Shown piece after piece: positions 1-64,000 of a DNA stretch of 64,000 nt. The translations under genes were made by a program, and so were the position numbers. How positions within the stretch are numbered: position 1 is the first letter of the stretch; each line of letters starts with the position of its first letter. The stretch spans positions 806,001 through 870,000 of the forward strand of contig BCGN01000001.1 of NCBI GenBank assembly GCA_001599295.1. The letters are read 5' to 3'. Origin of the DNA: Sporopachydermia quercuum (lineage: Eukaryota > Ascomycota > Sporopachydermiomycetes > Sporopachydermiales > Sporopachydermiaceae). The notes beneath the pieces were generated by a model that saw only the letters and a list, made by a program, of their open reading frames with translations, did no database searches and had not been told where the DNA came from.

Positions 1-1
1 C

Positions 2-316
2 CTTGCTTTGAATGTTCAAAGATTAAAGGCTTATCTCGACAAGTTAGTTGTTTTCCCCAGAAAGGCTGGTAAGCCCAAGAGCGGTGACGCTTCTGCTGAA
101 GAAGTTGCAGCTGCCAAGCAAGTTCTTTCTGCTGCAGCTACCTTCCCCATTGAACAAATTTCCGAAGAATCTGAAACCAGACCTATCACTGAAGAAGCTA
201 AGAACTTTGAAGCTTATAGAACTTTACGTCTCGCCAGATCTGAAGCCAGATACAAGGGTGCTCGTGAAAAGAGAGCCAAGGACAAGGCCGAAGCTGATGC
301 TGACAAGAAGAAATAA
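2..316 (+). CDS. RPL13: 60S ribosomal protein eL13 (L13), 3' part only
   Basis: This is the C-terminal part of large-subunit ribosomal protein eL13, a cytosolic 60S component. The reading frame is open from the first bases of the window, so the 5' end lies outside. The first visible residues are Leu-Ala-Leu followed by [12 protein letters not shown] and VVFPRK, the eL13 signature. The tail is rich in Lys, Arg, Glu and Ala, as in yeast L13, and ends in Lys-Lys-Lys before TAA at 314-316. The TTG at 8 is an internal leucine codon, not a start. Its 3' end faces that of the P1 gene, so the two converge. Identification is firm; the missing 5' half and any intron there cannot be judged. Confidence 0.93.
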
Positions 317-823
317 GTGCACTAACAATTTTGTAGCAGAATATAGTTGGGTGTTTTCTCTTAATAAATCAAATCATTGTAATGATAAAATACTGTAAGC
401 TGTAGACGGCTTTTGTTAAGAAGTTCGAACTCGGACTCGGACTCGGTTCTTAGGGGGTAGCAATGCTTTTCAAATCATGTGAATCATACATAGGTAGAAG
501 GATGGATTAGGTATGAGATTGATGATCAGTGGCCTGTATCATCTTACCTATCTCTAGTAAAGAAAGTATTTTATAAATCACAAGATGAATCATTGTACGA
601 ATACATTTGAAACATTTTCTTAGGGAAAGCTAACAGTTTAATCTACTGTGTTATCACTCGCATGATAACAATTACGAACAAACTAGATAACAGTGTATGA
701 CCATAAACATAGGAGCTACTACGAAATACAATCTTCGCATTGAAGAATGTTGCAAGGTACAGTTGATAAGTTTGAAAAAAGAATTAAAGTATTATTATTC
801 CAGGCAATCATACCCTAAGTAAC
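317..823. other. convergent intergenic region RPL13/RPP1
   Basis: This stretch holds the facing 3' flanks of two ribosomal protein genes. At 429-446 there are three exact tandem copies of ACTCGG. No credible ORF or RNA gene was seen. Confidence 0.6.
429..446. repeat. three tandem copies of ACTCGG
   Basis: Three exact 6-bp copies lie in the 3' flank of RPL13. Confidence 0.9.
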
Positions 824-1248
824 CTAGTCAAACAATCCGAATCCCATGTCATCGTCAGATTCTTCCTTTTCTTCTTCCTTTTCTTCTTCAGCAGCGGCTT
901 CTTCAGTAGCAGCACCACCGGCAGCGGCAGCAGCACCACCAACGGCAGCAGCAGGAGCACCAGAAGAGATGTTGAATAACAAATCCTTAATGTCCTTTCC
1001 AGCTAAAGCCTTGGCGAAAAGGTCAAACCAAATCTAATTGTATGTTAGTATACAAGTAGTAGAACACTATAACCAAACATCACCCAATTGACCTTCAATT
1101 TGGATGGCAGTTAGTATTAAAGAAAACTTACACCTTCGATTTGGAAACCAGCTGCCTTGGTTAAGGTAGCGAGCTTTTCGGAAGTAATTTCAACCTCAGC
1201 ATCAGCAAGGATGAGAGCGGCGTAAGAAATAGCAGTTTCGTTAGACAT
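824..1248 (-). CDS. RPP1: 60S acidic ribosomal protein P1, two exons
   Basis: This is the acidic stalk protein P1 of the 60S subunit, which pairs with P2 on P0 and recruits translation factors. Exon 1 is 1132-1248 (39 codons) and exon 2 is 824-1033 (69 codons plus stop), giving 108 residues. Exon 1 begins [20 protein letters not shown]. Exon 2 begins [15 protein letters not shown], followed by an Ala/Gly hinge and the universal P-protein end [11 protein letters not shown]. The 98-nt intron (1034-1131) starts GTAAGT and ends TTAG. It carries two perfect TACTAAC boxes, one close to the 5' site and one about 15 nt before the 3' site. Splicing keeps frame at phase 0. The family and exon structure are clear; whether this is the P1A or P1B paralog cannot be told. 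Confidence 0.93.
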
Positions 1249-2140
1249 TTTAAAAACTAGAATAATCAATTTAAGCCGATGGTAGCAGACTATCCTTTCT
1301 TGACAATTTACAATATCCAAATTTCTGAAAATAGTACCTCTCTTGATGTATATCCTGTATATCTGTATATAGTGTTAGAGGGTGGAAGAAAGTATTGAAC
1401 TATGGTGTTGGTTCCAAACACCCCGATTCCCTGAGAATGGATTTCCTTCCCAAATTGAAAATTTTCCTTTTTGAGATTATATTTTCATGTTTGTTTGAAA
1501 TCGATACATGTAAAATATCAATGAAGTTGGCTTCCGCATTGCCCAATTAGAAAAAGCAGTCACAATAGATTGTGAAAGAGGGTGAGACCCAGGGATATCA
1601 CCATATCAGAGAACTATACTTCTTGTCTCAATCAATTATTCGTAAATTTCCAAAGGAAGAAACAATAATTGATTCCTTCTCTCTTTTCAAATGTGGAGGG
1701 AATAGTGTTGGTGAATGATGCAATGTGACAATGCATACTTCGTTCATGATGTGAGAACTGCAAGATAAGTGTGGAAATATTATATATTATAACAACAGAA
1801 ATTATCAGAATACTTATAGATATATCAGGAATATGTTGCAGAGTTGAGAGTTCATATATAAACTATGGCGAAAATAGTAAAAGTATTGAATATCGTGATG
1901 ATGCAGAATTGAAAAGGCAATTTGCTTTAAGCGATAAATTGAAGGAACATATATATAGTACAAACTTTCAGAAGACAATATTTGTTCATCTGTCACTTTG
2001 GTAGACCCAATGCATCTTATATATTAAACCAGTTAATAATGACAGTCACATGAATCTTTGATGAACAAATGTTCACTCGGAGCTTTGATTAGTAAAGTAG
2101 GGCAAATTACGTTCTACTTGAATCTTGAATAAAATTGATC
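1249..2140. other. intergenic: P1 promoter side and SIP5 3' side
   Basis: This region is AT-rich and holds the upstream region of the P1 gene (nearest 1249) and the 3' flank of SIP5. Short open frames around 1771-2004 look like chance. I could not assign a specific ribosomal-protein promoter box with confidence. Confidence 0.5.
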
Positions 2141-3748
2141 TCAAGGCGCAGACGGAGTATCAGCTTGAGCTAATTCTGAATCTATAGTTCCTCCTGTAGT
2201 CTCATTCTTAAATGGCGAACCTGATGGAGTTATACTTAAAGGATTCAATAATGAACCACTAGATCTTACCGTTTTCCGGCTTAAAGGAACAGCTGAGGCC
2301 GATAAGGGCTCTGATTGACCAATATCTTCTCCCTTTTTTCCAGTTGACTTCTCTTGTTGCTTTAAATTTCTTCTTTCCTCATCAAGTAAGCTGAGTTTGA
2401 TAGCTTCCATAATCATTCGTTCTTCTAAATCTGCGTAAGTTCTATCATTTGTTGGATTTCTAGCTGAAATACCACTTCCACTTAATGATCCCCTTTGTCT
2501 AGTACCGTTGTTCAGCAACAAGGAAGAAGCATGAATTGCACTGGCAGTTGCAGCTTTGCGTGCCAGCTTTGTTCTCGCAACGATAAGTTTCATTTTCCAG
2601 TCTGGTCGTATAGCATCGGTTGTTATAACTGCTGGATTTGATGAAGGAATTGAACCCCTACGTTTCGAATGTGCCCCTACATCACTATCCGAGTTTAATG
2701 ATTTCATTATTTCAGCTTTTGTCTGAGTTACAACCTCCATCTGCCGCTTTTCTGAGTTACTTCTCTGTATCACAGCATTACCGGAAGATGGAATTCCGAA
2801 TTGGAATGGCAGAGGTGAATATGTCACCCCAAAGTCTGGCATAGCACAAAATGGGCAACACGCGTATTCAGAAATCAATTGCTCTGCATCATCTAATGAC
2901 GATACTGATGCAGTGTGATTCATTGACGAGGAAGTAGGAGTTTCGTGTTCGTGTGGAGGATGTGGATCTAGTCTTTTGATTTGTACAAAGCATTCAGTAC
3001 AAATAGGCTGAAAACAACATCTAGATCGATTCAGATATTTGGGAAAAAAAAGAAAACAGATGGGACATTCAGCACAATCATGGTATATTGTAAACAACTT
3101 TTCGTAGTACTCAGTCAAGGTGTTGGTATTTGGAAGACATAAAGTGAATTTACCACTTTCATCGAACTTCAGGTTCAAAAGTTTAGGATCTCTTTTGTTG
3201 TATTCATTCAACAGTTCTTCGTCAGTCCACCCAGCGTCAAAATCCGATAAAGGTTTAAAAAAAGGTGCCAATCTTCTGTCGATAATGAGAGATCTTACAG
3301 TGACAATGTCAAAGTCTAGATTGCTGGTATAGATCCCCGACGGCGCCAAATACCCACCATCAACACTTTCAGTGACTCTGACGGTAAGTGCTATTTTCCT
3401 GGCTTCTTTCTCCCTTTCTCTCTCTTTTTTCCTTTTCGTATTTGAAGGAGATGAAGTTGAAGAGTGACGGCGGTGTGAAAATGATTGTATAAAAGCTTGT
3501 GCATCAGCAGAAGAAGAAGATAAATTGCTTAATCTTCGATAACTTGAGGGCGACAAACTTGCTGGATTCACACCAGGAATCATTAAGGCAGGGGAACTGC
3601 CATTAATCGTCACATCAGCGTCATTGACAGCTTGATCATTGCTGCCTATTATAGATGAAGAACTCGAATAAGATCTCGATCTATCTGCATTGAACTGGGT
3701 TCTGGACTCCCTCCTACTTCCTTGTTCCTTAGTAGCTGAGTTCCCCAT
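2141..3748 (-). CDS. SIP5: Sip5-like RING/zinc-cysteine protein
   Basis: This is a 535-residue protein of the fungal Sip5 family. In S. cerevisiae Sip5 interacts with Snf1 kinase and Glc7/Reg1 phosphatase. A zinc-binding region near the middle contains [15 protein letters not shown], then [17 protein letters not shown]. After a Ser-rich loop comes [12 protein letters not shown], giving split Cys pairs of the kind seen in Sip5. The N-terminal third and the tail are Ser/Asn-rich and probably disordered. A helical stretch near the C-terminus ([16 protein letters not shown]) looks like a ubiquitin-interacting motif. The ATG at 3748 gives MGNSATKEQ, a possible N-myristoylation start. The frame is open upstream to 3802, but I prefer the Met-Gly start because yeast Sip5 also begins Met-Gly-Asn. 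Confidence 0.85.
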
Positions 3749-4828
3749 TCCAGTTATCTTGATCCACAATTCTATGATCAGTTTCCAGTGAAACCCACTC
3801 AAGTGATACTTGTAAAGCTTTCAACGTATTGTATTGCCCCTGACTAGTTCGATAATCTTCTTAATCAGAATTTTACACTTCACTATCACTATCAGCGGCG
3901 TCTATTTCACAAGCTACGGTATCACCTTCGTAAAATTTGATAGGTATTTTCAACGTATTAATTCTACTTTTATTTTTATTCTTCTTCTCCCTTTAAATTT
4001 CACCTAGAACTAATCATGCAAGCCCCCAAAGTAGATAGTAAATCGTACAGCGTACAAATATGTCAACGTGATTGCTCATACATTTATGCCATTTCCTCCT
4101 TTCATTATAACATTAACTATCTCTGATGGCTCATTACCTGAGCTATAGATAGATAACGATAGTCTACAAGAGGGGGTGAAAGGAGATGTGATTATACATA
4201 GAAAGCATAACGGACAGTTTCGATGCGAAATGATATCAAAGTTGTTAAGGGACAATACATGCATTGTACTGCATGAGATCTACAGATACCTTATTTTACT
4301 CTTGAGAGGGACCACGGTATAAATTAGAAGGGTCTTTGAAATCTATCAAGATATGTTCGATATTTCCATATCTTCAATAATCAACCGACTACTTTTACAA
4401 TATAGTGAATAGTTTTTAAGGTAGAAATACTGACAGGCAGCAAGGGGTATTTTTATATCTGGTGCTTCAAGATAGGAATGTTGAGAAGAAAGGTTAGATA
4501 TGACAAAGATATGACACAGATATATTAACTTACTTCAACAAAAAGCGTATTATGCTATTTTTAACTACTACGGCATATGAGATAATAGATAAAATCTGTT
4601 CGATTAATATTTAGTAATTTACTATTCTAATATAAAAATACAGAGTAGGCCGTTACAATTGCAAGGCTCATTATCGAGATGATTAAAGCATGGGTATATG
4701 TGTTCAAATTTGTATTTTTTTCCATAACGATCTAATGCCCGGTGTAAGAAATGCTAAGAACAAGAGCTCTCCAAACTATGATAACTCAGTTTGAGATCAC
4801 TGCTTCCAAGACCTTTTTCGGAAAAACT
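3749..4828. other. intergenic upstream of SIP5
   Basis: About 1.1 kb of AT-rich sequence lies between the start of SIP5 and the 3' end of the next gene. A small antisense frame at 4076-4264 has no family features. No RNA gene was recognised. Confidence 0.5.
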
Positions 4829-7132
4829 TTAGGCCCACACACCAACATAAATAAAAACCCAGATGAAACAAATGGTTCCCATTGTTAAGGCCAAACCTAT
4901 ACTTGCTATCTTATGTTTCCTATCAACCACACCAATAACTTCGTCCATGAGACCACCTCCTAGTAATAACCAGCCAGGTGGGAAGAAGAAAAATCCAATC
5001 ATAATGGCAACACTTAATTCTGGAGAACATAGCTTTCTTCCATAACGATCTACAGGGAATTTCACTTTACCTTCCGGTTGTCTTAATTTCTCCAAATCAT
5101 CATAAGTTACCTTTGAGTAGCCATCCAAAAACACATTTCCAAGTAAATTTCTTATCAACACATCTTCAGTAGCAACCAGTGGTTTTTCAACGTATGTAGG
5201 CTCTGATGGTATTATGGAATCAAGTGTTTTCTTATACTTTGAATTGAGTAGAATTGGTGTATGAGAATAACTACCTACAAATCCTTCTCTATCTTGCATC
5301 CAGATTGCATCAGTTTCAATCAAAGGTGAGGGATGATTGTTGCTCAGATAAACACTATTACCTGTATGGCTGGTTGATGGCAGTGTCAACATATCAGGAA
5401 TTGTGTTGGTGTCAATGCTCATGCTCAGAGGCTTATTTTGAGAAAAAGCATTGGCATCAAAACTCTCGTGAATACTATCATCAATAACGAGTATATTCTC
5501 ACTCAGGCGCTTACTCTCATCTGTAGAGTTAGCAATTGTACTGGGTGTGAAGTTATTGTCTTCTGATAGTTTTGTCGATATAAAGGGTCTTGGGAGTAAG
5601 GGAACCGGTAGCTGAGGTCTCATTGATCTCCGTCCTTGATTTAGCCGCGATCGTCTGTTGATGTTATCAATGGTCAGGTTCAAATTGCGTGGCATTGCAG
5701 ACCAATTGTTTCGCTGGTTAGTTCCTGTTTGTTTCAGAGACTTATCTGATGAACTTGCTGTATATGTTGATGATGCTGAAGAGAAGTTTAGGAGTTGATG
5801 TGAATTATGCAATAGATGTAGATCTCGAAGCGATCTAGATGTGTTGAGTTGCTGCTCTGGGTAAATTGGTTTATAAACTGTTATTGGCTCTTTCTTTGAA
5901 GGATGATCTGAATCACTATCGGAGAAGAACTCTTCTGTATTAGTCTGAGCAATTGTATAGTTGGCGGGAGGTTTTGTGGGTGGTATTATTGCTAATGTAT
6001 TCGATGGAGCTTCTGGTTCTGCCAAAGAGTTGTAAAGTGATTGAGCTGATGGTTTCATCGGTATCGTTGATGCTTTTTGATCTGAGAAGTGAATATCGTC
6101 TAAATTGTTCATGACTTTCAAATTGTCTAGGTCAACAAAATTGGATGAATCATGAAACGCTAAAGAATCAGGAAATGAATCAGAAGCAGTTCGTGTATGC
6201 GATAATTTTCGAACATGCGTCTGATTTGGTGTACATGAAGAAGTAAAAGGAAACGAAGGGGAACTCGGTCGAGAAGTCATTGTTACTAACTTCGGCGATG
6301 TAGAAGAACCTAATCCATTTCTTGACCCTGAGATGTTATTCGACTGAGAAGTAATAGAGGGAGAGTCTCTAAATATTGTGAATTGATCTGGTGTTTCATA
6401 GCTTATAGGTTTCTTCTTGAAAAGCTTCCCGGGGGACCTCAATAATTTATTTCTTGGCGAAGAGTACGATCGAGAATGGGTAGGTGTTGATGGAGGTAAT
6501 GTGACATACGTTTGAGAACTGTCGCTTGTATTTCTGTTATGATGAAATAATGCTCTTCCTGTAAACTTAGAATCTCCTAACGACTGGCTGGGTTTCCTTG
6601 TAGGGGAAAGTGCTTTGAATGGTATTTTAATCTTCTGCCTTATATTTTGCATACGATTTGGAGAAAGACTCTTGCGATTAGGCTGAATTACCTGTGCTGG
6701 CTCTAATTTTTTGATAGGAAAGTTCTCAATTCTCATCTGTCTTCTCTTCTCAATTTCTATTCTATCGCTTGGAAATATTATAGAGGATGTATCATCGATT
6801 GGGGCATTAACATAAATGTTTTCAGTGAAAGGACGCAGTTTTACATTGTGATTGGATTCTTGGAGATTGTGAAGTTTTTCATTACTGGAAGGATTCGTGG
6901 TCCGTTGAATAGCAAGCTTATTGGTCTGTAGCAACTGGGCAACACTTCCCTTACTGTTTGCTCTTTTGGTAGATGCCAGAATCTTTCTTGATGATATCGA
7001 ATTTCTGTGTGATTGTTTTGAGGTGTTCATAACACTGCTGCCATCATCACTATACAGTGATAAATCGCCTGAACTAATTGTTCCAACAGATCTGGCATTC
7101 TTCTGTCTGTCAACAGCTACTTCTGGATCCAT
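4829..7132 (-). CDS. unrecognised Ser-rich protein with two C-terminal membrane segments
   Basis: This is a 767-residue protein that I do not recognise. Most of it is Ser/Thr/Asn/Pro-rich and probably disordered, with many basic-SP sites that look like kinase targets (KSLSPNR, KALSPTRK, RSPGKLFKK). The last 100 residues are different. VDRYGRKLCSPELSVAI leads into a hydrophobic stretch with FFFFPPGWLLLGGG. After a short hydrophilic loop (VVDRKHK) comes a second membrane segment ending WVFIYVGVWA at the C-terminus. This predicts a hairpin of two membrane spans with a long cytosolic N-terminal tail. The ATG at 7132 starts MDPEVAVDRQ. The frame is open 16 codons further upstream, but without an ATG. 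The gene is alone on its strand, with a 3-kb gap upstream. The ordered C-terminal domain suggests a real conserved family. Confidence 0.8.
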   Translation of the reverse strand: MDPEVAVDRQKNARSVGTISSGDLSLYSDDGSSVMNTSKQSHRNSISSRKILASTKRANSKGSVAQLLQTNKLAIQRTTNPSSNEKLHNLQESNHNVKLRPFTENIYVNAPIDDTSSIIFPSDRIEIEKRRQMRIENFPIKKLEPAQVIQPNRKSLSPNRMQNIRQKIKIPFKALSPTRKPSQSLGDSKFTGRALFHHNRNTSDSSQTYVTLPPSTPTHSRSYSSPRNKLLRSPGKLFKKKPISYETPDQFTIFRDSPSITSQSNNISGSRNGLGSSTSPKLVTMTSRPSSPSFPFTSSCTPNQTHVRKLSHTRTASDSFPDSLAFHDSSNFVDLDNLKVMNNLDDIHFSDQKASTIPMKPSAQSLYNSLAEPEAPSNTLAIIPPTKPPANYTIAQTNTEEFFSDSDSDHPSKKEPITVYKPIYPEQQLNTSRSLRDLHLLHNSHQLLNFSSASSTYTASSSDKSLKQTGTNQRNNWSAMPRNLNLTIDNINRRSRLNQGRRSMRPQLPVPLLPRPFISTKLSEDNNFTPSTIANSTDESKRLSENILVIDDSIHESFDANAFSQNKPLSMSIDTNTIPDMLTLPSTSHTGNSVYLSNNHPSPLIETDAIWMQDREGFVGSYSHTPILLNSKYKKTLDSIIPSEPTYVEKPLVATEDVLIRNLLGNVFLDGYSKVTYDDLEKLRQPEGKVKFPVDRYGRKLCSPELSVAIMIGFFFFPPGWLLLGGGLMDEVIGVVDRKHKIASIGLALTMGTICFIWVFIYVGVWA

Positions 7133-10100
7133 CCTTTCAAGATTTTTTTTCAGATGCTGTACTTTCAGTAGGAGACTCACTATAACATATTACTAATAGA
7201 TTTCTTTCAAATGCTTCTAAAACTGAACAGGAATTGAAACTGGATTTGTTGATAGTTTACATGAGATCATTAAAATGTAAGATAGCTCAGTTTGATTCTT
7301 CCTTCGAACTGTTATGATTGCCTGATGATAATCGCTAGGATTGATATAAAGCGTTTGACGTGTTTGAACTGATCGAAAAGTAACACGATTGACTTATCAT
7401 CAATTATTTTCACTGGATTAATCATTGATCAATCCGTTCTTGAGTTTGCAATAATCAATTCCACGGAGGAGTTGTACACTTACTTGACATACAGTAACTT
7501 CTTTTACTTCGCTCATGTCTTCCAAATAATTATCAAATGCAATAAGAGAGTCGAATCCTCGCAGTATTACATTATGACAATGATCAGAACATCATTAATA
7601 TTCTATCGATAATCTTTTTCGGTGATTCATAAAAACCTCCTTATTGGGATGCTTTGCTTCTGTTTTAGTCTGAATCTCAACTGCTTTTTATTAACTTGTT
7701 TATATTAAATCCTAAACCAGCAGCAGGTTTTCTGAATTCGCTTACAAAAATACCATATTATGCAACTTTATTTACAATTGTGTGCCTAGGAAACCAGAAT
7801 TTGGAATTAGGGGGAATACAGGAGATATCAATAACATAGTCTTCAGAAGCCCAGACATTTTACTCCATCTATTTTCATGCTGTCATCAAAGTATAAAACT
7901 GACGTCTTGAAAATTGACATTTCTCAAAAAGTAGTGAAGCAGAAAGGATGAGAAGTCATTATCAGCTTGCAACTGATGCAACTGTTGCGACTATGTAGAT
8001 TGAAGTTAAATATGATGCATTAGCAATAAAAAAAAGCTGTGATTTAGAAATTTCTTTTACTATTTAATCTACTATTTATTATTTTACTTTTCAATTTCAC
8101 TCCTTGGCTTATCTCATTAGATAGATCGTGTCTTTCACTATGCAATGACAGTTAAGAAATTTCCCTCTAGAGTTGAATAAAGAGAAAGGCACCTCCAAAA
8201 AGAGATATAGAAAATTTCATTAGAAACGCGTAAGAGAATTTGCTACGTCTTTACACATGTTGGTTATTTGAAACTTCTCTTAAATTAAATCAACTAGTAA
8301 GATAGATGAAATTCGCAATGGCGTTCTTTACAGGCAATAGGTAAAGTATTTTTTAGTAATTACGAAATCCTTACTTAATCCTAAAGTTCGATTATTTTCA
8401 GATATTCGAATACATAAAACAGATAGGAGCAGGGCAGTTTCAAATATAGCAGTTTCAAATATAAGAATTCACATGCTTCTAGTAGATAAGAATACATAGC
8501 AATGCCGTTTTACTTACGTTAAGCGTACTTGAATTTCCATTACTTAGTAATAGTAATACGAAGAACAATTAATTGTATTGTCTGGAGCCTATTGGAATGA
8601 AGCAATAATACAAAATTTTGTTCTTCACCTTGCCAAAGAAATGATATACATCTAGACAATATTTAATTATCATACTACATGTTTGGGATCTATCAATCTC
8701 AAACTGCTTTGAATCAAATCGTCCGGCCTGAACGAGGTTATAAATAACTCTCAACTAAAGTCTCCAGCAGATTTGATTATTTTTGACCAAATTCGTGTTT
8801 TTTCTTTACCAACGTTGACTTAATTAAAGTTGTCCCCATTTGTTTGAAAGATTCATACCAAGCACCCAACTGGATATGGGAAATATGGTGAGAAAGTCTA
8901 ATTAAGTATCGCGTGGAAGTGAAATTTTCTCGTGCAAAGGAAGGACGCAACCAAATTGATAGGCTAAAATAGACCGATACTTTTATTCATATAACGAAAA
9001 CAATTCTAACACTTTGAAAAGCTATTCAAAACACATCGTCGAAATATCCAAAATTGCTTGTTTCTCTATCGCCTGCAATTTATTTTGACTCATATTTCTA
9101 AATATCTCGAATAAAATAGCGGCTTATTTTATCTACTATAATTAACTTGCTACATAATATGGTTTGATCTGAAGCTAAGATTGGAAGTTAGAGTTAATGG
9201 TGCATGGACATACAGGAAATTCAAGCACAACCTCATACCTTAAATGCGTCACCACGCATGGTTTATTCTAGACCACCTAATAACTCTAATTAATTGACAT
9301 AGAGAGTTGTTTGATTAATTTTTCGGGGCTTAAAACATACGTTCTGGATCAGGAGCTATCATCTAACAATCAGGACTTGGTATTGCTCAGTGATCACCCG
9401 TTCTTGTTTGTATAAAGTATTGGAAAAGCGTGACTCGATAATACATCTCTGAAGGCTTTTGATAACCGGGAGTAATAACTGACGTGAAGTCAATGATCCA
9501 GTATCCTTCTGTCATTGAAGAAATTTCAGTCTCTAAGCTGAAAAAAATATTGTACAATGTAATTTTTCAAAATTGATCACCAAGTTTCTTTCTATTTCCT
9601 TATTGGATTCTGCTTACTCCCATCTTATCCTTTTGATTTGCTTCCATTTACTCATTCATTCACTCATTTCTTCTCGGCACTGCTACATCACCCCTGAAGT
9701 TTCGGACAATAGCACTAGGTTTTCATTGATTATTCAATATTACCTGTTTTGTATAGTGGCTAAAGGACTCGGACAGTTTATAATTACCCAAAATTTTGAT
9801 CAAAGTTGCTAGAACATAATAACTTCGTCGGTTTGCCATCGGGACAGTTACTTGTCCATTTATCACATTCTGGTTTAGTATTTAAAATAGCTTGAATTGA
9901 ACTTTAACCTAAAGCTTATTTAGCGAAGTGTCGAACTGTGTGCCCTTCATCTTGTTTCAAGATGTGAGTTTTAGTTAACGCCATCGATAGGAATCAGTGT
10001 TTAAATACTCGCAACTATCTTGTTTTACCAAACTCTTCTATCACTTATAAATATTCGGAAGTAATTTATATATCTTGTATAAATTTTACCATTATCGTGA

Positions 10101-10257
10101 AGTTACTGTACTATTTAATCGACATTAGCTAGCTGGACTACTACAGTTTGAGATCAAACATCTTTTCTCATAATAATTACTGACAAAATCACATTTGATA
10201 CACCATATCAAGTTTTCCACATAAACGAACCCAACACAATAGAAGAATCCCTTGAAC
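7133..10257. other. 3.1-kb gene-free region upstream of HAC1
   Basis: This is AT-rich sequence with only short, unconvincing frames (for example 8569-8754 and 9573-9812). It separates two divergently transcribed genes. An ACGCGT hexamer sits at 8226-8231. No tRNA, repeat array or transposon remnant was recognised. It could hold a long HAC1 regulatory region or an untranslated RNA. Confidence 0.5.
10046..10053 (+). promoter_or_regulatory. possible TATA box of HAC1
   Basis: TATAAATA lies 205 bp upstream of the HAC1 ATG, a plausible yeast TATA distance if the 5' leader is 100-150 nt. It is the best TATA-like match noticed in the proximal promoter, but AT-rich sequence makes chance matches common. 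Confidence 0.3.
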
Positions 10258-11121
10258 ATGAGTTCACCTGAATCTGAACCATTCTCTCCAAAAGAAGATC
10301 TTTCTTCTACTCCTTCGTCAGCATTTACTAGTCCTAACTTGGACGAACCATTAACACTAGATAGCTCTCAATTAATTGGAAAGAAGAGTAAAAGATCCAG
10401 TGGGGATTTGATTCCACCCATGCCAATTGGATCTTTACCCCCAAGGAAAAGGGCAAAGACTGAAGAAGAGAAAGAACAACGCAGGATAGAGCGTATTATG
10501 AGAAATAGACAGGCTGCTCACGCTTCAAGGGAAAAGAAGAGAAAGCATGTTGAAGAACTAGAGACAAAATGCCATGAACTGGCAACTGAAAACAATCAGC
10601 TTCAATCTAAGATGTCAGTGTTGAAGTCTCAACAATCAAGCATCTTGGAGCAAAACCAAGAAATGTTAAATCAAATTAAGAAACTCACATCAATCATTAA
10701 ATCATTAAGTGAAAAATCCGGTCTTCCAGTTGATGATCTTCAACTGGAACTCCCAAGTACTAATAAGGCTACTGATGCTACATTGTCGGTACCTGACTTA
10801 CCTCTCAAACTTGAGAGCAAGAATACTGAAACCATATCACCACTTATTTCATCACCTCTTCTTGAAGAGGATTCCAACACATCCTCATGGAATCTACATA
10901 TGAACTCATCACTACCTGTTGAGACACTTCAATCCGTACCATCCACCACCACTTCACCTCTCGATGATTTCGTCCCGTTCGTGATGCATCCAGCAGAGAT
11001 GCACAAAGACCCGCAGCGTCAGAACAGGACGATCCTTTCTTCCATGACTTCATCCTCATGGACGACATCGACGCAACCCCTTGTTTCTAAACCCGTTCAA
11101 AGCCTGCTGATGGCCTGTTAA
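10258..11121 (+). CDS. HAC1: Hac1-type bZIP transcription factor of the unfolded protein response
   Basis: This encodes a bZIP activator of the unfolded protein response, whose mRNA is spliced by Ire1 and tRNA ligase. The basic region is near residues 70-96 (core NRQAAHASREKKRKH, as in Hac1/HacA), followed by a leucine zipper to about residue 150. The ATG at 10258 is chosen because the upstream in-frame codon at 10252 is TTG. The unspliced frame runs 287 residues to 11121 and ends in a Ser/Thr-rich tail. Removing the predicted 20-nt intron 10994-11013 shifts the frame and gives a 270-residue protein ending at 11090 (10258-10993 joined to 11014-11090). Its new tail, beginning AASEQDDPFFHDF, is acidic and hydrophobic, like an activation domain. 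The bZIP assignment is certain. The Hac1 identity is strong because of the paired loops. Confidence 0.9.
   Translation: MSSPESEPFSPKEDLSSTPSSAFTSPNLDEPLTLDSSQLIGKKSKRSSGDLIPPMPIGSLPPRKRAKTEEEKEQRRIERIMRNRQAAHASREKKRKHVEELETKCHELATENNQLQSKMSVLKSQQSSILEQNQEMLNQIKKLTSIIKSLSEKSGLPVDDLQLELPSTNKATDATLSVPDLPLKLESKNTETISPLISSPLLEEDSNTSSWNLHMNSSLPVETLQSVPSTTTSPLDDFVPFVMHPAEMHKDPQRQNRTILSSMTSSSWTTSTQPLVSKPVQSLLMAC
10994..11013 (+). other. HAC1: predicted Ire1-type non-spliceosomal intron of HAC1 (20 nt)
   Basis: Two hairpins flank it. The first has a perfect 6-bp stem (TGCATC 10985-10990 with GATGCA 10998-11003) closing a 7-nt loop CAGCAGA at 10991-10997. The second has a 3-bp stem (GAC 11008-11010 with GTC 11018-11020) closing loop CCGCAGC at 11011-11017. 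Both loops fit the Ire1 consensus CNGCNGN, cut after the third base. The intron lacks GT-AG ends, and its length of 20 nt is not a multiple of three. The 5' hairpin is strong. The 3' stem is short, so the exact 3' cut is slightly less sure. I recall C. albicans HAC1 having a similarly short intron (19 nt). Confidence 0.85.
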
Positions 11122-11939
11122 CTTAGAACATTTTTTTTTTATAATTTCAACTCATTTTGTGTTTGCAAATGGCGCGCTAACGCTGCGACTGGTATTACTG
11201 CAATATGACAGTTGAATTTTAATTTCTTTCACTTAAAATTCTATTTATTAGGCTATCGCGGCTGGTTCTCGATAGATTCCTTGGGTTAGGTTAGGTTTGG
11301 GTTTGGTATGGTTTATTGAAAAATAGTTTTTTAGTCTCTTTCAGAGTTATATAGTCATTGTATCAACAATATACGGTCAGTTTACTTCTCTTGTAATTTT
11401 CACTTGTTGGAATTTCAGTCATTTATGTTTTGTTTCAATCATAAACACCATCCTATCCCATTTATTTCAAGCTTCAAATCACCCTACCTACCCCTCTTAC
11501 ATTTTCCCCATTTTCTTCTTTTTTCACTCGTCTCATATCAGGGGTATTAAGCAAGTTACTTCAAAGCTTTATCTTTTCTTACTTTAGCTTTACGTCTCGT
11601 CTTAGTCTTATGTGTAACTTTGGCTCCAATGATTGATTTTGATCTATCCCATCGAGTTCATTATGATTGATTTGCGAGTGAATGAAGTTTTATAAGAAGT
11701 CATTATAAATAAGCGAATGGCTATAAGATGAATAAGTTCAATTCAACATTTGGCTTTGGATGGAACTGCAGTAGGTATTGAAGAAAGTGCATTAAGTCAA
11801 TTTAGATGGATTAATGGGCTTTGATTGTAATAGAATTGACGAATTTCGACTGAAACTTGACATACAGATAGAAGAATCTCTTTACTTAGAAGTGTACATT
11901 ACATAAGAAAGTATCAGTCTGAAAATAACGATTCGCAAG
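11122..11939. other. HAC1 3' flank and APL3 upstream region
   Basis: This holds the HAC1 3' flank, including the extra hairpin at 11253-11275, pyrimidine-rich tracts around 11450-11530, and the APL3 upstream region. No gene was seen. Confidence 0.5.
11253..11275 (+). other. extra CNGCNGN hairpin downstream of HAC1
   Basis: CTATCG (11253-11258) can pair with CGATAG (11270-11275), leaving an 11-nt loop that begins CGGCTGG, a CNGCNGN match. Use of this as the 3' splice site would end the protein within a few codons, so it is not the preferred site. It may be coincidence. Confidence 0.35.
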
Positions 11940-14900
11940 ATGGGCGCTCCTATGAAAGGTATGTTGTTGATTTTATGGATTGAAATGATGTTCAAAAATT
12001 TTTGGAATGCTTGGAATTCCGGCCAAATTATTGATGAATAGAGATAAGTAAAATTAGTGTGCTAACTGTCATGACAGGTTTAGTACAGTTTATCGCGGAT
12101 ATAAGGAATGCAAAAGTAAAAGAGGCGGCAGAGAAAAGAATACGATTGGAATTGACGAATATTCAAAAGCACTTTTCAGCAAAATCGATCTCAGGATATC
12201 AAAAAAAGAAATATGTCTGTAAATTGCTATACATCTACATTCTAGGGTATCCTATTGAGTTTGGTTATATTGAATCGATCTCATTACTTTCATCGAATGT
12301 TTACTCGGAGAAGCAGATAGGGTACCTTGCTATTTCTTTACTCTTGAATGAGAAAAATAACCTGATTCACTTGGTTATAAATTCTATATCTAAAGATTTA
12401 AACGCTGACAACGAAGAATTCAATGTTTTGGCTCTTCATTGTATAGCAACTATTGGCGGTTCAACAATGGGTGAAATATTCATGGAACCAGTGTACAATC
12501 TCCTAAAATCACCGGTTTCAAGCCCATTGATAAAAAAGAAAGCGGCATTAGCGTTATTATGTTTATTCAGAAACGATCCAAGCAGATTCCCTGCTGAATG
12601 GATTCATAGAGTTATATCATTTATTGATGATCCTGATTTAGGTATTGCAACATCAGCGGCCTCTTTAGTTATAGGATTGCTTGATCAATCAAACCTGATT
12701 GAACCTTTTGCTCCTTGCTACTCTTTGGCAGTGAAAAGCCTGTCAAGAATTGTTCTTGATAAACAATATCCTAAGGAATATGAATACTATTCTATACCAT
12801 GCCCATGGCTTCAAGTTAAGCTATTCCAAATTCTTCAATACTTGGACAGACCGAATGATGATAGCATTTACAATAGTTTGATTCAAATTGTTGTCAAATC
12901 ACTGAATACCAATGTTAGACCTACAGACAACGATCAGCAAGCACATGCCCAGAATTCGATCTTATTTGAAGTTATCAGTTTAGCTATCAAGCTAGACATA
13001 AACACCACAACTATGGATAAAATAGTCAATGCATTAGGGGGATTTTTAACATCAGCCCAAACTAATGGAAGATATTTAGCGTTAGATGCATTGTGCCATG
13101 TCACAACTCAATACGAGAAAAACGTGATTGGTATAAGGGAATTTTTGCCTTCTATAGTAGCATTATTGAAGGATAGAGATATTTCTATTAGAAGAAAATC
13201 GTTAGAGCTTCTATACTGTATCTGCGACTCTACCAATTTAGAGAAAATTGTCGGTGAGTTAATGAAATATCTGGAGTCTTCTGACTATTCCATTAGAGAA
13301 GATTTAGTTATAAAAATTGCTGTGTTAGCTGAAAAATACGCATCAGATTATCAATGGTATGTCCATACCATTTTGAAGCTCATCTCATTGGGTGGCAATC
13401 ATATAACGGACGATGTGTGGGAAAGAGTTATACAGATTGTAGTTAATAACGAATCTATTCAAGTGTACTTCTTGAAAATGATCCTTCAGTATTTAAAGGC
13501 TTCCAGCACTAAGCCTGTTCACGAGATTATTATTCGAATGGGAGCTTACGTATTAGGTGAATATGGACACTTGGTAGTTGACCTTAAAGGATCTGAACCA
13601 ATGGATCAGTACTTGATATTAGCAGAGCACTACCCATTCGTTTCTATTGCAACCAAAGTTATGATGTTGACAGCCTTCGTAAAATTCGCCAATCTGTACC
13701 CCGATATAAGAAACCAATTGGTCCTCTTCTTTGAAACTCAAACAGATAATTATGATTGCGAAATTCAACAAAGATCGTTTGAGTATCTGAACTTGATCAA
13801 ATTTGGAGAATCCTATCCAGAATTCATTGCTACTGTTTTGGAAGAAATGCCACCATTCCCAGCTAGAATCTCTCCTTTGTTAGCCAAACTTGAAACTTCA
13901 AGATTGCAAAGAGATAAAACAATAAGGAAGAAATCTGTTGTTGCCAAAGATCTTGACTTCAGCAATATAACCAGAAGAAATGCAAGCAGTGCAAGCTTGA
14001 ATACTCGGCGAAGGCGGTCATCTGAGTTTAATGGTAACAATGGTGGTGCCAACTCTTATGCTGGCGCATCAAACGCTCCACCAACTTCTTCCTCTTCTCC
14101 AACAAAAAAACTTGTACCCCAGTTCACAGGGTCTACTTCAACGTTTATGACAGAACAAGCTGGGGGCTCCTCTTCTAGAGCCAGTCCACCACCTGTTCCT
14201 GCAATACCTTTAACTGCCAATTGGGAGCAGGGTTACTATCGTTTAGCTCATTTCTTATCAGGAGTGTTTTTTGAAAACTCGTTAACAAAGATCCTTCTAA
14301 GAACTGAATACTCCGGTGACACAGGGTACATCACTATTGATTTTCTAAATAAAAGTCCTAGTGCTATGAACTCAGTATACTCTGAAATTACTGTTCCTTT
14401 TATCAAGTTAATTGAAAACTCGGAAGAAAGATTTATTCCTTTGCAAATAACAACTGAAAAATCATTAAGTGCTGAGGTACCTATCAAATCAAGGACAAGC
14501 CAAGTTGTAAAAGTTACTGTGAATAGACCTTATGATAATCCACCTAGGATTCGGTTCTCTTTCATGTCAGGTATTCTTAGTACGATTGATCTAAAGTTAC
14601 CGATTTTGCTGCACAAGTTTTTGAAGCCAACGCCATTAAATGCAGAAGAATTCTTCCGGAGATGGAAGCAAATTGGTGCTGAGAATGGTCGACAATTCCA
14701 GCAAGTATTCAGAAGTAAGAGTAAGCTGAATCATCAAACCAATGAAAGAATGATGACATTAATGAATTGGGGAGTTTGCAGTAATGTCGATAAATCTCCT
14801 AATGCCGTTGTCGGAGCAGCATTATTGAAAACAGCCAAAGGAGGAACTTTTGGATGTCTATTAAGGTTAGAACCAAATGATAGTTTTACGGTAAGTATTG

Positions 14901-15036
14901 TTTTATTTATGTATAAACGTCTCTATTCAACTACTAACATTTCTAGATGTATCGTGTTACTATTAGAACTACGGATGGCGAAGTTTCTAGGATTCTTGGA
15001 TCTTTTATTGTTGAGTTATATGAAATGGGTCCTTAA
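11940..15036 (+). CDS. APL3: AP-2 adaptor complex alpha subunit, three exons
   Basis: This is the large alpha subunit of the AP-2 clathrin adaptor, which links clathrin to cargo and PI(4,5)P2 at the plasma membrane. The exons are 11940-11958, 12078-14890 and 14947-15036, giving 973 residues. The 19-nt first exon encodes MGAPMK plus one base, and splicing restores MGAPMKGLVQFIADIRNAK, the alpha-adaptin start. The trunk is a HEAT-like solenoid with family motifs such as LAEKYASDYQWYV and VLEEMPPFP. A Ser/Pro-rich hinge (about residues 640-710) precedes the ear domain. The last 29 codons, beginning MYRVTIRTTDGEVSR, form exon 3 and end MGP before TAA at 15034. Intron 1 (119 nt) and intron 2 (56 nt) are GT-AG with GCTAAC and ACTAAC branch points. 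CTG falls at conserved leucines here. Confidence 0.93.
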
Positions 15037-15317
15037 ATATAGTTTGGTTTATAAACACATGTTATAGATGTTGAAAGTGTATGTAAGTAAATCATAGAAT
15101 GTGAAGCACAGAATTACAGGTGATTCAATGAATATGAAATAAATATTCAGAAGCCTATATAAATTAGGACTACGTTGATTCAGCCTTCCGGCACTGAAGA
15201 ACAAATTGTATACATTGATCTACTTTGTGCTCCTATGTTGATTACATTCATTATATACAGTTAGACCAACATCAGAAATGTTGCAAATCATCAGAAAGCA
15301 ACACACTATATCTACTT

Positions 15318-16181
15318 TCATTTCTTAGATCTAGCACCGAAAATATTACTACCGACTCGAACATTCGTACTTCCTTGTTTAATAGCTTGCTTAAAATCAG
15401 CGCTCATTCCCATACTCAATTCAATAGAGTCAACAACTAACCCCAAAGATTCAGCTAACTCATTCTTCAGTTGAACCAAATTCTTAAAGTCGATATTTTC
15501 TTCCCCGTCAGTATGTGAATGTTCAAACGATCCAATAGTCATTAAACCTTTAAATTCTAGTTTTGGACACGATTCCTTTATATATTTCACCAGGTCGAAC
15601 AAGTCATTCTTCTTTTCTCTATTAATAGCTTCATCTTTGGTGAAAGCACTGATACCGCTTTTTTGATCTTCACCACTAGTATTAACTTGGATGAAAACGT
15701 TTAACAAGGAATCTTCATCTTTCCTGTTGTCATTCAATTTCTTTGCCTTTTTAGTACTATCGAGAGTTTCCACTGCCCACAAATTTGGTATACTAGACAA
15801 ATCTTTACATTTGTTACTTTGTAGTGTGCCAATGAAATGCCAATTGATATCTTTTGGTAGTGCTTCAGATTTACCTACTAGTTCCTGGACATAATTCTCT
15901 CCAAAGTGACGATGGCCTTCAAGATACAAGGCTAAGATGTCTTCAGCTGGTTTGAACTTTGAAACTGCGACTAATCTCACTTTTTCTCTCTTGATAGAGT
16001 TATTTGCACAAGCTTCATTTACTTCATTCTCGATATTACCTAGATTTTGTACTAATTCTTGAACTCTTTCAATATCAGGAAGTGCAACAGTTGAGGCCAT
16101 TTTGAAGAAATAGGGCGGTGAATTCCGTAATAATGCAGATGTTTTCAATGGTGAGAATTGTCTTAGTTGTGCCAAACTCAT
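15318..16181 (-). CDS. PLP-binding homeostasis protein (YggS/PLPBP family)
   Basis: This is an alanine-racemase-fold protein that binds pyridoxal 5'-phosphate and buffers its level; it has no known enzymatic activity. It is the relative of S. cerevisiae YBL036C and bacterial YggS. The PLP lysine is K75 in LVAVSKFKP. Other family motifs are HFGENYVQEL, WHFIGTLQSNK, LFIQVNTS-type strand residues (FIQVNTSGEDQKSG), LMTIG, and the C-terminal LSMGMSADFKQAI plus NVRVGSNIFG. The ATG at 16181 gives 287 residues, with about 27 extra N-terminal residues rich in Ser, Arg and Leu that could be a mitochondrial presequence. The ATG at 16100 (MASTVALPDIERV) would give a cytosolic form of ordinary length. The gene is divergent from IST2 across an 800-bp gap. 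Confidence 0.92.
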   Translation of the reverse strand: MSLAQLRQFSPLKTSALLRNSPPYFFKMASTVALPDIERVQELVQNLGNIENEVNEACANNSIKREKVRLVAVSKFKPAEDILALYLEGHRHFGENYVQELVGKSEALPKDINWHFIGTLQSNKCKDLSSIPNLWAVETLDSTKKAKKLNDNRKDEDSLLNVFIQVNTSGEDQKSGISAFTKDEAINREKKNDLFDLVKYIKESCPKLEFKGLMTIGSFEHSHTDGEENIDFKNLVQLKNELAESLGLVVDSIELSMGMSADFKQAIKQGSTNVRVGSNIFGARSKK

Positions 16182-16983
16182 TCACTCAGTAGTAAGCCCA
16201 TAAAGAAGAAGACGACTTTCGTGCTCCGCATACGATGCGATCTTCTGTGAATTCCGTGTTCAACGAAGAAAAGTCAAAAGGTATTAATTAGTCAATCATA
16301 TAATCAAACAAAATATATTATTATATATCCCATTGACTGTTCTGCTGCGTGTCTGCGTTTCATAAAGTTGCTATCTTAAGAAGAGTCTGTGGACTTCTGA
16401 CAACCAGACAAACATTCAACCCATCTTCATCATCAAAAAAAACCTTTTTTTGATAACATCATCATTAATTGATTGATAAGATCTAATGAATACAGACCCT
16501 CACAAAGGATCTGGACAAGTTAAGTTTAACCTCATCTGTCTAAAACCGGGAGGTTAGATCACCTGAACAAGTCTTCCCATTACGCTCAACAAACACAAAC
16601 AAGGCAAAATACGAACTCATTCACATGTTGACGAAAGTATGTTTTAGCTGTTGACAATGAATGCAATCGCAATTGATTGTTCTTAACATTCTTACGTAGA
16701 CAGTCTGTTCGCAATTTAATAGATATAAAACAGTTTGAGAAAGCAAAAAAAGCTCAATTTGTTTAGGAATGATACACAACTTGTATTGATTGTTGGAAAC
16801 TTCCGGTCGGTGTATTTCTCTGTGAAGTTACATATACATAGGTGTCGTCATTGATTCGAAAAACAAGGCACACGTGAATAAATAGCAATTGAGCAAAGTA
16901 CTCATCTTTGTTGAAGTAATCGCAAGTATATAGAAAGTATCGGGAGAGAGTAGAAACAACAATAATTCCAAGATACTACAAGA
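16182..16983. promoter_or_regulatory. divergent promoter region (PLPBP-like gene / IST2)
   Basis: This is an 800-bp region shared by two divergent genes. A CACGTG E-box (16871-16876) lies about 110 bp upstream of the IST2 ATG and is a possible Cbf1/bHLH site. No ORF or RNA gene was recognised. Confidence 0.45.
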
Positions 16984-19077
16984 ATGGTTATATCACTTAC
17001 TAGTAAAGAAGCTTATCCAGATTATGTTATTGCATTCAAATGTGCTCCTGTTGATAAGAAAAACAAGAAATTAGAGGTCGATGGTTTAGCAGAAGCAGAT
17101 TATCTGAATTTTAAGAAACTTGCAGCTAAGCTCAAGCAATTCAATATTGAGATTTTATCTAGACCTGGGAATGATAGAACTGTTCTTATTTTTGCTAGAT
17201 GTGATGATGATGCTGTCTTGAGTTTGTATAGACAAACAGAATTCAATGATTATCTCAACGGAGTTTCATACAAAGTTCCAGGTGTTGAAGGAATCCATCA
17301 AACAAAAGTTAGTAGTTTTACACCTGCTGAAAGGTTAAGGCTTGTTCATTATATAATCTCGAGTGCTGGGTATGCAGGAATTCAACCTCAACTTCCTGAA
17401 TGGGACTTCATTGAAGACATCTTTCCAATTCATGATAAGGAACTGATTGACTCCTGGATTAAGAAATGGAGATCCAAGTGGACTGTTGATAAAGATGATA
17501 TTGATGAGCTTCGCTCAGTATTTGGTGAAAAGATAGCATTGTATTTTGCATTTTTACGCTTTTACTTCAACTGGACTGTTGTAGCCGCGGTAGTAGGTGT
17601 TCTCTGCCATTATATTTTTGGTGACTTCTCTATTGTCTTTGCTATATTCAACGTCATATGGGGTATTTCTCTTGTTTATGCTTGGGATAGGAAAGAAACC
17701 AATCTAGCTGTTGAATGGGGCGTTAAAGGTGCTGTTAGTCCTACTAGAAGAGCTACTTTCAGCTATGAAACCCAATTGCAAAACCCAGTCACTGGAGAAT
17801 TTCATCCTTATTATCCCAAATGGAAACGCCTTTTGAAAGAATTTGCATTCGTGCCTGCAGGATTAGCTGCTGGAGCCGTTTTGATGCTATTTCAAACAAT
17901 TGTCTTTATAATTGAAATTTTCATTTCTGAGATCTATAATGGTCCTTTCAAACAGTATCTTACTTTTCTTCCGACGGTCCTTCTAACAGCAATTGTTCCG
18001 CAACTAACAAATATCTACAGTAGTGTATCATTAATGTTTACTGACTGGGAAAACCATGAGACAGACATTACATATGAGCACTCTAACAGTAGAAAGAAGT
18101 TTGTTTTCAATTTCTTGACGTCTTATATGGGTTTATTTCTTACATCTTATGTCTATTTGCCATTTGCCAGACTTTTGGCTCCTCATTTGGATTTCATTAG
18201 GTCAACGGTTCAGGCTGTATTAGGAGAAGGAACTGTTCGTACAGAAGAATATACAGTTAATCAGGCTCGTTTACATCAACAGGTTGTTTATTTCACATTC
18301 ACTGCTCAAATAATTAATTTTGCTTTGGAATTGGTGGTTCCTTACCTATTACGAGAAGGTACTTCAAGAGCAAAAAAGCTTTCCAAAGGTACAGTTGTGT
18401 TTAACGATGATCCCAAAGAAGCTGAGTTTCTCAAATATGTTCGTAAACAATCTACTTTAGACGTATACGATGTCAATGATGACTATCGTGAAATGGTTGT
18501 ACAATTTGGATATTTGGCTTTATTCGGTCCTGTTTTCTCAATAGCTCCTTTAGCAGATAGTATTAACAATTGGGTTGAATTGAGAACAGATGCAGTTAAA
18601 ATCTGTCTAGAAATGAAAAGACCAATTCCTGAAAGAGTTGATTCAATTGTTCCTTGGAAAGCTAATTTGATGTTTCTTTCATGGCTAGGATCCATTGTTT
18701 CTTCTTCAGTGACTGCTATGTATAGAGATTTGTATAAAATCAACAATCCCAATGAAATCGAGTTGGTGAAGATCAAGCCATGGGTTTTACTTGGAGTTAT
18801 CCTAGTATCTGAACATTTATACTTCGTACTAGTTCAGATTATATATAAGTTGATTAATTCTTCAGAGGCAAAATCAGTGCTGGAAGCTAAGAAAGAGGAA
18901 TATACTATCAGGAAAGAGTATGCTGAGATAGAAGTCAATAAAACAAACTATCTAAAAGCAGCTTCAAATTCTGATGTCAAGATCGATTTGACCGAAGCTG
19001 TTGAAGAGTTTTCTTCGATTGAATTCGGTAAACTGAATTCATCAGAGAAGGAAAGAGAAGGAAAGAAAGATTTGTAA
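16984..19077 (+). CDS. IST2: Ist2-type anoctamin (TMEM16) membrane protein
   Basis: This is a 697-residue anoctamin-family protein. The yeast member Ist2 sits in the cortical ER and tethers it to the plasma membrane. Residues 1-180 form the cytosolic N-terminal domain. Hydrophobic segments then follow at roughly 190-235, 290-340, 375-400, 430-455, 505-525, 565-580 and 598-621, the multi-span TMEM16 pattern. Family-like stretches include PEWDFIEDIFPIHD and LYFAFLRFYFNWTV. S. cerevisiae Ist2 is 946 residues and has a long linker ending in a basic lipid-binding motif. Here only about 75 residues follow the last span and no strong polybasic end is visible, so plasma-membrane tethering by that mechanism is doubtful. 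The family assignment is strong. Confidence 0.9.
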   Translation: MVISLTSKEAYPDYVIAFKCAPVDKKNKKLEVDGLAEADYLNFKKLAAKLKQFNIEILSRPGNDRTVLIFARCDDDAVLSLYRQTEFNDYLNGVSYKVPGVEGIHQTKVSSFTPAERLRLVHYIISSAGYAGIQPQLPEWDFIEDIFPIHDKELIDSWIKKWRSKWTVDKDDIDELRSVFGEKIALYFAFLRFYFNWTVVAAVVGVLCHYIFGDFSIVFAIFNVIWGISLVYAWDRKETNLAVEWGVKGAVSPTRRATFSYETQLQNPVTGEFHPYYPKWKRLLKEFAFVPAGLAAGAVLMLFQTIVFIIEIFISEIYNGPFKQYLTFLPTVLLTAIVPQLTNIYSSVSLMFTDWENHETDITYEHSNSRKKFVFNFLTSYMGLFLTSYVYLPFARLLAPHLDFIRSTVQAVLGEGTVRTEEYTVNQARLHQQVVYFTFTAQIINFALELVVPYLLREGTSRAKKLSKGTVVFNDDPKEAEFLKYVRKQSTLDVYDVNDDYREMVVQFGYLALFGPVFSIAPLADSINNWVELRTDAVKICLEMKRPIPERVDSIVPWKANLMFLSWLGSIVSSSVTAMYRDLYKINNPNEIELVKIKPWVLLGVILVSEHLYFVLVQIIYKLINSSEAKSVLEAKKEEYTIRKEYAEIEVNKTNYLKAASNSDVKIDLTEAVEEFSSIEFGKLNSSEKEREGKKDL

Positions 19078-19310
19078 TTGAAATGCTGAGTTCAATACAC
19101 GGTTAAGAATTGGAAAAGCAAGAAATATTTGCAGTATGATAGATGATTAACAAGTGTCCCTTCATCTGATATTTTTCATTGGTCTTGCTTCTATTTACTA
19201 CTTCTATTGTATTTTATGTATTGTATAGCTGTACTACAGTTAATACATATATTGTTATAAATGCATTGTTGTATCGGTTATTTAACAAACTATTCATCCA
19301 ACTGTTAAAA

Positions 19311-21425
19311 TTACACTTTATTTAAATCAACCCGAGTTCGTTTCCAAATATTATGGTAATAATACTTTTTTTCTTCATGCTCTCCATTAACGCCTTGAGC
19401 TTCCTCTAGTTCCTCGAGCTTTGGGGGTTTGACAGTCATAGTAACAAAAGTTCCTGCTTTCTTACCTTTGATCACGCTACCAGGATTCATCACAACAACA
19501 CCTTTAATCACCTTAACAAAATGAAGTAACTTGGAAGGCATGATAAGAATATCTGGTACAGCTCCAGGGAATTCAGCTAGACCAACATTGGGTAAATCGA
19601 TCTCAGTCTTTGGTTGATAAATATCGATTTCATCCATTGATGGTTTTACTTCCTTATCTTCTTCATCAGAAGCAGCAGGGGAGGGAAGCTTGTTCTCTAC
19701 AATAATTGTTTTCTTTTGAATTGAACCAGGGAAAACTGGGTAAAATCTTCTTTGGTCAATAACATGTTCAGCAATTCTTTCAAATCTATTTCTTTGGGCT
19801 TCTTTTCCGCCACAGCAATCTTTTAAGTCTGCGAAAACATCTAACGTAGATACACCGAATGTAACATCATTTATAGTGAAGTTGGCAGGATTGGGGAAAC
19901 ATTTTACACCTTTTGGTAAATCTAGATGCTTCCTTTCAAAAGCACTCTGAGGGTAAGCAGCATGTTTCAGCGTAGCATCTCGAACAGTTGGAACTAGAAT
20001 AGTTTTGATTCTTGAGTCCAAGGCTTTCAACTGAGAAGACACAGCTACTTTGAACAGATCGTCTAAAGTTGAAACAGGGTCACCGTTCTTCATAGTCTTG
20101 AAATTTTCTGGCAATGAGCTGAAATCACCGTTTACTATTAAAGGATGCGTTACATCGATGAATGGGCCTTGCATGATAAGAAAATGAGGTCTGACTGTTG
20201 TGTTCATTTCATCTACCATTTTAGCTATAACCGAAAAATCAAGGCTATCAATAGGGGTATACGGACCTGACATGACAACGACTTTCATATCATCATTATG
20301 ATGAAGGCTTATAGTACTTTCAATATCAGTAGCAGAACTAACCATAGCAGGCAACGGTGGTAGCTCCAATACTTCTGAAACTGTAAATTCGTTACCACTG
20401 GCATTATTACCTCTTAAAGCAACAATTTGGCCAGGAAAAAAGCTGAAACCTTTGGCTGGGTCTTTCAAAAATCTTAAATTCAGTGGTATTCTTAATCCAA
20501 GTCCTGAAAGACGCGAGCTTTCTAATGCTAATGAAGACTCAGTTAAAGGCTCACCATTGTTCAAAAGCTCAGGAGAATCAGGTACTATTCTCCCCACAAC
20601 AACTATTTCATTTTGGGACATCACCGATGGATTACCAAAGTCAGAAAATTCCAATTGATGATGATCCTTGACTAGCTGTAATACTTCATCAATTTGCTCG
20701 TCTAGAATATCTGCTGCGTCAAGTAGTTTCTGTCTCATGGTCCTATAATTATATTTCTTGATATCAAAGTTAACAGTTAGTTGAGTTTCAACGTTAATTA
20801 TTTTCTCTTCATGAGAAGGACCTTCTTCGTTGATCTGATTAGACAAAGTCTCTGGTAGTCCTTCAGCTACATCAAACTGTGGGTTCAATGATTCAATGAT
20901 TTTACCAAATTCATGGTCAGCGTCAAGAATTAGATTAACAGCTGTAGGAGTATCTGGATATGCTGGAGAAGAAGAACCAACATTAGGCTGATGTCTTTTA
21001 GAAGGAGTTTCCTCAAGTACTTTAGCATGAGATCTCTTAACTGAAGATGAAAACGTCTTGTTATTGCTTCCTATTGATTTTCTCATTGCTATTGGAGTTG
21101 ACGGTAACATATTACCAATAGGGCTACTAGTATTACCAGAAATTCTATTCCTAGGTAGAAGCTTTGCTCGACCGGCTGAGCCCTCCATGCGGCCTTTTTG
21201 CTTACGTTCTAAATCATTTTGAATATAATCTCGAAGATCTTGTAATGTGGACTGAGATAGTTCGATGATCCCTAAATCATTTGTCACGCAGTATGATTCC
21301 CATTTCATAAATAACTCTTCAGCATTCAAATTGTATAATCTCATTAAAGACTCGCATTCAGCGCGAATCGTTGGTTCATCAGCCAAAGGGCCAAATTTTC
21401 TAACCAGTGACGGCTCCTCAGACAT
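19311..21425 (-). CDS. POL12: DNA polymerase alpha-primase B subunit
   Basis: This is the 704-residue B subunit of the DNA polymerase alpha-primase complex, which starts DNA synthesis at origins and on the lagging strand. The N-terminal domain (about 1-80) is the helical B-subunit region. It is followed by a Ser-rich linker with possible CDK/DDK sites (LPSTPIAMRK, ETPSKRH). An OB-fold region comes next, then the inactivated calcineurin-like phosphoesterase domain (VVVMSGPYTPIDSLDF, HFLIMQGPFIDVTHPLI, VLVPTVRDA-type strand ILVPTVRDATLKH). It ends with the conserved GVVVMNPGSVIKGKKAGTF region. Length matches S. cerevisiae Pol12 (705). Its 3' end converges with IST2 after 233 bp. Replication-type promoter boxes lie upstream at 21660-21687. 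Confidence 0.93.
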   Translation of the reverse strand: MSEEPSLVRKFGPLADEPTIRAECESLMRLYNLNAEELFMKWESYCVTNDLGIIELSQSTLQDLRDYIQNDLERKQKGRMEGSAGRAKLLPRNRISGNTSSPIGNMLPSTPIAMRKSIGSNNKTFSSSVKRSHAKVLEETPSKRHQPNVGSSSPAYPDTPTAVNLILDADHEFGKIIESLNPQFDVAEGLPETLSNQINEEGPSHEEKIINVETQLTVNFDIKKYNYRTMRQKLLDAADILDEQIDEVLQLVKDHHQLEFSDFGNPSVMSQNEIVVVGRIVPDSPELLNNGEPLTESSLALESSRLSGLGLRIPLNLRFLKDPAKGFSFFPGQIVALRGNNASGNEFTVSEVLELPPLPAMVSSATDIESTISLHHNDDMKVVVMSGPYTPIDSLDFSVIAKMVDEMNTTVRPHFLIMQGPFIDVTHPLIVNGDFSSLPENFKTMKNGDPVSTLDDLFKVAVSSQLKALDSRIKTILVPTVRDATLKHAAYPQSAFERKHLDLPKGVKCFPNPANFTINDVTFGVSTLDVFADLKDCCGGKEAQRNRFERIAEHVIDQRRFYPVFPGSIQKKTIIVENKLPSPAASDEEDKEVKPSMDEIDIYQPKTEIDLPNVGLAEFPGAVPDILIMPSKLLHFVKVIKGVVVMNPGSVIKGKKAGTFVTMTVKPPKLEELEEAQGVNGEHEEKKYYYHNIWKRTRVDLNKV

Positions 21426-21938
21426 TTTGCTTTTTCATTAAGATAGAGCAAGATCACTGTAGTTGTGTGATCAGCAATCTATGAAAGGTGTGGTATTAGA
21501 AATGGTATATACGTGACAATGATAATCAACAGAATTAGAATAAAAAATTGGCTGTTACGTGCTATTTATTATAATAAAAGCCTTCAGCAGTGAATTGTAG
21601 TCAGCATACGAAGAACCAGTAATAATGAACAATTATTGTTTCTATTGCGATGTTACAGGACGCGTTAAGCGGTTATATCATTTCGCGTTTCAACTCAATT
21701 TCTTTTCTGTGGACTTTGTTCGGACAACTAGAAATTTGGAAATCTAAGAATATCACGTGCTTAATTTTGGACAAATGAAGTGACATTGATACTTAGTGTG
21801 AGAGGTGATATTTTTACATCTATTGATTAGCCTGAAAAGATTGTGCGTTTCAAATATAACATTAGATGATGAGATTATTAAGCATTACATAAGTTTTAAG
21901 GTACAATTGGATGATCATGAAGAATAAGGTATTCTTCT
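21426..21938. other. intergenic region POL12/LHP1
   Basis: This is the POL12 promoter side with G1/S-type boxes and, further away, a TCACGTG at 21753-21759. LHP1 ends at 21939. No gene was seen. Confidence 0.5.
21660..21687 (-). promoter_or_regulatory. MCB and SCB-like G1/S elements upstream of POL12
   Basis: ACGCGT at 21660-21665 is a perfect MluI cell-cycle box (MBF site). TTTCGCG at 21681-21687 reads CGCGAAA on the gene strand, an SBF-type box. They lie 235-260 bp upstream of the POL12 ATG. DNA replication genes in yeasts are typically switched on at G1/S by such sites, so the placement fits the gene. Function is inferred. Confidence 0.6.
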
Positions 21939-22931
21939 CTAGGCAGTAGCCTCAGCAGAGGTAGATGCTGCAGGTTGTGAATTCTTAGAACCATCACTAT
22001 TTCTTTTTTGCTTCTTGTTTTGGCCGTAATTATTCTGTCTCCGGGATCTTTTGAAATTGTTATGTGATGAATGTTGGGAGGATTTTTCAATATCTTTGAA
22101 AGCATTGAACTTCTTCTTATGATTTCTTGGTTTTTGATTTTGAGATTTGCCAAAGCTATATTCAGCAGCTTTCATTTCAACATAAGCGGGTTTGCTCATG
22201 GTTAAAAGTTCTGTATCGCCATACTTGGGTTTAGGATCTAATTCCAGGAACTTTTTAGCATCTTCGAGGTTGGTAAACTCAACAAAAACACTTGATTTGA
22301 ACTTTTTCGTATCATCTCTACGAAGACGAACTTGATTGATATCACCATATTCCCTGAAAAATCTTTCTATATCTTCTTGAGCAGTTTCTGTTTCTTCTCC
22401 AAACCCTTTAGCATAGATTGTTCGTTGTAAGGCATCTTGTTTTTCTTGTTTGTTAGGAGCTTCCAAAGGTACTTTTCGTCTTACTAATTCACCATTATCG
22501 CTGACTTCTAAAAGCTCAGGTGATTTACTAAGAGCTGACACTATAATTTCCACAGGTCTATATTTTCTCATACGTTTGAAATTAGCGATAACAGAAATGG
22601 GAACCCATCCATCATTAGCTTTGGCAGTCATGTATAAAAATTTGTCAGTTGGTAGATTGGCATCTGAGAAGTAAAATTCAACTTGTTTTAAGATTTCTGC
22701 CTCTTTCTCTTCATCAGCAGGCTCAGCAGCCACTGACTTTTTATCTCGAGCCTCTTTATTAGTTTCTGAGGTTTCTTCTTTTTCTTCTTCCTTCTCTTCT
22801 TCCTTCTCTTCTTCCTTCTCTTCTCCCTTCTCTTTCTTTTCAACTACTTGGGCTTCAGGAGCAGCCGGTATTTCGCTAGCTGGAGCTTCTTCAGCATCCG
22901 CAACTTGGATCTTGGACTCTTCTTCACTCAT
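21939..22931 (-). CDS. LHP1: La-type RNA-binding protein
   Basis: This is a 330-residue La protein, which binds the 3' oligo-U tails of new RNA polymerase III transcripts and protects them during maturation in the nucleus. The acidic N-terminal 75 residues contain Glu/Lys repeats ([13 protein letters not shown]). The La motif then spans about 76-160 ([32 protein letters not shown]). An RRM spans about 168-250 ([36 protein letters not shown]). The basic C-terminal tail, rich in Lys, Arg, Asn and Gln, probably holds the nuclear signal. S. cerevisiae Lhp1 is shorter (275 residues), and the longer N-terminal acidic part accounts for much of the difference. Confidence 0.94.
22771..22833 (-). repeat. 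in-frame Glu/Lys tandem repeat in LHP1
   Basis: Imperfect repeats of a CTTCTTCCTTCT-like unit (plus strand) encode [13 protein letters not shown]. Such tracts change length easily by slippage. Confidence 0.7.
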
Positions 22932-23530
22932 GTTATTCTAATACTTGTTCGATACGGTCTAAAACTTCTTAAACCTATAATATACGCCCAAGAACCTCAT
23001 TATCATAATTTTCGCTTCATCTACACATTGATGAAAATTTTTCATGCTAAAAGATTCTCAGTATTAAGTGGTAAAAGAGTGATCTTCTGTATCTCCCCTC
23101 CTTTCAGGTACCATACCAAGTATGAGAGGAGACACAAGGTAACTCAGAGTAGGCAATGCAATGGGAATGAGTACATTGAACAGTATAGAAGTATGGAGAT
23201 GAAATATACAATTGAATGTCTATTTGACTTCCTTTATAGTATAAATCTATATTCAAAACTTCGAAAGAAAAAAAAATCTAACAAGGTTCTAAATTGTAGC
23301 ATATTGGTAAAAGCTATCTTTTTATCATGAGGGTCTAAACTGACAAAAACATATGTCTGTGATTATGTAAACATAAGCTACTCCAGATTTCTTAACAGCC
23401 CATGTTAATGGATCTAAATGGATTGAAAAATATAAGCAAACAAAAAATATAAATGAGAAAGAACCTGACTAAGATCTCCCTTCTCAGAAATCAAACCTAC
23501 CTATTTTTGTTGTCGTTTTCACCTTATCTC
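22932..23530. other. intergenic LHP1/TES1
   Basis: This is AT-rich sequence between the LHP1 start and the TES1 stop. A frame of 160 codons overlaps LHP1 on the opposite strand but begins without ATG and shows no family features. No RNA gene was recognised. Confidence 0.5.
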
Positions 23531-24655
23531 TTACAGCTTCCAATTTCTTGATACTCTGTCCAAGAAATTGGCTCCGTTAGGATCGGGTTCAGGACCAACT
23601 CTTAGCACTCCATCTTGTATGAAGGAACATACAAGCTTTGTTCCGTTTTCTACCCAGATTCTTCCATTATACAAACCTCTTCCATCACCAGCAAAATCAG
23701 ACCATGTTTCCATTAAACACCAATCTGCCAGTGACAGTTTTGAAAAATCATGGAATATAAATGTATGCGTCAGGCTGGCGATCTGTTGTATATCAGGAAA
23801 CCGATTCTGAACTCTAGCGACTGTGAAAAGAGAGTTACGATCAGATGCAAATAAAAATGCTGCTATTGCCATGTTTCCTTTCATTGATTGATCAGAACCA
23901 TTTGCTCTCAAGAAATGCAATATACGGCGATGAGATGTGTTATTATTCTTGTTGAATTCCACGTTGTCAACCAAACGGGTATCAAGAAGCTTTTGAGGAT
24001 TATAGGCTTTCAATTTATAGTATTCTTTGAATCTCTCATCATTCATATGCCTAGCTACCCATTCAGTATCAGCAGGAACTCCTGTTTCGTAAGCAAGTGG
24101 CAATTTATCAATACCATTTGGAGCTAGTACTTTTGGTGAAAGTTCGGGCCTGAGTTTTGCTTGATCAGATAAAATTTCCTCTTTATCTTTTTTCTTGAAA
24201 TTTACTGTGGCTATGAAACAAAGATTTTCGTTCGTGAGGAGCTTCTTAACAGCAATCTCATTATCGTGAACAATAATCTTTGCCTTTTTTCTATTGTTAT
24301 AAAGTCCAATATCAAGTTCCACAGATGAATCTTGATAAACATGCACTAAACGAGTGGAGTACGACTTACCATCTCGCAGATGAGAAACTAGATAATAGAA
24401 AGGTGTATTTGTTTTTCCAGGTAATAGAAAAGATCCCTGAAAGGCATGGCACAATAAATCCTTGTTTGGCAATGTTTCTGCAGCTGCTAATAATGATTGA
24501 GCACACACATGACCTCCAAAAGCTGCAAAGGCAATAATTGGACGATAAGGAATCACTTTTGACCTGAATAACGAAGGTTGAGATTGGTCATCCCCAAAAT
24601 CAATCTTCACCTTCTCTATTCCCATAGACTGTGTAAATGACAATGGTTCTAGCAT
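23531..24655 (-). CDS. TES1: peroxisomal acyl-CoA thioesterase
   Basis: This is a 374-residue acyl-CoA thioesterase of the TesB/Tes1 double hot-dog family, which hydrolyses fatty acyl-CoA to free acid and CoA. In yeast it supports peroxisomal beta-oxidation. The N-terminal hot-dog holds AAFGGHVCAQSLLAAAETLP, the usual FGG..AQ signature, followed by HAFQGSFLLPGKTNTPFYY. The C-terminal hot-dog has LTHTFIFHDFSKLSLADWCLMETWSDFAGDGRGLYNGRIW split across its catalytic Asp and Ser/Thr region. The last residues are Asn-Trp-Lys-Leu. This resembles a type-1 peroxisomal signal, but with Trp in place of the usual small residue. Targeting could be weak or through a partner. The family call is strong. Confidence 0.88.
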   Translation of the reverse strand: MLEPLSFTQSMGIEKVKIDFGDDQSQPSLFRSKVIPYRPIIAFAAFGGHVCAQSLLAAAETLPNKDLLCHAFQGSFLLPGKTNTPFYYLVSHLRDGKSYSTRLVHVYQDSSVELDIGLYNNRKKAKIIVHDNEIAVKKLLTNENLCFIATVNFKKKDKEEILSDQAKLRPELSPKVLAPNGIDKLPLAYETGVPADTEWVARHMNDERFKEYYKLKAYNPQKLLDTRLVDNVEFNKNNNTSHRRILHFLRANGSDQSMKGNMAIAAFLFASDRNSLFTVARVQNRFPDIQQIASLTHTFIFHDFSKLSLADWCLMETWSDFAGDGRGLYNGRIWVENGTKLVCSFIQDGVLRVGPEPDPNGANFLDRVSRNWKL

Positions 24656-25984
24656 TTCTACTTCTCTTGCTTATGCCTAGTGTAACTGATTTTGCTATAT
24701 TCTATTTGACTTTTAAGTATACAATTGTTTAACATTAGACTATTCATCTGCTCAGTTATGTACGCATCAGAATATCAATTGTTTCGCCTCGTTATCGTCC
24801 AAGTTCTTATCTTGCTTTTCTCGAAACATTACAAATATCTTTTCCAGAAGGTCAATTATTATCACTACATAAGCATTCAGGTGCCCTAATCATATTTCAT
24901 ACCTCAAGCCGAAGGAACAAAGTGAGCTCGACCGAATGTATTAGAATAACGGAATAAATAACAAAAGGTTTAGATAAAAGTGGGGATTAAGTTTGTCTCA
25001 ATACAGGTCGAGTGATTTGTTATCGAGTGGTGATAGGAACAGCAATTGGATCAGTTTATAAATATGAAATAAGTAATGAAAGAAAGCTTTGTCAATTGAT
25101 ATATATAACTAGAAGCTGTTAATGTCAAGTTTGTAATCTTGCCCAAGGAATTGTAGCTCTTATATTGGTATTTCGGTATATAATAGTTTTATACACGTAA
25201 TGGAGAACAGAATTCAACTGCTCGATACATTTTGTTAAACCTATCATCTTTTCCAAACATAGCAAATGCATAGTTAAAGCGGCAACCAAGTTAATTTTTT
25301 GGCTGTGCTACTAGCTATTTCTACTATTTCTATCCAATACTTTCATATGAAACCCATGAATATGCATATTTTATCCCATCGTTTTTCTTCCTTTCATCTC
25401 CCATCCTCGCTCACTCCAAGTCCCATTTTAACATTAGAGTTTGAGCAAACGTATTTAGGCATAAGATTTTGCGGGGTTTCCTAATCTTACTTCTCATTTA
25501 GTTAATCGTATCTCAAAACAGAAGTTTCTAAACTTTAAATAGTAACTAACCAAATCTTAGAGAGAAGAAAGCAAATTGATGAAGGACATTACTCACTACA
25601 GATATGTTTGGTTGATCAATGATCAGATGAAGCCATTATGACTGCTTGGCAGTAAGATACAATACTCTTTTATGTGTTGAATGTATGAAACGCTTAGTTT
25701 ATCAATTGGTGAAGAACTACTCAACTAGGTCATCACTTACTAAAAGGTGCAAAACTTCTGTAAATGCATGTTCATAAACAAACAATAGCTTGAAAGGCCC
25801 TTAAACGTCACATAGTACCCTAAGAGGTTACGAGCTCTATTGCTTGAAATATTTTGCTACGTCTCATATACGAGATAGAGATAGCTATTTATACGGAGAT
25901 ATAAGCCTAATTGAGATACATCTACTCTGGGCATTCGTTCTTTTTGACGCTATCAGATTTTTTCTATGCACTAGAAAGACAAGT
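24656..25984. other. intergenic TES1 / Snf1 beta-subunit gene
   Basis: This is a 1.3-kb divergent promoter region. The frame of the downstream gene is open back to 25844, but those codons lack an ATG at the start and precede a better Met-Gly start. No other gene was seen. Confidence 0.5.
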
Positions 25985-27178
25985 ATGGGAAATGCAAATT
26001 CGACAGCAAGAAAAGTATTGCCTGAAGCATCGTCATCTGTTAGAAGCTTCTCATCAGCAAAAGATCAAAAAGGCAGATATGATAACGTGAAAAGGAAAAC
26101 CTCAAAAAGGAGAGCAGCAACACCAGTGGCCTCAGAGTCAATGGCGATGACAGTTCCTAACGGCGAAACAAACAGTATAACGATTAGTAATGGAAGAGAA
26201 AATTATCATTCGTTTACTGATTATGACCCAGACATAGATATGGATCTCACTGTTGGAATATCACAAAGTGAATTGTTTATTGCAGATTTACCTATGCTTG
26301 AACCACAGGTTAACCGGGACATAAATTCAAATGCTTCTAGAAGCGGATCTCACTCTCATGTTAATTTGATCGAAGAGAATAACATTATGTCTAACTGGCC
26401 GGAAGTAGAACATCAAGAGTTTGTTCCAATAACTCAAACGGAAACAAATCCAATTTCTGGTGATACAACATCGGTTGTAATTCAATTCAAAGACACCCCA
26501 GATGCATCGTCTGTAGCTGTTATTGGCTCATTTACCTCTTGGATGCCTAGACCACTACCAAGAGTCTATCCATCATCATCATCAATTCCATACTTTGCAG
26601 CTACATTTCATTTAGAGGTTGGCAAAACATATCGATTCAGATTTATAGTGAATGCAGAACCAGTATGTTCTGATTACTATCCCACAGCAACAGATTATCA
26701 GGGTAATTTTGTTAACTATCTTGATTTGTCGCTCTCACCATCACCGCCACAGATTACCCAACAGGTATCAGTTCCTCCAGAGATATCTACTTATGGTGGC
26801 TACTATGATGTTGATTTAGACGAAGAGTTTGGTCTAGATGTCTTAAATCCACCGTTAGTTTACTGTACAAATATTCCTGAAGCATTCGCGATATCTAACG
26901 ATGATAGTCTCATTCATCATGATAACCTACCCGAAATACCATATTTGCCTGTACAACTAGATTCAGTTATACTGAATGATCGAATAGATGATTCTGATAG
27001 GGTAATGGAACCACCAAATTATGTTGTTCTCAATCATTTAGCGACATCCAGTATTAAGAATGAAACCCTGGCTGTCGCAAGCATTACAAGATATTCCAAG
27101 AAGTTTGTCACCCAAATAATGTACGCACCAATGAACCAACTAGAACAAACAACGCACTCAAACGGCTTGAGAGCATAA
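25985..27178 (+). CDS. GAL83: Snf1/AMPK kinase beta subunit (Gal83/Sip2 type)
   Basis: This is a 397-residue beta subunit of the Snf1 (AMPK) kinase, the scaffold that joins catalytic and gamma subunits and fixes their location during glucose limitation. The chosen ATG at 25985 gives MGNANSTARK, a good N-myristoylation start. The frame is open upstream, but those residues do not fit the family. The glycogen-binding CBM48 domain spans about 161-248: SVAVIGSFTSWMPRPLPR, then YRFRFIVNAEPVCSDYYP, then TATDYQGNFVNYLDL. The C-terminal ASC domain (about 300-385) has EIPYLPVQLDSVILND, PPNYVVLNHLATSSI and TRYSKKFVTQIMYAPM. The family is certain. Whether it matches Gal83 or Sip2 cannot be decided, as one gene may cover both. 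Confidence 0.9.
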   Translation: MGNANSTARKVLPEASSSVRSFSSAKDQKGRYDNVKRKTSKRRAATPVASESMAMTVPNGETNSITISNGRENYHSFTDYDPDIDMDLTVGISQSELFIADLPMLEPQVNRDINSNASRSGSHSHVNLIEENNIMSNWPEVEHQEFVPITQTETNPISGDTTSVVIQFKDTPDASSVAVIGSFTSWMPRPLPRVYPSSSSIPYFAATFHLEVGKTYRFRFIVNAEPVCSDYYPTATDYQGNFVNYLDLSLSPSPPQITQQVSVPPEISTYGGYYDVDLDEEFGLDVLNPPLVYCTNIPEAFAISNDDSLIHHDNLPEIPYLPVQLDSVILNDRIDDSDRVMEPPNYVVLNHLATSSIKNETLAVASITRYSKKFVTQIMYAPMNQLEQTTHSNGLRA

Positions 27179-27420
27179 ATGAGCAATATGAACATTTTTG
27201 AGAGAGAAACAGATGAAAAAATAGCATATACCAGCACAGCCCAACACAACATCACACTACATAACGTTACATTAATTATTCTTGGATAAATGACGGAAAG
27301 CTTCTCAACAAGAGAATATCTTTGAACCGAATGAATTTATTTCGAATCCTATAAACATCAAGCACATAACAAGATATAAAACCTCACAAAAGGATTATAT
27401 ACTATTCCCCCAGTACATAT

Positions 27421-28212
27421 TTAATTACCCAATGCTGTAATGTTGAGTTGTCTCATACGTTGTAACACTTCGTCCACTCTTTGATCCAACAAACCTGCCG
27501 TATATTCTTCTCTGCTTTGAGCATCTAAATACTGTTGTACTTGAGCCAATCTTGTATAAGCTTCTGTACAGAACCGAAGCTGGATCTTCACTAAAGCTTC
27601 AAATGATGGATCAAGATAAGGAACTCTTAAATCAATCAATTGTGGTAATTCTGTTGTCAGTTGAGTATTCAAGTTTTCATAGATCTCCTTAGCAAATTGC
27701 AGATCTTTCTCCACTCTTGGTAGTTTAGAGACATCATCACTTGGCTTCTCAGCAAGTTTTTTTGCCTTGGCACGTAATGAATCATAATCCATCATTTTAT
27801 GCTGTCTCTTCTTAATAGCCTCATTTATATCAACAAAATATGCACAGAATCTAGTGATAGGATCTAAAACAGTTTCTCTGTAGGGTCCATCTAATTCTTT
27901 CACCGTTTCGGCATCTAATTCTTGAATTGCTTGAACATAGTAATTTCCAACTCCATCAAGAGTAGTTACACCGTCACCAAAGAATGCTTTCATAGTCTCT
28001 GCAATAGCAGATTGTGATGCTGTCATTGCTCTTAACGAATCCAAGTATCCTTTAGCTTCTTTTTCCATCTTTTTGGCACCTGCTTCAAGAACTCGAAATC
28101 TTCGTTCTTCTAATTCGTAGTTCTTATCAATTGTCTTTTCTACGTGTCCCGCCTTCATCATCACTGATGTACCAGCGCGGTTCACCGCCTTTTTGAATCC
28201 TGACCAACTCAT
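27421..28212 (-). CDS. RVS161: BAR-domain protein Rvs161 (amphiphysin-like)
   Basis: This is a 263-residue N-BAR protein. With Rvs167 it forms a crescent dimer that bends the neck of endocytic invaginations and promotes scission, and it also acts in cell fusion. Almost the whole length is BAR domain, starting MSWSGFKKAVNRAGTSVMMK, an amphipathic helix, and running through KNYELEERRFRVLEAGAKKM and NEAIKKRQHKMMDYDSLR. It ends soon after the last helix, with no SH3 domain, which separates Rvs161 from Rvs167. Length matches the S. cerevisiae protein (265). It is convergent with the upstream kinase-subunit gene, with a 242-bp gap. Confidence 0.95.
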   Translation of the reverse strand: MSWSGFKKAVNRAGTSVMMKAGHVEKTIDKNYELEERRFRVLEAGAKKMEKEAKGYLDSLRAMTASQSAIAETMKAFFGDGVTTLDGVGNYYVQAIQELDAETVKELDGPYRETVLDPITRFCAYFVDINEAIKKRQHKMMDYDSLRAKAKKLAEKPSDDVSKLPRVEKDLQFAKEIYENLNTQLTTELPQLIDLRVPYLDPSFEALVKIQLRFCTEAYTRLAQVQQYLDAQSREEYTAGLLDQRVDEVLQRMRQLNITALGN

Positions 28213-29036
28213 TGTATTACGAATCGATCTTGAATGTTACAGAGCCTTAATTAAGACGATTTATGGTTAATGAATATTATAAATACTTGAATAGAAAGGT
28301 ATGCTCCCTTTATATGCCCTTGGGAAAATCGTTTGTAATCGTTGTCGGAGTAGATCCTTTTCCCTGATGATCGATAGCAACTCCCAGACCTGATTGCACT
28401 AACGATTCAACCAACAATTTAATTTAATGCTGTTGAAACGTATAAATCACCGTTTTTGTCTCACGGGAGCCCTTTTCAAAGTTTGTTGCTGTTCTAGATG
28501 ACATTGATATTGATTCAGATAGGTTTCATCTAGCTCATAACGGTTAAGTCAAGTATCATTCCCTTTCTTGTCACAAAGTGAGAAGGGAGGCAGTACATGG
28601 GATAAGAAGTAATAATAGAAAAGGGTAAAGCGGGAAATGGGACAAGAGTCTTGGCAGGGTCTACTTTAATACTAGATGTAAGGGTGTATAATATCACAGT
28701 TGATGGTTCGAATTTTCTTGATTATATAAGCATAGATTGGTAATTGTAGATACGAATAGTAAAGTAAGGTCTTCTGTATGGTATGGTATGAATACCATTT
28801 GTTGCTTCACATGATGACATGAGAATAAGAGATAGTGATGAGATCTCGTTATTATAATAATCGATTACTTTGTTAGTGGACGGTCTTGTTTCTCCTGAGT
28901 ATATTTCTAGTCAAGAACTTCAGTGTAAGACTAAGAAGATAGACAACTCAACTACTGGTGTTGAGCAGCACAAACATACATGAGAGGCGCTGTTCATTTC
29001 GATTCATAGGAATCATCACACCGGAAAGGTAGAAGA
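28213..29036. other. divergent promoter region RVS161 / GatC-like gene
   Basis: About 0.8 kb of upstream sequence is shared by two divergent genes. It has purine-rich stretches around 28590-28660. No gene or RNA was recognised. Confidence 0.5.
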
Positions 29037-29585
29037 ATGAGTCGAACTAAAGCTTTGGTCCAAATTTGGAGCGAATATCTAACGAAATCATTAGCCAACA
29101 AAGCGACAAGTTTGAATATTAATGTTCCATTGAAAGAGGAATCTCAAGTTGACGAACTCTTGAGCATAGATCCGGAATGGTCAAATACACTACCTGTGGA
29201 TGATAAAGTTATGGATCTTGATTCTATTAACAGAGATACACTTCATAAATTACTAAAAGTATCAGCATTACCGAAACCAATATCGCAAGAAAAAGAAAAT
29301 AATCTGATAGAAGTCCTAAGGGAGCAGTTAAAATTCATTGATCATGTGCATACCTTTAGAATAGAAACTGAAATGAACGACCCAAGACTAAAGCCACAAC
29401 CAGAACCTATAAGTTTTGAAGAATTGATGAACTCAGGAAAAAAAGGAGACTCATCTGAAAATTCAATTGAAGAAAAAATGGAATATGGCTTAAATCAAAA
29501 TTGGCTGCCTGCTAGATTGGCTAAAAAAAGTACCATAAAAGGAGAGTATGTTTTGGATGCAACATTGGACAAGATACCAGAATAA
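29037..29585 (+). CDS. probable mitochondrial Glu-tRNA(Gln) amidotransferase GatC/Gtf1-like subunit
   Basis: This is a 182-residue protein. The central part, roughly residues 60-115, resembles the GatC helix pair: INRDTLHKLLKVSALPKP, then NNLIEVLREQLKFIDHV. GatC subunits wrap around GatA and help amidotransferases convert Glu-tRNA(Gln) to Gln-tRNA(Gln). In yeast mitochondria this role is taken by Gtf1 (GatF), which is about 183 residues and related in fold. The start MSRTKALVQIWSEYLTKSL is basic and amphipathic, fitting a mitochondrial presequence. The C-terminal half (QNWLPARLAKK, GEYVLDATLDK) is not diagnostic to me. Gene end and PCP1 end converge within 151 bp. The family call is inferred from pattern only. 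Confidence 0.5.
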   Translation: MSRTKALVQIWSEYLTKSLANKATSLNINVPLKEESQVDELLSIDPEWSNTLPVDDKVMDLDSINRDTLHKLLKVSALPKPISQEKENNLIEVLREQLKFIDHVHTFRIETEMNDPRLKPQPEPISFEELMNSGKKGDSSENSIEEKMEYGLNQNWLPARLAKKSTIKGEYVLDATLDKIPE

Positions 29586-29736
29586 TCTTATAATTTAATC
29601 TATTGGAAACTGATTTTCCTTTCTATGTACATAATGTGAAAAAATAGTTATTTATACTAGACATGGACGTAAACGAGTATTTGTGCAACACATTCTTGTC
29701 TTCTAACTAAAGTCCTGATATACGATAGATCTTGCG

Positions 29737-30870
29737 TCAATTTCGTGCTTTTCTTCTGTCTGATAGGAGCTTCAAGATCTCGTAATAAAGAAGTCCAGCA
29801 ACTGTGCCACCAATGTGGCCAGCATAGTCCAAACGACCCCATTTGAAAAATAATCCAGCAAAATTAAATGCAGTGGCTACACCTAAAGCAGAGATTGCTC
29901 CACCAGGAATTGGTAGGAAGAACAAAGATACAGGTTGAGTAGGATACAACATTGTGAAGAAAGCAAAAAGACCGAAAGCAGCATTTGATGCTCCGAGACT
30001 TCCTGGTGACTGAGCAACAGCTAGTTTAGCTGCAAACTTTCCTTGACGAAGTGCTGACAAGTATGGGTATAAAACAGACGTCAATGATCCAATCAAAGCA
30101 GAATTAAGATATATAGATGTTGTCATACCTGGGCCAACCGTGTAGACAACAGCATTAGCAAGATACCAAATTGACATCATATTCATGGCCAAATGGAAAA
30201 ACTCATAGTGAGAAAAACTGGATAAAAGCATACTCCATTTACTGAAGTTGATATCTCCTGGATTCATTACGAAATATTTCGTTAAAGTAGAAATTCCTCT
30301 GCCCAAAGTGAAACAACCGAAAACTGCTAAATTGAGACCTATTAATGTGTAAACAAGTTCTTTGCGATGTCTTCTGAAGTATGATAATGGAGGATATTTG
30401 AACAAGGTTGGCACCAGGAAAAAAATCAATGGGAACATAATAAGAGTGAATAATAACGCTGTTTTGACTGTCGGTGGTAGCCCGTTATTGTTCATAGAGC
30501 CAGATGACCATCTTCCAATAGATCTATGTGTAGCATTTAGAATTGTTGAGATAGAGAATGCACGTTTTGAAAATGAGACATTTTTCAATGTTTGTTTGGA
30601 AGCTACCTTAATTATGATATCTGTAGCCATTCTTGATTGTTTCAATGGTCTCAATGACAATAGAAATGTGCTAGATTGAAGTAAAGATGGTTGCTTCTTT
30701 GTTGTTATATGACCAGTTCTAGTGAAAAAGGACAATCTAGTTGATTGCACTGGTTTGAATAACTTAGGTGAAAACCTAGGAAGAAATCCCCCATGATTGA
30801 ATGATTTCATAGTCGGGATATTTCCGGAGAAGAAACACTTCCCTAAGGAAGAAGTAAATTTACTTGCCAT
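29737..30870 (-). CDS. PCP1: mitochondrial rhomboid protease Pcp1/Rbd1
   Basis: This is a 377-residue rhomboid serine protease of the mitochondrial inner membrane. In yeast it cleaves Mgm1 (fusion GTPase) and Ccp1. The first about 110 residues are basic, Ser-rich and lack acidic clusters, fitting a presequence. Membrane spans start near 138. The catalytic serine is S295 in GSLGASNAAFG and the histidine is H352 in DYAGHIGG, forming the rhomboid Ser-His dyad. HLAMNMMSIWYL is the conserved His-Asn motif of an earlier span. Length is close to S. cerevisiae Pcp1 (346). The GASN form in place of the commoner GASG is noted; the residue after the catalytic serine varies in the family. Confidence 0.94.
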   Translation of the reverse strand: MASKFTSSLGKCFFSGNIPTMKSFNHGGFLPRFSPKLFKPVQSTRLSFFTRTGHITTKKQPSLLQSSTFLLSLRPLKQSRMATDIIIKVASKQTLKNVSFSKRAFSISTILNATHRSIGRWSSGSMNNNGLPPTVKTALLFTLIMFPLIFFLVPTLFKYPPLSYFRRHRKELVYTLIGLNLAVFGCFTLGRGISTLTKYFVMNPGDINFSKWSMLLSSFSHYEFFHLAMNMMSIWYLANAVVYTVGPGMTTSIYLNSALIGSLTSVLYPYLSALRQGKFAAKLAVAQSPGSLGASNAAFGLFAFFTMLYPTQPVSLFFLPIPGGAISALGVATAFNFAGLFFKWGRLDYAGHIGGTVAGLLYYEILKLLSDRRKARN

Positions 30871-31554
30871 TACTGATGACGTCCTTGTTTATGATCTGAT
30901 TGGAGATGATATCAAATCTCGATCAACGTGATAATCTGATGGTTAATCATGAAATATGACAGGCAAACTAAGTCATACACCAGTTGAATAGTCAATGATC
31001 TGCTTGTAATAGCTGCTAAGGTACAGTAACTGATTGAAATCAATTACAATAAAACGAGTCTCGGAAGCGATGTCTACTTTTGCCACTTGGACCTCTTGTT
31101 CCAGCAACTTTTTGAATATATATGTATTTATACACATTTACGGCAGTGGCAATACTATTGATAATCTATTTTCAGTAAAGAATCTATTAGCCTTTCATTA
31201 TCAATTTCTAGTAGCATATGTCTTTGAGAGAGAAATAGCTGATGATATAATCTAAAATATGGGCCTATGACAGAGACGGGAATTCCTGAGATGTAATGAG
31301 GGTGAGAAACGTTACTGAAAGTATTATCTGTTATAGGACTAAATTCTGACTTGTATGGGAGTTGTGTAGCGTGCTGAGCTGAACTGTTTACTATTATTAT
31401 TATTATTATTTACTCTTGCAGTATATAATAATTTTGAATTACCCTATATTAACCCTATACATACTAGACTATCCGCACTAAATTGTCGAACTAAATGAAA
31501 GAAAAAGAGAATATGGTAATATGAGATGAAAAGGTACACAAAAGCACATTCTGC
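30871..31554. other. intergenic PCP1/MRD1
   Basis: This region contains a TAT/ATT triplet microsatellite at about 31392-31411 and AT-rich sequence. A frame at 31034-31255 is probably chance. No gene was seen. Confidence 0.5.
31392..31411. repeat. TAT triplet microsatellite
   Basis: About six to seven TAT/ATT triplets lie in noncoding sequence downstream of MRD1. Confidence 0.8.
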
Positions 31555-34176
31555 CTAAAAGCCTTCTAAACCATTGTTCTCATCACCATCCACATCAATT
31601 CTACGTTTACCATTAAGTCTCATTGCTGATATTTCCCGTTTACGCGTTTGATCTTTAACCTTCTTAGTCATTTTCTCAATTTCTTCTTCAGCATTAGTGA
31701 CATCTTGGTCAGCATATTGCATAATAAGTCTTCGACCTAACAAATGTGTACCAGTTAAAGATTTCATTGCATTCTCAGCATCCTTAGGAGTAACAAATTC
31801 AACAAATGCAAAACCACGAGCCGTCTTGTCGAATTTCTTGGGAACTCTAGCTGACTTAAGAGAACCAAATGTACCAAATAGTTGAACAATGTCTTTCCTT
31901 GTAGCCTCAAATGGTAAATTCTTAACAACAATCTTGGTCTTAGGTTTCTTATTGGAATTAGTATCATTAGAAGATCCATTGCCTTCACCCCTATGAGAAA
32001 TCTTGATCTGTAATTGATGTCCATCTAAAACATAACCGTCCATAGCTTTCATCGCGACAAATGCTTGTTGTTTAGTCTTAAACTCAACAAAACCAAATCC
32101 CATACTTAGTACATTTCCTTCCTTCTTAGGATTAGCTTTTGTCTTGATGCTAGTAATGACAAAACCATCCAAAGTTTTGAAAAGATCTGTGAGTTCTTTG
32201 TTGGTAGTCTTGAAATTCAAGTTCTTGACAAACAAAGATGTAGTTGTTCCAGTCTCCTCGGGTGTGTCTTCTTTCTCATTTTCCCTTCCACTCTCCAGTA
32301 GATCTTCTGCATTGGCCTTGACCACTTTGACATCCTCTTTCTTACCATCTTTACTAGTAAATCCGTCATCTGATGATGCCTCTTTGCTGAACAGATCTGC
32401 AGGGCCTTTTTCTAAGTAAAGAATAGACGTTTTAAATCTTCTATAAGCTAGTTTTGAAAACGCTGCTCTGGCTTCTGGTAAATTTGCGAATTCAACAATA
32501 GCTATGGTACCAGCCGGTGGCATCAATAATCTCTTGATTGTTCCATATTGAACAAACAACTCACCAAGCTCTTCAACAGTGGTTCCATATGGGAAATTCT
32601 TCACGAGGATGATATTATCACTTCTTTCCTTCTTTGAGAAACTATCAAGATCAACGCCTTTCTCTTCGAAATATGATCTGACATCATTGATAACTGATGC
32701 CTCTGATAATGCTTGTTGAACAGCAGAGTTAGCTGATTGAGCATCTAATAAATCTGATTTTTTCACTCCCATTTTAGCAGCAACGGATTCCATAACAGCA
32801 TCCTGATTCATATAAAGAGAGTTCCAGCTGAACTGCTGTTTTGAAGCTTGGAACTTTCGTTTTAACTCTATTTGTCTTTTGAGGGGTAAATTCTTTAAGT
32901 CGAAATCACTAAGCTTTTTCATTTCACTTCGTTTTTTATCACCAGGAAGGATATGCAATAATCTCCCTTGAAAAATCTGTTTATCTAAGCTTAAAAACGC
33001 TTGACATGCGTCATCATGATCTTTGAAAAGTGCATAAACAAATCCCTTCGGCTTGTTCTTTTTTGGATCAACAGGCATATGAACCTCTTCTAACTCACCG
33101 TATTTTGATAATAGGCCTCTGAAATCATTTTCAGTGGCATGATAATCGATATTTCGTATGAAAAGACGTCCCGTTTCACTAATTTTCTTCAGAGCTTTGT
33201 CCTGTTCTGTTTCTTGTGGAATGAATTCTTCTTCATCTTGTTCCCTATCACTACTATTTACCCGTCTTATGGTTTTCCCTGATACCGCACTTTCATTAGC
33301 TTCCCTCGTATCATCCTCACTATTTTCGTCTCCTTCAGTATTGGTTCCATCTTCTTTTATGAGTTTCCGTCTCAGTTTAAGCCATTCAAAATCAGATACT
33401 GACTCATCAACTTTGTTCCCCGTTCCCTCTGCACTATCATCCTGTTGTTCCTTTTCAGGAATGTCACTCAATTTTATGAATTCTTCTTTGTTATGATCAC
33501 TATCATCATCTGCTTCATCCTTGTTTTCAACACCTTTACCAGGAACGAAACTCGAGTATTCATCATCACTGTCAGCGTCTGGCAATTTAAGCATATCATC
33601 ATCATCATCATCATCATTATCATTATCATTTTCAATTTCTGTCTGAAAAGTATTACTGGTTTCAACGCCAGCATAAACATCAATACCTTCGTCGTTGGCC
33701 CACGTTTTCATATTTGCTCTTGGTTGCATTATGTTCAAGAACTCCTTCAGCTTCTCATCTTTTGGTTCATTCTCCTGCGTGTCATTGCTTTTCTTATTTT
33801 TCTTCACTTTTTTACTTTTCAGTTTTTCTTCCATTCGTTGTAATTTTTCTTCTGTGGCAATCTCAGCTTCACGTAGCCTCTTCTTCCTTTCTGACCACGG
33901 CACAGGAACGCTGCTACTAGCAAAGGATTTTGCTAATTCCACTTCTATCCTGGCTGTATCAATGAAACTTTTATTGAAGAATTTGCAAGCACTTTTAGCA
34001 TCATCTTCTGATCTAAATCCTAAGAATGCAAACCTTCTAGATACACCTTCTTTGTTTGTTTTCAATTGTACATCTGTAATTTTCCTCTCATCATATCCGT
34101 TCTTCTGAAAATGCTCTTTGAGCTTTTCCTCCGTAAGATATATGGGAATGTTCTTTACAATGATCCGTGAAGACAT
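31555..34176 (-). CDS. MRD1: ribosome biogenesis RNA-binding protein Mrd1 (five RRMs)
   Basis: This is an 873-residue nucleolar protein of the 90S pre-ribosome, needed for 35S pre-rRNA cleavage and 18S rRNA production. It contacts U3 and pre-18S regions. Five RRMs are visible: the first at the N-terminus (RIIVKNIPIYLTEEKLKEHF), the second near residue 335 (GRLFIRNIDYHATENDF), the third near 525 (IILVKNFPYGTTVEEL). The fourth is near 660 (TSLFVKNLNFKTTNKEL) and the fifth near 760 (IVVKNLPFEATRKDIVQLF). Acidic low-complexity sequence with a seven-Asp run lies between the first and second. The start is placed at 34176 (MSSRIIVKN), matching yeast Mrd1, rather than at the frame start 24 nt upstream. 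S. cerevisiae Mrd1 is 887 residues. Confidence 0.95.
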   Translation of the reverse strand: MSSRIIVKNIPIYLTEEKLKEHFQKNGYDERKITDVQLKTNKEGVSRRFAFLGFRSEDDAKSACKFFNKSFIDTARIEVELAKSFASSSVPVPWSERKKRLREAEIATEEKLQRMEEKLKSKKVKKNKKSNDTQENEPKDEKLKEFLNIMQPRANMKTWANDEGIDVYAGVETSNTFQTEIENDNDNDDDDDDDMLKLPDADSDDEYSSFVPGKGVENKDEADDDSDHNKEEFIKLSDIPEKEQQDDSAEGTGNKVDESVSDFEWLKLRRKLIKEDGTNTEGDENSEDDTREANESAVSGKTIRRVNSSDREQDEEEFIPQETEQDKALKKISETGRLFIRNIDYHATENDFRGLLSKYGELEEVHMPVDPKKNKPKGFVYALFKDHDDACQAFLSLDKQIFQGRLLHILPGDKKRSEMKKLSDFDLKNLPLKRQIELKRKFQASKQQFSWNSLYMNQDAVMESVAAKMGVKKSDLLDAQSANSAVQQALSEASVINDVRSYFEEKGVDLDSFSKKERSDNIILVKNFPYGTTVEELGELFVQYGTIKRLLMPPAGTIAIVEFANLPEARAAFSKLAYRRFKTSILYLEKGPADLFSKEASSDDGFTSKDGKKEDVKVVKANAEDLLESGRENEKEDTPEETGTTTSLFVKNLNFKTTNKELTDLFKTLDGFVITSIKTKANPKKEGNVLSMGFGFVEFKTKQQAFVAMKAMDGYVLDGHQLQIKISHRGEGNGSSNDTNSNKKPKTKIVVKNLPFEATRKDIVQLFGTFGSLKSARVPKKFDKTARGFAFVEFVTPKDAENAMKSLTGTHLLGRRLIMQYADQDVTNAEEEIEKMTKKVKDQTRKREISAMRLNGKRRIDVDGDENNGLEGF
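33594..33632 (-). repeat. ATC triplet tract encoding Asp run in MRD1
   Basis: Perfect then imperfect ATC/ATT triplets (plus strand) encode an Asp/Asn-rich acidic run in the linker after the first RRM of MRD1. This is a likely length-variable coding microsatellite. Confidence 0.7.
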
Positions 34177-34721
34177 TTTTTTCTCAGTATTGCTGATCAC
34201 ACTGTTGGTTAGTTGAGCAGATCACATATATAATACAACCAATGCTGAAATGTATAACTGTCGTGATGATACTTTCTTAGCTGCTAATGTATAACTATTA
34301 ATCTTTGATCACTAACAGAAATCTTTCCCTTCTTAATAATTAAAATTTTTTCTATACTATGATGATGTCTCATAACAGGGTAATTAAATGATTATTGATA
34401 ATCTGTCCCATTATAGGGCAAAATGTGTGCTCTTATCAATCATTATCACAAATTCCTTTTCAGGTAATACTACCGGAACAAAATGATAATCAATTTGTGT
34501 AAGAATTGAAAGGGTGATTGATTATTTTAGAAGAAGAACGTTTTCCCACTCGTTGTTGCATTCTTTTTACTATGTTACTATAGGCAGTTAGTTGTATTAC
34601 AACAGACTATTTCAAGACGTATGTGCTATATATTGTACTCGTTAGTTAGAACAACGGTGTAGAATATCTCTATGATAATCACATTTCGTAGGGGTTTTCA
34701 GGATTTTCTTCTAATCAAATC
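34177..34721. promoter_or_regulatory. divergent promoter region MRD1 / acyltransferase
   Basis: AAAATTTT at 34342-34349, inside a longer A/T run and about 165 bp upstream of MRD1, resembles the RRPE element common in ribosome-biogenesis promoters. No clear PAC box was seen. The match is weak because the region is AT-rich. Confidence 0.35.
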
Positions 34722-36098
34722 ATGGAATGGCAATCAATCTGGGTAAGCATATTCTATCCTTATCCTGGATCAATACCCTATGTTTATCAACTAAAGGCAT
34801 ACATTGCATTGTTGGTTTTGCTGCTGGTGCTTGTTGTTTACCATTTTGTTTATCTGATAGTATATGGACTTTCAATTCTGGAGATTTCAATGGTTGGCAG
34901 ATGGGAATCTTTCAACGTGAAGTACTGGGTCGAAGAACAGTTCTGGAGATTGGGAGTATTATTGATGTCAAGAAACGATGTATCTATTACTGTAACTGGT
35001 GATGAAATTCAGGGAAACTCTGCTGTTCTACTGGCCAACCATTCGTCACTAATTGACTACTTTGTGATCTATTATGTGAAGAATTTGAGACAGCAAGCGT
35101 TGAATGATAGAACTATACAATTATCATTTTTCACATGGGCAGATATATGGAGAATACCAACAGTTAAGACGTTATATCATATCATTAGATGCAATGAAAA
35201 TTGGAACCTTTCAGAGGATGATTCTGGGAGTATTTTGCTGAGAGAAATGCTAACAATACCTAACAATGAAGCAAGAGGTCCAAAATTTGTCAATTGTAAT
35301 CATACCTTCCTTTTTTCAATGACAATAGTAGCAGTGTAACCGTGGGAGTAGACACGGACTATCTGATGATGATTGACAACTGATACTAATAGTAAATTAG
35401 GGATTGCTGTATACCCAGAGGTCAATATATGGACTGAAAGGAACTTTCATGAGGTAATTTGAAACCCTTAGTTTTATTTTAATGACATGACTCTAAATCA
35501 TTAACGTTTAACTCAAAAGCAACAATATTTTTGTCAGCAAAGATACCTACCAACATTTAACAAGCTACTATACCCAAGATTCTTATCATTGAATACCATT
35601 GTAAATGCGTTAGAAATTCAAAAACAACAGGAGTCAGTAGCTCTGAACAAATCATATATGAGAAACAAGTACGAGAGTCATAGACGTTTCTGGCACAGGA
35701 AATCAATTTCTGCAAATGATAATGTTCAAAATCATCCGAGTAATGAGGTTAAAGATACTCAAAAAGCAAAATTCTATCTCATTGGTATAACTTACACTGG
35801 TACTTATATAAGGAATTCAACACTCACAGAAGGGATAACAGGACTTGTTGATGATACCCCATTCACATCACCTTCTATTTTCGAAATCTTATGTTTAAGA
35901 GCAAAAGCAGACAAAGGTAGTTTACAATTAGGGAACATACAAATCAATGTTCATATTACTGATAAAACAGATGATGTAGATGAAGAAATATTTGCTCTTG
36001 GTAGAAAGATCAAACGGAGCGAATCAAGAAGGAAAAGAAGGGTAGAAAGGTGGCTAGAAAGAAACTGGCAAGAACATGACAGAATGTTGAGTAAATAA
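34722..36098 (+). CDS. PSI1: lysophospholipid acyltransferase of the Psi1/Cst26 type, three exons
   Basis: This is a membrane acyltransferase of the PlsC family, close to S. cerevisiae Psi1/Cst26 (YBR042C) and YDR018C, which remodel glycerophospholipids such as phosphatidylinositol. The exons are 34722-35295, 35401-35453 and 35538-36098. They total 395 residues, close to the 397 of Cst26. An N-terminal membrane span lies at about 25-50. Motif I is NHSSLIDYF (N106, H107, D112). Splicing joins a phase-1 T to GG to make Trp and restores the acceptor motif WIAVYPEVNIWTERNFHE. Exon 2 is only 53 nt. Exon 3 starts QRYLPTFNKLLYPRF. Intron 1 (105 nt, 5' GTAATC, branch ACTAAT) and intron 2 (84 nt, branch near TTTAAC) are GT-AG. 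The very basic C-terminus (RRKRRVERW) is unusual. Confidence 0.87.
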
Positions 36099-36321
36099 TT
36101 AGCAATAGTCTTATCATTCTAACTGCTGTCATGAGAAAACAAGATTTCATATATTCGGGACAAATGTTATTCAAACACATTCATAAGAACGTACATATGA
36201 GATGGGCATTCAAAAATCGAGTTGATAGTAACAGTAATGAGCTCAAGGAGCTGGGTTTATTATAAGTTAATTAAGATGTATCACTGAAAAAAGAGGAACC
36301 TTAAATGCTTTCCGACACCCA

Positions 36322-37581
36322 CTACAGTTCAGTCTTTGCCAATTTTTCAGCCAAATTATCCACCGATTTATCCTCTTCTCGTGCAACATTGGCATCTTCT
36401 GCATATGTATCATCCTTGACTAAAGCTTCTCTTTCTTCGTCAGTTAATTCTTCCTCAGAAGATTCTTCTTCCTCTTCCTCTTCCTCTTCACTATCTTCAT
36501 CCTCCATATCATCTAATTCATCTAGTTCACCTTCAAACACTTCTTTCAACTCGTCAATCAACTCATCATCCTCAGGAATTTTATTGCCATTAATCTCAAT
36601 AGATTCTACGGAAGGCAATAAACCGTTCTTCAAAACAGTAATCAGAACAGTCAATCCTTTCTTATCAATTTCATTGTATGTGAGTTTTAAGTTCTTGAGA
36701 TTAGGAAACTTCAATTCTGAGTCAGCAATCTTACTGAATAACTTGAAAGAGCCTTTGGGCCCTAAAAGACAATCACCAATTGCTAATTCTTCTAAGGATT
36801 CATTGAACGAGCCCAAAATTTTAGACAAAGCTTTGGCTCCTTTGATAGTAAATGTGTTATCTTCTAGATTCAAGACCTTCAAATTTTCACAAGTAGATAA
36901 TCCTTTGAGCATAAGAGTTTCAATACCTTCTTGCCGGATACCATTCTGAAACAAAAATAGCTTTTCTAATTGCTTATGAACTTTCAAATAATTAGCCCAA
37001 CTATCCATTGATCCATTTTCTAATCTATTTCGACCGCATACTACAGTCAATAAAGGTCGACTTGTTTCTAAGTTCTCATTCTTCTTCTCTTCTGCCAATT
37101 TAACTAAACTTTCACCTATCCTAGCACCTGCAAAAGGACCAAATCCATTATTGGACATGATCAGATGTTGTAAAGGGGCATGCCTAGAGAGGAAATCTTC
37201 TAATGGATCAATAGCCATAAGACCAAAGGCATTGTCTGATAAATCAACAGTATGAAGATTGGAACATTTTATTAGGCCAGCAAAGATTAAGGAAAGACTT
37301 TCAGGGATTTCGTCTTTTAATCTACCAGTGAACAAATCAGCGAAATTAACAACTTCAAGGGACGGTAATTCTGCCAAAACTTTCCCTAAATACTTTGAAG
37401 CCGGAATACCAATAGTGTTCCCCGATAAGTCTAATAATTGAACGGTTGATTTCAATGATTCAGATATCAGTGGTTCTAAATGTTTAGCAATGTCTTCTTC
37501 ACTATCGAGTTTAAGAGATTCTCCTTGCAATGAAAACTTGACAAGAGAATCGTCTTCGTAAAGGTAGCTAAATGCAGACAT
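36322..37581 (-). CDS. RNA1: Ran GTPase-activating protein (RanGAP)
   Basis: This is a 419-residue cytosolic RanGAP that makes Ran (Gsp1) hydrolyse GTP, setting the RanGTP gradient for nuclear transport. Leucine-rich repeats fill residues about 40-345 with LDLSGNTIG, VDLSDNAFG, LIMSNNGFG, LNLEDNTF and LKLTYNEID. The catalytic arginine is R87 in FADLFTGRLKDEIPE, matching the fungal RanGAP arginine finger. The C-terminal tail is strongly acidic (EDSEEEEEEEEESSEEE), as in Rna1. The start is the ATG at 37581 (MSAFSYLYEDDS), since the frame upstream begins with TTG. A TCACGTGA site at 38001-38008 lies 420 bp upstream. Confidence 0.95.
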   Translation of the reverse strand: MSAFSYLYEDDSLVKFSLQGESLKLDSEEDIAKHLEPLISESLKSTVQLLDLSGNTIGIPASKYLGKVLAELPSLEVVNFADLFTGRLKDEIPESLSLIFAGLIKCSNLHTVDLSDNAFGLMAIDPLEDFLSRHAPLQHLIMSNNGFGPFAGARIGESLVKLAEEKKNENLETSRPLLTVVCGRNRLENGSMDSWANYLKVHKQLEKLFLFQNGIRQEGIETLMLKGLSTCENLKVLNLEDNTFTIKGAKALSKILGSFNESLEELAIGDCLLGPKGSFKLFSKIADSELKFPNLKNLKLTYNEIDKKGLTVLITVLKNGLLPSVESIEINGNKIPEDDELIDELKEVFEGELDELDDMEDEDSEEEEEEEEESSEEELTDEEREALVKDDTYAEDANVAREEDKSVDNLAEKLAKTEL

Positions 37582-39460
37582 TTTGAATCCTGACTGCAAA
37601 TTGTTGAATAACTACCGAAATTATTATTCTATCGTGATTTTCCGGTTGGATACGATCAATAAGTACAAGGATACATACAATTACCGCAAACAAGGTACAA
37701 TGTATGCACAGTAGTATCAAAATCTGAAAAATATCTACTCTATGCTGAAGCGAAAGCCTGTTGATTACTATATTACTTGAATGCACCAATACCGCCAGGG
37801 GTAAAACATGAATTTTCTACATAAAACCTTTAACAGTTTAAACAATAAGAGAAAAACTTGACAGACGAGGAAGAAAGCAAATAAACACATGAAAAAAAAA
37901 CCTACTATAAATAGTGATTACATCATAATTTATTGGATGATAAGCAATAAAAGATTATACAAGCATTTATTAGTATTTCAGGGAAATGAGATATTAAATA
38001 TCACGTGAACTGTCTCGAGATTTAGAAGGAGCGATAATTTCGATTGAAGGTAGACGACGATATTGAGCTTGATTTTAGATTATTTAGGTGTAGACAGGTA
38101 CAGAAAATTGGGAACAAATTTATAATGTACTGGTCAATACTATCTAGTGATCTTAGATGTGATTTCAAATGTCCTTAATCACATCTAGAACTTAACGACT
38201 ATGCACCCATTTGCAAGTTTATCATAGTCCGAATTTATGAATCTGCAATGTAAATTGATTTGGGAGACTTGGGAGACTTTCTGGGATGAATATTATAGCA
38301 ATTGACTAGTGATTGACCCATTAACCAGGTTCTGACACCATTTAGCTAGTTGATAGTCCGCTTAGATAAAGAGAAATTCAACGTCTGAATTCAGATAAGT
38401 GGCAAGTCAGGGAAGTTTTCAACAGCCAAATCATCATATTCAATTGATATTGATATTGAGATTGCTTCTTATTGTTTCAATGATCTGATGGCCACATTGA
38501 TCTAATTCATACAACTAACAAACAATAATAAAATATCCCAAATATTTCGGTGTGACGTATTGGTACTCTTTTGAACGAAATACGAGATGGAATATTAGGA
38601 GTTGAAGAGAACTGTGAGGCTAAGTTGGTTTGCAACGACCAGGTTATGTGCATTAGTGGAACTGAACGCGATTAAGGGGCAGCTAACACAATTGAAGTTA
38701 GCAGTTTTTAATCAAGATGTCCAGCGAGGTTATATAGCGACCCTCTGGAGTCAAAAAGGTAATTTTTGTCTGCAAATCTTATGTAAAACCAACCAGAAAA
38801 GTTCACTCGTAGCACCCCCAGCTGTTGAATAAAGTCCAAGAACCTGAAAAATGTAAACTTAAAATATAAACCTTATATGCTGAATATTCAAGGGAGATAT
38901 TTAAGACCGTAAACTCAATTGTTCCAATATTTATTTGGAAAACTAAAATTCCAATTTAAATTGGACCAAATATTTAATACGCAGCTACATTTATAGAAAA
39001 GCATCTTTATACCTACCACCGATGATCACTATCTAATTCTTTCCATCCTACACTATTTTAACCGTTTTTATAGTTCACCAAATTTCATACCTGATAACTT
39101 TATTGATACCCAAACAAACTTTATCCCTGTTTGAGCCTTTATTACCTCATCGATTTATCTTAATCAACACGTTATATTTCTGCTATATTTCTGCTACATT
39201 TCCTTCAACTATTGCATAAAATTAACCCTATAAGACTGATATTCAATATCATAATAACAAATACTATTGAATAACCAATACAAGTTCAGCTCAGCAACTG
39301 GGGACAAACCTGATAGGAGCCGATCCCAGCAATTCAACATATCGTCCATCATTTATTGGTCCGCCCTGTTCACTTAGAGGACAGATGCTCAATCGTACAG
39401 TCAACTGATCTGGCTGTCTGATCAACTTTTATAAATAAGTTTGACAATCTTTATTGAATT
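37582..39460. other. 1.9-kb divergent intergenic region RNA1 / PLD
   Basis: This is AT-rich sequence holding the TCACGTGA site noted under RNA1. A 76-codon frame at 38602-38832 shows no family features. No RNA gene was recognised. Confidence 0.5.
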
Positions 39461-42400
39461 ATGGGCCTTTCATCGCATGTTAAGAGCAAGTTTGTTCAGG
39501 CTGTCAGTGATTCTCCTATTGAGATTCCTTCAAAAGTTTCCAACTTCACATCATCATTAATAGATAAGGCCGATAGGTTCATCAATATAAATCATCGTCA
39601 TGACGAAGAGCATGAAATAGTCGTAGATCTTGAAAGGGAAAAAGAGAAGAAAGCAAATCGTTTTTTGTAAGTTAAATCAACAGTTTGCTTTTATTTCAGG
39701 TGCTAGAGCAAGGCATGTGCAAGATTCAGTATTCTTGAACCGCTTTTGTTCGCTCCTCTTATCATCATCACTGCTAGTGAAAATCATTATTAACACAACA
39801 AACTAGATCATTCTGTCCTAGCACTGAAGGAAACAAATCCAAATGGTTTGCATGCGGTAAGTTCAATTTATACTATTATACTCTATTTATATTCATCATA
39901 ATACGCATAGATATGAATAATAAGTACAACTTATTAACCGAAGTACCTTGTTGTAGGCCATGACTATATGCTAGCTGTGGCAGACGCACTAGAATCAGCT
40001 CAAGATGAGATTCTAATTCTTGATTGGTGGTTATCACCAGAACTTGTACGTTGTTCAATTGCTTTTTGGTTTCTATGTATGATCATTTATAACGTAATAA
40101 CTCTAACATCATATAGTATCTGAAAAGACCTCCTGCATTAAATGAGAAGTGGAGATTAGATTATACGTTGGAAAGAGCAGCTAAAAGAGGAGTCAAGATT
40201 TATATCATTGTCTATAAGGAGGTTGAAAGCGCATTGCCATTGATTTCAGTTCATACTAAGCATTACCTTGAGAAGCTTCATCCCAACATTGTAGTAATGA
40301 GACATCCAAATCATACATTAGCTGAAGGTGTCAATATTACACTTTACTGGGCTCATCATGAGAAGCTATGCGTTGTCGATCGTCGTTTTAGTTTTATTGG
40401 TGGAATTGACTTATGTTTTGGCCGTTGGGATCTACACCATCATCCAATCAGCGACTTTGACTCTCAAGCTTCTTCTCTTGCTATTTCTGTTCCTAGAAAA
40501 GAATTTTCCAAGAAAAGGATCGCCAAGAAGATCTTCACCAGAAATAGTGCTAAGCAGTATGAAAAAGGTACCACTGAAAGTATCAGTGCCAGCTCTAAAG
40601 ACCAGAACGAATCCAGCGATTCAGAAAACGATTCGTATAGTTCGTCAGACGAAACTTACTCTGGATCCAATCAAGACACAATAGCTACTAAAGCTACCAG
40701 AGAGTTATTCTGGGGCCAAGATTATAACTCAGCAAGAATTCGCGACTTTGAAACCGTGAATAAACCTTACAACACTCAAACTATAGATCGAAGAGTTTAC
40801 CCTAGAATGGGATGGCACGATGTTGCATTTCAAGTGCAAGGACCTATTGTTGATTATTCTGTCCGTCATTTTGTTGAACGATGGGAGTTTTTACGTAGAT
40901 TCAAGTATTCTAAACGAAAGAAATATGTTTCACTGGCTAATCCTGAAGCCTTATCTCAGAAGTTTGATCAGCTGAAAGAAAGATACAATGAATTAATTCA
41001 TAGATCTGGTAATCCAGAATCAAGCCAAGCTGCCACTGATTTGAAAGGTAGCATGAAAGATAAAGTAGACTATCTAAAGAGCAAGATGAACCAGCTAACT
41101 GTTGACCAAGATGAGAAAGAAAGTGGCGGAAAGGATGAAGAGAAGAAAAGTAATGATACACCTGTTTTTGACAGTATTGATGATGATAAGGAAAATGCTA
41201 ACCAGGAGAAATTAACTGATGATATCGAAGATCCTTCTTTCATGAAAAAGATTACAAAGGATAATAGACATTTTCCTGATACTGTTCATCCAGTTGGTGA
41301 TCGTCATGAGATTGTTGGAACTGCTGACGTTCAAATGGTTCGTTCTGTTGGTGATTGGTCACATGGGTTTCTTCCTGAGAGATCTATTCAAAATGCTTAT
41401 ATTGAATTGATCAACCAAGCGAAACATTCTGTTTATATAGAAAACCAGTTTTTCATTGCTGGATCACATCAAATGGAGGATTTACCATTTGAGAATGAAA
41501 TCGGAGATGCACTAGTTACTAGAATATTAGTTGCAGCGAGAAGTAAAAAGAAATTTCGAGTGATTATTTTCATTCCTGCTATTCCTGGTTTTGCTGGTGA
41601 TTTGCAATCGGATGACGCTATTGGAACAAGAGCTATTATGAGTTTCCAGTATGCTAGTATTTCTAGAGGTGGATTAAGCATAAGACAAAGAATAGCTGCC
41701 GAGGGATTCAATCCTGATGATTATATAATGTTTTATTCTCTTAGGTCTTTCGATCGCATTAATTTCAATGGAACCGTTTGGAATTGTGATGATGTTTCCG
41801 AAACTGTGATGAAATATTCTGGAGCAAGCTTTGATTATAAAGTACCAGTCGAAGGCGATGTGGAGAAATGGAGAAAAGCAGGCATTACTAGTAAACCTCC
41901 TGGTGGAGTTGATTCTATTTCTATATCGGATACAGTACTAGCAGATGGTTCAAAATTATCTGATGAGGATTCCAAATATAAGTGGAGCAATAAAGAAACT
42001 GATGCCAAGCAAGAGAATTTTAGTTATGTCACTGAACAATTATATATTCATGCTAAGCTTTTGATTGTTGATGATGATATTGTCTTATGTGGAAGTGCTA
42101 ATATCAATGATAGAAGTCAGAATGGTAATCACGATTCTGAAATAGCAATTATTCTACAAGATAAAGATGATGTAGTTTCAATTACTGTTGACGGAGCTGA
42201 CACTAAAGTTAGCAGGATTGCATCATCATTGAGAAGATTTCTCATCAGAAAGCACTTGGGATATATCAAGCCTCAAATTATAACCGATGCTACAAGCAGT
42301 GAAGAATCTGACAAAGTGAATTATAAAGTAATGGTGTCACAGGAAAATTACGATTATGGATCAGAGCATGATAAGCTTGTGGTTGATCCTTTATGTGATG

Positions 42401-42708
42401 AATATTGGAATTTGATTCGTGATACTGCCGTTGAGAATGAGAAAGTGTACGAGAAACTATTCCATACAGTTCCTAGTAACAGTATATTGAATTGGTCTCA
42501 ATATAAAGCTTGGATAGGACAGGTACCAGTATATGGTCATTTAACAAGCGGACTATTAACTGGGGATTGGAATGACACAGTTAAGAAAGAACTTGATAAA
42601 ATCCAAGGGTTTGTTGTCCCATTTGCTTACGATTTCTTGAAAGAAGAACCCGAAATTGTACCAAAAGGTCTTACATACAATTCGGTTACTGAGAACATCT
42701 TCACTTGA
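39461..42708 (+). CDS. phospholipase D, compact fungal type, four exons
   Basis: This is a phospholipase D that hydrolyses phosphatidylcholine to phosphatidic acid and choline. The exons are 39461-39666, 39807-39856, 39957-40045 and 40117-42708, giving 978 residues. Both HKD motifs are present: HHEKLCVVD near residue 196 followed by FSFIGGIDLCFGRWD, and IHAKLLIVDDDIVLCGSANINDRS split around H760. No PX or PH domain precedes the catalytic part, unlike the 1683-residue Spo14 of S. cerevisiae. Splicing assembles WFACG-HDYMLAVADALE and LSPEL-YLKRPP, as expected for the family. An acidic, Ser/Lys-rich insert lies between the two halves (roughly residues 320-390). Intron 1 (140 nt) has two usable 3' AG sites 15 nt apart. 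Introns 2 and 3 are 100 and 71 nt. Confidence 0.9.
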
Positions 42709-42908
42709 AAATTTTTTGTTCAATAGAGTGATTTAGCGTTAGTGATTTTTATTTTTATTTTTATTTTTTTGTTTAACAGATTTGATTTGCTTTTAGTTGA
42801 GAATTATACATATAAACTAAGATAAAACGTAACCAAAGTCGCTAAACAATCGTAATATTTGGATGAATCATAAAATCATATAAGAAAAGTCTCAATATGC
42901 CATAACAA

Positions 42909-43358
42909 TTACTTCTTCTTGAATAAAGGTTCACCTATGTTCTTACCTCTTAACTTAACTCCTAAAGCTCTTTCAAGCTTACCTAATAATTGCTGATTAG
43001 GAACCGCTCGTCCACTTTCGTAATCATTGATAACATTCGCTTTCTCGTTCACTTTATTTGCCAAATCCTTTTGAGTCAATTTCTTATCTTGTCTTGCCTT
43101 AGCAATAGTTTTACCAACAGTGATGTCAATCTTTGGTGGAGGAGCAACATCATTTTCACGATCGATCTTTGTTAATCTTTGGCCTTCAGGATTAGAGACT
43201 TTATTACCTGTAGTGTATTTTTGTTCAACAGAAACAATGGCTCCGCTTCTTCTAGCTGCGTTAATTTCAGCTTGTGATCTAGCAACAGTTGCTCTTGGTC
43301 CGCCACCGCCAACTCTGGCTTTAGAACCAATGACTGTAACAGAATCCCAATCAGACAT
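42909..43358 (-). CDS. MBF1: multiprotein bridging factor 1
   Basis: This is a 149-residue transcriptional coactivator that bridges TBP and bZIP activators such as Gcn4; yeast Mbf1 also prevents frameshifting on stalled ribosomes. The N-terminal MBF1 domain starts [20 protein letters not shown]. The C-terminal helix-turn-helix (about 83-140) contains [19 protein letters not shown] and IGEPLFKKK at the end. Length matches the S. cerevisiae protein (151). Its 3' end converges with the PLD gene after 200 bp. Confidence 0.97.
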
Positions 43359-44349
43359 CTCTTATTCCTTTTCCGCTTTCTAAACCTATTGCAAAGTAGC
43401 TTATACTTCTTGAAAAATATCTAAACTGCTTTTTAATTGTTTTGTAAATTGATGCGTCCAAAGTCTTGATCAATCTAAACCTTTATGTGATCTATATGAT
43501 ACGAACAAGAACGTTTAGATATGATATAGATTACTGTTGATATATCAAACTTTTCAGTAATAATGACGGTACTGCAACGAAATTTCAATTATATATTAAC
43601 CAAAGCCTTCTGTTTGTATTGATTAAAGCATATAACACTCTTTTAATACTGTTTCTGCTGATGATAAATAGCAATCGTACTTGACTCATTTGTATAGTTT
43701 GTATGTCTGCCAACAGTCGTTTGCCATCGTCATCAAAATGGAGAATTCTCTGGAAACAAAACTCGACGGCTGTTGGTGAATGACCTCACGTGATGTCACA
43801 TGACTTATATGTTTTGATAATCATCCTCGCACTTTTACCTAATTAGGAGAGATGAGTGGTTATTTCTTAAATAAGAAAAATGGATTCAATATGGGACAAA
43901 TAGGTTATTGATTACGTAAATATTTGATATTTCATCTGGTATTATCTGGTGAAACTCTGATGTGATTTGTTTAGTTTACCTGTTGGTAGATAAAGGGAGT
44001 GATGAGATGATATGTAGAGAAGTAAGGGCAGAAAAATGGCAGCCGTTTAGAAAGCCCGAGGAAAATTTGTTGAGGAGGGCCGAACCAGAAGGAACTGGGA
44101 TTATAGAGATTACTGAAGAAGCCTGATATTGCAGTTAACAACAACAATTCTATTCATAGTACAGATAGAGAATCATTTTTGCTATCAAGAAACGGACACA
44201 ATAGCGTTAATCAAACTTGAATTGACAACTTACCCCTATTAATAGGTGCTTTGGAACGTGATTGAATACATATTACTGACCTTTTTCCTTTCTTTGGAAC
44301 CAATAATTACCACTAGCCAAACCAATAATCGTCCTATGCATCTCCCATT
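43359..44349. other. divergent intergenic region MBF1/TRS65
   Basis: About 1 kb of upstream sequence serves two divergent genes. It holds a paired E-box cluster (separate entry) and AT-rich sequence. No other gene was seen. Confidence 0.5.
43786..43803. promoter_or_regulatory. paired Cbf1-type E-boxes between MBF1 and TRS65
   Basis: TCACGTGA (43786-43793) is followed by TCACATGA (43796-43803), start-to-start 10 bp, about one helical turn. Both fit the RTCACRTG-like site of Cbf1 and related bHLH proteins. They lie about 430 bp from the MBF1 ATG and 550 bp from the TRS65 ATG, so the target gene is unclear. Confidence 0.5.
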
Positions 44350-46680
44350 ATGAGTGAATCCGAACCATCAAGTAACCAGCAGGAGAAGCCAGCATTGCAG
44401 CAATCCGAATTATCACCAGTCCAATGTTTACAGGAAGCCACGAAAGTTGATTTATACGTTCCTGATCGAAATCTTTTGACTTCAATCAGTAGTAAATTAT
44501 TCTCATCCTCATCCTCACCCTCGTCATCATCATCATCAGCATCAGCATCAACTAGCTACAATATATTCGATGCTATAAACATAGATCATTTAAAAGAAGC
44601 ATCCATTGCTAAAGATGTTATTTTCTTCAACGAAAACATAAGCGTCTACATTGTAATCCAGCTATCATTAAACTCTCTTAAAGATAACAATATCATTCCT
44701 GATAATGCCCTAGAAGTATTGGAATCAGACCATGAGGCTTTAGAGTCAGTCCTTCTCACAATTATCAGAGCAGCTGCCGTCAATACAGAACTAATTCTTT
44801 CTGGAACTTCAGTTGACTCCGATACTGCATCTTTGAATTCAGGTAAAAGCGGTAGTAGTAATCTCGAGAAGAGGAAATTTCATTCCTTTTTGATCCGAAG
44901 CGAAAAATGCACGTCATCAGATTTGGAATCCATACAGTTTTCACCAGAAAATGGTTCAATTGCTGTTACATATAAGAAAAACCTTGAGGTGGCATACCCA
45001 AAATTAAGACTGGCTTCAACTAAACTTGATGCTGTTGCTGCTTTGTCTTATCATAATGTTAGTATGAGAAAACTCTTTAGAACTTTAACAGTTAATAGTG
45101 GTAGCCTATTATTTGGTTCTTCTGAATCTTTACCAGATAGTAATGGCAATGAAAATATCAGAGACCCCATCAGTAACTCAGTTAAATCAGATGAATTATC
45201 AGAAAACGACACCGATAGCGATATTCTAATCGATGAATCATGTGATTTCCTAGTATCTAATTTACTCCAGAGCTTAGATAATAACGTTGAAGATAATTTT
45301 GACAATGATTCCGACAATGTCTGTTCTCCCTTGTCAGCATTCTCAGATTTGACTATTAATCATAAAAGCCCTTATATTCCATCGACAGTTGTTAATTTCC
45401 ACTCCCAATCAGATACTCTGCATATAAGGAAGAATTCTTCCCGAATCAATAATGAGAGCGCTACTGGTAACTCTACATCAACTACAACTCACTCACATTT
45501 AGATATGGAGGGCATTAGAAAAACCAGGAGTTTCCCTGTTGTTTCAATCTTGCTCATGAGGCTGAAAAACACTAAAGCTGCTGGTTTGGAAGAATCGTTA
45601 GTATCATTACTGGAACTAGAATCGTCAATCCTTTTAACCAGACCCAACACTTCAGTCAGAAATATTCTCGTTAGAAGTATTCATCTTGAGCTCCTAGGAG
45701 GCACAGTTAAATCTGGTGATTCCCATTTCAAACCTATAATTATAGGGCCTCGCGATATTCATTCCTTGTTGTATTTCCTTGCTGATGCTGAGTTCAGCTA
45801 TTCTACCAATAATAAGAATATAGGAAAATCAAGACCAGTAACAATCACTGTAGAAAGTGTCCCTCTACCATCAAAACTTGATTTCAACACATATTTTAAG
45901 GATTCCAACTTTATCGATAGTTCAGTTGACCCTCAATCAATTGTAAGGTCTAAATGGACTACACTTGTTGATTTCAGTATAAATGCTCCACCTATAAATT
46001 CGGTTACATCAGCTGCAAACAGTGCCAGTGGTATGGGATCTTCAGCATCAAATATTAATACTAATAACAGCATCAATAGTTCTCATTCAGGATCAAACGG
46101 ATCTCAAGTGTTACCGAAAAGACGAGAACCACGGCCAATGAAAGCTCTGAGGTCTTCATCATCTAGTTTAACAGTTAACATCCTAAGCAAGACACCATTG
46201 AGTCCTTTTGCTCCTCATTCGCCTTTACAATCATCATCTACATACCTGTCAGGTTTGACAGTATCGTTTTCTGGGCCTACATCTGTTAAAGCCGGCGAAA
46301 TTGTTGAGTGGGTTGTCCTAGCTATTAATAAAAGCACTGGTAGTAAAATGGTTGGAATTTACGTATCACCAAAGGAAACTTCTGCCATTTTCCGAGGCAA
46401 TGGAGGCTTGCTTCCCCCCAGTTTAGCAGGTCAACCGGCTATTGATAATACAACATTAACGAGAATCTATTTAGGATCTAGGATTAATAGATCTGAAGTT
46501 TTATTTCTCACTAATGATGTAAGAATGGGTCCGTTGGAGCCCCAGACATGTTTTGAGGCAAAGATACATTTTCTGCCTCTTCGTTCGGGGATTTTTTCAT
46601 TAGAGGGACTACAATTAGTTGAGTTAACGTCGGGCGAGAGTTTTGAATGTGGGAAATTATTAGAAATCGTTGTGAATTGA
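44350..46680 (+). CDS. TRS65: TRAPPII-specific subunit Trs65-like
   Basis: This is a 776-residue protein resembling Trs65, a subunit of the TRAPPII complex that activates Ypt31/32 (Rab11-type) GTPases at the late Golgi. The evidence is the C-terminal immunoglobulin-like region: SGLTVSFSGPTSVKAGEIVEW split into two strands, VVLAINKSTGSKMVGIYV, FLTNDVRMGPLEPQTCFEAK and HFLPLRSGIFSLEGLQLVEL. This is the GPL-plus-terminal-strand pattern of Trs65. The N-terminus has a beta-rich domain (YVPDRNLLTSISSKLF, IFFNENISVYIVIQLSL). It is interrupted by Ser/Asn-rich and acidic low-complexity stretches around 45-65, 245-330 and 550-640. S. cerevisiae Trs65 is 560 residues, so this one is longer because of those inserts. 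The call is moderately sure. Confidence 0.72.
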   Translation: MSESEPSSNQQEKPALQQSELSPVQCLQEATKVDLYVPDRNLLTSISSKLFSSSSSPSSSSSSASASTSYNIFDAINIDHLKEASIAKDVIFFNENISVYIVIQLSLNSLKDNNIIPDNALEVLESDHEALESVLLTIIRAAAVNTELILSGTSVDSDTASLNSGKSGSSNLEKRKFHSFLIRSEKCTSSDLESIQFSPENGSIAVTYKKNLEVAYPKLRLASTKLDAVAALSYHNVSMRKLFRTLTVNSGSLLFGSSESLPDSNGNENIRDPISNSVKSDELSENDTDSDILIDESCDFLVSNLLQSLDNNVEDNFDNDSDNVCSPLSAFSDLTINHKSPYIPSTVVNFHSQSDTLHIRKNSSRINNESATGNSTSTTTHSHLDMEGIRKTRSFPVVSILLMRLKNTKAAGLEESLVSLLELESSILLTRPNTSVRNILVRSIHLELLGGTVKSGDSHFKPIIIGPRDIHSLLYFLADAEFSYSTNNKNIGKSRPVTITVESVPLPSKLDFNTYFKDSNFIDSSVDPQSIVRSKWTTLVDFSINAPPINSVTSAANSASGMGSSASNINTNNSINSSHSGSNGSQVLPKRREPRPMKALRSSSSSLTVNILSKTPLSPFAPHSPLQSSSTYLSGLTVSFSGPTSVKAGEIVEWVVLAINKSTGSKMVGIYVSPKETSAIFRGNGGLLPPSLAGQPAIDNTTLTRIYLGSRINRSEVLFLTNDVRMGPLEPQTCFEAKIHFLPLRSGIFSLEGLQLVELTSGESFECGKLLEIVVN

Positions 46681-47254
46681 ATTTGTATAGGGTATGAATT
46701 ATGATGATCTGCTTAATATTAATGGATAGAAACATAAGAGAGAACGAAACCAGTGGGTAAAAGTGTCTGAACAATAACTGTTTGTTATTATTACAAGCAT
46801 TTATATGCTTAATTCTAATATTTAGTATAATGATCTTTAGCTAGAAGATTAAGCACCATTGTACTATAAAGAATATCACATATCAGTTCCGATTTTTCAT
46901 AGAAATGGTTATTTGTAGGAGCTTTGTTTTGTTTGCTATTGAAAAGAAAAGCGCTATCGTAGCCAAATATTGTTAAGAGCAAAACCATTCAATAACAAAT
47001 TATCTGACTGGTTTAGAACAGTTGAATATAAATAGAGGGAGTTCATTCTAGTGAGCTACAATACTATATCGCCACTACTACCAGTATATATCTAACTGAT
47101 TGATTATTCTATATGTCTAGTAATATATGAGTTAGTAGAACACAAGGTATTTAACTAATAATTATCATAGAAAATCACTTAAATACCATTTGATAGAAAC
47201 AAACTGATAATAGCTAACATTGATAACATTAAGATCTCATAATGTTTTCCATCT
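46681..47254. other. convergent intergenic region TRS65 / 5-phosphatase gene
   Basis: These are AT-rich facing 3' flanks. Nothing else was recognised. Confidence 0.5.
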
Positions 47255-50200
47255 TCAACATAGCTTCATAAGAAACTCTCTTCGTTTATTACGAGCTTTT
47301 TTGTTATCCCTATAGCCAATAGGAAAACTAATCAACACATTTTCAAAAGCAGAAAGAACACTAGTGAACGAAACACCATTCTCACCACAGTGTCTTAGAA
47401 ATGAACATAAATATATGAGAACATTCGCATTAACACTTGGCATACTCTCAAGAACTGCACTCTCATTACCATTCATAACCAATCCATAACATTCCCTAGG
47501 TACTGTTCCTCCATCTAAAGAGTACAGCAATTCGAATAGAACTCTTAATACAGCCTTGGTTCCAAAATACTTGGGAACAGTTACATCAGGGTGTTTATTT
47601 TCATTCAAAGCATCTAATGGCAAATCGGTTAGCTCAGCGTTACTATCAAGAGCTTCTCGGATTTGGCGATCAATATCCCAAGTGAATATTATCATTGATG
47701 ATAATACAACTTCTTTCCATGATGCTCCTTGTAATGGAGCTCCTGTTGATATATACTGAAGGATTTTCTCCTTATCAGAACCAGTTAAAACGGGAGACGA
47801 TAATGCAGATTCCATGAATAAACCAGGAGTTATTCTTGTCCATATATAGTCAACACATTTCCATATTTCTTTAGGAACTCCAATATTGCCTCTGGATAAG
47901 TCTGAGGATGTATCATCAGCATTCCATTGCTTAACTGATGATTGACCTAACATTGCTAGCTGATGTAATGACATTCCAAAGCAACTAGGTTTTCGATTAA
48001 TCACATAGGATAAAAAGATATCTTGGCCGTTTTCAAGCCTTACAATGAAAACTGATGACAGATCAGTATTTGAATCTGGTGATGATGCGCACTTCGTTGT
48101 TGATAGTTCTAAATCAGCTACTAGGAATAAAGTGATTTCCTCCTGCGCATCTAATAAATATCCAGCTTTTGGATCCAATGGTTCTGGGGTAATGAATACC
48201 TGATTTGTAACATTACTGCTAGTAGGAATGAGCTGGAATCGAACGGAGCTTGCACCAGTATTGGTGAACGTGATTTTATCCATGGCAGGAACACCTGGTG
48301 TAGCATTAACGGTGACTTCCATTGGATCAATAGTTAAACTGGGTCTGTTCGCATTTTCCATCCTGTCAGCTTTTTTCATAATCGATACTAGCTTTTCATG
48401 TTTAGCTGTTGGAGCTACTGCAATAGTGTCTAATGTTGCATTGAAAACCACAGGATCATGATCGGAATTATTCCATACATTAGGTATACTTTGATAGCTG
48501 TTAGAGATGATTTGGGCGTTCAGTTTATTTGTGAGAACACGATACAATACTCTATCGGTATAAGAGCCGGTTCTTTTGTCATCAAGGACTCGTGATGATG
48601 TAGCTGCAGTATTGGTAGCTGTATTAGTAGTATTAGTAGAACTAGTAGGAGTGGTAGAGGTATTAGTAGCAGGATTAATCACTTTGTACTTATACGTAGG
48701 AGGGAAATCGATAGCTGGTTCATTGAAATGAGGGAAAACGATTCCAGCATGTTGTTGTGCTTTCAATGTATCGAACTTCATTAGTTGAGAATATTTTCCA
48801 TTAGCTACCAACTGCTGAACTTTTTCACTAAGTAAGTTTGTTCTATAATTTAGATCTCCAGCAACAATAGTAATAACAGCTGGCGAGTTAGCACTAGGAG
48901 TTGAAATTAATTGATCGTTAGAAGATTCAGTAAAAGTAGAATTAGAAGTAGACACGTGAGCATTTTGATCTGGTTCTCCAGGGGATACTTTATTGAAGTT
49001 TATTTCTTCTTTGGAATATTTTGTAGATTCATTCTCATTGTTTGTTTTGTCGTTCGCATTCTTAGGTTCAGGTTCAGTTTCACTTTCATCGTCAGAATCA
49101 GCAATTTTAAACTCATCAGTTCGCTGTATAGAGTCTTTCTGTTCCTTGGGTTCCTCTGAATCATTTGGCTTCTTTGGTTCCTTCAATTGCTTTATTTGCT
49201 TGTCCTTTTTCAATGACTTCTTTCCAACGGCTTTTCGAATCCTCTTATCTTCATTTTCATTTTCATGTTCAGCTTTAACTTCGGCTTCCCCAGCCCTTTC
49301 ATCTTTGTTATTCTTGCTTTCCTCTATTCCAAGGTTACTAACATCGTCTGTCACTGATTCATAATCAGTAGTATCAAACAGCACTGAGCTCTCGTCACTA
49401 TGAATACCATTGCTAGTACCATCATAATCCTTATCTTCCAGATAACTTGAATCTCCAGTATCATTTTTACTATCCTGTATTTCTTGCTCTGACATTTTAT
49501 ATTTCTCCGAGATCAAATCCACGCAGCCTAATTTAAGCATTATATCATTGAGCTCTTTTTGCCTCCGTTGTAAGACTTCTTCACCCTCTCCTGCAGCTAA
49601 ATGCATATTCAGCAGCTGTACGGTTACACCTGAAGCTTCTGGGGCATTCAAATCAGCATCCACATCCAAATCATCCTTCCCAAAGGTAAACCGTATTGAA
49701 ACAGCACCTTTGTTTCCCCAGACGCCCAGAAATCCTGTGCCAACTGTTTCTTTTTTAATATCAGAAAATAACGGCTTCAGATGATTACTAGCAACGACAA
49801 TACTGTACAATCCTAATAGACCGTTAGTAGCAATAATAGAGTACTGGGCATTTTCTCTACCGTCTTTCACATCAGAATCAGCGAAAATACTGCCATTGAG
49901 CTGCTCAAGAATACCTTTTTTCCAAGCTGCATTTACCTGCTGATTGGCATAAATATTAGCAGCATTCAACGGGATGATTTCTTGGAAGTTTATCAAATAG
50001 ATATCATATTTGTCTTGTCTAGGTAACAAAGCATTCAAATCCGGGACGATAGGATTACCAGCTAAATTCCACGATACAATTTTCACTGTTATTTTTTGCC
50101 TAGTGCAGTAACTTAACTGGTGAGCTAGCAGTTCTGCTGATATGTTAGCATATAATTCCTGAGACTCAGCAACAGGATCAGCAAGCTTGGAGACTATTTG

Positions 50201-50662
50201 ATTAGAGATATCATCATTTGACATTTTTCTTGCTTTTCCTGTAGTTGATAATGCACCAGATCTCTTTTTAAATGGACTTATCGAGTTTCCAAGCATCGAC
50301 AACATGGTTGATCTAGAACTTGATTTTTTATCAGCAATTGAGTCAAGACAGTTATTCCATACATGGACGAACTTGGCTATGTTCTCTTGTTGCACTGAAG
50401 TTGGATTATCAATGATTCCTAATGATTTATTTCCAACAAAAGCACTCAGAGACTTTGAATGTGGTGATACTGGCCTTAAAGCGAGAATGCAAGTTTCATC
50501 CAGTAGATATTTTTGAGTGTTGAATGAAATAGACTGCGATTGATTTAGTGGTGAGATTTTATAGCTGTAGGTGGGGGATTCATTAGGGGACTCTTTAATG
50601 AGCTTTAGATGATGGCTAGAGGTTTTCAACTCGCCAATGACCTCGCTGTTGAGTCCTGCCAT
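47255..50662 (-). CDS. OCRL/INPP5B-like inositol polyphosphate 5-phosphatase
   Basis: This is a 1135-residue phosphoinositide 5-phosphatase with the OCRL layout: a Ser-rich N-terminal region, catalytic domain (about 190-745), ASH domain (about 775-890) and a RhoGAP-like domain (about 925 to the end). Catalytic motifs in order are VSWNLAGN, NFQEIIPLNAANI, GVWGNKGAVSIRF, LNMHLAAGEGE, VAGDLNYR, DFPPTYKY, SYTDRVLYR and NNSDHDPVVF, all intact. A charged Lys/Glu/Ser insert of about 215 residues (about 380-595) splits the domain between NMHL and GDLNYR. The RhoGAP-like part includes VPKEIWKCVDYIW and CYGLVMNGNESAVLE. I see no obvious arginine finger, which is also usual for OCRL. Substrates are probably PI(4,5)P2 on endosomal and plasma membranes. 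S. cerevisiae has no protein with this full layout, to my knowledge. Confidence 0.88.
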   Translation of the reverse strand: MAGLNSEVIGELKTSSHHLKLIKESPNESPTYSYKISPLNQSQSISFNTQKYLLDETCILALRPVSPHSKSLSAFVGNKSLGIIDNPTSVQQENIAKFVHVWNNCLDSIADKKSSSRSTMLSMLGNSISPFKKRSGALSTTGKARKMSNDDISNQIVSKLADPVAESQELYANISAELLAHQLSYCTRQKITVKIVSWNLAGNPIVPDLNALLPRQDKYDIYLINFQEIIPLNAANIYANQQVNAAWKKGILEQLNGSIFADSDVKDGRENAQYSIIATNGLLGLYSIVVASNHLKPLFSDIKKETVGTGFLGVWGNKGAVSIRFTFGKDDLDVDADLNAPEASGVTVQLLNMHLAAGEGEEVLQRRQKELNDIMLKLGCVDLISEKYKMSEQEIQDSKNDTGDSSYLEDKDYDGTSNGIHSDESSVLFDTTDYESVTDDVSNLGIEESKNNKDERAGEAEVKAEHENENEDKRIRKAVGKKSLKKDKQIKQLKEPKKPNDSEEPKEQKDSIQRTDEFKIADSDDESETEPEPKNANDKTNNENESTKYSKEEINFNKVSPGEPDQNAHVSTSNSTFTESSNDQLISTPSANSPAVITIVAGDLNYRTNLLSEKVQQLVANGKYSQLMKFDTLKAQQHAGIVFPHFNEPAIDFPPTYKYKVINPATNTSTTPTSSTNTTNTATNTAATSSRVLDDKRTGSYTDRVLYRVLTNKLNAQIISNSYQSIPNVWNNSDHDPVVFNATLDTIAVAPTAKHEKLVSIMKKADRMENANRPSLTIDPMEVTVNATPGVPAMDKITFTNTGASSVRFQLIPTSSNVTNQVFITPEPLDPKAGYLLDAQEEITLFLVADLELSTTKCASSPDSNTDLSSVFIVRLENGQDIFLSYVINRKPSCFGMSLHQLAMLGQSSVKQWNADDTSSDLSRGNIGVPKEIWKCVDYIWTRITPGLFMESALSSPVLTGSDKEKILQYISTGAPLQGASWKEVVLSSMIIFTWDIDRQIREALDSNAELTDLPLDALNENKHPDVTVPKYFGTKAVLRVLFELLYSLDGGTVPRECYGLVMNGNESAVLESMPSVNANVLIYLCSFLRHCGENGVSFTSVLSAFENVLISFPIGYRDNKKARNKRREFLMKLC

Positions 50663-51554
50663 TGTGGTGATGCTTTTCTTTATTATTTTGTGAGTGAATC
50701 ACAGTAGGTAACAGCTAATTGTGTACGCGCCCAGCTACCGTTGTTCGTCAAGCAATTGTAATACTAATGAAATCTGAACAATAGATACTTGGATATAGTT
50801 CTACTTCTGGTATTCATCATCAACTACTACCAGTTCAGTACTGTATCATCATAACTTACACCTCAATCTTAAAAATCCATCTAATCTTCTATTGTTTGCT
50901 GTTTATACCATTTATCTGCAATGTCATCCTGTGACATACGGTACAGATAAGCCATCATCATCTCATCAACCATCCATTTGCCCCGATGAGCTGAGATGAG
51001 ATGCGAAGAGATGGAATGAGATGAGACAAGAGGTTTCCTTGTCCGGTTGTGTGGGTGGTATTCCTACCATCTGGAAAGGGTAAAGTCATATGAAACCGGC
51101 TGCTACTTGGGAGGAATTCCATGGCGAGACAGGAGGAATTTCTGTGCTAGAAGAATCAGTACACGTATTACGTATCCCACGTAATTATCATACTACCGAA
51201 GGTGAGTGGATTCGTCCATTTAAAATTAGTGAAAAAGGGAAGTTTTCCAGCTGACATTGGCATAGTACGGAATATTAAATTGATGTGAACTGACGGATTT
51301 AAGATAAAATCTACATATGTTTTGGTGCTGTTGATAGTTATATGATAATTCTGTAAAGGTGGAAAGCAATCGAAACGTTGAAGGTTTCAAACAAACTGTT
51401 ATTGCTTTGATTGGAGTAGATCTCAGCAGCAAAACACAGGGGAGAGATTGAAGAGAAGATATCATCGATCTAGGGCGGTTACCTGTTATTGAGTACCTAG
51501 AAGAAAAAGCAAAGGGTTAGAAAAGCAGCGAATCCATCAAAAAGAAAGAGCAAG
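50663..51554. other. divergent intergenic region 5-phosphatase / MRPS35
   Basis: This 0.9-kb region holds repeated GAGAT motifs around 50985-51025. A 9-bp inverted repeat (CATCTCATC at 50959-50967 with GATGAGATG at 50995-51003) is also present. No gene was seen. Confidence 0.5.
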
Positions 51555-52758
51555 ATGTTAGCCCGATTAAACGGACCAAATAGCAATGCTAGCATGCTCT
51601 CAAAACAATGCATCAGAGGTGTAGCTACAAGAGCTATCCCATTTATTCGGGGAGCTCCAGCTAAACCACCGAGGTCTGTTCGTGGTAATAGAACCACTTT
51701 ACAATACTATCTCAGCAGGTTCTTAGGGCCAAAGAACTACAAAGGTGAATACTATCTAAACAAATACTACTATCCCCCGCAAAACCATAAGCCTAACTAC
51801 TTGAATCCCGTTCGAGATTCTCACGATCCTTTACTCACCGAGTACAACATCAGTAAACAACAAGGAAAGTTCAAGAAGAGGTTCCCTACTAATCAACCTT
51901 TTCCTAATAATCCAAGCACGAAAACAAATGTGGTTGTTAGTGATCAAATGAAAAAGGAGATTCACGACAGAATAGTTAATAAGAAAGAGTCTGTTCCATC
52001 CGTGGCAAAGTTCTATCGTATGAAAATGCCTAGAATTGAAGGAATTGTGAAGTTGGTAGAAATAGAGAATGAATGGAAAGAAAATGTAAGTACTGCCTTG
52101 AATGACACTCTTTTTGGTTTTACAGATTACAAGAAACATTACTGGATGTTATAAAGATGAGACTAAATAAAAATAAACTTATGTTCGATTAGTCTTTAAG
52201 ACAACTACATGGTTTGAAATATTTATTTCTGATTTATTCGGCATGTTTTACCTGTTTTTCTGGAGAACGAAAAAGAACAAAACTTATGAATCAGCAACTA
52301 ACAGTTTATTCTAGGGAAAAATAACTCCTCAGCTTGAGATTTTCGCTGATACAATGAAGAAAATGTTTCCAATACACACACCATATTACACAGCTGAGAA
52401 TTTAACCGAAATTCCTACTCAGAAGGAAACCGAAAACACTGTTTTGTTGACCATTGCTGAATCAGAGCCTTTTGGACCTTCTGAAGCAGCTAAAGTGTAT
52501 GAGGTTGAAGAAGCAGCAACCACTCTTAAGCGTCTTACTGAAACGGGTACTCATTTAGATACCAAATCGGACGTCAAACAAGAAATTTACTATGGCCCTG
52601 TTCTTGAAGGTGAACGATCTGTTTTTAGATTTACCAAGGCTAAAGTTGGTAAAGTTGGTTTCAGATATGGTGCTTCTAGAGATGACACGAAGAAGAACAG
52701 AGGTGTGTATTTTGATAAATTCGGTAATTTGAAATATAGTGATCCTGTTAGTACTTAG
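51555..52758 (+). CDS. MRPS35: mitochondrial small-subunit ribosomal protein mS45 (Bot1 family), two exons
   Basis: This is a mitochondrial 37S ribosomal protein of the Bot1/Mrps35 family (mS45). The exons are 51555-52085 and 52315-52758, giving 324 residues (S. cerevisiae Mrps35: 345). The first about 35 residues (MLARLNGPNSNASMLSK, then RGVATRAIPFIRG) are basic and hydroxylated, a mitochondrial presequence. The family core is QPFPNNPSTKTNVVVSD, IHDRIVNKKESVPSVAKF and IEGIVKLVEIENEWKEN. The second exon resumes in phase with GKITPQLEIFADTMKKMFP. The 229-nt intron begins GTAAGT and ends CTAG, with CTAACAG as branch region. Read without splicing, the first frame would add a spurious tail beginning VSTALNDT after residue 177. 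The family call rests on the central motif. Confidence 0.85.
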
Positions 52759-53366
52759 TGAAGGAGAACGGGGTGTAAGAATTGAGTAGAAGATGGTGAC
52801 AGGATAGAGAAGAAAAGAGAAGAGGAAAGGAGAGAAGCAATTGTTGCTGGAACTGCTGGGAGTCGTTCAGTTTGTCTGTATATAATACATTAGTTTCTTC
52901 ACTATTGAATAAATGGTTATGATAGGAAGAATAATCACTCTATAATGTAGGGAGCTGGGGCAGTATGAGAAGATAATGAAGATCATGGAACTGTTTTAAG
53001 ATGTTCATTTTACAGAAATTTACATTTATTGAACTATGTATACAACATCTACAACATAGCGTTTAATTCATTCAGGAGTATTGAAAAATTTCAACAATAA
53101 TAACACGTCAATTCACGTTCTAAACATATAAACATTTCTTAACTATAATAACAATAGATTTGAAATCCAATACAAGCAACCAAGATTAATAGTAGATCAA
53201 ACACAATATATTATGTTATGCAATATAGCTTCACCATAACCAAAACTCAATAAAGAATAGCAATAGAAGCAAGATCCTATACGATATTACCATTTTCATA
53301 TAACAAAACAATTGGACACTACTTGAAATTTCTCTCAAAATATCAAATTTGCTTCAAGTTGCTTAT
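52759..53366. other. convergent intergenic region MRPS35/CHC1
   Basis: This is an AT-rich 3'-flank region, with a purine-rich stretch at 52805-52840. Nothing else was recognised. Confidence 0.5.
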
Positions 53367-56300
53367 CTAATAAAATCCAGTGGTTTGGGCAGATATAGGT
53401 GCTGATCCTTGAGTTAATAACAACCGGTTTCCAAAAGCTGAGCCTGAGGCTTGATCACTGGACCCCCCATTTGCTTCTAATTCTTTACGTTTTCTTTCTT
53501 CATTATCTTTTTCTAGAGCGGCGAGTCTATTATTTTTCTCTTTTATGATAGAAATCTTATAAGGCATAGTTTGATCACCAAGTCCACTGAGCCATGATAA
53601 CTCCTCGACAAAGTCTTCAGAAATCAAATGATAACAAGCATACAGAATAGCAACATAACATTCCTTATTACCTGTATCAACAAAGTATTGTAATAAGTCT
53701 TGAGCAACTTCACTTTTACCTGATTGAGCTGCTGTTTCGATAGCGTCAGCCCATAATTTATCTTCCTTTGATAGAGCAATAGATTTATTCCATTTCTTGT
53801 TCTTTCTGTATAGATGAGCAGCCAGTTGTCTGAAGAATATCAACTTATGTTTTTCTAACCTTTGGGCTAATTCAATAGCATCAAACCTATCAAATGCATC
53901 AACAGAATCCCTTAGAGCTTTATAGTTCTCCTCTTCAATCAATAAATCATTATATGCGTTGTTAACAGCTGCCAAATTCTTCTCTTGCACTGAAACTAAA
54001 AATGGCTTGATCAATGGTAAATTGTCAGATTTTTCAAACATTCTGACAACTCTTGAGATATCGATACGGGAGGCCAAGACATTTAATACATCTAACAACA
54101 ATGATGGCTGTTCAGAAACATAAAAATTCACTGCTTTATAGTAGATTTCCAGGTTGGCTACTTTGACTATGATTTCTTTGAATGTAGTATGATCAAATGC
54201 ATCAGGTGAATGTTCCATCATAGCCAAAGCAGCATTATCCCATTCATCATAATGGCAGTACAAGAAAATTATTTCTGGCCATAAATGAGCTTCTTGAGAT
54301 GCCAAAATCACTTTAGGCATATTAAGTCTTGACCAGAACAATTTCAAATGTTCCATGAGCTTATCTGACTGGTATTTACAATACAAGATAGCAAGCTCGG
54401 TAAACATACCCATGTGAGCTCTTTCTAGACCCAATCCTTGTTCAAACAAAGCTATCAATTCAGAAAAATAGCCATGATATTCGTATTGTGCTGTTAAAGC
54501 AGGAAGTTCTTCAGCATGGATGATCAGATTCAACCCACAGATTTGAGCCAGCCGGAATTCCTTCGAGGCAATACAAGCATCGTTGACTTGTTTCCATACT
54601 TTGGTATTAGATGCTTTACGAGCACATTCGACAGCCGCCTGATAATCCCCAAGATAAACAAGAGTTGATGACAATTTGGCCCAGTTAGAAACAGCAGTGA
54701 ACAAAATCTTGGCTGCTTTGTAGTTTTTCTCTTCGTATAATCTATCACCAATAGCTTCTGCATCTGCGGCGTTAGGTGATTGTAGGAATGATTCCAAATC
54801 AGACAATTTATCCAAAACAGCATAACAGTTGAGAATTTCTCCATCAATGCGGCCTTCACGGATATGTTGACGGGCCATAAGCAAGTATTTCAAAAGATCT
54901 TCATGTTTACCTGCTTTATCAGCATACTCGATAACCTCCTCATAGTTGGATGCGTCTTGGGCCTTGATGTAACTTCCAATAGCATCGGAAATACGTAAAA
55001 CCTTCAGTTGGGCCTTACCAAGCTCAGACCAAGCTTCAGGAGTATCAATTTGTTCAGCAAAGTCTTCTGCTCTATCCAATGAAAGAATATGCTCGGTGAG
55101 AACAGAAAGTGCTTGTAATGATTTACCATGCTTCTTATAAATAGCAAAAGCTTCTTCGAACAAACCGTTCTTGATAGCTGTTTCAGCAACATCATCAGCG
55201 TCATAACCATCTAACACTTCAATGTAGTGCTTAACTCGTGAAGGATCTGCTTGCATGGCAGTAAGCATTAATAGTCCTTGCAAAGAAGCATTATCGCTGA
55301 ATGGTGATGGTTCAAGAATGATCTTTTCCAAGAGTTCAAGAAGCTCATCAGGTAAATCAGCAGACATAAAAGCTCTAACAGCAATAGAAACGTCATCAGG
55401 GTTAGTTGATTCAGGAACAGCAACATTCACAACTTGATCAATTACTTGTCTTCGATGAATGTTATCATCAGACAAAACAGCCAACCAAAGGTCCAAATCA
55501 GCTCTTGATAATAAATACCTGGCTTGGTACTTAAACATAGAATTTTCATTGGTGATTTTCACAACTTCAGCATCATGATGACCTTTTTCATAAGCAATAT
55601 ATGCCAAGAAAGGATCTCTTTTTTCACAGTATAAACCAACAACCAAAGTATCGTATTGATTGTTTTCTCGAAGAAACTTTTCAGGATCGTTATTGGAATC
55701 AATGTAAATTTTTGCCAAAGAGTTGAAGATCTCTTGATCTTGCGAACCACCTGCTAAACAAGCTTCTAAGTATGGTAAAAGTAATTTAAGTCTATTGCGT
55801 TCTTCAACAACCTCCACAAGCTCTTTCAAAGGTACTTGTCCTACAACAGAAGCCAATAAGGCTTGAACTGTCTTCTCATCGCAATCCACATCTAACAAGG
55901 CAGCAACAACTTGCGGAGCTCTGGAAGGATTGACCTTTTGAACGTATACTTCAATGAATTTAAACAATTGGTTTTGGTATAAGTATAAAACCAAATCATG
56001 AACAAAATCAAATCTATCGCAAACAATAATCAATGGCAATTGATCAGAAAGACGAGTTTCCTTCAAGAAGTTTTTAACCTTGGTAGGGTTATAAAAGTTG
56101 TTGTCTCTAACGACTCTTTCTACTTCCTTCAATTGACCTAACTTAGCAGCAGCTTCAATGTACTTGAAAACAACATCACCATCATGAGTGACGTTGACAA
56201 TAGAAGCTAAAAAGTAGTACAAACCTTCAGAAGAATTGAACTCTTCAAATAATTTGATCAAATTAGCTACGCCTAGTAATTCGGAGTATTTGGTGGCTAC

Positions 56301-58379
56301 TTGGATCACAGCTTGTAAAGTAGGAGCAGAAGAAACTTTCATCAATTCTCTCAAACAAGGGAACGTTTGGTCAACAGAAAGGTTACCAAAGAATGTCAAA
56401 AGCCATTCTGGAGTAAATGCTTCAACATGAACAATTACTCTCTTGAAATCAGCAGTATCGGAATAGTTTTCCAAAGCACGTTGATACAATCCGGCCTTTT
56501 CACATAGCTTTGCAACAGCAGTCTTGTCGTAATGAGTGAAGATGCCGTTTCCAAGAATAGCATCTGCTACTTGCGGCGCATTCAATAAGTTTGTTTCCAA
56601 AAGCCTTGTTTGTAAGTACCCCTGATCAGGACTGTTATCTTTCAAAGCGTCTAACAAGAAAGCAGTACCTTGTTGTACCAAGTTCTGGGATAAGAATACA
56701 TCAGCTATTTGAGCGATATCAAGACTGGCAGCAGTTTGAGGATCCGAGGCCAATTGAGAAGCCAATTCGGCAGCTTTGTCAGAGTTAACCCTGGCAACGT
56801 TTTGAACCAGGTTAGGGTAATCTGGAGTATAGCCCGTCTTTTGACAGTAGGGAAGAATTTTGTCGAATTGACCTAACTCCGCTAAACCTGCAACAACCTT
56901 CATGGGAACAGAAGCTCTAAGGTAAACTGATAGGGCAATGGCAGTATCATAAGGCTTGATAATATCACCAAGTTCTTCTGAAGCCGTGAGTTTGTTTTCA
57001 GAGAGCCATTTTTCCAATAATGCAGTTTTACCTTGTTGCAATAAAGGCTTGACCAATTCTAAAGACTCTTCCTTATTAAGAGAGGCCTTATCAATAAGGA
57101 TGGAGAAATATTGCAACAATGGAGAAATGGTCCCTGGAGGAGCTTGAACAGAGCGTAATCTGTTAATAGTAGCAGTAGTACGAAGAATACCTCTTGGTGA
57201 GGTAGCAGCTACTTTAGCTGCTTCTCCGTAGTTTCCTTGCGCCAAGAAGCTATTAAAGCTTTGCTCATATAAGTTGTCAGCACCGGGAAGACCTTCACCT
57301 CGAGAAGCTAAAGAAAGAGCCAATTGAGTATTAGCAAGCTTCTTGAGAACATGTGGTACCAATTTTGTTTCAGAAATGTTTACTGAAAGAACTTGGCCTC
57401 TCTTGTTGATGGCAATAATACCTTTATGTTCATTGAATGGAGCAGCAGTGAACAAAGGATCAGAAGAGATTCTATTAACAAAGATATTTGTTCCAGTGGC
57501 TAGATCGAAAATATGGATGAACCCAAACTTGGTGAGCATATAAATGATGCCATATCTGTTTGAGATTTGAACTGAAAGAGGGAAATCATCTGGAGCGTTT
57601 GGAGGAAAAAACACTTCGACAGATTTCTTTTCAAATTTGGGATTAGCGGGATCGTGATCAGTTTCAATGATATGTAATTGGCCAGCGCCAGTGGCTAATC
57701 TGTTGACAATAACAAACAATTTTGAGTCGGAAGCGGCATTTTCGAGTCTCAATAAAGCAAAACCAGCAGCGAAACCATCAATTGCTTGAGAGATGTTTCT
57801 ATCGCTATTATAAAGCTGTGTTCGACCAACAATACGGCCATTGGCGTCTTGGGTAATTCCAGTAAGTGCAGTCCACTTTTGATCAGCAGAGGCAACATAA
57901 TTGATGATTTGACAGTTAGTTAAAGTGCTGTGAACAGTCGTGACCTTGATAGGTCCTTTACTTGTATCACCATCGAAAATGTTCCAATGATAAATGGAAG
58001 AGGCAGTGATGAGACCCAAAACAGTGGGGGAAATCCATTTCCAGAACGTCACAGGCTCGTCCATAGTAAAAGATTTGAGAATCGATTTGGTTTCTAATTG
58101 AAATACTTGAATAATAGTACCTTGTGCTCTAACAGCTATCACCAGTTGATCTGGATTGATGATAGCCGAATCAGCGGACATTGATTTCTGTATGACTTTA
58201 TTATCATTTTTTAAATCAACAATTGATACCGAATTATGACCATCAGCACCAGATATACGAGCACAGACATAGTGATCGGATTCTAAGGTACACGATCGGA
58301 AATCAATAGAAGATTGAGGGATCCCCAATTCTGTGAGCACTGCGTGTTCTTGGAATTCAATAGGAATATCGGCATCCAT
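53367..58379 (-). CDS. CHC1: clathrin heavy chain
   Basis: This is the 1670-residue clathrin heavy chain, the triskelion leg that builds coats on endocytic and Golgi vesicles. The ATG at 58379 gives MDADIPIEFQEHAVLTELGI, the clathrin start; the codons upstream begin with TTG. The N-terminal seven-blade propeller covers about 1-330 (FRSCTLESDHYVCARISG). The linker follows, and seven clathrin heavy-chain repeats of alpha-solenoid run to about 1570. The trimerisation region is near the end. Late motifs include NRLAALEKDNEERKRKELE and LLLTQGSAP. S. cerevisiae Chc1 has 1653 residues. No intron is needed. With APL3, RVS161 and the 5-phosphatase it forms a set of endocytic genes in this window. Confidence 0.98.
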   Translation of the reverse strand: MDADIPIEFQEHAVLTELGIPQSSIDFRSCTLESDHYVCARISGADGHNSVSIVDLKNDNKVIQKSMSADSAIINPDQLVIAVRAQGTIIQVFQLETKSILKSFTMDEPVTFWKWISPTVLGLITASSIYHWNIFDGDTSKGPIKVTTVHSTLTNCQIINYVASADQKWTALTGITQDANGRIVGRTQLYNSDRNISQAIDGFAAGFALLRLENAASDSKLFVIVNRLATGAGQLHIIETDHDPANPKFEKKSVEVFFPPNAPDDFPLSVQISNRYGIIYMLTKFGFIHIFDLATGTNIFVNRISSDPLFTAAPFNEHKGIIAINKRGQVLSVNISETKLVPHVLKKLANTQLALSLASRGEGLPGADNLYEQSFNSFLAQGNYGEAAKVAATSPRGILRTTATINRLRSVQAPPGTISPLLQYFSILIDKASLNKEESLELVKPLLQQGKTALLEKWLSENKLTASEELGDIIKPYDTAIALSVYLRASVPMKVVAGLAELGQFDKILPYCQKTGYTPDYPNLVQNVARVNSDKAAELASQLASDPQTAASLDIAQIADVFLSQNLVQQGTAFLLDALKDNSPDQGYLQTRLLETNLLNAPQVADAILGNGIFTHYDKTAVAKLCEKAGLYQRALENYSDTADFKRVIVHVEAFTPEWLLTFFGNLSVDQTFPCLRELMKVSSAPTLQAVIQVATKYSELLGVANLIKLFEEFNSSEGLYYFLASIVNVTHDGDVVFKYIEAAAKLGQLKEVERVVRDNNFYNPTKVKNFLKETRLSDQLPLIIVCDRFDFVHDLVLYLYQNQLFKFIEVYVQKVNPSRAPQVVAALLDVDCDEKTVQALLASVVGQVPLKELVEVVEERNRLKLLLPYLEACLAGGSQDQEIFNSLAKIYIDSNNDPEKFLRENNQYDTLVVGLYCEKRDPFLAYIAYEKGHHDAEVVKITNENSMFKYQARYLLSRADLDLWLAVLSDDNIHRRQVIDQVVNVAVPESTNPDDVSIAVRAFMSADLPDELLELLEKIILEPSPFSDNASLQGLLMLTAMQADPSRVKHYIEVLDGYDADDVAETAIKNGLFEEAFAIYKKHGKSLQALSVLTEHILSLDRAEDFAEQIDTPEAWSELGKAQLKVLRISDAIGSYIKAQDASNYEEVIEYADKAGKHEDLLKYLLMARQHIREGRIDGEILNCYAVLDKLSDLESFLQSPNAADAEAIGDRLYEEKNYKAAKILFTAVSNWAKLSSTLVYLGDYQAAVECARKASNTKVWKQVNDACIASKEFRLAQICGLNLIIHAEELPALTAQYEYHGYFSELIALFEQGLGLERAHMGMFTELAILYCKYQSDKLMEHLKLFWSRLNMPKVILASQEAHLWPEIIFLYCHYDEWDNAALAMMEHSPDAFDHTTFKEIIVKVANLEIYYKAVNFYVSEQPSLLLDVLNVLASRIDISRVVRMFEKSDNLPLIKPFLVSVQEKNLAAVNNAYNDLLIEEENYKALRDSVDAFDRFDAIELAQRLEKHKLIFFRQLAAHLYRKNKKWNKSIALSKEDKLWADAIETAAQSGKSEVAQDLLQYFVDTGNKECYVAILYACYHLISEDFVEELSWLSGLGDQTMPYKISIIKEKNNRLAALEKDNEERKRKELEANGGSSDQASGSAFGNRLLLTQGSAPISAQTTGFY

Positions 58380-60806
58380 CTTGGAAAACAATCCTCAGAG
58401 TTTTCAGTTGCAGCTTTGCAATTCAACAATTCAGAAAGGATCTTCTGATATTTTCTGTAGTTCCTTAACCGGTGTTTCTTTTATTCAATCAACCAAGCAA
58501 TCAGAGAATCTACTAGATGACCAATTGAGCGTTTAATAACAACAATGAAGTAACAACAGTAACAAATATTATAACAATACTAATTCAATCCATCAGTAGT
58601 TACCATTCGATTACAATACCCTGATTCTTCCAATTCAGTTGTTACTATATTTTTGTTATTTAATTCTAATTATATATACAATACAGATCTTGAAAATCAT
58701 CAATTGTTTGTCTTATTACTTGCTCGTGAGGTTAGTTATCTAACGGCAGGTTTGCTTTACTTCTCGGGGCAAAATTGGACAGCCTGTAAAAAAGGAGACT
58801 AATGATGAGGTAATCTGAAAATAGTAAGTTTATCGGAGAATTGCGGTGTAGACAGGTTGGAGGGAGTGCGAGAGACTGCAGAAATACTGCTGATGAGGTA
58901 AGGGGTATAATGGGACATGAAAGTTGCAAGATGGAGAGTGGGATAATCAATTGTTGGAGGACAGGGAAGGCTATTTAAGTAGATTAATATAGAATCAAGG
59001 GAGAGTATTATTGATAGTATGGTTGGTAGTAGCATTTGCTTGACAATGTGAGGTTTTGGAAAGAATAGCTAGGTTATTCAGATGCAATGTGAAGTATGAA
59101 GATGCTGATTCACATTGCAGATAATGGTGGGCATGAATCAATAATGGTTGATTGTTGGATTGTTCTTGAATAGCGTAGCGTTTTCTGTTGGTGTAGTAGA
59201 ATTAATAATCCTATCTTGGAGAGCAAAAATATTGAACATTATTTAAAGTTTCAATATAACAATCATGATGAAGACGAAGATTAATACGGTTGGTAGGCTC
59301 AACCATCATTTTAAACTCATTTATTCCAATAAAGTATAGTGGAAGCTAGGTTGGAATGGAGGGCCTAGCTAATGATGAGATGAGAAACTTGTTTTACCTT
59401 CTTGCTATTATGTGAAACGATTTTTTGAATGTCTCCCTATGCTTAAAAAGAAATTTGGATCCTTTCCTTACTCTCCTTATCGAACCCTACTCAAGAGATC
59501 ATCTTTTGATCCTATTTTTCAGGAAAGCAGGCTGACAACAACACTGAACGATTTCTCGTAGTAACTCTTTGAATCATTAAATGAGTCCACCAGCAGTAGT
59601 GAAAATATATCCTCTTCTATAAAGTTCCGATAAATGTTATCTTAGACAAGGAACTATCGATTCACCAACATATCTCCCAATTGAGCCAACATTTGGACAC
59701 ACATCTATGATTTCACTTATTGTGTTTCTAGCAAAGTTTCTCAATTGATTCTATACATAGAACGTACATTTTTTCGCTAGAAAAAGTCATAAACGACTGA
59801 TTGTTCAAATACGTGATAATCGTTGTATTTATCATCACGAGGGACTAAGCATCCCTTTCATCCACAATCTACTGTCAGTTATCGTCAGGGTCGAATTAGA
59901 GTCACATCCTTCTGTGTTCTAAAATATGCATTATTCCTGCAAAAAGTGGGGTAAATTTGCGATAGGTGCATCTGCATGCATTCCGTATAGGCAGAAATAT
60001 ATTTCATACCATACAACAAAAATGGTATAAACAATAAACAATTAACAGAAGCGTTGTTACCTTACTAAGAATAGTTGAGAAATGAGCAGGTATTTTTCAG
60101 GGTTGAATAGGAAATACTATTTGTTGTTTCAAGAATGAATAATGTTTCAAATAATCGCCCTTCCTCTCAAACCTTTTACTGACTGATTAACTGTATGCAA
60201 TTGGCATCTTAATGTAGGTAGTTCAATGGGACAATGGAGATTTGCTGACAAACAAGAGAACAATATTGTCTCACACTGTACGGTCAAAAAGCTAGAGAAA
60301 GAATAAGACGTTGTGAAATCAATCAATAAATTACATATTAGTTTCCGGAAAGAAACAGTTAAATAAGTCTAGATCTGACAAGACACTTCTAAGTTACTTT
60401 CATTCAGGAGTGAGTAACGTTTTCAGCAAATAGAATAATTGGCTTTACTCATTCTTAGCTAATGTATTACTTGCCGGGACTATGGCGGTAAGATATTTAA
60501 AGTTTGAAGATGGCTTTTTGACATTCCTTTAAAGCCAAAACGCTAATAAAGTTGAATCAACTGTACTACCAATTTGGGAATTGAGCATCAACTTTAAGCA
60601 TTAAAAGAAAGTCGATTATTCAATGGGAATAGCTACCAATACAGAATGGCAACGAATTTTCTTCATTAAATATAACATCATCGACCAGTCGATTATAGAA
60701 AGCAGTAATTTTATCTTTATCTAGAAAACTTATAATGCATTTGGTTTGCAAGATGAGTTCGCTAAAGTGACTCAAGATTCTGGTTTACAAAAACCACGAA
60801 TCGCTG

Positions 60807-60894
60807 AATCTGCAGCAAATATTAGAGTAGGGAATTAAGAATCAAGCCACTTTGGTTAATTCATAATTCCCTACTCTAATATTTGCTGCAGATT
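60807..60894. repeat. perfect 31-bp inverted repeat with 26-bp spacer
   Basis: The left arm (60807-60837) begins AATCTGCAGCAAATATTAG. The right arm (60864-60894) is its exact reverse complement over 31 bp. The 26-bp spacer (60838-60863) contains CCACTTTGG, which can extend a weak inner stem. A transcript would form a long hairpin. It may be a hairpin-type element, a fold-back remnant or a protein-binding palindrome. No target-site duplication was identified. Confidence 0.9.
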
Positions 60895-61260
60895 TTGAAA
60901 ACATAGAACCGTAAAATAACAATAGAAACTTCCCGTCAAATCAACCTCAGCTGGGAGAGAAAGATTCTTTTGAATCGTATGATATATTTCAGGGAATGCC
61001 AATATTTGTCATCAGAAGCTTCATGTGGTTTCATTGTTTCACAGAAGACAAAGGTCTTCAAATTCGTTCAAGCGGCCTTGTAGCTTCAAATGATGAAATG
61101 CTAGACTTGCGGAAAAGCCAGCAGAAGCATTACTAGTTTTCATAGTTAAGTAGAAGTTAACATACTTGAGTTAAGCTTCTACTATTCATCTTAAGTACTT
61201 ATATATATCATTGGTAGAAACAGTATATCACTGCTTCATACAAGACAGATATAGATAACT

Positions 61261-61900
61261 TGACTTTTATGCACGATGATATATCCTGGAGGTAAAATAA
61301 TGCTATGGAGTATTCAGATTATAGGACAGAACAATTAAACAGCAATTCCAATATCTTTACCACAATCTTTTAATGAAGAAAACTATTTAGCTTAATTATT
61401 TATAAATCATCGAAAATCATAAGAATTGTTATAGAAAATTGGACATTTATGCTTATTAATTCTGAAAGCCAAATGTTGCTACCCATTCACAAGACAGAAT
61501 AATTGGAAATGAATTCCGATAACTACAACGCCATTCTTCTTTTATCTGAAGTATTAATAACTCAATAACATACAAGAAAATCACTGTTCTTACAAGATTA
61601 TTGCAAATAATTTGGCTTTCATGCATGATAAATAATGCTGGAAGCATAAGATTGCTACCAAGCATACAATTTATATATCAAAGCAATCCAAGATTATCTC
61701 TAGAAATTGCAGGACTTTACTCACTATCCTTGTACTATAACAATAGAAAATTTTACTTTTTGAATTGTTAAATGTCATTGCTATTGAGTAATACAGAAAA
61801 TATTGAGAAGAAGTTCAAATTTCTTTCCATACAACGTTGCTCAAAGCGCATCATCTTCTTTAATTAAAATTTAGAGAAACCTCTTTTCATTGAGCAAGCC
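61261..61900. repeat. degenerate tandem array of four about 140-180-bp units
   Basis: Units start near 61261, 61441, 61613 and 61753, each preceded by an A-rich block and opening with a GACTTTTATGC-like motif. Shared internal blocks tie neighbours together. Units 1 and 2 share GACAGAACAATT/GACAGAATAATT and AATTCC. Units 2 and 3 share CTGaAAGC then TTGCTACC. Units 1 and 4 share ATGCTATGGAGTA/TTGCTATTGAGTA. Units are diverged, so the array is old. The end at about 61900 is approximate. Confidence 0.65.
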
Positions 61901-64000
61901 ACGAAAATATCATTAGTTGGTCTGAAATTATTTTGATCTCTTGTGGTCAAGGTATCATTTTATTTCGAACAATTCAGCATTGCGAATATACACAAGATCT
62001 TTCAATACTACCTCGCATGATAAAAATGACACTGTCCAGTTGGATTTCATCTATTCAACGACATAGCTTCAGGGGGTTCATAAATGACACTTTTTGAACT
62101 TTTTTACTTACCGGTAATTATTTTCGATCGCTCTAACTATTTTTTTTCCATATTTTCTAACGAGAGTATTGAATTCTCCTTTACAATTTGTTTATGGGTA
62201 ATAGAATCAGATCAAATAGGTATTTACTAGAATTCATTTGTGAGGAGTAGCCAATTGCCTTGTCAAATGGATTGTTACAGTGGTCTACTAATTGGTTTAA
62301 ATGATTGAAGTAGCTAAGGGGACATACTTATTGAGCCTATTGAACGCTCAGATCTAGTGAACAAATAGTGTAATAATTACTTCAAAGATCATCATACTTT
62401 TAGGATAGAATTAATGTTAACTATCCTTTGTAAAGGAGGTCGGATTTTCATTATTGTTCATGGCACCAAAAATCCCATAATCAAAATACCGGCTGAAAAA
62501 ACTCTGGAACTAAACTATTGAACATGGGGATGTTCACTACCGGATGCTCATCTATTTCTCATCTAAAAAACAAAAGTAAAAGACGTAAACAAAGCACTGC
62601 TTTCTATTTATTTCAAAAATGTTTATATTTGTTTTTCCAAGAACATTTGACAACCTATGAAAATTTCTCCTCCCTGGACTGAATTGTTTCCGCCAAATCA
62701 CATGAAATGAGAATAAAGTTTTCATTTTTCAACCTAACTTACATATATAAAAACGCTCTCTTGGTTAAGTTTTTATGAATAGCAAGTAACCCAAGTATAA
62801 GAAATATACAATGATACTGTTTTTTTCTTTTTTTCCTTCAAGCTCCTTCAATGTGCTATCTTTAACCTGAAGATAGGAACCAATCCATTTTCAACTTCTA
62901 TTTCTGCTTTTTCAAACTTGGTTAATGAACTAATTTCAAGAAGTAGGGAAAACTTACTTACAGTTCAACTAAAAATCAAACTAAATCAGACTAAAATTTG
63001 TCTTGACAGTCAAAGAATTAAACTTTCAAGACCGTTTTGATTATTTTACGATTTCTCACTACCAAATAGCTTTAAATTAGGTTCAACTGCATAAGACCTT
63101 AACTTTAATGATATTTGAAAAGCCTTCGGCTTGGTTCAGCATTTCAATAAGTAATTATGGTACGTAGCAATAAATCAAACAAGAACTAATTATTTTTTAT
63201 TTGATTTGCTTGACTAATCAATTATGTAATTACTGAAAAATTTTGTTGAGTGCCTTGAAATCGACGGTCGTTGAGAGCCAGTGAGGTTAAATAAACAATA
63301 AAGTTTCCCTGTCACATTTTCACACTTTCAATGATGATAATATTTACATCAGTTCATAGTAAAAAAAAAGAATAGAAAAGTAAGCTAAAGTTATGTTAAT
63401 CTAACAACATTATAATATTAGAAGTTGCAAGTTAATCTACAGATTACGAACTAGTCATGAGGGGTTTCGTTGTTGATCACACTGAGCTGCTGATTATTAT
63501 ATCAACCTGTTACAATGAACTTTATGAAATACAGATATTTGAGTCATCGTTGTTTCTCCACAAACTATTCATTTCAATTAAAAGGGTGAAAAATCCGTTT
63601 TTAATTCAATTATTTACTCTCAAGTTCCGATCAAAGCACTCCCAGTCTCTCTAGAGATCCGGAATTTTAGCGTACTTTTGATAGAACCCTCAGAAATTGC
63701 ACTTAGCTAAATCAGTATAAATAATTGGATTTTCCGGTGTCTTCAAGATTTCCGAAGTTCCTACAGTCAGACTTCCTTTTTGCTCCAAGGAGAAAGAGCA
63801 TGTTTTGAGGAGAGTTGAAGAAAGAGGCTCATTGCCAAATTCAATTATTAGATATTGCTCGCTTTATAAGAGATCTTTACATTTAAACGGTTGCGAATAG
63901 GAATCAGTTCAAGAGAAGAATTTAGTTAACATCTAAAAGTTTCTCTCACCGTTTACCAGTTATTTTTTAAGTTTCCTTGCGCAGTCCGATACCTATTACA

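Follow-up and report, generated by a model that had tools for sequence, protein, structure and literature searches.

Does the bZIP gene at 10258–11121 in this stretch of the Sporopachydermia quercuum genome produce an mRNA with a short non-spliceosomal intron of the kind that Ire1 removes from HAC1, or are the hairpins in its 3′ part a relic or a product of chance? We addressed this question in the whole 64-kb stretch of DNA (64,000 nt, hereafter the window), in the rest of the genome, and among related proteins. All coordinates are window positions.

The gene encodes a Hac1-type bZIP protein

The locus is read as follows.

10258–11121, plus strand: HAC1 open reading frame (ORF) in its unspliced reading (Hac1u, 287 aa), based on the ORF, a Pfam match and HAC1-named relatives

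Judged by its sequence, this ORF encodes a Hac1-type bZIP protein, with orthology taken from the best matches. The bZIP domain (PF00170, E 2.1e-11) covers about residues 71–133 of the 287-aa product, and the ORF is the best of the seven PF00170 matches found in its own genome (16.4 Mb, 12 contigs). A protein search gave 577 matches at E ≤ 0.001. Among the best 120 of these, the named proteins near the top were HAC1 of Yarrowia and Sugiyamaella; Blastobotrys, Nadsonia, and Geotrichum contributed uncharacterised proteins. A reading made earlier from the sequence alone (the sequence-only reading) had called the gene Hac1-like, and the Pfam match and the HAC1-named relatives bear this out. As a Hac1/Xbp1 relative, the gene has its predicted intron after the bZIP domain, in a position that alters the C-terminal frame.

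Two splice-site loops delimit a predicted 20-nt intron

The predicted exons, intron, and hairpins are as follows.

10258–10993, plus strand: predicted coding part of exon 1, ending in CAG within the 5′ loop, with the cut placed by loop geometry and frame
10985–11003, plus strand: 5′ splice-site hairpin with a perfect 6-bp stem, TGCATC (10985–10990) paired with GATGCA (10998–11003), based on sequence, energy and the RF04247 alignment
10994–11013, plus strand: predicted 20-nt Ire1-type intron, CAGAGATGCACAAAGACCCG, based on sequence, loop geometry and frame
11008–11020, plus strand: 3′ splice-site hairpin with a 3-bp stem, GAC (11008–11010) paired with GTC (11018–11020), based on sequence, energy and the RF04247 alignment
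11014–11090, plus strand: predicted coding part of exon 2, 24 codons past the junction codon and then TAA, encoding an acidic tail, based on the frame

Both loops are 7 nt long and of the form CNG/CNGN (the slash marks the cut), and both stems are Watson–Crick paired, with 6 and 3 bp. The predicted cuts fall after 10993 in the 5′ loop CAGCAGA (10991–10997, CAG/CAGA) and after 11013 in the 3′ loop CCGCAGC (11011–11017, CCG/CAGC). The available part of PMC6037481 gives CNG/CNGN as the loop motif of Ire1-dependent HAC1/XBP1 introns. On its own, the 5′ hairpin has a predicted energy of −6.2 kcal/mol and the 3′ hairpin, whose 3-bp stem is weak, −1.2 kcal/mol.

Because the intron is 20 nt long, its removal shifts the frame. 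The spliced frame reads through HPA into ASEQDDPFFHDFILMDDIDATPCF and stops at TAA (11088–11090), giving 270 aa overall. Starting with the splice codon, the tail of the spliced form, AASEQDDPFFHDFILMDDIDATPCF, has 25 aa with seven D/E and no K/R (net −7), compared with 42 aa, 13 S/T and net +2 for the unspliced tail. Codon use did not favour the spliced frame in exon 2 (−4.38 versus −4.26 for the unspliced frame). The sequence-only reading had proposed the two loops on 6-bp and 3-bp stems, cuts that would remove 10994–11013, the new stop at 11090, and the exchange of a Ser/Thr-rich tail for an acidic one; as features of the sequence, all of these, coordinates included, were confirmed.

Predicted exon–exon helices and the match to a known intron family

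In the predicted fold, exon sequences on either side of the intron pair with each other in two helices.

10970–10980, plus strand: 5′ arm of the outer helix, UCGUCC (10970–10975) and GUUC (10977–10980), pairing with 11022–11032
11022–11032, plus strand: 3′ arm of the outer helix, GAAC, a bulged A, and GGACGA, based on the predicted fold and RF04247
10982–10987, plus strand: 5′ arm of the zipper helix, UGAUGC, overlapping the 5′ hairpin stem (predicted fold)
11016–11021, plus strand: 3′ arm of the zipper helix, GCGUCA (predicted fold)
10969–11033, plus strand: match to Rfam RF04247, "bZIP non canonical Hac1/Xbp1 intron", over the whole model (1–72), 37.8 bits, E 5e-5

The outer helix (10 bp) is predicted to enclose both hairpins, and a sample pair within it has a probability of 0.9998 in the fold model. 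The same sort of helix occurs in the RF04247 consensus. The zipper (6 bp, including one G–U) adjoins the outer helix and is predicted to form only with the hairpins open. Neither helix was part of the sequence-only reading; both are of kinds that are already known.

The RF04247 match came from a 2.7-kb search against 4227 families, with a covariance model independent of the sequence-only reading. The alignment covers the outer helix and both hairpins and falls on exactly the two loops proposed above. Compared with the consensus, the site has a short 3′ stem and fewer junction bases. Its score lies below the curated gathering score of 41, and a default scan of the window therefore reports no RF04247 match. 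Given the E-value and full-length alignment together with the sub-gathering score, we class the element as an Ire1-type intron and not as a curated member of RF04247. A genome-wide search with this model at E up to 10 returned no match (446 first-look candidates, 73 scored); this result is uninformative, because the site in the window was not recovered either.

Chance hairpins and other junctions

A score under the gathering cut-off would be compatible with hairpins that arose by chance towards the 3′ end of a bZIP gene and undergo no processing. We considered how often such features occur in random and recoded sequence. Random first-order sequence (200 × 64 kb = 12.8 Mb, one strand each) contained no pair of such loops with both stems of at least 3 bp within 60 nt. 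Synonymous recodings of the unspliced protein were then made in the intron region, with codon weights from two genes only. Single features, to which the peptide as such is favourable, were the less rare ones among 20 000 recodings, with the 5′ stem in 3463, the 3′ stem in 1468, the outer helix in 691, both loops in 426, and the zipper in 62; neither stem by itself is rare. Combinations were rarer: both loops with both stems were retained in 4/20 000, and the pairings of the outer helix, hairpins, and zipper together (loops not required) in 3/20 000. The observed folding energy of −22.0 kcal/mol was reached by three of 4000 recodings (mean −10.5, sd 3.1). With the random-sequence result, the exon–exon helix, and the homologous position of the site in HAC1 relatives (see below) all against it, a chance origin without processing is extremely improbable.

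A second concern is that Ire1 might cut another pair of junctions, which would yield a different intron and tail. The 3′ stem is short, and the window holds 115 CNGCNG core sites, which can be read on both strands because the core is palindromic. Against this, 10991–10997 with 11011–11017 was the only loop pair with both stems of at least 3 bp within 60 nt on either strand of the window, RF04247 aligns to precisely these loops, and the decoded sites of the relatives fall on the matching HPA and QR codons. We consider the use of other junctions very improbable.

Relatives share the predicted splice-site codons

Intron lengths in relatives were decoded from their unspliced proteins, many of which carry an HPA…QR tail, and not from their DNA, at the codon phase of HAC1 here; since the decoding fixes the phase, lengths of 2 mod 3 are built in. 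An HPA, HSA, YPA, or NPA string was present in 88 of the best 120 proteins (of 577), and a downstream QR as well in 34. Introns were implied by 27 of the 120 listed proteins, with lengths of 20 nt (two proteins), 23 nt (eight), 26 nt (seven), 29 nt (seven), and 32 nt (three). Seven of the 34 decoded pairs were dropped as spurious (11, 11, 149, 182, 275, 299, and 302 nt implied). The remaining 86 of the 120 had no in-frame pair, some of them because the unspliced frame stops soon past HPA.

The decoding placed no condition on the residue immediately preceding the predicted 3′ cut. In all 27 proteins this residue was one that CNG can encode, namely Q in 19, L in six, and P in two. In the seven dropped matches it was I, E, S, E, V, V, and N, none of them encodable by CNG. 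The decoding gave 29 nt for Yarrowia lipolytica, which is the published size and thus checks the method, and 20 nt for Sugiyamaella. The splice sites decoded in these relatives thus lie at the HPA and QR codons that are also used in the prediction for HAC1 here.

The evidence for a tail shared with Hac1 of related yeasts was weak and mixed. When the spliced protein was used as the query, the alternate-tail protein of Yarrowia sp. C11 rose by 5 bits, from 131 to 136, and took first rank, and a Yarrowia-like unspliced protein fell from 138 to 132 bits. The tails of the spliced protein here and of Yarrowia are both acidic and hydrophobic. The local alignment of the two tails was not significant, as 352 of 2000 shuffles reached its score.

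Ire1, tRNA ligase, and the possibility of a relic

A single Ire1-type match was found in the genome. It is a frame of 1329 aa that combines a kinase domain, a Ribonuc_2-5A (RNase) domain and, in its N-terminal half, a PQQ-type luminal match under the curated cut-off. The tRNA ligase (TRL1) is likewise represented by one frame, which spans 843 aa and has ligase, kinase, and phosphodiesterase domains. The IRE1 and TRL1 frames are open and carry 1 and 7 N bases, respectively (read as X). Single N bases are scattered in these regions (10 in 3.9 kb around the tRNA ligase, 2 in 5.7 kb around Ire1, none in the window) and are masked or ambiguous assembly bases.

We then looked for pairing between the intron and an assumed 300-nt leader. 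The best pairing with the 20-nt intron was −6.7 kcal/mol, and 297 of 300 shuffled leaders paired as well or better. Larger regions did not pair with the leader above shuffles either (168/300 and 195/300 as good or better). As the 300 nt before the ATG lack intron pairing, a translation block of the S. cerevisiae type is not indicated. Leader–intron pairing blocks translation of S. cerevisiae HAC1 (PMC10608004, in the part available), a feature of that gene that we did not find at HAC1 here. According to the accessible text of PMC4488935 and PMC6627864, the short introns of other fungi cannot form leader pairing either, and the review PMC10608004, as far as its available text goes, sets the short Yarrowia and C. 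albicans introns against the pairing ones.

The lack of a detected leader–intron pairing that would block the unspliced form, together with an unspliced frame that is fully open and ordinary in codon use, would suit a gene that is HAC1 but is no longer spliced by Ire1, so that only the 287-aa form is used. A variant of this reading is that Ire1 acts without Hac1, a behaviour reported in Candida glabrata (PMC6222058, available part). However, the loops, both stems, the outer helix, and the open alternative frame are all intact, loops and stems together survived just those few recodings, and the IRE1 and TRL1 frames are open. We therefore regard a relic as improbable, although less so than the use of other junctions.

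Taken with the RF04247 match, the HAC1 relatives, and the presence of IRE1 and TRL1, which support the intron type named by the sequence-only reading, the sequence indicates that 10994–11013 is almost certainly a non-spliceosomal Ire1-type intron of a yeast HAC1, with cleavage and ligation inferred. Upon ER stress, the Ire1 RNase would cut both loops after CNG. The exons, held to each other by base pairing, would refold into a longer helix, expelling the 20-nt intron, and Trl1 would join them. The joined mRNA would be translated into a 270-aa Hac1 whose acidic, hydrophobic tail is expected to serve as the activation segment, and the unspliced mRNA would give the 287-aa protein with a Ser/Thr-rich tail and presumably little activity.

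The fold of the uncut and spliced RNA

The zipper was present in the predicted minimum-energy folds of the precursor, the cleaved exon pair, and the spliced RNA. The best predicted energies were −23.0 for the spliced RNA, with the junction in an 8-nt loop, and −24.4 for the two separate exon pieces. For the uncut RNA, the zippered fold had −20.9 in its plain version and −22.0 at the minimum, compared with −20.2 for the three-way fold with twin hairpins. Sample-pair probabilities in the uncut-RNA model were 0.79 for the zipper, 0.28 for the 5′ hairpin, and 0.20 for the 3′ hairpin. The zippered and twin-hairpin folds are close in energy, and either may dominate; the gap of about 1–2 kcal/mol is within the usual error of such values. 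The zipper is similar to an exon rearrangement that was found first in XBP1 and later in S. cerevisiae HAC1 (PMC6037481, available part).

The model leaves room for a two-state switch in the uncut HAC1 RNA. The zippered exon–exon helix, whose usual place is after cleavage, would already be slightly favoured before any cut and would hide the loops, and stress or Ire1 binding would have to shift the RNA to the twin-hairpin form. We consider this doubtful. If true, it would keep a short intron silent without any leader pairing.

Surroundings of HAC1

Within 500 nt of the HAC1 start, the only upstream ATG is at 9962, a one-codon ATG-TGA that could affect translation, should it be part of the leader. 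The core of the UPRE is CAGCGTG. This motif was absent from the 1 kb upstream of HAC1, and likewise for four of the seven Hsp70 matches, including one that ends in HDEL; it may not be the motif of this lineage. Two sites upstream of HAC1, at 9948 (plus strand) and 9958 (minus strand), fit the degenerate form CANCNTG.

Downstream of HAC1 lies the gene for AP-2 alpha adaptin (APL3, 12071–15067). Its product shares no more than 47% identity with any of the best 120 listed proteins, and the yeast therefore belongs to a poorly sampled lineage. The nearest named matches among those listed for HAC1 and AP-2 alpha include Yarrowia, Sugiyamaella, Trichomonascus, and Blastobotrys.

The spacer after HAC1 contains a telomere-like run, GGGTTAGGTTAGGTTTGGGTTTGG, at 11283–11306. 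Allowing at most one mismatch, GGTTAGGTTAGG had two matches in the window, both overlapping this run, against 0.12 expected; two of 100 shuffles also had two. We presume that the run could be a Tbf1/Rap1-type site or a relic. Elsewhere in the window, an imperfect 24-bp tandem repeat, CAGCAGCACCACCAACGGCAGCAG, at 904–962 holds 7 of the 115 CNGCNG cores.

Comparison with known systems and implications

The HAC1 element looks like a clear further example of a well-known switch and not a new kind of system. S. cerevisiae HAC1 (252-nt intron) and metazoan XBP1 (26-nt intron) are of the same kind, with Ire1 cleavage and joining by tRNA ligase or RtcB, as described in the available literature excerpts. 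A close parallel in layout is Yarrowia lipolytica, which likewise has a Hac1 bZIP protein, sites at HPA and QR codons, and a short 2 mod 3 intron. That intron has 29 nt, compared with 20 nt here, and is spliced on ER stress (PMC10608004, available part). In the Yarrowia sp. C11 record, the alternate tail is acidic and hydrophobic, as here; it is much longer, and the join in that record lies at a slightly different place and lacks HPA.

Short HAC1 introns are already established in other fungi. The sequence-only reading had compared the small size with Candida albicans, and this parallel holds: C. albicans HAC1 has a 19-nt intron (PMC6222058, available part), likewise very short and in a yeast, albeit of another lineage. 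The size is less special than was thought, given the 29 nt of Yarrowia and the hacA/hac1 introns of filamentous fungi, with 20 nt in Aspergillus and Trichoderma and 23 nt in Neurospora (available parts of PMC4488935 and PMC6627864). The filamentous-fungus introns share with HAC1 here a length of about 20 nt and the frame shift, and Neurospora also has twin hairpins and a shorter induced protein, as far as the excerpts show. In those fungi, stress also shortens the 5′ leader (PMC10608004, PMC4488935 and PMC6627864, in the parts available).

Contractions and expansions of the HAC1 intron have been described in the CTG-Ser1 clade; for the ancestor of the Saccharomycotina, the same study concluded from the lineages sampled at that time that the intron was of medium length (PMC6222058, available part). 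The short introns predicted here, known in Yarrowia, and decoded in Sugiyamaella, Nadsonia, and Lipomyces, where the lengths come from proteins, would instead agree with an ancestral intron that was short, like those of filamentous fungi, and grew longer afterwards. Several of these short-intron lineages are early-branching. For annotation, HAC1 of this yeast needs a 20-nt non-GT-AG intron, as otherwise the presumed active form is missed. The locus adds a well-defined short-intron HAC1 from a poorly sampled yeast lineage.
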